From the NCBI GenBank assembly GCA_000998045.1, contig LCCS01000004.1:1-41851 (forward strand): DNA of 41,851 nucleotides. Reading direction: 5' to 3'. A model generated the notes under the pieces. It ran no database searches. It was not told the DNA's origin and saw nothing but the letters and a program-made list of their open reading frames with translations. A program made the translations under genes and the position numbers. The DNA comes from Parcubacteria group bacterium GW2011_GWD2_42_14. Its GTDB lineage: Bacteria > Patescibacteriota > Minisyncoccia > Phycocordibacterales > UBA12088. Positions 1-41,851 of this stretch are shown here, in pieces. Each line of letters starts with the position of its first letter. Positions within the stretch are counted from its first letter, which is position 1.

Positions 1-2
1 AC

Positions 3-89
3 CGTAGTTCCTATGAGGTTGCACTTGAACAAGGTATTATTACAAAAGTTCCAAGAATCTCATTATTAAAAGTAGTTGCATTTCGGTAG
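3..89 (+). CDS. C-terminal fragment of a truncated ORF (...RSSYEVALEQGIITKVPRISLLKVVAFR*)
   Basis: Open frame running in from the window edge and ending in TAG at 87-89; no family recognised. Confidence 0.3.
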   Translation, partial: RSSYEVALEQGIITKVPRISLLKVVAFR

Positions 90-199
90 AGAATTTACCA
101 CCCGGACTTATTGACAAATGGTATGTATATGTTTAAATACCATTCGAACACTCACCGTTGTTAAACGTTGTGTAATCTGTACTTTTAAGGAGCATATGA

Positions 200-676
200 A
201 TGAAAAAGAAAACTCAGGAACAACTTTTAAAAGAGGCGCTGGAGCTGATTACCAGGATCGATGGATTCAAGGACAGTTGTGTCCCGAGAATCATGCAACT
301 CATGGTCAGCAAGCAGTTCGTTGATGCCGGGGAACCTGTAACCGAAGGTATGGTAGTGGTAGGTGACAGGATGTCCGACTACCAGAAAGCCCTTGCAACA
401 TTGGTTGAAGATACTTGCGTTCAACACGACCAATTGACTGCCCGCTTACAAATTGAAGGTGAACCCAGTCCGAATGACGCGAAAATTCTTGCAAATCTGA
501 AAGAGGAACATACCTCATTGCGATCATTGTTTTGGAAAGCAATTTTCAAAACACATGATACATTCCTCACTCCTACAGCAAGCACGGTGCTTGTCAAGGT
601 AGAAGGCTTCCGAATCGCAGAACAGCAAGTTCCACGTTGTCCTCACTGTGGCGAGAGACATTTCGAAGATGAATGA
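200..676 (+). CDS. hypothetical protein with C-terminal CPHCGERH zinc-knuckle-like motif
   Basis: 158-aa ORF; C-terminal CxxC motif; followed by a clear terminator. Confidence 0.7.
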   Translation: MKKKTQEQLLKEALELITRIDGFKDSCVPRIMQLMVSKQFVDAGEPVTEGMVVVGDRMSDYQKALATLVEDTCVQHDQLTARLQIEGEPSPNDAKILANLKEEHTSLRSLFWKAIFKTHDTFLTPTASTVLVKVEGFRIAEQQVPRCPHCGERHFEDE

Positions 677-735
677 CACCAGCTTTGCTGGAGGTGTACT
701 TGTCATCAGAACTCGTTACTCTGTCCCTTCTAGCC

Positions 736-770
736 AACATCCGTCAGTCTTTAGACTGACGGATGTTTTG
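736..770 (+). terminator. rho-independent terminator
   Basis: AACATCCGTCAG-TCTTTAGA-CTGACGGATGTTTTG hairpin plus T run. Confidence 0.75.
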
Positions 771-876
771 TTGTATTGCTCGATAAAATATCGAGCAATA
801 CATTTTATGAAAGAATACAAGTTGTTTGCTGGGGTCATGTCTTGTTGTATAGTAAACATAATAAACGTAAACCCAT

Positions 877-1698
877 ATGAATGAAAAAATGTTCTCAAGA
901 AACGAAAATGCTCTTCCGGAGGCTGAGAATACCGCTGTTCGAAAGCCTACAGAAGGAACTGATTATGCTGATTTACTTGAAAAGTATACTATTCATCCTA
1001 TAGAAACTGCTTCAGAGAACAATTCTTCTGATATTGCACGAAAAGAAAGAACTTTGCATGAACTGAACCTTGCGGTTGAGAATGCACGTCCTGAGGAGAG
1101 AGAAGAGAAAATGAAAGAATTGCTTGAATGGGAAGCGCAGTTAGATGCTATTGAAAATGCATTGGGGGTCAATACAGAAATCGCTGATGTTGCTCTAACT
1201 GAGGTTTGCAACGAAACGCTTGATATACCCAACACTCTTATCCAACTCGAGGAAGAGAATCCAGAGCTTGCTGAAGTTTTACAAAATAGAGATGAGGAAA
1301 AAGTTAAAGGATTTCTGATGTCCCTGACCAAAAAAATGCAAGGTTCTAAGCTTGCAAAAACTGTAGGTCTATGGACAGCTATTACTATTGGGGGTATGTC
1401 CGTACTTGGTCACACGAATGTTGCTGAGGGTGCCGACTTGCAAACAAAAACAAAATATTCTAAAGAATACATTGCAACTCAACATGCTGAAGTTGCTAAG
1501 ACCAATATGGGAAGTTTGTTTATAAAAGTAAATTCAAATCCAGACATAGACCCCACTATAAAATTACTATTCTTAAACGGAATTAAAAAAACGGGAACTC
1601 TAAAGGATTTGAAGGATATGAAGGTTATCGATTATGTATCCTCAGGAAACCTTACAGATAAAGAAATTGAAGCCGTCCTCAAATTGGCTGAGCAATAA
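877..1698 (+). CDS. hypothetical protein, coiled-coil-like N-terminus and one possible hydrophobic segment
   Basis: 273-aa ORF with acidic/charged composition; no family recognised. Confidence 0.65.
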   Translation: MNEKMFSRNENALPEAENTAVRKPTEGTDYADLLEKYTIHPIETASENNSSDIARKERTLHELNLAVENARPEEREEKMKELLEWEAQLDAIENALGVNTEIADVALTEVCNETLDIPNTLIQLEEENPELAEVLQNRDEEKVKGFLMSLTKKMQGSKLAKTVGLWTAITIGGMSVLGHTNVAEGADLQTKTKYSKEYIATQHAEVAKTNMGSLFIKVNSNPDIDPTIKLLFLNGIKKTGTLKDLKDMKVIDYVSSGNLTDKEIEAVLKLAEQ

Positions 1699-1734
1699 TA
1701 ATAACCTGAGGATTTTTAACGTATCAACTTAAAC

Positions 1735-1768
1735 AAACAACCGGTCATTTATAAGGACCTGTTGTTTA
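1735..1768. terminator. bidirectional terminator-like hairpin between convergent genes
   Basis: AAACAACCGGTC...GGACCTGTTGTTT inverted repeat between convergent CDSs. Confidence 0.6.
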
Positions 1769-1772
1769 ATTT

Positions 1773-4475
1773 CTACGCTTCTACGTTTTTATATGGTCTT
1801 ACGGAACTCTTTTTTGCCTTTCCTCGTCCTTTCTTAACATCAAACACAACTTCGGTATTTTTTATACTCACTGTAATAGCGCCACCTTCTCGCACACCAT
1901 TCGTCACTATCATAGACGCTACTGGTGTAAGGATTTTGTTTTGAATCAAACGTTTCATTGGTCGAGCACCGTAGTGAGGATCGTACCCTTCTTTCGCAAG
2001 CCACTCTAGGACATCCTTCCCTACTGTTAGACTTATCTCTTTCTGTGCTAGACGCTTAACCACAATTTCAATTTGAAGCTTCGCTATCTCACTCACCACT
2101 TCAGGTGTAAGAATATTGAAGAGAATGATATCATCAAGCCTATTCAAAAACTCTGGTCTGAAGAAATCCTTGAGTGAGTCCATAACCTTACTCTTAGCAT
2201 GTTCATAATCTCCAACCTCTGTCGTATCTATGTTAAAGCCCATACGACTCATCCGATCGATATACTGAGCACCAATATTTGACGTCAGAATTATAATAGT
2301 ATTTTTGAAATTCACTTTTCTACCTTTAGCATCGGTCAAGTGTCCGTTATCGAGTACCTGCAAGAGAATATTGAACACCTCAGGATGGGCCTTCTCTACC
2401 TCATCAAACAGAAGTACTGAGTATGGCCTATGGCGTACTGTTTCAGTAAGATTTCCCCCCTCTTCATAGCCCACATATCCTGCGGGCGCTCCAATAATTT
2501 TGGAAACGGAGTGGCGTTCCATATACTCACTCATATCTACTCGAATAAGCGCATTCTCATCATCAAACATAAACTCTGCGAGCGCCTTACTCAACTCAGT
2601 CTTACCTACTCCAGTAGGTCCAAGGAGAAGGAACGAACCAATAGGTCTATTCGGGTCAGCAATACCTGTACGTGAACGTCGTACTGCGTCAGCAATCTTG
2701 AGTACGGCATCTTTCTGCCCTATGACTCGCTTCTCTATAGCTTGTTCCATCCGAGAAAGTTTGTCTGCTTCTTCCTCAAGCATGCGTGCTACAGGAATAC
2801 CAGTCCATCGAGATACAACGTCCGCAATTTCTGCCTCAGTAATTTCTTCTTTCAAAATACTGCGTTTCTTTTGCAACTTTTTCATACGCTTTATACTCTC
2901 GTCCAAACCTTTCTCAAGTGCAGGAATGGAACCATACCGTATCTCAGCAGCTTTACTTAAGTCTGCAACAGCTTCAGCACTGTCAGCTTCCACGCGCTTC
3001 TGTTCTAACTCTTTTTTAATATGTTTAATTTCACCTAATGTGTCTTTTTCATTCGTCCACTTGATTTCAATTTCTCGGGTTTGTTCACGCAGTTCAAGTA
3101 CCTTTTTATCAATCTCTGCAATTCTATCTTTAGCCCTATGTCCTGTCACAGAGGTCGCTGTTTCTGAGTCTTTCTTCAAAGCCTCTCGCTCTATCTCAAG
3201 TCGCATAATTTTTCGATGTGCTTCTTCAAGAACTGGAGGTTTGTTCTCAAGGGAGATTCGAAGTGCTGACGCTGCTTCATCTATAAGATCTATCGCTTTG
3301 TCAGGAAGATATCTATCGGTCAAGTATCGAGCTGAAAGGTTGACCGCAGCCACAATAGCGTCGTCAGTCACTCGTACTCCGTGATACACCTCGTACCGTT
3401 CACGCAATCCTCGAAGAATAGCTATACCATCTTCGATAGAAGGTTCGTTCACTCGAACAGGTTGAAAACGTCGAGTCAATGCTGCATCTTTTTCAAAATG
3501 CTTCTGATACTCCTTCGTGGTCGTAGCACCTATTACCCGTAAGTCACCTCGTGCAAGTGCAGGCTTCAACATGTTTGCAGCGTCTATAGAACCTTCAGCG
3601 GCACCTGCTCCGATAATCGTATGAATCTCATCTATGAAGAGGATAATGTTGCCTGAAGAACGTTCTATTTCTCTCATCACCGCTTTTAGACGTTCCTCAA
3701 ATTCACCACGATACTTCGTACCTGCTACCAGCATACCAAGATCAAGTGATACCAAATCTTTTCCACGGAGACTTTCGGGTACGTCTCCTGCAGCCATACG
3801 CACCGCAAGACCTTCTGCTATAGCGGTCTTACCTACCCCTGCTTCTCCGATAAGGATTGGGTTGTTTTTTGTACGTCGTGAAATTATTTGAATAATTCTC
3901 GTAATCTCATTATCTCGTCCAATAACTGGGTCTAGTTTGTTTTCCGTAGCAAGGGTTGTGAGCGAACGTGTGTACTTCGCGAGCGCGCGTGATTTTTGTG
4001 GTTGTACACCTTCTTTTCCTTCTGTATCCCGAGCTTCCGAAAGTGCAGAGAGCACAGTCTCTCGCTCAAACTGATATTTTGATAACACGTCTTTTGCGGG
4101 TCCTGGTGTATCAAGTATTGCGATAAACAAATGCTCAGTTCCTACAAACTGATCATTGAGGGAGCTTGCTACTTTAGCACCATTTTCTAGAACCTGTGCA
4201 AGCTCTGGTGTGAGATAGAGTTGGTAGGAAGGTGAAAGTACCGAGGCGTTCTCTGGTGACTCTAGTGCATCAAGAATACTATCTGTCAAACTAATAACAT
4301 CTACGTTAAGTCGCTCAAGCAATGAAAAAATCATCCCCTCCTCTTGGAGCACAAGCGCAGCAAGTAGATGTAGAGGATTTACATGATTTTGACCACGTTC
4401 AACAGCAAGCTCGTGTGAACGACGAATCGCCTCTTTTGCTTTGGGTGTGAAATTTTGAAACGGGACCATATTCAT
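1773..4475 (-). CDS. clpB: Hsp100 ATPase, ClpB-type (Clp_N, two AAA+ modules, long coiled-coil M domain)
   Basis: Walker [10 protein letters not shown] and [10 protein letters not shown]-domain ELRYG-like segment ([12 protein letters not shown]), [16 protein letters not shown]-terminal ClpB-small region. Confidence 0.9.
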
Positions 4476-4502
4476 ATATTATACCATATAACCTAAAAAA
4501 TA

Positions 4503-5687
4503 CTAGTGGGATGTTTGTAGCCATTGCGCGCATCTTTCAATCTCACTTTTCGTCGTATACCTGCTCAAAGAAAATCGTAATGCACCAGAGTTTTTGGGAC
4601 TTCCATTATGGAGCGCCTTCACGACACGACTTCCTTCTATCCCAGAAAGACATGCGCTTTTTGCACTCACTGCAACACCTCGAACATCCATTTCTATAAC
4701 CAGCTGTTCATCATCTATATTTGGAAATGATATGTTTATATTACCAGCAATTCTCCCTTCTCCGAAGGCTCCATTCAATACTACATTGTCTACATTTTTA
4801 AGTATATATGCTATCAACCAATCTCGGAGCTCTGCAACTTCTTTGACGTATGTCTCACGTTCCTCTTCCACCAGTTCAAGTGCCTTTGCAAATCCAACAA
4901 TAAGAGGTATCGGGGGTGTTCCTGGTCGTAATCCATATTCCTGACCTCCTCCGAACATCATCGGACTAATGTGCTCTCGGTCACGCACAAAAAGACATCC
5001 AGCTCCTTTGGGTCCATATATTTTTTGACTATCTAAGGTAAGTAGGTCGACACCAAGCTTCTGGATATTGACCGTAACCCACGCTGGCGATTGACTTGCA
5101 TCCGTGTGAAATAAAGGATACACCGCCGAATTATTTTTTCTTACTTGCCGTACGATACCTGACAGCTCCTTGATGTGCTCTATAGTGCCTATCTCATTAT
5201 TTACATACATACATGAGACAAGTACAGTGTTTTCCGTAAATGCCGACTCAAATTTTTGCACATCAACCCTACCTTCGGTATCTACAGGTATATACGTTAC
5301 CTGTACACCTTTTCTTTCAAAATGAGCGTAACAATCTGTTATTGAATTATGTTCAACAGCACTTGTAATGATATGCAATTCTTCTGGTTTTTTCCCCTGC
5401 TCTAAGCATTTCTCAATCACTCCAAAAATAGCAAGATTGTTGGACTCCGTACCACCGCTCGTAAAAATAACCTGCTCACCTATCGCATGTAAACTTTTTG
5501 CAACAGAGCTTCGTGCCTCATCAAGAATGTTTTTTGCATATCGTCCTTCAGCGTGCAATGATCCAGCATTTCCAATATGTTCACTCCAGTAGGGCTGCAT
5601 TACGGCCACCACACGAGAATCAACTGCCGTACTTGCCCCATTATCGAGGTAAATTCTTGTCTGTTCATTACGTTGTGTAGTATTCAT
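4503..5687 (-). CDS. cysteine desulfurase (class V aminotransferase, NifS/IscS family)
   Basis: YLDNGAST start, FTSGGTESNN, HTDASQSP, DSQKIYGPKGAG PLP-lysine motif, SAKSACLSG catalytic Cys loop. Confidence 0.92.
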   Translation of the reverse strand: MNTTQRNEQTRIYLDNGASTAVDSRVVAVMQPYWSEHIGNAGSLHAEGRYAKNILDEARSSVAKSLHAIGEQVIFTSGGTESNNLAIFGVIEKCLEQGKKPEELHIITSAVEHNSITDCYAHFERKGVQVTYIPVDTEGRVDVQKFESAFTENTVLVSCMYVNNEIGTIEHIKELSGIVRQVRKNNSAVYPLFHTDASQSPAWVTVNIQKLGVDLLTLDSQKIYGPKGAGCLFVRDREHISPMMFGGGQEYGLRPGTPPIPLIVGFAKALELVEEERETYVKEVAELRDWLIAYILKNVDNVVLNGAFGEGRIAGNINISFPNIDDEQLVIEMDVRGVAVSAKSACLSGIEGSRVVKALHNGSPKNSGALRFSLSRYTTKSEIERCAQWLQTSH

Positions 5688-5826
5688 AACTACTGAGCTT
5701 AAAATGACTTATAAAATAGATATTGCGAATTTATTTTAAATGTGTTCTTGTTTGCACTTACTACATTTCTGGGCTATACTCGGCAACATATAGCTCAAAC
5801 TATCACGATGAAAAATAAACTCAACT

Positions 5827-7344
5827 ATGACTGCAAACGCCAACAAATGCATAAAACGTCCTCCTGTTGTTACCGTTATGGGGCATATAGATCATGGTAA
5901 ATCCACACTTCTTGATTATATCCGTAAAACGAAAATAGTTGAAGGTGAAGCTGGTGGTATCACCCAGCATCTTTCAGCATACGAAGTAGAACATACGAGT
6001 TCTTCGGGTGAAAAACGACTTATCACATTTCTTGATACACCTGGACATGAGGCTTTTCAACATCTTCGATCACGAGGATCGAGCGTGGCCGATTTGGCAA
6101 TACTTGTAGTTGCTGCTGACGATGGCGTTAAACCACAAACGCTTCAAGCCCTTAAAGCTATAGAAGAAGCAAACATTCCCTATCTTGTCGCAATCTCCAA
6201 AATTGACAAAAATAATGCTGACATAGAAAAAACAAAATCAAGCCTTGTTGAGCATGGTATTTACCTTGAAGGTATGGGAGGCTCTATCTCATATTCACTT
6301 ATTGATTCTAAATCAGGTAAAGGAATACCTGAACTTCTTGACCTATTACTACTCGCGACTGACATGGAGGAGCTTACGGGAGACCCTACGGTACCAGCTA
6401 CAGGTACCGTGATTGAGTCACGATGTGATCCAAAACGAGGGATTTCTGCGACTCTTCTCATTAAGAATGGTTCACTTAAAACGGGCGCATATGTCGTCGC
6501 AGGACAAGCGTATGCTCCACTCCGTATCGTTGAAAATTTTCTTGGTAACAAAATTCATGAAGCTACTTTCTCCACACCTATTATGGTTGTTGGATTTTCG
6601 GAAAACCCTCCAGTGGGAGCTACTTTCATAACGGTACCAACCAAAAAAGAAGCGCTCGAGGTTGCACATGCAGTACAGCTTTCTTCGATATCAAACAAGG
6701 TTACAAATTCTGAGGTATCAGAAAGTACCGACCGGTACAATGTCCCAGTCATTATAAAAAGTGATGTGGTAGGTTCACTTGAGGCTATTAAGCATGAGCT
6801 TCGCAAACATGAGGATGAAAATACGAGTATCCATATTATTTATGAAGGTGTAGGAAAAATAGCAGAAGGAGATATCAAGTATGCGAGTGGAAAAAAGGAT
6901 ACCATCATCATAGGCTTCAATGTAGGGACTGATAGCGCTGCACAAGAGCTCGCTCTGCGAGTCGGGGTTGAGATAATGCACTTCTCTATCATTTATGAGC
7001 TTACAGACTGGATACAAGGCGCCATAGAAGCCAGACGTCCTAAAATACGTCGAGAAAAAATACTAGGAACTGCAAAAATTCTAAAATGTTTCAGCTTTAC
7101 AAAAAAAGCACAGACTGTTGGTTGTCGAGTAGAGACAGGCGAACTATCAGTAAAAGATAGAATCATTATAAAGAAAGGTGATGTAGAACTCGGACGTGGA
7201 AGAATACTTTCTATGAAATCAGGAAAAACCGATACGTCACGAGTAGGCGAAAACAATGACTGTGGATTACAAATGGAGGTTGCTCTTGAAACAGAACCTG
7301 TGTACAACGATAGTATTATCGCTTTTACAGTGACTGAAAACTAA
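5827..7344 (+). CDS. infB: translation initiation factor IF-2 (short, G domain close to the N-terminus)
   Basis: VTVMGHIDHGKSTLLDYIR G1, DTPGHEAF G3, SKID G4; IF-2 domains II-IV; followed by rbfA. Confidence 0.95.
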   Translation: MTANANKCIKRPPVVTVMGHIDHGKSTLLDYIRKTKIVEGEAGGITQHLSAYEVEHTSSSGEKRLITFLDTPGHEAFQHLRSRGSSVADLAILVVAADDGVKPQTLQALKAIEEANIPYLVAISKIDKNNADIEKTKSSLVEHGIYLEGMGGSISYSLIDSKSGKGIPELLDLLLLATDMEELTGDPTVPATGTVIESRCDPKRGISATLLIKNGSLKTGAYVVAGQAYAPLRIVENFLGNKIHEATFSTPIMVVGFSENPPVGATFITVPTKKEALEVAHAVQLSSISNKVTNSEVSESTDRYNVPVIIKSDVVGSLEAIKHELRKHEDENTSIHIIYEGVGKIAEGDIKYASGKKDTIIIGFNVGTDSAAQELALRVGVEIMHFSIIYELTDWIQGAIEARRPKIRREKILGTAKILKCFSFTKKAQTVGCRVETGELSVKDRIIIKKGDVELGRGRILSMKSGKTDTSRVGENNDCGLQMEVALETEPVYNDSIIAFTVTEN

Positions 7345-7346
7345 AT

Positions 7347-7670
7347 ATGAGCAAACAACGACACACCATACTCACTCAACATCTGCAGGAGCTGGCAGCA
7401 ACGTTTGTAAACACGCAGTCCAACAAAACATCACTCATCACCATAACGAACACTGAGCTTGCTCATTCACTCGATAAGATAATATTTTATGTTTCCGTCT
7501 TTCCTGAAACAGCAGAAGGTCCAGCTATCGGATTTCTCATGCGAAAAAGAGGAGAGTGTAAGAAGTATCTAAGAGAAAAATCAAACATAAATCATATACC
7601 TCATGTTGAGTTTATGATTGACGAAGGGGAAAAAAGTCGCCGAAGAGTAGATGAGTTGCTCAGTGAGTGA
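7347..7670 (+). CDS. rbfA: ribosome-binding factor A
   Basis: 107-aa ORF directly after infB; RbfA-like VYVSVFPE..RR core. Confidence 0.8.
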   Translation: MSKQRHTILTQHLQELAATFVNTQSNKTSLITITNTELAHSLDKIIFYVSVFPETAEGPAIGFLMRKRGECKKYLREKSNINHIPHVEFMIDEGEKSRRRVDELLSE

Positions 7671-7719
7671 TACACTGTTCCACAGGACTTACTCAAACGG
7701 CGTAAGTTTTATCTAAGAT

Positions 7720-7792
7720 GGCTCAGTGGTGAAGTGGCTAACACGACGGTCTGCAAAACCGTTATTCGCCGGTTCAATTCCGGCCTGGGCCT
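7720..7792 (+). tRNA. tRNA-Cys(GCA)
   Basis: Acceptor GGCTCAG/CTGGGCC, anticodon arm ACGGT-CTGCAAA-ACCGT, T arm GCCGG-TTCAATT-CCGGC. Confidence 0.93.
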
Positions 7793-7850
7793 CAAACTAA
7801 AACACAATAACTTATTTGTCGAGTATTCTTTCATAGTATCTTGTACACCT

Positions 7851-7934
7851 GCCCGGGTGGTGAAATTGGTAGACACGCAAGACTTAAAATTTTGTAGCCG
7901 TGAGGCTGTGCGGGTTCGATTCCCGCCCCGGGCA
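7851..7934 (+). tRNA. tRNA-Leu(UAA)
   Basis: Acceptor GCCCGGG/CCCGGGC, anticodon loop CTTAAAA, long variable arm, T arm GCGGG-TTCGATT-CCCGC. Confidence 0.93.
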
Positions 7935-8168
7935 CAGTTTATGAGCGCAGCGAATAAGCTGTGTACGGGAGTACTGTGCCAATGCACAGTACGTGCGGGA
8001 ATCGAAAGGCACAGGCTTATCGCACAGCGATGCCGAGCCTAGACGAAACGCACTTACGATTTGAGGAGTTTACGAGGAAAATCCTTAGTGACGTATCGTC
8101 GATCCCGCCCCCCGATTTTGCCGATAAATTTTTCAAAAAACGGAATGTTTAATTATCATCAATAATCC

Positions 8169-8921
8169 ATGAATACTCCAACTCGTTTTTTTATATTCTT
8201 TACAATTTTTATTTTAATCCTTGCAACCTTTAATTTATATAAAGGGGATTTCGATTTTTTACGATGGACCGTGTTTTTATCATGTTTAGTTCTTATCCAT
8301 ACGACCTACCGAAGTAAGGTTACCGGATGGATGATTGTTTTTATAGTTACCAGTATTTTATTTAACCCCTTCTATCAATTTTTACATTTTGAAAAAGAAA
8401 TTTGGCGAAGTATAGATGTATTTGTAATTATAGGGTTTTCTATATTTCTTCTGCGTTATTATTCTCGCTATGCGAAAGGTTTACAATTCGAAAGGTACAT
8501 TTCTACCTTGTTTCCAAGTAATATTTGGGTAATCACAGATCGTACAAAAGATTCTTCAAAAAAACTTAAACGTCTGGTAGAGTCTGATACCAATCCGGAC
8601 TTTACTTTTCGAAACAAATCGACAGGAAAAACAATAGCAGTGGAATGTAAATTTCGCTCTTCCTTCCGGGAAGGAAAATACGGTGATTTTGGGATTTGGT
8701 GGAGTAAGGAGCAAGGTAAACGATATGAGATGTATGGAAGTAAGCATAAAATACCAGTTTTTGTTGCGATAGGTATTGGCGGAGGACCAAATAATCCAAA
8801 ACGTTTTTTCTTTTGTCCTCTTGAAAGACTTAATAATACAGCGTATGGATTTGTTACTGAAAAGGACTTAAATATTTTTGAAAGAAAAAATGAAAGACAA
8901 TTTTTGTCAGACTCTTTTTGA
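8169..8921 (+). CDS. membrane-anchored putative PD-(D/E)XK nuclease-like protein
   Basis: N-terminal hydrophobic helices followed by NPDFTF...IAVECKFR, a D-(E)xK motif. Confidence 0.65.
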   Translation: MNTPTRFFIFFTIFILILATFNLYKGDFDFLRWTVFLSCLVLIHTTYRSKVTGWMIVFIVTSILFNPFYQFLHFEKEIWRSIDVFVIIGFSIFLLRYYSRYAKGLQFERYISTLFPSNIWVITDRTKDSSKKLKRLVESDTNPDFTFRNKSTGKTIAVECKFRSSFREGKYGDFGIWWSKEQGKRYEMYGSKHKIPVFVAIGIGGGPNNPKRFFFCPLERLNNTAYGFVTEKDLNIFERKNERQFLSDSF

Positions 8922-8971
8922 TACAAAATGGAATAATATTACTAGCATAGGCTTTTAGTTGTGCTTCAAAT

Positions 8972-9007
8972 AAAAAAACAGCCGGTCAAAAAACGAACGC
9001 GGCTGTT
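8972..9007 (-). terminator. rho-independent terminator
   Basis: AACAGCCG / CGGCTGTT stem followed by 7 T on the minus strand. Confidence 0.8.
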
Positions 9008-9308
9008 GGGGGGTTGTGCATTAGTGTCGGTAAACTGACACAGGTGTTCGGAGTAACTTCTCAATATGTACTTCACTTCGTCATGTACTTCAAGTACAAC
9101 GCAGGTTTGTTCACACACCTATTGGTGTGTTTACTACAAATAATACTTCAAAAAATTACTACAAATTTTACTGCACAATGAGACAGTACTCCTTACCAAA
9201 GGTAAGTTTCTGGTTTTCTTTAGCATACACTGCCTCCGAAACACCCATACTTACAGTGTGCTTTCGAAAAAGCCCAGAGTGAATATGTCTCTATAAAAAG
9301 TTCTAACT
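8972..9308 (-). ncRNA. unidentified structured transcript (about 337 nt) with its own promoter and terminator
   Basis: Minus-strand promoter TTGACA-16nt-TATACT at 9315-9342, no ORF of 60 aa or more, serial hairpins, terminal AACAGCCG...CGGCTGTTTTTTT. Confidence 0.6.
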
Positions 9309-9314
9309 GTTTAT

Positions 9315-9342
9315 AGTATACACCATCCTAGATAATTGTCAA
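9315..9342 (-). promoter_or_regulatory. sigma70-like promoter for the 8972-9308 transcript
   Basis: rc reads TTGACA ATTATCTAGGATGGTG TATACT. Confidence 0.75.
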
Positions 9343-9430
9343 GTATTTTTAAATCAAGTGGTTAACACCAGAAAAAGCTTGCTGACTAGCCATAATATTA
9401 ATAATTAAACTAAATTTGCGTATAAAGCTC

Positions 9431-9476
9431 GCACAAATAAAAAGGAACCTTTGGAAAGGTTCCTTTTTATTTGTGC
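9431..9476. repeat. perfect 22-bp inverted repeat with 2-nt loop
   Basis: GCACAAATAAAAAGGAACCTTT-GG-AAAGGTTCCTTTTTATTTGTGC. Confidence 0.9.
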
Positions 9477-9490
9477 CGAGGAGAGGACTT
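9470..9490. repeat. exact 21-nt copy of the tRNA-Leu(UAG) 3' end and flank (direct repeat of 9730-9750)
   Basis: TTTGTGCCGAGGAGAGGACTT present at both positions. Confidence 0.9.
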
Positions 9491-9733
9491 TTTCTCTACG
9501 AGAACGGTACATGTCTCACATCTCACTTCCTCCTCGTCGAGCTCGGAGTCGTTGCGATATGTTCGACATCTTCAAGTCCTTATAAGTCGAGGACTTGATC
9601 CTTACAGGATCAGTACACCTTTAGGATTTTCTAGTTCGTTACTCTCCTAGAATATCTCTAAAGGTCTTCAAGTCCTCTCCTCGGGCAAAACAATAATCGC
9701 GGAATGCTTGTCGCATTCCGCTCTTTTGTTTTG

Positions 9734-9814
9734 TGCCGAGGAGAGGACTTGAACCTCCATGGGTCACCCCGCTTGCTCCTAAGGCAAGTGCGTCTACCAT
9801 TTCGCCACCTCGGC
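9734..9814 (-). tRNA. tRNA-Leu(UAG)
   Basis: Minus strand GCCGAGG..., anticodon arm CTTGC-CTTAGGA-GCAAG, long variable arm, T arm with TTCAAGT loop. Confidence 0.93.
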
Positions 9815-9983
9815 ATATCACATACTTCTATACGATTCAGAGCATTCTACACTACTTTATCAATAATTGCATTTACCACTAACAAAGGTATCACACCTAC
9901 ACTTAAAAACATCTATAGGTTGTGCAGTAAAAACTTAGTGTATGGGTTTACATTATCCCTAATTTGTTCTAAACTATCGCAAT

Positions 9984-10056
9984 CCGCCCATAGCTCAGCT
10001 GGTAGAGCAGTCGCCTCTTAAGCGAACGGTCGTAGGTTCGAGTCCTACTGGGCGGA
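9984..10056 (+). tRNA. tRNA-Lys(CUU)
   Basis: Acceptor CCGCCCA/TGGGCGG, anticodon loop CTCTTAA, T arm GTAGG-TTCGAGT-CCTAC. Confidence 0.92.
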
Positions 10057-10183
10057 CAAAGATGTAGTGCACGTCAGATTGTATTCTGACTTTTTTATAC
10101 AATTTTTTGCCTGAGTCTACTGGGCGAACATGACTAAAAAAATGTCCGCTAGCTGACGGATTAACTTAGCTCAAGGCGCTTAA

Positions 10184-10531
10184 TTATAAACTTATCGGAA
10201 GACCTTCAGGCATATCCCTATTTTCAACTCCAAATGTTCTTAACCCAACCTCTATGAGAGCGTACGCTGAAATCATGACCACTAAACCTATAAGTCCCCA
10301 AAGCATATGCTGTTTATATTCTCCACGTTTTGCCTCATTCCCCGCATTTATAACAAACATGAGCAAACCCCATAAGAAATATACAAGTGCAGCTGCAAAA
10401 ATTACCCCAATAATCGGGTTTATTATTTCAATTACTATTCTGCCTACAAGGCCTTGAACCTCTGCTGGAACTGATCCTGGCATACTGCAAGTATATCCTA
10501 TTTGGGATATTGAAAATACTACGTAATACAC
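10184..10531 (-). CDS. T4SS pilin/VirB2-like two-TM small membrane protein (paralog 5); start may be internal
   Basis: IIGVIFAAALVYFLWGLLMFVINAGNEAKRGEYKQHMLWGLIGLVVMISAYALI; same pattern as neighbours. Confidence 0.75.
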   Translation of the reverse strand: MYYVVFSISQIGYTCSMPGSVPAEVQGLVGRIVIEIINPIIGVIFAAALVYFLWGLLMFVINAGNEAKRGEYKQHMLWGLIGLVVMISAYALIEVGLRTFGVENRDMPEGLPISL

Positions 10532-10582
10532 AACAAGCGCGAGGGTTCTCGCGCTTGTTGCTCCATATACACTATTTTTGAA

Positions 10583-10948
10583 CTAAACAGGAATTGTGGG
10601 TGTAATCACATTTTGTCCTTGTTCTACTCCAACCAGTTCACCGAGAAGTGCTACTAGTCCCCAAACAGCAACGATAACGAATAGGGCAATGATTCCCCAG
10701 ATCATCTTTCGTTTTCCTTCGTCCTTTGCAGCTTCGTCACCAGATGCAGCGATGTACTGTACGAGTCCCCAAATGAAGAAGAGGAGACCAATAGCAATTA
10801 CAACTGGAATCAACATGGCAACCAAGTTACCTACTGACGCAACGAGTGAGTTAAGCCAGGATAGGTCTACTGAAGATTGACCAAAAGCAAATCCAACTGG
10901 AAGGATTGCAGTTAATACAAGAGAAAATATATGAGCAATTTTTTTCAT
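10583..10948 (-). CDS. T4SS pilin/VirB2-like two-TM protein with signal sequence (paralog 4)
   Basis: Signal-like N-terminus; FFIWGLVQYIAASGDEAAKDEGKRKMIWGIIALFVIVAVWGLV. Confidence 0.8.
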   Translation of the reverse strand: MKKIAHIFSLVLTAILPVGFAFGQSSVDLSWLNSLVASVGNLVAMLIPVVIAIGLLFFIWGLVQYIAASGDEAAKDEGKRKMIWGIIALFVIVAVWGLVALLGELVGVEQGQNVITPTIPV

Positions 10949-11245
10949 AGAATAAAATTATTAATAAACTAATAACGAAAATAATAATATGGAATTTACT
11001 ACATAAGTAAAAACTTTAAAATTAATTTTCAGAACTGGCTTCATGTAAAGAATAACACGATATTACCTCATTAAAATAGGTTCTTGGGGATAATGTTGTT
11101 GTTATAGGACATATAAAAATACATAAAGCCTATGTCAATAACATCACTGGTCTCCAACACACCATATCTCAGCTGCATGACAAACAATATCGACGCACTG
11201 CAAGTGCGCTTCAGCTTCTCCTCGTCTTCGACTCGGAACCCATTA

Positions 11246-11593
11246 TTAGTACTCAATAATCGGCGCCGGCTGTGTTGTCTCCGCACCAGAAACACCTACA
11301 AAATCAGCAAGGATTGCAACTACCCCCCAAATACTCACTATCATAAAGAGTGCAACGATACCCCAAATCATTCTACTTTTTCCTTCTTCTCTTTCCCTCT
11401 CATTGTCCGCATTCGCAATAAACACCACGAGACCCCAAATGAATACCACAAGGGCAACACCAAGAGCTATTCGTATTAAATCAACAAAGACATTACGAGC
11501 AGCGAAAATAATAGTACCTAGTGTCACTTGAGCAAAAAGTATTTTTGGTAAAACGAAACCAAGTACTGGCAATAGGAAACGCATACTATCCAA
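11246..11593 (-). CDS. T4SS pilin/VirB2-like two-TM protein (paralog 3)
   Basis: VFIWGLVVFIANADNEREREEGKSRMIWGIVALFMIVSIWGVV. Confidence 0.8.
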   Translation of the reverse strand: MDSMRFLLPVLGFVLPKILFAQVTLGTIIFAARNVFVDLIRIALGVALVVFIWGLVVFIANADNEREREEGKSRMIWGIVALFMIVSIWGVVAILADFVGVSGAETTQPAPIIEY

Positions 11594-11918
11594 AGAAAGT
11601 ATTTTTAATAATGTTCACAATACCCCATACCGCAACCATAACAAAGAGAGAGAGAGTTCCCCAAATCATCATTTGTTTTCCATCAGATCTACTTCTTTCA
11701 TCACCTGCGGTCGCTATAAACCGTATCGCACCAATAACAAAAAAGAATACTGCTAAAGCCATAATCAGCCACACCGTGGTATTAAGGAGTGTCACAAAAG
11801 TAGCTGCAATATTTTTAAGTTGGGCTAACAGTACGGAAGGAAAAATGAGGATTCCCGCAAGCGCTAATCTTCCAAAAATGTTTATTTTTTTCATAGTCAC
11901 ATTTTTAATTGCCCGCAA
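11586..11918 (-). CDS. T4SS pilin/VirB2-like two-TM protein (paralog 2)
   Basis: FFFVIGAIRFIATAGDERSRSDGKQMMIWGTLSLFVMVAVWGIV. Confidence 0.8.
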   Translation of the reverse strand: MRAIKNVTMKKINIFGRLALAGILIFPSVLLAQLKNIAATFVTLLNTTVWLIMALAVFFFVIGAIRFIATAGDERSRSDGKQMMIWGTLSLFVMVAVWGIVNIIKNTFFG

Positions 11919-12192
11919 TATTATTTACCGTTGCACGAATAGCTTCCGCAAGTGCCCAAGAACCCAAGATTATCAAAGCCCCTATAATAGTCCACAACAA
12001 AGCCCTCCGTGCTTCCTCAAGCTTAGAAGCATTACCTTGTGCACTTACAAAAAGAAAACCAGTATACACAATCATGAGGACAATGATGGGAAAGAGAATA
12101 TATACAGCTGATTGGAGTATTAAACCCAATAATGTGTATAAATCCGGTGCACCAGCAAGCGGATTATCAAAGACTGCTGCAAGTGTAGACAT
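11905..12192 (-). CDS. T4SS pilin/VirB2-like two-TM protein (paralog 1)
   Basis: GFLFVSAQGNASKLEEARRALLWTIIGALIILGSWALAEAI; overlaps the next gene. Confidence 0.8.
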   Translation of the reverse strand: MSTLAAVFDNPLAGAPDLYTLLGLILQSAVYILFPIIVLMIVYTGFLFVSAQGNASKLEEARRALLWTIIGALIILGSWALAEAIRATVNNIAGN

Positions 12193-12196
12193 ATTT

Positions 12197-13525
12197 TTAT
12201 GGCCTATTATTGTAAGGTGTTAAAAGAACTGTTAAATCTGCTGCAGATTGCGACATCGCGTTACCAGGAGTCAATGTACCCGAAACGATACCATTTATAG
12301 CTCTTGAAAAAATATCATTTACTGCCGATTGTGGTGCTGGTTCCAACCATGCACGAGACATGATAGCCGATTGTGTTTTTGTGTGTCCAAAAGGATCGGT
12401 ACTGTTCACCTCTGTAAGAACATCCCGACGAGCTGAAGGAAGCCCAGCATAATTTGCCAATAGTTTAGAAACTCCCGCATCTGATAAGATTCTGGCAATC
12501 GCAAGTGCAACTTGGGGATTTTTGGAAGCTTTCAACACGGCTATACCGTAGAACTTTCCATATGTAACCGATTTATGAGTATTATTTGATTGAGGGAACG
12601 GAGCCATTCCAAAATTGAGATTTGGGTTTATTTCTGCTAATACAGATTCTTCACTCACAAACCCTGCATACATAGCCACTTTGTTTGCCGCAAACGCTTC
12701 TCGAGAACGATCAAACGTCTTGTTCCATGAATACACTGTCTTCACAGGATTGGAAAAAGAAGTATAGAAACGTAAGGCAAGATCAGGTTTTTCCACACGC
12801 TCATCAACAGAAAAAATATCTGTTATAAACTTATTATTGTGTTCAATTACTATCGAAACGCCTGTTTGCATTATAAGCGCACTTAGAATTTCTTTCGTAT
12901 GAAGAACATTATCATACTCCCCAAATGCGATACCACTCTGGACCAACTCCGCTCCCCCCACAATAGTAGACAGACGGGGAACGAGTTGCACAAATGTATC
13001 CCAATCTTGCGGTACCTGAGCTATCGCAGTTTTTGTAAAAATATCTCTGTTCCAGTACATGACCAATGGGTCGACAAAGACGGGTAAGGCGTAAATACCA
13101 TCGGAAAGCACGAATACATCTCCACCCTCAACATAGGTATCATAAAAATTTTGAAGAGGCAGCGTTTCAAATGAAATAGGATACAGCTTGTTTCGAAGAG
13201 GTAGCAAGCCAGAAGAATTCATTAGCACGAGATCGGGGCTATTACCTGTTGCAATAGCTTCGAGTAAATCACCGTATATCGTATTGGGGTTCTTTTCAAC
13301 GTAGGAGACATTATCAAAGGAATCATTGTCTTTTTTTAAATCATTTAAAACTCTAATCATTGCTCTGTCCTCAAGTGGTGGACCCCATATGACCACCGGA
13401 ACAGTAAATTCATCATCTTCATTTATGTTTTTATTCATAGCGATTGCGATGACACCAACGACAGCCATGACGCCGAATATTACAAGGAGTGCTATTTGAA
13501 AAAAGTTTTGGCTGTTACTTCCCAT
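12197..13525 (-). CDS. extracellular solute-binding protein (family 1-like), N-terminal membrane anchor
   Basis: SBP pattern DLVLMNSSGLLPLRNKLYPI, YALPVFVDPLVMYWNRDIF, AMYAGFVSEESVL, NFGMAPFPQ. Confidence 0.82.
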   Translation of the reverse strand: MGSNSQNFFQIALLVIFGVMAVVGVIAIAMNKNINEDDEFTVPVVIWGPPLEDRAMIRVLNDLKKDNDSFDNVSYVEKNPNTIYGDLLEAIATGNSPDLVLMNSSGLLPLRNKLYPISFETLPLQNFYDTYVEGGDVFVLSDGIYALPVFVDPLVMYWNRDIFTKTAIAQVPQDWDTFVQLVPRLSTIVGGAELVQSGIAFGEYDNVLHTKEILSALIMQTGVSIVIEHNNKFITDIFSVDERVEKPDLALRFYTSFSNPVKTVYSWNKTFDRSREAFAANKVAMYAGFVSEESVLAEINPNLNFGMAPFPQSNNTHKSVTYGKFYGIAVLKASKNPQVALAIARILSDAGVSKLLANYAGLPSARRDVLTEVNSTDPFGHTKTQSAIMSRAWLEPAPQSAVNDIFSRAINGIVSGTLTPGNAMSQSAADLTVLLTPYNNRP

Positions 13526-14051
13526 GTTTTCGGAAAATCAAACCATAATGGTATGCCCCTGCATCGATAGAAGATACATATGCAAAACCCTCATTTTCAG
13601 CATATGTACGCAACTCTGACTCAGGAAATACACGATCCGTTTGTGGACCCATGCCACCGAAAGATTCACGCCAATCCACCACAAGCACCTTACCTGTATC
13701 TTTCAAAATACGGTACGCCTCACGTAGTACTGCAGATTTGTCGTCAACCTGAAACAGCATGTTTGAAATAATCACCGCATCAACACTTTGATCAGGAAGT
13801 GTTGACCCTCTCTCTTTCTCTAAATCACCATGAATGAATACTATTGACTCAAGATGATGCTCTTGTGCGTAGTGCGTACTTTTTGTGAGGAGTTGTTGTT
13901 GAATATCTATGACAAACACCTTGCCTTTTTTACCCACCACTTCAGCTGCCTCCACCGCTAAGTAACCAGCACCTGCACCGAAATCAGCCACCTCCATACC
14001 TTCTGCGAGCATAAACTGTTCTATGTTTCTTTTTGGATTAGCAAAAGCCAT
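13515..14051 (-). CDS. class I SAM-dependent methyltransferase
   Basis: VADFGAGAGYLAVEAAEVVGKKGKVFVIDIQ motif I/II; VDWRE. Confidence 0.85.
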   Translation of the reverse strand: MAFANPKRNIEQFMLAEGMEVADFGAGAGYLAVEAAEVVGKKGKVFVIDIQQQLLTKSTHYAQEHHLESIVFIHGDLEKERGSTLPDQSVDAVIISNMLFQVDDKSAVLREAYRILKDTGKVLVVDWRESFGGMGPQTDRVFPESELRTYAENEGFAYVSSIDAGAYHYGLIFRKHGK

Positions 14052-14118
14052 AAAATGTATACCTATTGTAACAAAAATAACCCTCTTTCGGGTTATTTTG
14101 GTGTGTATAACAACCCTG

Positions 14119-14233
14119 AGTTAAAAGTTGAAAGTTCAAAGTTGAAAGTTCAAAAGCCCGCAAATGCGGGATTTTGTTTGTACACCGAAGGTGTAAGCAC
14201 TTTCAACTTTAAACTTTTTGTACTTTCAACTTA
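14119..14233. repeat. dispersed AAGTTGAAAGTT / AACTTTCAACTT inverted-repeat element, copy 1
   Basis: GTTGAAAGTTCAAAGTTGAAAGTTC ... CACTTTCAACTTTAAACTTTTTGTACTTTCAACTTA, core CCCGCAAATGCGGG. Confidence 0.75.
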
Positions 14234-16714
14234 TAGGCAGATGATTGCGGCTATAGAATCCCCCGCTCGTAACTTCATTATTCTCACACCCTGTGTCGAT
14301 CGGCCCATCGAAGGGATTTCCTTGATACCTGTTCGTATAACTTGACCTTTTTTAGAGATAACCACAAGCTCCTCAATGTCCTTAGTAAGAATTCTACTTG
14401 CCATTAAGGTACCCGTTTTTGTTGTTGTGCTTGCGCATTTTATTCCAGATCCACTTCGTTTTTGTATTTTAAACTCAGAAAGTTTCGTCTGTTTTCCGTA
14501 ACCGTTTTCAGACACCACCAGTAGTGAAAGTTCGCTATCTTTTGTACCCTTCAGAGCGATATCTGCTCCTATTACGACGTCTCCAGTACCAAGCTTTACA
14601 CCACGCACACCGGCTGCAGCTCGCCCCATCTCTCGGGTGTCATCTTCCTTAAAACGAATTGATTGCCCCTTTCGTGTAGCCAAAAGCACCGTGTCACCCT
14701 TTTCTACAAAACTTGCTTGTATAAGCTTATCACCTGGTGCAAGTTTTATAGCAATAATGCCTGAGAGGCGGACGTCATGAAAATCCTTTGCCTTCGTCTT
14801 TTTTGTAATACCACCTTTGGTAACCATAAGAAGTGAGCCATCACTTTCCTTTAGTTCTTTTGTCATTGCAACGACAGACGTTACAGACTCATCAGCAGAA
14901 AGGGGGAGAAAATTCATCACCGACTTACCTTTTGTGGCACGTTTTCCCTCAGGTACGTCATACATCTTGATTTGATACGCCTTACCTTTATCTGTAAAGA
15001 AGAGGAGGTCATCATGGGTACTTGCGGTGAGGAAAATTGTTACAAAATCTTCCTCCTTGGTATTGAGGTCAATCACACCAACGCCTCCACGTTTTTGTTT
15101 TTTGTACTCATCAGGGTTTGTACGCTTGATGTAGCCACCACGAGTAATCACCAAGACACTTTCCTCCTCAGCAATCATATCTTCAGGAGTCATGTTTTTA
15201 ACTGGACCCTTGATAACACGTGTCCTTCGTTCGTCGCCGTACTTTGCTTTTACTTCTTCAAACTCACTCCTTATAAGCTCAGCCATTTTTTTCTCACTCT
15301 TTAGAAGCGACTCTAGCCATTTGATAAGAGCCTGAACTTCTTTCAGCTCATTTTCAATTTTAATTCTTTCAAGCCCTGCGAGCTTTTGAAGACGCATTTC
15401 AAGAATGGCGGTCGCTTGAATATCAGAAAAAGAGAATTTTTTCATCATCGCCGCTTTCGCAAGCGGAACATCTTTGGATGTTTTAATGATTTTAATTATC
15501 GCATCTATATTATCGAGTGCTTTTTTTAGACCAAGCAGGATGTGCTCTCGTGCCTGTGCTTTTTTAAGGTCAAATTCACATCGACGCTTAACCACAAGTT
15601 TTCGATACGTCACAAACTCATCCAAAACTCCTTTAAGGGAGAGGGTTTGTGGAACGCCATCGACGAGTGCGACAAGATTCAAGTGGAACGTATCTTCTAA
15701 TGCAGTATGTTTGTATAGATAGTTGAGAACTTTCTGTGGTTGGGCTCCCGTCTTGAGTTCTACTACTACTCGAATATCTCTCGTTGATTCATCTCGTAAA
15801 TCACGTATCCCCTCAAGTTTCTTCTGAGTCACGAGATTTGCCATACGCTTGATAAGCTCTGACTTATTCACACGATACGGTAGCGAGGTGATGATAATAG
15901 AGAAGGCACCTTTCTTGTTTTCCACGATTTCAGCTTCGCCACGCACCACCATAGGACCCTTTCCTGTAGCGTACGCATGTCTAATATCTTTTTGGTTAAA
16001 AATAACAGCACCAGTAGGAAAATCTGGGGCTTTCACAAGGTTAAAAATTTCATCTTGTGACGCGTCAGGGTTATTGATGAGGTGAATACATGCATCAACA
16101 ACTTCGTTTAGGTTGTGCGGAGGAATATTTGTTGCCATTCCTACAGCGATACCGAGTGTTCCATTGAGAAGCAGGTTCGGAACTGCAGCAGGAAGCACAA
16201 TTGGTTCATCACGAGTTTCATCATAGTTTGGACGCCATTCAACGGTCTCTTTTTCTATATCTCGAAGCATCTCACTTGAAATCTTAGTCATTTTTGCTTC
16301 GGTATAACGCATCGCGGCAGGACTATCTCCGTCAATAGAACCGAAGTTTCCCTGTCCGAGCACGAGTGGATATCGAGTAGTAAATTCTTGAGCTAATTTT
16401 ACAAGTGCATCATAGACAGCAGTATCACCATGCGGATGGTATTTACCAAGCACATCTCCTACCACTGCTGCTGACTTGCGGAACTTTGCGGTAGAAACAA
16501 GTCCCATTTTGTGCATTGTATAGAGGATACGACGATGTACCGGCTTGAGACCATCCCGTACATCAGGAAGGGCTCTCTGTGTAATAACTGACATGGCATA
16601 TGCAAGATAAGACTCCCGCATTTCACCAGTAATCGGACATGCTATTACTGACGCATCCTGTTTCCCCTCCCCACTTTCTACTGGTGGTGATTTCTTTTTA
16701 TCCTCTTTTGCCAT
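14231..16714 (-). CDS. gyrA: DNA gyrase subunit A
   Basis: [70 protein letters not shown]-terminal beta-pinwheel repeats. Confidence 0.95.
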
Positions 16715-16823
16715 ATGGTAATTGCATGCAATACTACCACACTCCCCTTAAAAAGGCGAATAAAAAAACGTATATATTGATAGATTAAACCTTATATATA
16801 GCGATAAAATATTATAGTCAGTA

Positions 16824-17219
16824 CTATTGTAGTGTATTCACGACAGAAGTCTCTGAGGTAGTCCCATTACTTTTAGGGACTTCTTGCGAAGATGTTGCAC
16901 GCTCTTTCTTAACCTTTGATTCACTCTGTAACGAAGATTGGAGCTCCATCTCCCAGGTATTTTGTGCATCAAAATCAGTACTACCTTCTTCCATGAAAGT
17001 ATTTGAAGAATTAAAAAGCGTAGTGATATCTTCAGTTTGGCCGTTCCCATCTGTGTCCACACCACTGTCGGGAGACCGGCTTCCATAATTGCTTATAAGA
17101 ATCCCAGCTATCCAAATGAGAACGACTATACCAGTAATAATGGATGTTAAAAAAAGGGCATGTCGTTTTCGTACATCTTTTGGTTTTTCCCGTAAATTAT
17201 CAAAGTATTCTAAGAACAT
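16824..17219 (-). CDS. hypothetical single-TM protein
   Basis: 131-aa ORF with TM helix LFLTSIITGIVVLIWIAGILIS. Confidence 0.6.
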   Translation of the reverse strand: MFLEYFDNLREKPKDVRKRHALFLTSIITGIVVLIWIAGILISNYGSRSPDSGVDTDGNGQTEDITTLFNSSNTFMEEGSTDFDAQNTWEMELQSSLQSESKVKKERATSSQEVPKSNGTTSETSVVNTLQ

Positions 17220-17253
17220 GTATTTTTGATATCAGAGAGTTGATATCTATGTA

Positions 17254-17892
17254 TTAACTTGAGAAGACTACAATTTCGTTCTGTTTATCTTCAAGATCTT
17301 TATTTTTGAGGGTTAATTTACTTATTGGCTTATGATTATCAGATGCTGATCCTTCTTCTTTGAGGAAGAGCTGAAGAGCATTCGGTATTCCTATATCAGT
17401 ATGATGCATAGGCACAATCATTTTTGGCTCTATAGAAACCGCAAGTTCATATGCTTTTTGAGGGATCAAAACTCCGTCCCCTCCAATAGGAACAAAAAGA
17501 ATGTCAATCTTATCGAGTGCTTCCTGTAACCCTTTAGGTAATTCTTTGGTACTTAAAGCACCAAGGAAAAGGAGAAACATTTTTTCAAATGTTACGAGGT
17601 ATGCCGTGTTGATGACCTCTTTTCCTCCGTACTCGGACGTTGTTTGATAACCTTTTATCACTATTTCGCGCACCTCGTACTCACCAGGGCCACGAATAAC
17701 AAAAGGCTCTTTTTCTCCATGACTCACCTGATCAACCCCTGTAAAATCAGGATGCTCTGACGTAATAAAGGCTATATCTGCACCGAAGCGTGTCTGTTTG
17801 AGCTTAGAGTTTTTTGAAATTGGGTTGAAAGCAAGTGTCGTATCCCCAAAAGACACTTTAAAAAATTCCCCGCCATGGTGAGTTATTATCAT
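17254..17892 (-). CDS. metallo-beta-lactamase-fold (MBL superfamily) hydrolase-like protein
   Basis: ITHHGGEFFKVSFGDTTLAFNP, FITSEHPDFTGVDQV, MIVPMHHTD. Confidence 0.8.
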   Translation of the reverse strand: MIITHHGGEFFKVSFGDTTLAFNPISKNSKLKQTRFGADIAFITSEHPDFTGVDQVSHGEKEPFVIRGPGEYEVREIVIKGYQTTSEYGGKEVINTAYLVTFEKMFLLFLGALSTKELPKGLQEALDKIDILFVPIGGDGVLIPQKAYELAVSIEPKMIVPMHHTDIGIPNALQLFLKEEGSASDNHKPISKLTLKNKDLEDKQNEIVVFSS

Positions 17893-17918
17893 ATATGTTT
17901 GCTGAGTATAGCATGGGC

Positions 17919-17970
17919 TAGTTGAAAGTTAAATGTTAAAAGTTGGAAGTTTACCCGCCACGGCGGGGCA
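17919..17970. repeat. dispersed GTTGAAAGTT element, copy 2 (degenerate)
   Basis: AGTTGAAAGTTAAATGTTAAAAGTTGGAAGTTTACCCGCCACGGCGGGG. Confidence 0.55.
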
Positions 17971-18102
17971 AGCTTTACAATCTCTGAGCTCTCCTGTAAA
18001 GTTACCCCATTATCAGCAAACCCAAACGGGTTGGAGGCTAACCTTGCGATGTTCATCAGTTTTGGATGTACGACACGCAACACCTCCGGCTTTTTAGTAT
18101 AT

Positions 18103-19263
18103 ATGGAAACAGAAGTACAAAAAATTAAAACAGATAGAGAAGATGGTCTTTTAGAAACTACCGCAGATTTAAGTCAAATGGCTGTATTTCTTGATAAAAG
18201 TCCACTTCCACCTGAAGAGGGCGATCTCGTAGAAGGTCCTGTAGTGGCTACGGCCAAGAATAAGGTATTTATTGAATTACATCCTTTTGGTACTGGTATT
18301 ATTTTCGGACGAGAATTCCTCACCGCAAGTGATATCCTACGTCGCGTCAAGCCAGGTGATACTATAGCTGCAAAAGTAGTTGGCACTGCAAATAGTGAGG
18401 GGTACATCGAGCTTTCACTTATGGAAGCACGACAAGCTCTTATCTGGGCTGAGGCTGAGAAAGCAGTTGCAAAGGGCACGGTATTTGAAGTACTTGTCAA
18501 AGAAGCAAATAAAGGAGGACTTATGCTCGACTGGCAAGGTGTTACGGGCTTCTTGCCAGCTAGTCAGCTCAAACCTGAAAATTACCCACGTGTAGAAGAC
18601 GGGGATCGTGGAAAAATCCTTGAAGAACTCAAGCAACTTGTCGGTCATAAGCTCTCTGTAGTTATCATTACTGCTGATGCGGAGGAGAACAAGCTTATCT
18701 TCTCAGAACGAGGTCCACAAGAAGAGAAAGGAACCACTTCTGAGCGCTTCGCTGTCGGAGATACTGTGGAAGGTGAAGTTACCGGTGCTGTTGACTTCGG
18801 TATTTTCATCAAAATTGATGAAGGACTTGAAGGTCTTGTACATATTTCTGAAATAGATTGGGGTCTCGTTGAGAATCCAAAATCAATGTACAAAATAGGT
18901 GAGAAGATCAAAGTCAAGGTGATTGAGATTAAAGATGGTAAAGTGTCACTTTCTATAAAAGCATTGAAGGAGAATCCTTGGAAATCAGCAGCAGAAAAAT
19001 ACAAAAAGGATCAAATGGTTGATGCAACTATCATTAAGTACAACAAGCACGGAGCACTTGCTTCTATCGAAGAAGGAGTTGCTGGCCTTGTGCACATTAG
19101 TGAGTTTGCGAGCGCAGAAGAACTTCACAAGAGCCTAGAACTTGGACGTAGTTACAAGTTCAAGATTACGCTCTTTGAACCAGCCAACCAACGTATGACA
19201 CTTTCTTTCAAGCAAAAAGAAGAAAAAACAGAGAAAAAGGAAGGAGCTGTTACAACTGCATAG
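18103..19263 (+). CDS. rpsA: S1 RNA-binding domain protein / 30S ribosomal protein S1 homolog
   Basis: Repeated S1 motifs: VEGEVTGAVDFGIFIKIDEGLEGLVHISEIDW, VDATIIKYNKHGALASIEEGVAGLVHISEF. Confidence 0.88.
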   Translation: METEVQKIKTDREDGLLETTADLSQMAVFLDKSPLPPEEGDLVEGPVVATAKNKVFIELHPFGTGIIFGREFLTASDILRRVKPGDTIAAKVVGTANSEGYIELSLMEARQALIWAEAEKAVAKGTVFEVLVKEANKGGLMLDWQGVTGFLPASQLKPENYPRVEDGDRGKILEELKQLVGHKLSVVIITADAEENKLIFSERGPQEEKGTTSERFAVGDTVEGEVTGAVDFGIFIKIDEGLEGLVHISEIDWGLVENPKSMYKIGEKIKVKVIEIKDGKVSLSIKALKENPWKSAAEKYKKDQMVDATIIKYNKHGALASIEEGVAGLVHISEFASAEELHKSLELGRSYKFKITLFEPANQRMTLSFKQKEEKTEKKEGAVTTA

Positions 19264-19273
19264 AGCAACTTCA

Positions 19274-19309
19274 AAAAAAATAACCACTACTCAGTGGTTA
19301 TTTTTTTTG
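19274..19309 (+). terminator. rho-independent terminator after the S1 gene
   Basis: AATAACCACT-ACTC-AGTGGTTATTTTTTTT. Confidence 0.85.
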
Positions 19310-19360
19310 AATACCATTCAGTAAACGGAAACCGGGGTTTTTAGGCCCCGGCGTTCACAT

Positions 19361-19657
19361 CTACTTTTTTTTCTTTTTTTTGAATCCTCGAAACATTATC
19401 GAAAATCCGAAGATTATCAAACCGATAACCAGCGAATACGTCAATAATAAATCGAGTATCTGGTATTGTTCAGTCGCAATAAGCACTAAAAAAATACCAG
19501 CCAACATAACCCAAAGAGCATTTCGTCGCACTATACCAGTAAACCATCGAAAGACACTTTGGATACTTGCGAGAATCAGGTTTTCCCAAAACCACATAGG
19601 TATGCTGACAAAGCAAAATCGCAATACAGAAACTAACATTCTTCCTAATCTATTCAT
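19361..19657 (-). CDS. hypothetical small membrane protein
   Basis: 98 aa, two TM helices, poly-Lys C-terminus. Confidence 0.6.
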   Translation of the reverse strand: MNRLGRMLVSVLRFCFVSIPMWFWENLILASIQSVFRWFTGIVRRNALWVMLAGIFLVLIATEQYQILDLLLTYSLVIGLIIFGFSIMFRGFKKKKKK

Positions 19658-19798
19658 ATCAACCTCCAGGTAGATAGAAAATGTTGTTACTTAGTAATAG
19701 TGTATTCTAGAAATATTAGACCACGTATTTACAGATTATGCAAGTATTTATGAGGGAGGTTCAACCTTACTCATTACAAGGGAATATTTTTTTTATCT

Positions 19799-19834
19799 AA
19801 AACAGACAAAAGCTCGAATTAACGAGCTTTTGTC
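19799..19834 (-). terminator. terminator of the rnpB transcript
   Basis: Minus strand GACAAAAGCTCG-TTAATT-CGAGCTTTTGTCTGTTTT. Confidence 0.8.
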
Positions 19835-19844
19835 ATGTATGTTA

Positions 19845-20452
19845 CCTGTATCTATAAGCCGGATTCTGTACCAATTTTACCCACCGTAGGTGGTTGTAAA
19901 ATTGAGTACCCTGCCGAAGTTTTAACGAAGGCGGGTCCTATCAGAAAAACTAGGGGTACTCGAAATTACAACAACTTACGGTAGATAAAACAGGCGACAG
20001 TTATTTATCTTGTTCCGATGTTACCATCGGAATCTAGCGGCACTCCGAGCCGTATATGATAAGACTCGGTACGGCCTTGCACGTGAGTAAGGATTTTGCC
20101 GTTTCACTAAAACATTTGCAAAGCAAATGTTCGTGCGACCAACAAGCAAAGCTTGTTGGTTTAGCACCCACGTTACCGTGGTAATATTCCTTTTTACAAA
20201 GGAATTCTTTCCCTTTCGAGTCCGACGTCACTGCTCGCACCTCTATCCATTACAAACGACGGGCGTTACCCGCTACCCTTCTGCCGATTTCATCCACCAC
20301 AGGTGGCTAAAACCGAGTACCCTCCTTCGCACATAGTGCTACGGCGGGTACTCGATTTTGTTGCTGCCTGTGGCAGACAAAATCGGCACGTGTCCGGACT
20401 TTCCTCACCAAGCTCTAGCAAGCTAAGGCTCGGCGCAACTGTCCAATACAGG
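19845..20452 (-). ncRNA. rnpB: RNase P RNA, expanded (about 608 nt)
   Basis: Minus strand GAGGAAAGTCCGGACAC (P4 5' region), AGGGTAGCGGGTAACGCCCG, 3' ACAGAATCCGGCTTAT; P1 CCTGTAT/ATACAGG closes the ends. Confidence 0.92.
20105..20167. repeat. two-hairpin TAA/C-bulge module inside rnpB (spacer GCAC/GTGC)
   Basis: CAC-TAA-AACATTTGC AAA GCAAATGTT-C-GTGC-G-ACCAACAAGC AAA GCTTGTTGGT-TTA-GCAC. Confidence 0.9.
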
Positions 20453-20491
20453 ACAGTTGTATTATGACACGCATACAGAGAAACACAAGAT

Positions 20492-20665
20492 TTTATCTAG
20501 TAACCCCTCACACCAATAATTCTCGTGTATGGAATCATAATTGAGTGGAGCCAACGTATTTTGGGGAGAGACTAAAGACTTGGGCAAGCGCCCCGGAGCG
20601 GTCTCTCAACAAAATAGCGTTGGCGAAACGACATATTTTAAAGGTGTGAGGAGTTACTTTATCTA
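20492..20665. mobile_element. MITE-like element: 158 bp with 15-bp TIRs, flanked by 8-bp TSD
   Basis: TSD TTTATCTA at 20492-20499 and 20658-20665; TIRs GTAACCCCTCACACC (20500-20514) and GGTGTGAGGAGTTAC (20643-20657), 14/15 complementary; nested internal palindrome GCCAACG...CGTTGGC. Confidence 0.85.
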
Positions 20666-21682
20666 AAAGCTATACACGTACGCTAAAACAACCTCTACCA
20701 CCTTTTCCATATTTTTTGCTGAACATTTATCTATCGTGTCACGTGTGGTATGCCAATATGGATACGTAAAGTCTATGAGCAGGGTGCTTGGTATACCAAC
20801 AGCATTTAGTGAAATATGGTCATCATAGATATTCACAAACTCACCGTACGAAAAAAGTTCTGGATACATAGCATGCCCAATAGACCAAACACGCTCTGTA
20901 TTTGCCTTTGCATCTCTATGTGAAGTACCTTCAATTATGAATTCAAGATTTGCATCACACACCATGTCTACAATAAGACCTGCCTCTGGAAGATTGCCAC
21001 CGTAAAAATCGGTCACGTGGTGAGCAAAGTACTCAGAACCGTAAGGTCTCCATGGGTTACCTGCAGTAGGTAATCTTGGGTCACCCTCTTCAGCATCGAA
21101 AAACACAACATCTACACCTACGTTTGGTTGTACCTCAGCCTGTGCTAACCTGCGCACGACCTCAATCAAAACAGCTACCCCAGAAGCACTGTCATTTGCA
21201 CCTGGTACTGGGGCATCTCCATAGTTTTTATCCTGGTCAGCATGGGCGCGACTATCGTAGTGTGCACCAAGAATAATTCGGTTGGTCTTCTCAGGTGCAA
21301 ACCTACTCACAATGTTAACAAATGAAAACTCTTCACCATCGTGTTGTGTATGTACCCATTCTTGCTTTTCGACGTTCCAAGTAGAGGTAGCGAGTTCCTT
21401 TGTAATCCACTCAATCACGTCAGTATGCCCACTCATTCCAGAATACCGCGGACCAAATGAAAGCTGGGTCTGAATATCTTGGAGTAACCTACTCTCCTCT
21501 TCATGCTTCCCAGTGACCAGTGCAGAGCCTTCAGTGGTATTACGTGACGGAATGCTCTCCACTTCTTCTGAATTTGGTGCTTGCTCACTTGGTACCGACG
21601 TATTTTGTTTTACGACTACATATAAAAGTGAACATAGAAGACACAGTCCAAATACAGTCGCTACTACTTTCAGATGACTCAT
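20663..21682 (-). CDS. M28-family metallopeptidase / glutaminyl-peptide cyclotransferase-like protein
   Basis: ILGAHYDSRA, GANDSASGVAVLIEVVRRL, VVFFDAEEGD, DDHISLNAVGIPSTLLIDFTYPYWHTTRDT. Confidence 0.85.
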   Translation of the reverse strand: MSHLKVVATVFGLCLLCSLLYVVVKQNTSVPSEQAPNSEEVESIPSRNTTEGSALVTGKHEEESRLLQDIQTQLSFGPRYSGMSGHTDVIEWITKELATSTWNVEKQEWVHTQHDGEEFSFVNIVSRFAPEKTNRIILGAHYDSRAHADQDKNYGDAPVPGANDSASGVAVLIEVVRRLAQAEVQPNVGVDVVFFDAEEGDPRLPTAGNPWRPYGSEYFAHHVTDFYGGNLPEAGLIVDMVCDANLEFIIEGTSHRDAKANTERVWSIGHAMYPELFSYGEFVNIYDDHISLNAVGIPSTLLIDFTYPYWHTTRDTIDKCSAKNMEKVVEVVLAYVYSF

Positions 21683-23256
21683 AAATTAGCTTTACGTAGT
21701 AGTTCCATGGAGTGGAATTCTACAGGAGCCAGGTCATCAGTAAAAACGTCATAAGGTGATAGTGTTGGGAAGACGTCTTCAAGTTCTACAAAATATTCCA
21801 CAAAACTACGTATCGTTCTATCGTCAGCATTTGCTAATGCTGTTTTCGTGAGTGTGGGAACATGTGTACCTTTAGTTGCTACAAGTACTATATTTTGTGG
21901 TCCTGAATATTCGGGTGTTTCCATAGCAAAAAGGTACACAGAATCAAAAACCTCACTAAAGGTGACGACAATTGAGCCAAGTAATGAGGGGGGTAGCGTA
22001 TCAAGTGAAGAAATATAATTTCCAACATATACGCCCCCGTCAGTGAGTCGACTATAGAGAAGTTCGCAGTACTCTTTGGTCATTACTTGAAAAGGAAGTG
22101 AGTACAAAGACGAATACATATCTCCAAAAATCAATTCATACTGCTGTTCATTAGTTCTGAGAGACTGTCTCCCATCTGCCACATACTCACGAATATTGTC
22201 ATCCTCAGGTACCATAAAATACTCATGGGAAAGCTCAAACAGTATCGGCTCAATATCTACTACATCTACCACCGCATCTGGGTACTCTTGATTAATTTCT
22301 TTTGCTACCGTCCCCGTACCTGCACCAAGCACCAGAGCATGGGTAAGGGTGGCTGGGTCATGAAAAAAATTATATAGCTTGTAATACAACGTATACGGAA
22401 AAAGAAGGTCACCCGTTGGAAGCTGTATTCCTGAAGAAAATGACCTATCTTGACGAAGTAATCTCACAGGTTGACCTGAAGAGTGTATTTTGTCTACCAC
22501 CCTCACTTTTTCATACAAACCATCTTTGGAGAAAAGGACCTCACCACCCCCTGCTAGAACTTCCGGTTCGTTGACATCAAATAAAGGTATGGATAAGGCA
22601 CCAATCACAACAAGGTAAAAGAATATGTCTAAACGTTTGAAAGGTGTTTTGTTGTATCTCCCTACTACGCCAATAAGCACTACTAGCACACCCATTGCAT
22701 ACATAGACATAGAAATACCCACATATGGAATTAACACAAAACCAGACAAAAGACTTCCTAGTATTGATCCCAAAGTTGAGGAAAAAAATACCTCACCACT
22801 CACTTGACCTATGCCCCGCTCTGCTAAATCAAGGCTACGGAGTTTAACAACAAAAGGCGAGAGCAGTCCGAAAAAGTAACTCGGGATGAAGAAAAGTGTC
22901 AGTGTTGCTATAAGCGGTCCAAAACTTATTGAAAAAAAATCTGACAAGAACGGCAAAATAAATTGACTAACAAAATGGGCAAAGATAACAGTACTACCAG
23001 CCAGAGATACGAGGAGGTAGAAAAAATTTTTATCAGGATGTTTATCTGCAAGTCGCCCACCATGCCAATACCCAACAGATAGAGCAGCGAGAATTATACT
23101 CACGACACTTGAAAAGGAAAATATGGTGTTGCCAAAAAACGGTGCGAGTATGCGTACCGCCATTACCTCAACAGCAAGGACGACGGCACCTGTTATAAAA
23201 ATGACGTACAATAAAACATCTCTTCTATACAACAACATCAAATGTTTAAAAAACAT
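21679..23256 (-). CDS. fused multi-TM transporter-like / spermidine synthase-like protein
   Basis: N-terminal TM helices; VLGAGTGTVAKEINQEYPDAVVDVVDIEP Rossmann motif; FGDMYSSLYSLPFQVMTKEYCELLYSRLTDGG. Confidence 0.85.
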   Translation of the reverse strand: MFFKHLMLLYRRDVLLYVIFITGAVVLAVEVMAVRILAPFFGNTIFSFSSVVSIILAALSVGYWHGGRLADKHPDKNFFYLLVSLAGSTVIFAHFVSQFILPFLSDFFSISFGPLIATLTLFFIPSYFFGLLSPFVVKLRSLDLAERGIGQVSGEVFFSSTLGSILGSLLSGFVLIPYVGISMSMYAMGVLVVLIGVVGRYNKTPFKRLDIFFYLVVIGALSIPLFDVNEPEVLAGGGEVLFSKDGLYEKVRVVDKIHSSGQPVRLLRQDRSFSSGIQLPTGDLLFPYTLYYKLYNFFHDPATLTHALVLGAGTGTVAKEINQEYPDAVVDVVDIEPILFELSHEYFMVPEDDNIREYVADGRQSLRTNEQQYELIFGDMYSSLYSLPFQVMTKEYCELLYSRLTDGGVYVGNYISSLDTLPPSLLGSIVVTFSEVFDSVYLFAMETPEYSGPQNIVLVATKGTHVPTLTKTALANADDRTIRSFVEYFVELEDVFPTLSPYDVFTDDLAPVEFHSMELLRKANL

Positions 23257-23317
23257 TATTTTAGTATATAACCTATCTGTAACTATTTCTACTCTGGAAC
23301 AAAGCTGCGCGAAGGTA

Positions 23318-23785
23318 TTAGCGTATAATTGCCTGAGTTCCCTCTACAATTCCCCATTTTTTCGAAAAACCAGTAGGTACTTCTAGTACGTATTTTGCAG
23401 GTGAAGGTGGAGAAAACTTTTCCGGATACGACTCAGGTGTCGCGTTTTCTTTTATGTACACCACCTTCATACTCTCATCAAGCCAGATGATGTCTATGGC
23501 AAAATGCATATCCGGCATCCAAAAGGAGTGTGTACCCACTTCTTCAAAGATAAACAACATACCATCCCCTTCAGCAAGGTTCTCTCTTCCAGAAAGGCCT
23601 TTGCTTATTTCAAAATATGTTTCTACTACTTCTGACCGCACTGAAACTGAGTTGAAGTCTATGGTTACAAATGTAGAGTCACCAGTATCCGCTTTTTCAA
23701 CTACTAGGGTAAGCATGGTGATAACCACCACGAGCACCATACCAATCAACGCAACACCAATAGCTATGTACGTATATTTTGTCAT
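23318..23785 (-). CDS. DUF192 family protein
   Basis: KGLSGRENLAEGDGMLFIFEE.GTHSFWMPDMHFAIDIIWLDESMKVVYIKENATPES. Confidence 0.88.
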   Translation of the reverse strand: MTKYTYIAIGVALIGMVLVVVITMLTLVVEKADTGDSTFVTIDFNSVSVRSEVVETYFEISKGLSGRENLAEGDGMLFIFEEVGTHSFWMPDMHFAIDIIWLDESMKVVYIKENATPESYPEKFSPPSPAKYVLEVPTGFSKKWGIVEGTQAIIR

Positions 23786-23792
23786 CTATTTG

Positions 23793-24425
23793 TTACTTTT
23801 TTCTTGCTTTTATATATTCAAAAATAACCGGAACTACTGAGAGCGCAATAATTGCGAGAATAACAAGTGAAAAATTATTTTTTACGATTGGAATATTACC
23901 AAAGAAGTAGCCTAAAAGGGTAAAGCCAAAAACCCAAACAAATCCTCCGACCGCATTATAGTATACAAATTTCACATAATTCATTTTTCCCACACCTGCT
24001 ATAAACGGCGCAAATGTTCTCACGATAGGAACAAAGCGTGCCAAAAAAATCGTTTTTCCACCATAGGTATCAAAATATTTCTGTGTTTTATCAATATGCG
24101 ACTGTTTGATGGGAACCCTTGGATTATCAATAATTTTTTGCCCAAAAAAATGACCTATCCAGTAATTCATCGTGTCTCCGAGGAAAGCAGCGAGCCATAA
24201 GAGCGCAAGTAAGATATAAATATTAAAGGAGCCAATCGCAGAAAAAGCCCCAGCTGCGAAAAGAAGGGAGTCCCCTGGAAGAAATGGCACAAATACTAAT
24301 CCAGTTTCAATAAACAGAATCGCAAAAAGAATTACATAAGATACGATTCCATACTGCGCAATAATATCGCCCAAATGGGTGTCTACGTGCATTATAAAAT
24401 CAAGAATATATACAAGTGTTTCCAT
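23793..24425 (-). CDS. DedA family membrane protein
   Basis: FVPFLPGDSLLFAAG, GDTMNYWIGHFFG, FLARFVPIVRTFAPFIAGVGKM. Confidence 0.92.
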   Translation of the reverse strand: METLVYILDFIMHVDTHLGDIIAQYGIVSYVILFAILFIETGLVFVPFLPGDSLLFAAGAFSAIGSFNIYILLALLWLAAFLGDTMNYWIGHFFGQKIIDNPRVPIKQSHIDKTQKYFDTYGGKTIFLARFVPIVRTFAPFIAGVGKMNYVKFVYYNAVGGFVWVFGFTLLGYFFGNIPIVKNNFSLVILAIIALSVVPVIFEYIKARKK

Positions 24426-24502
24426 AGAATATGGTTATTCCAGCATACCACATCGGCATGTGCTGTTCATGACATTCCAAAATTCGTGGTGACTTACCAC
24501 TA

Positions 24503-25045
24503 CTATATATGTAATTCCTCCAGAATAAGAGACGTCACTTTATCTGCCCCAATTTTCGTTGTCGTAATAACTGTATACTCGTTTTTATTAAGATATTTCT
24601 CACAGTATTGATACAATTGTGCAGTTAGTTTTTTAGTTAGGTTGCCTTGTCCAAACTCACCTTTGCGATACTTGTTTCTTTGTAGTACTGACTCAAGCGG
24701 TGCATCAAGCAAAAATACCACTCCACCTAATTTTTTGAGCTCTCGCACCAGCCATGCATCTGTCTCACCTTTATCAGCAACAGTCGGAGGGGCTATTTCA
24801 ACAACTACATGATACCCTTTTGAAAATAAATCCCGAACCAATCCTGGTACAAGGCTTTTTGACAACGTAATGTATTCATCGCTTTGCCGTCCACTCGTAC
24901 TTTGCATACACACCATATCACGAAGTACATCAACAGAAATGCGCGCAGTCTTACCAGGCAACTTTCTGCACAATTTGCCGGCAATTGATGTCTTGCCGAT
25001 ACCTGCGGGACCATGAAGGGCAACAAGTAAGTGTTTATTTACCAT
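24503..25045 (-). CDS. P-loop nucleotide kinase (zeta-toxin/AAA-like)
   Basis: ALHGPAGIGKTSIAGKL Walker A; adenylate-kinase-like architecture. Confidence 0.7.
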   Translation of the reverse strand: MVNKHLLVALHGPAGIGKTSIAGKLCRKLPGKTARISVDVLRDMVCMQSTSGRQSDEYITLSKSLVPGLVRDLFSKGYHVVVEIAPPTVADKGETDAWLVRELKKLGGVVFLLDAPLESVLQRNKYRKGEFGQGNLTKKLTAQLYQYCEKYLNKNEYTVITTTKIGADKVTSLILEELHI

Positions 25046-25955
25046 ACTGATTAATTAAATATGTTTTTAGTGACGCATCAGACATTTGAAGCAAAGAAGG
25101 ATCATGTAAAACGGCCTGCCATTTCTCTTGTGCTATCTCAAGGTCCTTACCTTTTGCATAGTCAACACAAAAATCAAACAAACCTTTTCGCGCGTTACGA
25201 ATGTATTCAATCTCTTTGAACTGTTTGGAAAGTTCACTCAATGGATATAACACCAAACCTCCAAGTCCATATCGTTTCATTAAAGCCGTATCAGCATCAC
25301 TCACAACAGCCACTTCTTCATCCCGAACCTTAATTTTGTTCTTTTTAAAATAATCCTTAATAGCAGTCTCTTTGGTCATAAAACGAACCTTACCTAATTT
25401 CGCATCAGCATGACTTATCAGACTTTTAACACCAATAGCCTTTCCTTTTTTATCAAACAAATACTCAGCTCCTACTGCCCCATCAAAGATACCTCGCTCT
25501 CCCAGTAACCGTAACGCGTTGTCGCTGATAATTTCCCCATAGATACGCAAATTCGAGGTTAAAAAAATGACTTTCGTTTTATGTTTTTTCTTTATCATAC
25601 CCAAAGCACGTACCAATGGTTCATTAAGCATCCCTTGTTGTGCTAGCGTGGTAAAAAACTCTTTATAATCTGCATAATACTCACCCAACTCTATGTCTAT
25701 TTTTGACAGCTCGAGTAAATACTGTTCGAAGCTGATTTCACGTTTTATCATTTGCTGGCGCAGAGGTCGAATACGATTTCGCTCAATTTGAGCAACTGCT
25801 TGTTTTCCCAGCTTTTCCTCTGACATCGAATACATCTTAATCCGAGGTTTAACCACCGTCCCATCAACATCGACGAGGATAACTTTTGGTCGCACATATA
25901 CTGAATCCTTCCGTCTTTTTTTAAAGAAAGCAATATCTTTTTGAATTACAGTCAT
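25035..25955 (-). CDS. HAD-superfamily hydrolase
   Basis: VILVDVDGTVV motif I, VIFLTSNLR motif II, AVVSDADTALMKRYGLGG motif IV-like. Confidence 0.75.
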   Translation of the reverse strand: MTVIQKDIAFFKKRRKDSVYVRPKVILVDVDGTVVKPRIKMYSMSEEKLGKQAVAQIERNRIRPLRQQMIKREISFEQYLLELSKIDIELGEYYADYKEFFTTLAQQGMLNEPLVRALGMIKKKHKTKVIFLTSNLRIYGEIISDNALRLLGERGIFDGAVGAEYLFDKKGKAIGVKSLISHADAKLGKVRFMTKETAIKDYFKKNKIKVRDEEVAVVSDADTALMKRYGLGGLVLYPLSELSKQFKEIEYIRNARKGLFDFCVDYAKGKDLEIAQEKWQAVLHDPSLLQMSDASLKTYLINQYGK

Positions 25956-25994
25956 AAAACTACTATATCACACGTAAGGTATTTAATTACACAC

Positions 25995-26034
25995 AACCGT
26001 CTAGTGCCATAAAAAGTCACTAGACGGTTTTTTG
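25995..26034. terminator. terminator hairpin
   Basis: AACCGTCTAGTG...CACTAGACGGTTTTTT. Confidence 0.7.
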
Positions 26035-26038
26035 ATTG

Positions 26039-26584
26039 CTACTCAAAACGGAACTCACAACCTCTCCGAGTCCAGAAAGATCTTATAAAGATGGTCTTTT
26101 TGAATGACTTGAGAGTGTTCATATCCTTGGCAATTAACTCCTTTCCTTTTTTAAAATTACTCCACAACTCACGTGAAATTGGAAAAAGATTGCGAGGATC
26201 ATATCGAACACCAGTACCTTCCCAACTCTTCTTAATATCCCACCCATATTGGAACCACCTCCAAGCAAGAGGCAACCAAAAAATGAAGTGCGAAAATACG
26301 TTCGACGCCTGCACATACAAGATGCAATCGTATGCATCAAGCGGAAGAACAGCCTCTTCGACTGTGGCATGCACATCTTCTACGATGAGCACCTCACTTT
26401 CAAAGGGGTTTGCGAACTCCGACAAGCAGTCTCGGTCAGCTTCACGGCGAACCTTTTTGAAGTCGTCAGCATCAAAATGACTTGCTCGAGTTCCAGCAGA
26501 ACGAATGAAGTTTACGAATAGTCTTCGTAAGGCACTCTTGCCAACATTTCCAATACCTGTGATAAGTATTAACTTTCCCATCAT
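26039..26584 (-). CDS. P-loop NTPase/kinase-like protein
   Basis: LILITGIGNVGKSALRRLF Walker A; DADDF. Confidence 0.65.
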   Translation of the reverse strand: MMGKLILITGIGNVGKSALRRLFVNFIRSAGTRASHFDADDFKKVRREADRDCLSEFANPFESEVLIVEDVHATVEEAVLPLDAYDCILYVQASNVFSHFIFWLPLAWRWFQYGWDIKKSWEGTGVRYDPRNLFPISRELWSNFKKGKELIAKDMNTLKSFKKTIFIRSFWTRRGCEFRFE

Positions 26585-26843
26585 TCACCCCCGTAGGTTA
26601 GAGTAAAAAAAATGTTTTTAATATTTACCTATATTCATTATGTAACTTTTTCTGCTGTATGTCAAAGGCTGAGAGTACCCGCTCCGTACCAAGGCGAGGA
26701 GACAGGATTTCGAACCTGCAAGGGATTGCTCCCCCACACGCCCAGTACCAATGCGTAGGGTACGGGTTAAGTGCTACTTGGATAAGAAATCATAAGAGTA
26801 TTCTAGCGACTTTCTTTGAAGCTTGCCGAGGTGTCCGTGCCGG

Positions 26844-27272
26844 TTAGCTTTTTGGGAAATTAATCTTAATTTCTTCCAAATTGAGGTCGTGTTTACCAAT
26901 CCACAAATCAGCTCGCATCTCCAGAACTGCGGCGAGGAAATTTTCACGTGTTGGTTCAGAAATAAATTTCTTTACAGCGATTAAGACCTCACGGGGACTG
27001 TAAAGTAACATTTCGTGGTACTCAGCTTTCAAATACTCGATAACATCTTTTTGTGAGGAAATGTCAGGTTGTCTTGAAGAAAGGAATTTTATGTTCTGAG
27101 GTTCAAAGTATACGTCCATATACAAAAGTACTGAACGGTATCGACGTTCCTTTTGTTCATGTTTCTTAAAATCAACCTCCTTTCCTTTCCCTAGATAATG
27201 AGACACAACGGCAGTAATCAAACTACCTATGCCAAGGGCGGTGAGAAATGCAATGGTGATTTGTAAGCTCAT
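26844..27272 (-). CDS. hypothetical protein with N-terminal TM helix
   Basis: 142-aa ORF; TM then charged domain. Confidence 0.6.
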   Translation of the reverse strand: MSLQITIAFLTALGIGSLITAVVSHYLGKGKEVDFKKHEQKERRYRSVLLYMDVYFEPQNIKFLSSRQPDISSQKDVIEYLKAEYHEMLLYSPREVLIAVKKFISEPTRENFLAAVLEMRADLWIGKHDLNLEEIKINFPKS

Positions 27273-27302
27273 GAGTCTTCCGATACTTAATATTATCTCA
27301 GG

Positions 27303-27387
27303 CGGAGGCGGAGGGATTTGAACCCTCGAAGGCTTTCACCTTGCCGCCTTTCCAAGACGGTGCACTAGACCACTATGCGACGCCTCC
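27303..27387 (-). tRNA. tRNA-Ser(GGA)
   Basis: Acceptor GGAGGCG/CGCCTCC, anticodon arm CCGTC-TTGGAAA-GGCGG, variable arm, T arm GAGGG-TTCAAAT-CCCTC. Confidence 0.92.
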
Positions 27388-27445
27388 CTAAAACATTTTC
27401 TATCCAATGTTCGGGCGAACATGTGAATCACATGTTTTTTAGCCC
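27386..27445 (-). repeat. two-hairpin TAA/C-bulge module forming the 5' leader of tRNA-Ser
   Basis: Minus strand GGGC-TAAAA-AACATGTGA..TCACATGTT-C-GCCC-G-AACATT..AATGTT-TTA-GGG(AGGCG). Confidence 0.85.
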
Positions 27446-27515
27446 TCCGTTACGAAATTACTTTCGTAAAAGTTACTATACCACGTTCTTTACTCAGTTT
27501 AAAAAGGCTACACAA

Positions 27516-28421
27516 CTATATTTGAGGGCCGAGCAAAGCCTGAATCCTCTCCTCAACAGGAGGGTGAGTTTTAAAGAGATTCCCCAACATGGCACTGATA
27601 CCTTTTTTCTTACCAAAAGGGTCCGCAATAAAGAGGTGTGATGTTGCATGACTAGCGCGCTTCATTCCACCCACAGCTTCGGCTGACTGACTTATTTTCT
27701 GCAACGCAGAAGCAAGTCCATCTGGATACCGAGTGAGTAAGGCACCTGAAGCATCAGCCAAAAATTCACGTTTACGTGAAATAGCCATCTGTATGAGAGA
27801 AGCAGCTATAGGCGCGAGAATGATAGCAATTAGTCCAAATACGTAAACGAGAGGGTGTATGTTCCTATCTCTATTTCCCCCTCCGTAGAAAAGCATACGT
27901 ATGAAAAAATCTGAAAGAATAGCAACAAATCCCGCAAGTACCACTGCAACTGTCGATACAAGGATATCCCTGTTACCTATATGTGATAGCTCGTGCGCTA
28001 TTACCCCTTCTAGTTCTGTGCGATTTAGTAGAGCCACAAGGCCAGTCGTTACCGCCACGACACCATGCTCTGGATCACGACCTGTTGCAAAAGCGTTCGG
28101 GGACACATCGTCTACGACGTAGACTCGTGGTTTGGGGAGTCCTGCGGTAATAGCAAGATTTTCAACAATATTATGCAGTTCTCTAAACCGTACAGAATCC
28201 GCCTCATACGCTCCTGTCAGTCGTATCACGAGCTTGTCAGAGTTCCAATAGCTATACACATTCATAGAGACAGCAATGATGACTGCGATATAAAGAAACA
28301 GTTGACTATCCATATACCAACTTATCGCCCATCCTATGGCTATCACCACAAGAAAAAAGAATGTCATCAAAAGCCACGTTTTACGAATATTTGAATTTTG
28401 ATATGTGTAAAGTGTTGCCAT
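27516..28421 (-). CDS. htpX: M48 family zinc metalloprotease HtpX homolog
   Basis: GVIAHELSHIGNRDILV (HExxH), DVSPNAFATGRDPEHGVVAVTTGL. Confidence 0.93.
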   Translation of the reverse strand: MATLYTYQNSNIRKTWLLMTFFFLVVIAIGWAISWYMDSQLFLYIAVIIAVSMNVYSYWNSDKLVIRLTGAYEADSVRFRELHNIVENLAITAGLPKPRVYVVDDVSPNAFATGRDPEHGVVAVTTGLVALLNRTELEGVIAHELSHIGNRDILVSTVAVVLAGFVAILSDFFIRMLFYGGGNRDRNIHPLVYVFGLIAIILAPIAASLIQMAISRKREFLADASGALLTRYPDGLASALQKISQSAEAVGGMKRASHATSHLFIADPFGKKKGISAMLGNLFKTHPPVEERIQALLGPQI

Positions 28422-28432
28422 AGTAGTAAAGG

Positions 28433-28897
28433 TTAAAATATCTGAGCAGATGCTATCTTAATAAGCATACCAGCTATTATGATAGCAACAACTAGAGCAA
28501 TAAAACCGTAGACGATACTTTTGGACACATGGTGTGCAAGTCCAGGATCTTCTTCTTTGTTCGGATACTCATCAAAAAGCCCATGTAAAATCATCATCCG
28601 CAAACTGGCAAAAGAAATGACAAAAACAGCTGAAGACAGTAGCCCTACCGCAAGTATAGGAAGTAAAGTGTCAGGACGTACCCACAACAGTACTCCAAGC
28701 ACTAAGAATCCTGCAGTAAAAATAAACGATACAATGAATACAATTACATGCACCTGCATACGATGTTGCCATCGTGGTCGTACCTTTCTTCCTGCAATTT
28801 CACTACGTGTACCATCCACTCTGACCTCATAGTCAGGCATAGGTTTCTCACGCATTAGCCGATGGCTATGTATACGTATTCGTGCCTCAGTAGACAT
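28433..28897 (-). CDS. hypothetical membrane protein
   Basis: 154-aa ORF with three to four TM helices. Confidence 0.6.
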   Translation of the reverse strand: MSTEARIRIHSHRLMREKPMPDYEVRVDGTRSEIAGRKVRPRWQHRMQVHVIVFIVSFIFTAGFLVLGVLLWVRPDTLLPILAVGLLSSAVFVISFASLRMMILHGLFDEYPNKEEDPGLAHHVSKSIVYGFIALVVAIIIAGMLIKIASAQIF

Positions 28898-28908
28898 ATG
28901 TGGATGAG

Positions 28909-29337
28909 TTACTCTCCCTCTGTTGGTGTAGTTGTTTCCTCTTCTTTCTTATTTGGAATGGTCATACGAATCACTGTTTTTGCTTTTTCATTTGTTTTAT
29001 ATGAACTGTCAGAAGACCATACGAGATAGTACTTATTTTCGAAACGCCCCTTTCTCCTTGAGTGTCGTTCAAGTGCATCCGCGAGCTCAAGCTCAGTAAT
29101 TTTTTTGATGTTTTTAATGTACTCCACACAAGTCACCACATCCGCAAGCTCATCAATCAATTCTTGTCGAGAAGCCGTTTCCGGTAACGCACTTGCCTCT
29201 TCTTCCACTTTTTTCATGAGTTCGATTTCAAACTCCTCATCATCAAGCGTACGCACCTCGCACTCCTTACCTTTCTCTTTGATTAAGTCGGGAACATTAT
29301 CCCAAACAAGCTTGTTGTAATAGATTCGTTCGGACAT
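28909..29337 (-). CDS. MazG-like nucleoside triphosphate pyrophosphohydrolase / house-cleaning protein
   Basis: YNKLVWDNVPDLIKEKGKECEVRTLDDEEFEIELMKKVEEEA....ELIDELADVVTCVEYI (EExxE...ExxD). Confidence 0.82.
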   Translation of the reverse strand: MSERIYYNKLVWDNVPDLIKEKGKECEVRTLDDEEFEIELMKKVEEEASALPETASRQELIDELADVVTCVEYIKNIKKITELELADALERHSRRKGRFENKYYLVWSSDSSYKTNEKAKTVIRMTIPNKKEEETTTPTEGE

Positions 29338-29340
29338 ACT

Positions 29341-29922
29341 CTAAAAATCAACTTTTACAGGATCTTTTGCAGCCGTTTCATCACCAAGCTCGAAGTACTC
29401 CATCGCCTTAAACTTAAAGAAATTACCAACAACATTTCCCGGAAATTGCTCTAGCGCGGTACGTAGATCACGCACATTGCTATTGTAGAAACGGCGAGCA
29501 GCTTGAATCTTGTTCTCTGTATCCGTAAGTTCTCGCTGAAGTTCAAGAAAGTTTTCATTTGCCTTGAGGTCTGGGTAATTTTCAGCAACTGCAAGAAGTT
29601 TGCCAAGTGCAGAATTAAGTCCTAAATCAGCCCCTTCAAATGCTTGTATTTGTTCCGGAGTAATCTTTGAGGGATCTATCTGCATAGAGGTAGCTTTTGC
29701 TCGCGCTTCCATAACCTCATTGAAAGTTTCTCGTTCGTGTGACGCGTAGCCCTTCACCGTTTCAACTAAGTTTGGAATAAGATCGTATCGCCGCTTGAGT
29801 TGCGTATCAATATCCGCCCACGCTTCTTTGGAATTATTGATAAGCGCTATAAAGCGGTTGTACATGAAAATTCCCCAAATAAAAACCACTGCTATAGCAC
29901 CTAAGATTATGTACAAAATCAT
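29341..29922 (-). CDS. lemA: LemA family protein
   Basis: RFIALINNSKEAWADIDTQLKRRYDLIPNLVETVKGYASHERETF; RRFYNSNVRDLRTALEQFPGNVVGNFFKF. Confidence 0.95.
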   Translation of the reverse strand: MILYIILGAIAVVFIWGIFMYNRFIALINNSKEAWADIDTQLKRRYDLIPNLVETVKGYASHERETFNEVMEARAKATSMQIDPSKITPEQIQAFEGADLGLNSALGKLLAVAENYPDLKANENFLELQRELTDTENKIQAARRFYNSNVRDLRTALEQFPGNVVGNFFKFKAMEYFELGDETAAKDPVKVDF

Positions 29923-30186
29923 ACGTAAATTTAAATAGTAATAGTAATGCCTTAGTGATATACATCTTTGGTGTTATACATAAGTACACTACCTGCGTTC
30001 AGTATACCATATTGGAAAGTAAAATTTTATGAAATCTACAGTATTGTGTGTAGCTTCATTGACTTTACAACGCTTCACTATAGAATTAGTGTCGATAGAT
30101 TAAACTATTTGCAGTGAGGCTAACGTAGCAATAGGACGCATGTTTTATTTTGTTGGCAGTCTGTATTAGAAGCGAGTAAAATTTTA

Positions 30187-30546
30187 TTGATATACACACT
30201 ATCTATGGATGATAACAAAAGTAACGGCTTTTCACGGCCTATGGTTAAGGGGAGCTGGCAATGTTCTGAATGTAAGGCAGAAATAACTCAACTTCCATTC
30301 CAACCTCATGAAGACAGACTTAATACACTAAAATGTCTTGACTGTCACCGAGCAGGACGTTCTTCTCGTCCTGACCGATCAAACGGTCCTCGACAAAGTA
30401 GACCTATGGTTCAAGGTTCTTGGACCTGTTCAGGATGTGGAAAAGAAATTACTGAGCTTCCTTTTGAACCAAAAGGAGATCGACCAATAAACTGTAACGA
30501 GTGTTTTAAAGCCTCTCGTCCACCACGTGAAGATCGTCGTTGGTAA
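30187..30546 (+). CDS. tandem CxxC-x(n)-CxxC zinc-ribbon protein
   Basis: Two repeats: GSWQCSECKAEITQLPF...KCLDCHRA and GSWTCSGCGKEITELPF...NCNECFKA. Confidence 0.8.
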   Translation: MIYTLSMDDNKSNGFSRPMVKGSWQCSECKAEITQLPFQPHEDRLNTLKCLDCHRAGRSSRPDRSNGPRQSRPMVQGSWTCSGCGKEITELPFEPKGDRPINCNECFKASRPPREDRRW

Positions 30547-30575
30547 ATTTGGAATAAACAGATTTTTTTAAAATT

Positions 30576-30609
30576 GACAATACCACATTTTACGTGGTAT
30601 TGTCTTTTT
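30576..30609 (+). terminator. rho-independent terminator
   Basis: GACAATACCAC-ATTTTAC-GTGGTATTGTCTTTTT. Confidence 0.85.
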
Positions 30610-30649
30610 GGAAATGCAATTTTGTATAATTCGATACCAAGGAGAAGTT

Positions 30650-30892
30650 ATGAGCGCAATTTTTGAAGTCACTGTTCCTAAAGGAAAGTTTGTAGATTTT
30701 GAAAACGACTGGGAATTGATTGGGGCACCTTTGAAAGATAGATGTAAAATAAGATATTCAAAGGATGGTACAGACACAAAGGTCGTTATTGAAGTGAAGG
30801 ATGAGCTTGTAGCAGAGATTTTTGCTACCGATGTTTTTGGGGAGAAAGGTTTCTTCACCAACGCGAACTGGAAATCCATAAAACTTTTTTGA
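30650..30892 (+). CDS. hypothetical small protein (MSAIFEVTVPKGKF...)
   Basis: 80-aa ORF with SD-like AGGAG upstream (ACCAAGGAGAAGTTATG). Confidence 0.6.
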   Translation: MSAIFEVTVPKGKFVDFENDWELIGAPLKDRCKIRYSKDGTDTKVVIEVKDELVAEIFATDVFGEKGFFTNANWKSIKLF

Positions 30893-30932
30893 AATCACAG
30901 TTCATCTGTCAAAAACCCTGGATATAAGAACC

Positions 30933-30966
30933 AAAAAGGCTGACCCCTATGGGGCACAGCCTTTTC
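30933..30966. terminator. terminator downstream of groL
   Basis: AAAAGGCTG...CAGCCTTTTC hairpin. Confidence 0.6.
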
Positions 30967-30992
30967 TTGTTATTAATATCTGAATACGTTCT

Positions 30993-32657
30993 TTACATCA
31001 TTCCTCCCATACCACCCATTCCTCCCATACCACCCATTCCGCCACCCATATCATGCTTATGGTCATCAGGTGCATCTGCAATAGCTGCATCCGTTGTAAG
31101 AAGAATAGCAGCAGCGCTTGCAGCATTCTGCACACCTGAACGAGTTACTTTGACTGGGTCAATAATTCCCTTGTCGAGCATGTCAATGTATTCACCAGAA
31201 ATTGCGTCAAACCCAAGGTTACCTTTATCGTTAGCAACTTTGTTTACTACCACCATAGCACCATCCTCTCTTCCTGCGTTAAATGCGATTTGATAGAGGG
31301 GCATCAATAGAGCTTTAAGCATAATTTCGTACCCAGCAGCAAATTCAGGATTTCCATTTTTGCTTGCAAGCCTATCAGTGAGACGATGTGCAATCTTTGC
31401 AAGTGCAGTTCCACCTCCAGGAACTATACCTTCTTCTATAGCTGCTTTTGTCGCATTTACCGCATCTTCAATCTTTAATTTCAGATACTTCATCTCCGTT
31501 TCAGTTGCAGCACCCACGCGAATAACTGCTATTCCACCTGCAAGTTTTGCAACTCGTTCCTCAAGCTTCTCTTTGTCAAATTTACTTTCAGTGGTTTCAA
31601 GTTGCTTCTTGAGAGAATCAACCCGCTTGGTGATTTCTGTTTTTGATCCTTTTCCACCTATAATAAGTGTCGAATCTTTTGTAGAAACAACTCGTGATGC
31701 CTTTCCTAGGTGAGCAAGTTCTGCTTTTTCCAAAGAAAGACCAACATCTTCTGATATGACCTGTGCTCCCACGGTAATAGCAATATCTTGCAACATATCT
31801 TTCTTACGGTCACCATATCCTGGAGCTTTAATAACAAGAACATTGAAAGCACCTCGAAGTTTATTCACCACAAATGTTGCAAGTGCTTCACCATCACAAT
31901 CATCTGCAATAATAACCAAATCTTTAGATCCTGATTGCGCCATTCGTTCTAGGAGAGGTAGGATGTCTTTAATCGAAGAAACTTTTTTGTCAGTGATAAG
32001 TACGGACACTTCTTTGTACTCGGCTTCCATTCTCTCTGAATTGGTAACCATATATGGTGAGATGTATCCATTACTAAATTCAAGACCTTCCACCACCTCA
32101 CTCTCAATACCGAACGACTGACTCTCTTCAACAGTAACAACACCATCCTTCCCAACTTTTTCAATTGTTTCTGCAATAACCTTCCCCAGTTCTTCACTTT
32201 CTGCCGAAACAGTGGCAACCTGACGAATCTCATCATTACTTTTCACCGCTTTTGCCATTTTCTTTAATTCCTCAACTGTATCTTTCATTGCGTCATCAAT
32301 ACCCCTACGTACGTTCATTGCGTTGGCACCCAGTGCGGTACGCTTCATTCCCTCGCTCACAATAGCTTGTGTGAGAATCACCGCGGTCGTCGTACCGTCA
32401 CCTGCGGTATCGTTCGTCTTTGAAGCGACTTCCTTAACTATTTCTGCACCCATGTTTTCAAACTTGTCTTTGAGCGTTATTTCTTTTGCGATTGAAACAC
32501 CATCGTTGGTGATAGTGGGACTTCCGTACCCCTTATCAAGGGCAACGTTTCGTCCACGAGGACCAATGGTGATTCGCACTGCATTGCCTACTGCGTCAAC
32601 TCCTCGCTTAAGAGCTTTGCGAACATCTTCGTTATAAATTATTTCTTTATTTGCCAT
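30993..32657 (-). CDS. groL: chaperonin GroEL
   Basis: IGPRGRNVALDKGYGSPTITNDGVSIAKEI, AGDGTTTA, GGM repeat tail. Confidence 0.98.
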   Translation of the reverse strand: MANKEIIYNEDVRKALKRGVDAVGNAVRITIGPRGRNVALDKGYGSPTITNDGVSIAKEITLKDKFENMGAEIVKEVASKTNDTAGDGTTTAVILTQAIVSEGMKRTALGANAMNVRRGIDDAMKDTVEELKKMAKAVKSNDEIRQVATVSAESEELGKVIAETIEKVGKDGVVTVEESQSFGIESEVVEGLEFSNGYISPYMVTNSERMEAEYKEVSVLITDKKVSSIKDILPLLERMAQSGSKDLVIIADDCDGEALATFVVNKLRGAFNVLVIKAPGYGDRKKDMLQDIAITVGAQVISEDVGLSLEKAELAHLGKASRVVSTKDSTLIIGGKGSKTEITKRVDSLKKQLETTESKFDKEKLEERVAKLAGGIAVIRVGAATETEMKYLKLKIEDAVNATKAAIEEGIVPGGGTALAKIAHRLTDRLASKNGNPEFAAGYEIMLKALLMPLYQIAFNAGREDGAMVVVNKVANDKGNLGFDAISGEYIDMLDKGIIDPVKVTRSGVQNAASAAAILLTTDAAIADAPDDHKHDMGGGMGGMGGMGGMGGMM

Positions 32658-32703
32658 ATGAAAATTAAATTCGTTTACTGATAAATATATTGCAAGAGCG
32701 TGC

Positions 32704-33027
32704 TTATTTTTCTATAACCGCACTTATGTTACTTTCAGATACAAGGTAGTACTCTGTTCCTTGATACTCGACTTTGTCTCCCCATTGAAAAATAACAATT
32801 TCACCAACGGTAACATCGAGAGGTATGCGTTTTTCTCCATCTTCATCCCACCTACCAGGACCTACTGCAACAACCTCACCACGATCAGCCTTATCACGGT
32901 TAACTGTTTCGGGAATAATAATGCCAGAAGGAGATCGTGTCCCGATCTCATCATCAGAAAGTGGACGAATGAGCACTTTATCACCCAACGGGCGAAGTGT
33001 TACTTGAGCTGTTGTGTCTTTTGACAT
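32704..33027 (-). CDS. groS: co-chaperonin GroES
   Basis: LRPLGDKVLIRPL...GIIIPETV...GEVVAVGPGRW; upstream of groL. Confidence 0.96.
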   Translation of the reverse strand: MSKDTTAQVTLRPLGDKVLIRPLSDDEIGTRSPSGIIIPETVNRDKADRGEVVAVGPGRWDEDGEKRIPLDVTVGEIVIFQWGDKVEYQGTEYYLVSESNISAVIEK

Positions 33028-33182
33028 AATGCCGAATATTTATTATTGGTAAAAACCTAGGGTAAGTATCCTTAACTCCATAGGTAGAGAGGGGCATAGT
33101 ATACAGGACTAAATTCATTTCAGTCAACTTACTCTTTTTTATTGTATTGTCAGAGACGAAGTTTCGGTGTAGTATCACTGAC

Positions 33183-33413
33183 ATGCAATTTATAGCGTCA
33201 ATACTTCCATATATACAAGTCGCGCTTGCAATCTTTTTGATTACCGCGATTCTTTTACAATCACGAGGTTCGTCACTTGGTGGAGCATTTGGTGGGGATG
33301 GTATGGGTTCTACATTTTACACTAGACGTGGAGCTGAAAAAACGCTCTTCCAAGCCACTGTTGTACTTGGGGTGCTTTTTGCTAGTACAGCATTTCTAAC
33401 TCTTTTTATCTAA
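33183..33413 (+). CDS. secG: preprotein translocase subunit SecG
   Basis: LLQSRGSSLGGAFGGDGMGSTFYTRRGAEKTLFQATVVLGVLF. Confidence 0.9.
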   Translation: MQFIASILPYIQVALAIFLITAILLQSRGSSLGGAFGGDGMGSTFYTRRGAEKTLFQATVVLGVLFASTAFLTLFI

Positions 33414-33485
33414 ACGAGTTAGGCTTCTTCCTGTTTTTATTTCCGTTGAGAAACGACTACTAACGGTTCATATATAAATAATCCG

Positions 33486-35345
33486 TTGATGTGTATTGAA
33501 CACTTAAACAATCGTATGACTTTAAACCAACACGCTGGTCCTGACACAACATATTCATACTCTCCCTCTCTCACCCTATTTGACCGACTCCGTATCCTAA
33601 GCTCATTTGAGCGATTGGTTATTGGAGTACTTTTCTTGCTTGTGATAATAAGTGGAACGTCGCTTGCCTACCAAACGAACAAAAATACCTTTGTAGAGAT
33701 ACCTCGAGTGGGAGGAAAACACGTGGAGGGTATTGTCGGTACCCCACGATTCATTAACCCTCTCTTGGCGATTTCCAATGCTGATAAAGACCTTACTGCG
33801 CTCGTATACGCTGGACTCCTTTCAAGAGATGCAGAAGGTACTCTCGTGCCGGAGCTTGCAGAATCCTATTCTGTTTCAGAAGATGGACTTGTGTATACGT
33901 TTACCCTTCGTGAGAATGTCACCTTTCATGACGGTACACCACTTACCGCCAAGGACGTTGTCTTTACTGTCGAACAAGCTGGAAACGCTTCTGTGCGAAG
34001 TCCGTCATTTGCTGACTGGGAAGGGGTACAGATTGAGCAGATAGATGCAAAAACTGTCACGTTTACTTTGCCTGAACCATATACACCTTTTATTGAAAAC
34101 CTCACCATTGGCATACTCCCTTCACATATATGGGAAGGCCTTTCCGCCGAAGAATTTCCTTTCAGCCAATTTAATATTACCCCGGTGGGTTCAGGACCAT
34201 ACATGATTGAGATGATTGAGCGTGATAAATCAGGTATACCTACTATATACAAACTCACAAGATTTAAGGATTTTGCATTAGGTTCACCGTACATACAAAC
34301 CATTGAGTTTGTTCTCTTTAACAATGAAGAAGAAGCGCTCACCGCGTACAGTACAGGCGTCGTACAAGCGGTTAACAGTATTACTCCTATGCGCTTAGAA
34401 GAATTTTTAAATACAGACACACAAAATACTACTGCGATACATCGTGCTCCTCTTTTGCGCGTGTTTGGTATTTTCTTTAACCATAACAGACAACCTATTT
34501 TTTTACGCAAGGAAGTCCGAGAAGCACTGGCTGAGGCAGCACCAAGAAAAGCTATAGTAGGAGAAATTTTTCGTGGTTACGGAACACTCCTTGATGGACC
34601 ACTCCTCTTTTCATACCTTACGAGCACCACTTCACAAGACAGTATACCTGCTGATGAAGTTGAACCAGAAGAGGAAACCAGTACAGGAGAAGGAGATGAA
34701 AAAAGTGCAGTGAACCACATTGAGCAAGCACGACATATTCTTGAAGATGCCGGTTGGAAACGCGAAGAAGGAAGCGGAGTATACATACTAGAAGATGACG
34801 ATGAGACAACACGACTTTCAGTGGCTTTGTCTACTGTCAATACACCGGAACTGGTACAGACCGCTGAACGAGTAGCAAGCAGTTGGCGGGAAGTTGGTGC
34901 GGAAGTTGAACTTAAGATTTTTGAACCTACAGACTTAACACAGTCCATCATACGGCCACGACGTTTTGACGCACTTCTATTTGGTATGGTTATTGGTCAC
35001 GAACTTGACCTCTATGCTTTTTGGCACAGTTCGCAAAGAAACGATCCAGGATTAAACATCGCACAATATGCGGACATCGAGGCTGACGCTCTTTTGGAAA
35101 AAATGCGTACCGAGCAAGATGCTTCAGCGCGCTCACAACTCTACTACGATTTTGCAGCGCTCGTTCGCAAAAATGTTTCTGCAATCTTTTTATATGCTCC
35201 TGATTTTATTTACCTCACTGACAAACGTGTTCACAATGTGAGCGTACATCCTATCGTTGAACCGAGTGAACGATTCGATATGGTATATAGTTGGTACATT
35301 GATACTGATAACGTGTGGTCGTTTCTCAAGGGGTTTTTTGAATAG
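33486..35345 (+). CDS. ABC transporter substrate-binding protein, family 5 (peptide-binding type)
   Basis: GTPRFINPLLA, LAESYSVSEDGLVYTFTLRENVTFHDGTPLTAKDVVFT, GSGPYMI. Confidence 0.93.
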   Translation: MMCIEHLNNRMTLNQHAGPDTTYSYSPSLTLFDRLRILSSFERLVIGVLFLLVIISGTSLAYQTNKNTFVEIPRVGGKHVEGIVGTPRFINPLLAISNADKDLTALVYAGLLSRDAEGTLVPELAESYSVSEDGLVYTFTLRENVTFHDGTPLTAKDVVFTVEQAGNASVRSPSFADWEGVQIEQIDAKTVTFTLPEPYTPFIENLTIGILPSHIWEGLSAEEFPFSQFNITPVGSGPYMIEMIERDKSGIPTIYKLTRFKDFALGSPYIQTIEFVLFNNEEEALTAYSTGVVQAVNSITPMRLEEFLNTDTQNTTAIHRAPLLRVFGIFFNHNRQPIFLRKEVREALAEAAPRKAIVGEIFRGYGTLLDGPLLFSYLTSTTSQDSIPADEVEPEEETSTGEGDEKSAVNHIEQARHILEDAGWKREEGSGVYILEDDDETTRLSVALSTVNTPELVQTAERVASSWREVGAEVELKIFEPTDLTQSIIRPRRFDALLFGMVIGHELDLYAFWHSSQRNDPGLNIAQYADIEADALLEKMRTEQDASARSQLYYDFAALVRKNVSAIFLYAPDFIYLTDKRVHNVSVHPIVEPSERFDMVYSWYIDTDNVWSFLKGFFE

Positions 35346-35347
35346 CT

Positions 35348-35453
35348 TTTGAGTTGAAAGTTATAAAATTAAATATTGAAAGTACTTTCATTCTTGATGA
35401 ATACAAACTCTCCTCGCGGGTTTATGAACTTTCAACTTTACACATTTAACTTA
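35348..35453. repeat. dispersed GTTGAAAGTT element, copy 3, between convergent genes
   Basis: GAGTTGAAAGTTATAAAATT...CTCCTCGCGGG...GAACTTTCAACTTTACACATTTAACTTA. Confidence 0.65.
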
Positions 35454-36269
35454 AGGCAATAACCACCTACCCCTCTTTTTTTGAATCAAACCTTCGTCGT
35501 GTAATTTTTGTATTTGTTTTTGTATTCGATCTTTCTTTATTTTTGTTGTAGCAACAAGCTTATTGAGCGTGGCACTTTCTGTAGTAGAAAGCGCGCAAAC
35601 AATTGCGCCACGCACTTCTCTGTCTGATCCCTTAAATATAGACTGTGGTGTGTAGTGTTTACTCTTCATATTACTTCGCACACCCTGCCCCTTCAGATAC
35701 GCTCCATAATCCATAAGCGCCCAGTACCATTCTCGCGGTCGTTTTGAATCGAGTAGTACCCTAGAAACTTCTAAAAGTTCTGTGTCAGAAACTTTTTCTT
35801 GATTCGTAAAAAGGTGGTAGAAAAATACGGTTCTAATATTAGTTTCTACCATAGGGAGGGGCGCATTATAGGCAAACGCAGACACAGCCGAAGCGGTATA
35901 CGGACCAATTCCAGGCAACTCAAGCAGAATTTCATACGCAGTAGGTATTCTCCCCTTGTACTCTTGCACAACAACCCCTGCGAGCTTATGGAGTGCCTGA
36001 GCCCGCCTGTTATACCCCAGACCTTGCCATGCCACGAGCACGTCACGAAGTGGTGCTACGGCGAGAGATTGTAAAGTAGGAAAGCGTTTCAAAAACACTC
36101 TGTACTTAGGAATAACACGAGCTACTTGTGTTTGTTGCAACATCACCTCAGACACAAGAATGTGGTAGGGATTTTTTGTCTTTCTCCACGGAAGAGAGTG
36201 TCTGCCATGGGTGTTGTAGTACTCCCAAACTGTTTTCTGTAATTGTTTAATTTTCTTCCTATCTATCAT
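35451..36269 (-). CDS. mutY: A/G-specific adenine glycosylase-like protein (MutY), lacking the FeS-cluster cysteines
   Basis: LPWRKTKNPYHILVSEVMLQQTQVARVIPKY, LPGIGPYTASAVSAFAY, VETNIRTVFFYHLF; start chosen at M13 of the supplied ORF. Confidence 0.88.
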   Translation of the reverse strand: MIDRKKIKQLQKTVWEYYNTHGRHSLPWRKTKNPYHILVSEVMLQQTQVARVIPKYRVFLKRFPTLQSLAVAPLRDVLVAWQGLGYNRRAQALHKLAGVVVQEYKGRIPTAYEILLELPGIGPYTASAVSAFAYNAPLPMVETNIRTVFFYHLFTNQEKVSDTELLEVSRVLLDSKRPREWYWALMDYGAYLKGQGVRSNMKSKHYTPQSIFKGSDREVRGAIVCALSTTESATLNKLVATTKIKKDRIQKQIQKLHDEGLIQKKRGRWLLP

Positions 36270-36304
36270 ACTTGTATGGGATCGTCCCTCATACTCACAC
36301 CTCA

Positions 36305-37024
36305 TTACACCCTAAACATCTGCCCTGCGGGTGGGTATATAGGAATGAGCGGGTCTTTACTTGTGTCATACACACGCGCCGGCGCTATCTGCCTCCCATA
36401 CTCAATCACACGATACGTAAATGCAAACCATTCTTTCTTTGGAAGCAGTAACATAAGATCTTGCTCAATTTTTACAGGATCTTTTGAATCGGTGAGGTTA
36501 TACCGAAGAGCAAAACGTCTCACATGTGTGTCTACTGCTATACCATCAACGACACCATGCGCATTGCCAAGTACTACATTTGCCGTCTTTCTGGCAACTC
36601 CTGGGATAGTAAGAATTTCTTCCATAGTTTTGGGTATCTGACCACCATAAACTTCCGTAACTCGCTTTGCAGCAGCTAAAACATTTTTAGCTTTGTTTTT
36701 ATAAAAGCCAGTTGGTTTAATATCCTGTTCAAAATCTTTCTGCTTTGCGTTGACGTACGCATCCAATGTTGGATATTTCTTAAAAAGCACCTCCGTTACT
36801 TCATTTACTTTTTTATCCGTACACTGTGCGGACAATTCTACAGCTACAAGGAGTTCCCAATGCGTGTTCCATGTAAGAGCTATTTCTGCCTTTGGAAATA
36901 GCTTTTTAAGCTTCGTGTTGAGTTTCAAGAGTCGAGCTTTTCGCTCACGAAAAAGTACAGAATTTTGAGGGATAGACTTATGGGGTTGTTGTAATCTCCG
37001 AGTCACTTGTTTCTTTTGAGTCAT
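36305..37024 (-). CDS. nth: endonuclease III-like DNA glycosylase (Nth), lacking the FeS-cluster cysteines
   Basis: ELLVAVELSAQCTDKKVNEVT, IPGVARKTANVVLGNAHG, VDTHVRRFALRYNLT; start at MTQKKQ. Confidence 0.9.
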   Translation of the reverse strand: MTQKKQVTRRLQQPHKSIPQNSVLFRERKARLLKLNTKLKKLFPKAEIALTWNTHWELLVAVELSAQCTDKKVNEVTEVLFKKYPTLDAYVNAKQKDFEQDIKPTGFYKNKAKNVLAAAKRVTEVYGGQIPKTMEEILTIPGVARKTANVVLGNAHGVVDGIAVDTHVRRFALRYNLTDSKDPVKIEQDLMLLLPKKEWFAFTYRVIEYGRQIAPARVYDTSKDPLIPIYPPAGQMFRV

Positions 37025-38204
37025 AGAGTGGTTTTTTTTCAGCTTCAATCTGTTGTTTTTTTCGCTGTACCCAAACATGTTCGTAGAGTAAAACAGTTGC
37101 AGCGTAAAATGCCAGTAAGAACACGAGCAGACGAACAACAAATCCAATAAAAGGTAGAATTGAAATTAAGGTAAAGGCGATAGCTCCAAAAGATACCCAA
37201 GCAAGGGAGAGCTCTTCACTCGTTTTTTTAAACGAGCGAGCAAGAAATATCCCGGCAAGTACTGGTGCGAGTGCGAGTGCTACACACACAAGAACAAAAT
37301 ACGCAAAGAGCATAATGAATCCTGGAACGATTCCTACCATAGTTATCATAACGAGCAGAGAAACAATTGGTACAGAAATCAAAATCAAAAAGCCTTTTAC
37401 AAAATTAATTGGGTTACCTTTTCTAAGTGCAATATCTGACATAGCACGCGTATGAGCTGGGAAGAAAAACACCAAAGTCACCGCAGCGACCACGGTAATG
37501 AGTATTAGCTCGATAAGTTTTACTAGATCTACTTTTCCATTGTCTGCACGCGAAGTCTGAAGTGGTGTGTAACGACGCTCTCCTGCAATAGACGCTGTCT
37601 CGGATACAAACGCTTCATGAGGCGCCTTATATTCTAAGTCTCCCTCAATACGAGTCGTACCTGTCACTGACAGAGATTCTCGTGTGTACGCACGTAGAGA
37701 ACCTCCTACGCTACCTCCTGTGAACTCTGTTACTCGTGTATACGCTTCAACAATACCCCCTATGGTTCCCTTACTCGATACATACTCACCTACCACCACC
37801 ACATCACCGTCGATTACTGCCTCTTCTGTGATGTGAATCGTACCACCAATGAGTACGACGTCTTCTGTAACGTGACCACTAAGTATAATCTCTCCTCCAA
37901 GTACACGCAGGTCACCCTGCACAACACCTGTAACATTCACCTTCCCACCAGCAAAAAGCATGTCTTCGGTAGACACACCGGAATGCACCACCTCAGAGCC
38001 TGCAGCAAAGACGTCACCCGTGGTGGTCCCAGCTAAAGAAACTGTTTTTCCCGCTACGTACAAATCATCCTCCAGAGTGGTATATGCTTCAAGCTCAAAT
38101 GTCTCACCTCCACGTATCACCATAGCGTGTGTGACATCGGGCATAAGAAGGCCAACACCAATTGCAAAGACGCTTAAAAAAAATGATAGGTGGATTATTT
38201 TCAT
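36978..38204 (-). CDS. bactofilin/polymer-forming beta-helix-like protein with C-terminal TM helices
   Basis: Repeating GDVFAAGSEVVHSG / GDLRVLGGEIILSG / DVVLIGGTIHI pattern then hydrophobic segments. Confidence 0.75.
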   Translation of the reverse strand: MKIIHLSFFLSVFAIGVGLLMPDVTHAMVIRGGETFELEAYTTLEDDLYVAGKTVSLAGTTTGDVFAAGSEVVHSGVSTEDMLFAGGKVNVTGVVQGDLRVLGGEIILSGHVTEDVVLIGGTIHITEEAVIDGDVVVVGEYVSSKGTIGGIVEAYTRVTEFTGGSVGGSLRAYTRESLSVTGTTRIEGDLEYKAPHEAFVSETASIAGERRYTPLQTSRADNGKVDLVKLIELILITVVAAVTLVFFFPAHTRAMSDIALRKGNPINFVKGFLILISVPIVSLLVMITMVGIVPGFIMLFAYFVLVCVALALAPVLAGIFLARSFKKTSEELSLAWVSFGAIAFTLISILPFIGFVVRLLVFLLAFYAATVLLYEHVWVQRKKQQIEAEKKPLYDSKETSDSEITTTP

Positions 38205-38421
38205 AGTAGTATGTAAAGTAATAATTTTTAAGTTGTAATCTTCAAATGCTAATAATTATAGCATCTTCACGCTTCCTATGCTGGTCATGTATTTAGACAT
38301 AACAAGATACTTTTAGAATGTTCTGGACTTTCCTTATTTCTGACTTACACAAAACGAAAGTAATTCTGAGATAAACGATATTTTGTGAAGTTTGACAACG
38401 AAGTAGTGGTTTTTGTAAACT

Positions 38422-39429
38422 CTATTCCATTTCTTTCTTATACGCACCCTTACGAGCAGCAACATTTAACGATAGTCTGTGCAAAAGGGCCTTCTGTGCT
38501 ACATCGGTATTTGCATCAAGCCCCTTCCATGCTTCAAGTACTGGTTCCTCAAGTGCACGGGAATATGAAAAAGTTATCGGCCAAGGGAGGTTACCAAGAA
38601 GCGCGATGGCGTTGAGGTTCTCGGTAGCTTGGATTGGCGTTTGTCCACCCGAGAGGAAAACGATGCCTGCTGTAGAAAATGGCACAACGTCTTTGAGAAC
38701 CCTTACCGTCTCCCGTGCAACAAGCATAGGATTGATTGCTATTCCTGACTCACTTCCAGGGAGTGCCATGCTTGTCTTCAATACCAATCCGGAAAGTGAA
38801 ACACGAAATGCTTGAAGTTCTTCAAAGACATATTTGAGTGTCTTGTGAAGTACTTCGCCAGACCGCTCCAGAGTGTGCGTACCCTCAAAGAGGACCTCGG
38901 GCTCAACCATAGGTACCATATGTTTCTCCTGCACGATAGCTGCATAGTATGCCAATATGTGTGCATTTGCCCGAAGTATCGTGTCACTGGGCAGGTCGTT
39001 GGTGATGCGTATTACAGAACGCCACTTCGTAAAGCGAGCACCAAGTTGATAGTACTCGTCGAGTCGTTCACGAAGTCCATCAAGCCCGTGACTTATTTCT
39101 TCCTGTGCGAAGTTTGGAGCTGGCTGAAGTCCTTTATCAACCTTAATCCCCGGCATGATTCCTTTTCGTTCTAGGAGTCGACCAAAGTGTTCGCCAGAAT
39201 TACTCATGCCTCGAATCGTCGAATCAAAAAGTATCACTCCACTTAAGTATTCCTCGACGTCAGGAGCGGTGAAGAGAAGGTCTCTAAACCTTCTACCATT
39301 CTCGGTATTATCTTGTACACCAATAGACGTTAAACGTTTACTCATGGTGCTTTCGCTCTCATCGGCAGCGAGAATACCTTTACCGGGAGTCATTAATGTG
39401 CTCGCGAGCTTTTGTATAGTTGGTATCAT
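38422..39429 (-). CDS. class I fructose-bisphosphate aldolase
   Basis: TPGKGILAADESESTMSKRL, RFTKWRSVIRI, MVEPEVLFEG, GIVFLSGGQTPIQATENLNAI. Confidence 0.95.
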   Translation of the reverse strand: MIPTIQKLASTLMTPGKGILAADESESTMSKRLTSIGVQDNTENGRRFRDLLFTAPDVEEYLSGVILFDSTIRGMSNSGEHFGRLLERKGIMPGIKVDKGLQPAPNFAQEEISHGLDGLRERLDEYYQLGARFTKWRSVIRITNDLPSDTILRANAHILAYYAAIVQEKHMVPMVEPEVLFEGTHTLERSGEVLHKTLKYVFEELQAFRVSLSGLVLKTSMALPGSESGIAINPMLVARETVRVLKDVVPFSTAGIVFLSGGQTPIQATENLNAIALLGNLPWPITFSYSRALEEPVLEAWKGLDANTDVAQKALLHRLSLNVAARKGAYKKEME

Positions 39430-39493
39430 AACAATAGTGTATCAGCTGTTCGTATAATACAGCAACAAGAAATCCTATGGTATGCTAAAAGCG

Positions 39494-39940
39494 ATGCCTG
39501 TATTAATAAAAAACAAAAAAGCAAAATTTGATTTCGAAATACTTGAAACATTCGAGGCTGGTATTGAGCTCTTGGGTTCTGAGGTAAAATCTCTTCGGAA
39601 CGGAAGAGGAAAGCTGGAAGGAGCCCATGTTATTATTCGAGGTGGAGAGGCATATCTTGTGGGTGCATCTGTCGACCCGTATCAGCCTAAAAATATCAGT
39701 AAAGACTACGATGCTGAACGACCACGAAGACTCCTTCTTACTCGCAAAGAACTCAATAAACTCATAGGTTTAGAGGCTTCTAGAGGATTGACACTCATTC
39801 CTGTTTCGTTGTATACTAATAAGAACCTACTCAAGCTAAATTTCGCACTCGTCCGCGGAAAGAAGAAGGCAGACAAACGTGAAAGTATCAAGGAACGAGA
39901 TACCAAAAGAGACTTGGAGCGTTTGATAAAATATAAGTAG
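39494..39940 (+). CDS. smpB: SsrA-binding protein
   Basis: FDFEILETFEAGIELLGSEVKSLRNGRGKLEGAHV; RPRRLLLTRKELNKL; KFALVRGKK-like tail. Confidence 0.97.
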   Translation: MPVLIKNKKAKFDFEILETFEAGIELLGSEVKSLRNGRGKLEGAHVIIRGGEAYLVGASVDPYQPKNISKDYDAERPRRLLLTRKELNKLIGLEASRGLTLIPVSLYTNKNLLKLNFALVRGKKKADKRESIKERDTKRDLERLIKYK

Positions 39941-39998
39941 AAGTAAACAGAACGCACATTGAAAACTAAATAACGCTTCAAAGAAGTTCCCCTAAAGT

Positions 39999-40253
39999 AT
40001 GTTTCGTGTCTACATATTGTTGAGTCAAAAGGATAAGAAACTCTACGTAGGTTGCACATCCAACTTAGAAAAAAGATTCAAAAGGCATTTAGATGGATAC
40101 GTACAAGCAACAAAAAATAGAAGACCGCTTGTCTTAATACATTCTGAACAATATGATAACAAGGGAGAGGCTTTTCAACGCGAACGCTTTTTAAAAAGTT
40201 TATGGAGTGCTCGTGAAAAAAAGAAAATTCTCGAAAAATATCTAAAGAGCTAA
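39999..40253 (+). CDS. single-domain GIY-YIG endonuclease family protein
   Basis: FRVYILLSQKDKKLYVGCTSNLEKRFKRH...QRERFLKS. Confidence 0.88.
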   Translation: MFRVYILLSQKDKKLYVGCTSNLEKRFKRHLDGYVQATKNRRPLVLIHSEQYDNKGEAFQRERFLKSLWSAREKKKILEKYLKS

Positions 40254-40407
40254 AACGTTTTAGGAAATATGTTATAGGGCTAAAGCCTAAGCGAGCTATG
40301 CTCGCTGGCTCGCCCGAACGTTTTGGGAAATATGTTATAGGGCTAAAACATTTTGCTATGCAAAATGTTCGCCCGAACATGTTTCTTGGAGAAACATGTT
40401 TTAGGGG
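40247..40407 (+). repeat. array of TAA/C-bulge hairpins from the GIY-YIG stop codon to the tmRNA 5' end
   Basis: GGGC (40277, 40340) and GCCC (40312, 40371) spacers alternate between hairpins; final TTA-GGGG abuts tmRNA. Confidence 0.88.
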
Positions 40408-40606
40408 GATGACTGGCTTAGACAAAGGGATTGTTCTTTGAGATGCGCAAGCCGACCTCCAAACAAGTCGTAAAAAGGTTTGGAAACCAAATACGTGCAA
40501 ACAAAACTGCACGGGCTGTTGTATCACCGATACAATTCGCTCCCGCATTTGCGTAACACATAGTTACCCAAGCGGCGTCCTAACAGAAGTTTGCTGAGTA
40601 CTCTGC

Positions 40607-40669
40607 GGGCTAAAACATTTTGCTTGCAAAATGTTCGCCCGACATTGACCCTTGGTCAATGTTTAGGGC
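40607..40669 (+). repeat. two-hairpin TAA/C-bulge module inside tmRNA
   Basis: GGGC-TAA-AACATTTTGC TT GCAAAATGTT-C-GCCC-G-ACATTGACC CTT GGTCAATGT-TTA-GGGC. Confidence 0.92.
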
Positions 40670-40759
40670 GTAATATCACTCGACTATGAGGAAGTATGGT
40701 TACCATCACCGTACCACTCGAGACTAAGTATGGTAGGAAGATTAGATTTTGTTTGTTTC

Positions 40760-40814
40760 GCCCCTAAACATATTTTCTTTGAAAATATGTCGGGCAATCC
40801 GCAAGGATTTTGCC
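40760..40814 (+). repeat. second, partly degenerate TAA/C-bulge module inside tmRNA
   Basis: GCCCC-TAA-ACATATTTTC TTT GAAAATATGT-C-GGGC-AATCC GCAA GGATT-TT-GCC. Confidence 0.75.
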
Positions 40815-40925
40815 TACTCTTCCGAGATCCGCCAGCCTGGCGGAAAAAACAATCTACGCTTGTAGAACATTTCATAGAATTCTTTTTGGACTCGGGTTCG
40901 ATACCCGACATCTCCACCACTTCGC

Positions 40926-40962
40926 AAAAAATAACAGCACGAAAAACGTGCTGTTATTTTTT
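40926..40962 (+). terminator. tmRNA terminator
   Basis: AAAAATAACAGCACG-AAAAA-CGTGCTGTTATTTTTT. Confidence 0.9.
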
Positions 40963-41048
40963 GCTTCGCGGTGCAGGCACCCTGCAAAGCGAAGGTGGTG
41001 GTGAGATCCCACGTAGCTCCTGTGAGCGAAGTGGGATATTGTGAAGGT

Positions 41049-41303
41049 ATGCACTACGTCTACATTTTAAAAAGCAAGAAAGACAATTCGAAGTATATAG
41101 GCATGACCTGTGATTTAAAAAGCAGACTCCAAGAACACAACAACGGCGAAACGAAATCAAACAAATCTAAAATACCTTATGTTCTTGAATGGTACTGTTG
41201 TTTTAATAATAAGAGTAGAGCACTCTCTTTTGAGAAATACTTAAAATCTAGTTCAGGGCATGCCTTCAGAAACAAACGATTACTATCCACAGAACAGAAA
41301 TAG
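41049..41303 (+). CDS. single-domain GIY-YIG endonuclease family protein
   Basis: HYVYILKSKKDNSKYIGMTCDLKSRLQEHNNG...SFEKYLKSSSGHAFRNK; start at M27 of the supplied ORF. Confidence 0.9.
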   Translation: MHYVYILKSKKDNSKYIGMTCDLKSRLQEHNNGETKSNKSKIPYVLEWYCCFNNKSRALSFEKYLKSSSGHAFRNKRLLSTEQK

Positions 41304-41450
41304 CCAAAAGGTATACTGTTCATGTAATGAAAGATATCACTCAAAATAAAAACCTGTCTAACCCTATTCTTTACAAAACTGTATTTGTGTTATAACCTCC
41401 CCTTAGATAGACGTCTATAATCAAACTTTGTTCAACAAAAGGAGGCGGTT

Positions 41451-41672
41451 ATGCAAATTACTGTGAGTAAGAATACTCGAGTGTACCAAAAAGGGCGAGG
41501 ATCTTTTCTGATTTCAACCGGAGCGCAACTTTGCAAAGATTCAAGGATTGAAATCATACAATGGGACTACTTGTTATACAAAAATGTTCCCTGTAAGGCG
41601 GTTGCCTATAAGACAGGTGAATCATGTCGCTGGATCCTTTGCGAGGAATCAGGGATACCATTCCCTAACTGA
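41451..41672 (+). CDS. hypothetical small protein
   Basis: 73-aa ORF preceded by strong SD AAAGGAGGCGGTT; terminator-like hairpin GCCACCGGATTGATGTCCGGTGGTTTTG downstream. Confidence 0.65.
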   Translation: MQITVSKNTRVYQKGRGSFLISTGAQLCKDSRIEIIQWDYLLYKNVPCKAVAYKTGESCRWILCEESGIPFPN

Positions 41673-41759
41673 TTGTTGAGTTGATTCTATTGAAGCCACC
41701 GGATTGATGTCCGGTGGTTTTGTAGTTCACCTCCCGTTTTCTTTTTGTGATAACGTAAT

Positions 41760-41851
41760 CTAATCAATACCTTGGACGCAGTTGTCTAATAATTGCACTG
41801 GTGCCTTGAGACCAATCCCCATATGGAGTCGTCTCTCGTTGTAGTACGGCA
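41760..41851 (-). CDS. C-terminal fragment of integrase-core (rve) transposase, truncated by the window edge
   Basis: Minus strand reads ...PYYNERRLHMGIGLKAPVQLLDNCVQGID*, similar to IS3/IS481-type YN..R.H..L...TP ends. Confidence 0.7.
   Translation of the reverse strand, partial: PYYNERRLHMGIGLKAPVQLLDNCVQGID

Follow-up and report, generated by a model that had tools for sequence, protein, structure and literature searches.

The DNA analysed here, referred to as the window, is a stretch of 41,851 nucleotides from Parcubacteria group bacterium GW2011_GWD2_42_14 that carries genes for tRNA-Ser(GGA), tmRNA and RNase P RNA together with two GIY-YIG ORFs (Table 1). On the minus strand, nucleotides 27445-27386 read GGGCTAAAAAACATGTGATTCACATGTTCGCCCGAACATTGGATAGAAAATGTTTTAG and then GGAGGCG. 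The module found here runs from GGGC at 27445 to TTTTAG at 27388 and abuts the start of tRNA-Ser(GGA) at 27387. Within it the segment from CTAAA to TTTAG occupies 27442-27388, and the GG to its right (27387-27386) is formed by nucleotides 1 and 2 of the tRNA, the order at the junction being TTTA, a single G at position -1 and the mature GG. The sequence of the module had been given correctly overall in the original prediction, except that hairpin 1 is AACATGTG-ATT-CACATGTT, one loop base having been missed. The copy in the tmRNA leader ends in TTTTAG at 40404 and is followed by GGGGATGA, the tmRNA starting at 40405 (Rfam RF00023).

Table 1. Features of the window. hp = hairpin; an empty cell means that no entry was given.
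Feature	Position	Strand	Description or evidence
RNase P RNA (bacterial class A) with an element inserted in it	19917..20450	-	50.4 bits vs Rfam gathering score 100
Element copy inside RNase P RNA, changed address	20105..20166	+	CA-CTAAA-hp-TCG-TG-CGA-hp-TTTAG-CA
tRNA-Ser(GGA) gene, insertion host at 5' end	27301..27387	-	ARAGORN; Rfam
Element copy at tRNA-Ser(GGA)	27386..27444	-	GG-CTAAA-hp1-TCGCCCGA-hp2-TTTAG-GG
Small GIY-YIG nuclease ORF between smpB and tmRNA	39999-40253		begins right after CCCTAAAGT
Second, degenerate unit in tandem, upstream in tmRNA leader	40277..40342	+	GGGCTAAA-hp-TCGCCCGAACG...
Element copy at tmRNA 5' end	40341..40406	+	right-hand GG = tmRNA nucleotides 1-2
tmRNA (ssrA), host of several copies	40405..40919	+	Rfam
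Element copy inside tmRNA	40608..40668	+	GG both sides; empty in G004 (GATACGGGCGTAATAC)
Copy within tmRNA, inverted and degenerate in part; end approximate	40762..40815	-	GCCC-CTAAA-hp-TCGGGC...; G004 has TTTCGCCCTACCCTTCC there
Second GIY-YIG ORF shortly downstream of tmRNA	41049-41303		

The presence of one module in the same register before both tRNA-Ser(GGA) and tmRNA, as originally predicted, was borne out by the ARAGORN tRNA start and the Rfam tmRNA start. Chance placement is indeed unlikely, the pattern GGGCTAAA-n-CGCCCGA giving seven matches in the genome and none in a reversed control, with all seven at tRNA-Ser sequences or tmRNA. One of the seven, on contig C15 (L295, G000:C15:204-538), places the element in front of a 5' fragment of tRNA-Ser, an intact tRNA-Ser(GCT) lying about 85 nt further on. 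The claim of an identical offset from the RNase P cleavage site does not hold across the family. Among 26 cases with an ARAGORN call the end of the element fell at -1 in 11, at +1 (a one-base overlap) in 14 and at -2 in one. Since the offset to the RNA start varies, what fixes the register is a GG among the first two or three nucleotides of the RNA, and not the site of RNase P cleavage. At tRNA-Ser and tmRNA the register is shared because the GG duplicated on insertion makes up nucleotides 1-2 (or 2-3) of the RNA itself. Thus the link to mature 5' ends that had been proposed survives as an insertion specificity, two unrelated RNA genes having the same element beside their initial GG. It finds no support as a functional or RNase P link, given that copies with the same ends occur in the interior of tmRNA and of RNase P RNA, at the 3' end of a tRNA, before Shine-Dalgarno sequences and within the reading frames of housekeeping proteins. 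Of the leaders of tRNA-Ser(GGA) in genomes of the same genus, that of G007 is unrelated and without the module, and that of G004 keeps a decayed copy in which hairpin 1 and the centre are broken.

Rather than being a leader dedicated to RNase P or tRNA, the module represents a single copy of a double-hairpin element, very probably mobile, that is dispersed over many genomes of Parcubacteria (Paceibacteria). The element, of about 45-75 bp, has the architecture D-CTAAA-hp1-TCG-D'-CGA-hp2-TTTAG-D, where D is a dinucleotide, mostly GG, present on both flanks and D' at the centre is its reverse complement. Leaving the centre free, the pattern becomes CTAAA-hp-TCGNNCGA-hp-TTTAG. An exact-pattern scan of GTDB genomes, with GG flanks and a CC centre imposed by the pattern, returned 115 stretches. 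About two dozen of these were from a single Nitrospina MAG (JACAVV; L017, L025 and others), in which one short sequence without the hairpins recurs at many contig ends, and they were rejected as the likely outcome of faulty assembly or of a repeat in the genome. The scan otherwise yielded about 90 copies (89 distinct), nearly all from Parcubacteria, these being counts of copies in what are mostly metagenome assemblies and not of independent insertions. Across the order, 13 of 149 genomes contained the exact pattern, which in a few of them is a chance match. A phage origin was rejected as well, the single match to a viral contig lacking convincing flush hairpins.

In 133 of the 178 hairpins of the 89 distinct copies, Watson-Crick pairing was perfect until no more than 6 nt remained in the loop. 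There were 145 distinct 5' arms among these hairpins, the arms being free in sequence and palindromic nonetheless, and when arms were swapped between hairpins of the same length only 1.9% were perfect. The only fixed letters are the unpaired ones, CTAAA, TCGCCCGA and TTTAG. The module itself had no match in Rfam at the gathering threshold when the window and the loci were scanned. A half-element variant, with a 61 bp unit repeated four times in tandem, was seen near tmRNA at L175 (G051:C33).

The copies show a strong bias towards stable-RNA genes, either in where they insert or in where they persist. Of 73 hairpin-verified copies in GTDB genomes at least 31 lay within 3 nt of a tRNA or tmRNA 5' end (ARAGORN, Rfam), against about 0.02 expected if there are some 40 RNA genes per 0.9 Mb. 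The tRNAs concerned are those for Ser, Ala, Trp, Val and Arg. Copies were also found in the interior of RNase P RNA (two in L021 and probably one in L019), at the 3' end of a tRNA-Thr gene with CA in place of GG (L327) and ahead of Shine-Dalgarno sequences. At least 21 copies pass in frame through long ORFs, and LeuS, UvrA, GatB, KsgA and Tgt are protein hosts with Pfam support; smpB and an IleS-like synthetase (L235) are further hosts, recognised by sequence only. The KsgA motif SLGQNFL is split by the insertion to give SLG-[insert..LG]-QNFL. The length from CTAAA to TTTAG plus 2 is divisible by 3 in 21 of 22 long-ORF copies, a partly circular result as open frames favour multiples of 3. Insertions can also drop essential RNA genes below detection thresholds, as with the RNase P RNA of the window, which standard annotation would miss.

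Comparison with G004 revealed empty sites. The tmRNA of G004 has GATACGGGCGTAATAC at the site where the window has CTCTGCGGG-[CTAAA..TTTAG]-GGCGTAATATC, and TTTCGCCCTACCCTTCC at the place of the inverted copy. Three copies that are 93-96% identical were found at unrelated sites in one genome. Like a MITE, the element has terminal inverted repeats of 5 bp (CTAAA/TTTAG) and a target-site duplication, the 2-bp D on each side, with empty sites by comparison. There is no ORF within it, and the loci examined contained no autonomous version, no longer form with a gene replacing a hairpin and no parent insertion sequence with the same ends. That the module is a mobile element is, in our judgement, very probable.

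Partial copies of RNA gene ends were also noted. An antisense, hairpin-bearing partial copy of the RNA gene's own 3' end follows the gene in G004 (L136), in G007 (L133) and at tRNA-Ser of G007 (L147). Around the tRNA-Leu(tag) gene of the window (9463-9753) there are direct and inverted partial copies, of 28-41 nt, of one end of the gene, and these are of the same general type as the antisense copies of RNA ends seen near tmRNA.

The exact pattern dictates both flanks and centre, and only the second, relaxed search, which left the flanks and the central dinucleotide free, is unbiased. In the resulting set of 45 copies both flanks were the reverse complement of the centre in 32, one flank in 10 and neither in 3. 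Over all 130 copies, ten had a centre other than CC, and only eight of these match it on both flanks; three of the eight share a single RNase P site and may go back to one ancestral insertion. A TG centre with CA flanks occurs four times, in the RNase P RNA of the window, in L253 and L325 (same RNase P site) and at the tRNA 3' end of L327. A GC centre with GC flanks occurs twice (L252, L303), and GA is paired with TC in L257 and AC with GT in L260. The exceptions L145 and L326 retain GG flanks and have centres one letter off CC, which look like point mutations of CC, as would be expected of decay after insertion. When the centres of all 130 copies were shuffled, none of 100,000 trials reached the observed match count. 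A further copy, in L034, has a centre of GTCC with flanks of GGAC. Several types of D can be present within one genome: the window has GG at tRNA-Ser and tmRNA and CA within RNase P RNA, and G054 has GG, CA and GC.

Taken as a whole, the data are probably best explained by a non-autonomous double-hairpin mobile element of Paceibacteria, about 45-75 bp long, which inserts beside D and has a complementary D' at its centre. Insertion would take place next to the dinucleotide, usually GG, and leave D on both sides; the in-frame net gain of the element plus 2 bp is an observation, as are the architecture, the dispersal, the empty sites and the covariation of D and D'. D' may act as an internal guide by base pairing with the target D in single-stranded DNA, and a single two-letter guide between two hairpins would then serve both ends. 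Guidance of insertion by D' is somewhat more likely than not. The hairpins would be recognised by their shape, like the ends of IS200/IS605 elements, and the enzyme responsible would act in trans. The bias to RNA genes could reflect either targeting, through GG starts and single-stranded or transcribed DNA, or the purging of insertions elsewhere. In its most specific form, which we put forward tentatively and would not yet bet on, the proposal is of a self-addressed mobile element smaller than any other known, a double hairpin of about 50 nt without genes whose two-letter DNA guide, common to both ends, would dictate the site by pairing, could be re-addressed by two base changes and would be driven by a host or trans enzyme other than RAYT. 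It is possible, but rather doubtful, that the mobilising enzyme belongs to the HUH/Y1 group.

The covariation could also arise if D' were not a guide but were copied from the target at insertion, by fold-back synthesis or template switching, or were kept complementary later, D-C...G-D' closing each hairpin. D-C does pair with G-D' in both halves, multiple types of D coexist in single genomes and the perfect arms of free sequence resemble the products of template switching; an origin by repeat conversion or template switching has been proposed for the coding palindromes of Nematomorpha mitochondria (PMC6649704). However, CTAAA and TCG are conserved and mutually non-complementary, and simple fold-back copying of a half-element would not yield them. 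The preference for GG would require an additional rule, and there are mutated centres whose flanks are unrepaired (L145, L326). We regard a copied or later maintained D' as rather unlikely.

Another reading is that of a REP/BIME which RAYT-type Y1 transposases encoded in the host genomes would mobilise in trans, and the hairpins, paired in inverted orientation and bearing an unpaired tag that is conserved, are indeed reminiscent of BIMEs. Y1 genes were present in 24 of 28 element-bearing genomes compared to 237 of 392 overall (Fisher p = 0.003, for genomes that are not phylogenetically independent). Against this, G465, with eight copies and 98% complete, had no Y1 match, nor had G499, G230 or G209, and the tag is CTAAA/TTTAG as opposed to the GTAG or CGTC of REP elements (PMC3733652). 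The RAYT-type genes inspected (L196-L221) were mostly flanked by their own, different hairpins and the rest by none; among 26 Y1 loci not one had the element flanking a RAYT gene as in a REPtron, such flanking hairpins as there were being different. RAYT/Y1 as the sole mobiliser was rejected in spite of the association, given the four positive genomes without Y1 and the other REPs carried by RAYT genes, and we consider mobilisation of the element as a REP/BIME improbable. The Parcubacteria RAYT-type Y1 genes flanked by hairpin repeats of their own (L200-L221), such as ATGAAGAAGGTTNAACCTTCTTCAT in L206 and L209, are REPtrons in their own right.

Spread of the element by the small GIY-YIG nucleases adjoining tmRNA loci is very improbable. 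At 16 tmRNA loci an ORF of this kind adjoins the element on its upstream side, in some cases beginning immediately behind CTAAA, and the window ORF at 39999-40253 is among these, but no such ORF was present in the loci of the other 57 copies in the set. The ORF therefore goes with the tmRNA locus and not with the element, and GIY-YIG was rejected as the mobiliser. A functional leader aiding the processing or folding of pre-tRNA and pre-tmRNA can scarcely be credited: although the module abuts mature 5' ends exactly, is placed in the transcribed leader of tRNA-Ser by a promoter-like sequence upstream and is kept at the G000 and G004 orthologues, a processing signal was rejected on the variable offset and on the copies in RNA interiors, coding sequences and 3' ends, and the module is missing before the same tRNA in G007, has hairpin 1 and centre broken in G004 and is as patchy across the order as the exact-pattern count indicates.

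The proposed element would be a class of mobile element not yet described in the open-access literature searched (subscription papers were outside the search), widespread in Parcubacteria, organisms whose genomes are thought to be stripped down. Here selfish DNA persists within RNA genes and protein genes of the most essential kind. The covariation of flank and centre amounts to a testable rule for the choice of target by a minimal element, with the guide logic of IS608 in a simpler form, the central two letters behaving as if the element carried its own address.

Several known systems show partial similarity. The REP/BIME elements of RAYT (TnpAREP) are also gene-free and consist of short hairpins, paired in inverted orientation, that carry conserved unpaired tags, but their tags are GTAG/CGTC and REPs are mostly extragenic, whereas the element described here has CTAAA/TTTAG and sits in RNA genes or at in-frame sites. 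Mitochondrial repetitive or double hairpin elements and the Nematomorpha coding palindromes share freely varying, perfectly paired arms in intergenic or coding positions (PMC2800124, PMC6649704); they are mitochondrial, and complementarity of flank and centre is not known to have been reported for them. In IS608 an internal guide pairs with the flanking target, and a change of guide changes the target (PMC5934647). Like the present element, IS200/IS605 members such as IS608 have hairpins and a short internal guide complementary to the flanking target and insert beside the target motif and not within it. In contrast, the element here is much shorter, has no transposase gene and has its putative 2-nt guide between two hairpins instead of one 5' of each. 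Rickettsia palindromic elements are found in frame in proteins and also in the genes for tmRNA and RNase P RNA (PMC2229807), and they and the Wolbachia palindromic elements are likewise small, gene-free palindromic repeats lying in frame in conserved proteins and in those two RNAs. The Rickettsia elements are 105-146 bp with a sequence conserved within families, and their target duplication is marked as unknown in a review, whereas the element here is 45-75 bp, its arms are free in sequence, its two hairpins enclose a central dinucleotide, and its GG-type flank covaries with that dinucleotide. The closest known systems are the Rickettsia palindromic elements in habitat and the guide/target pairing of IS608 in logic.
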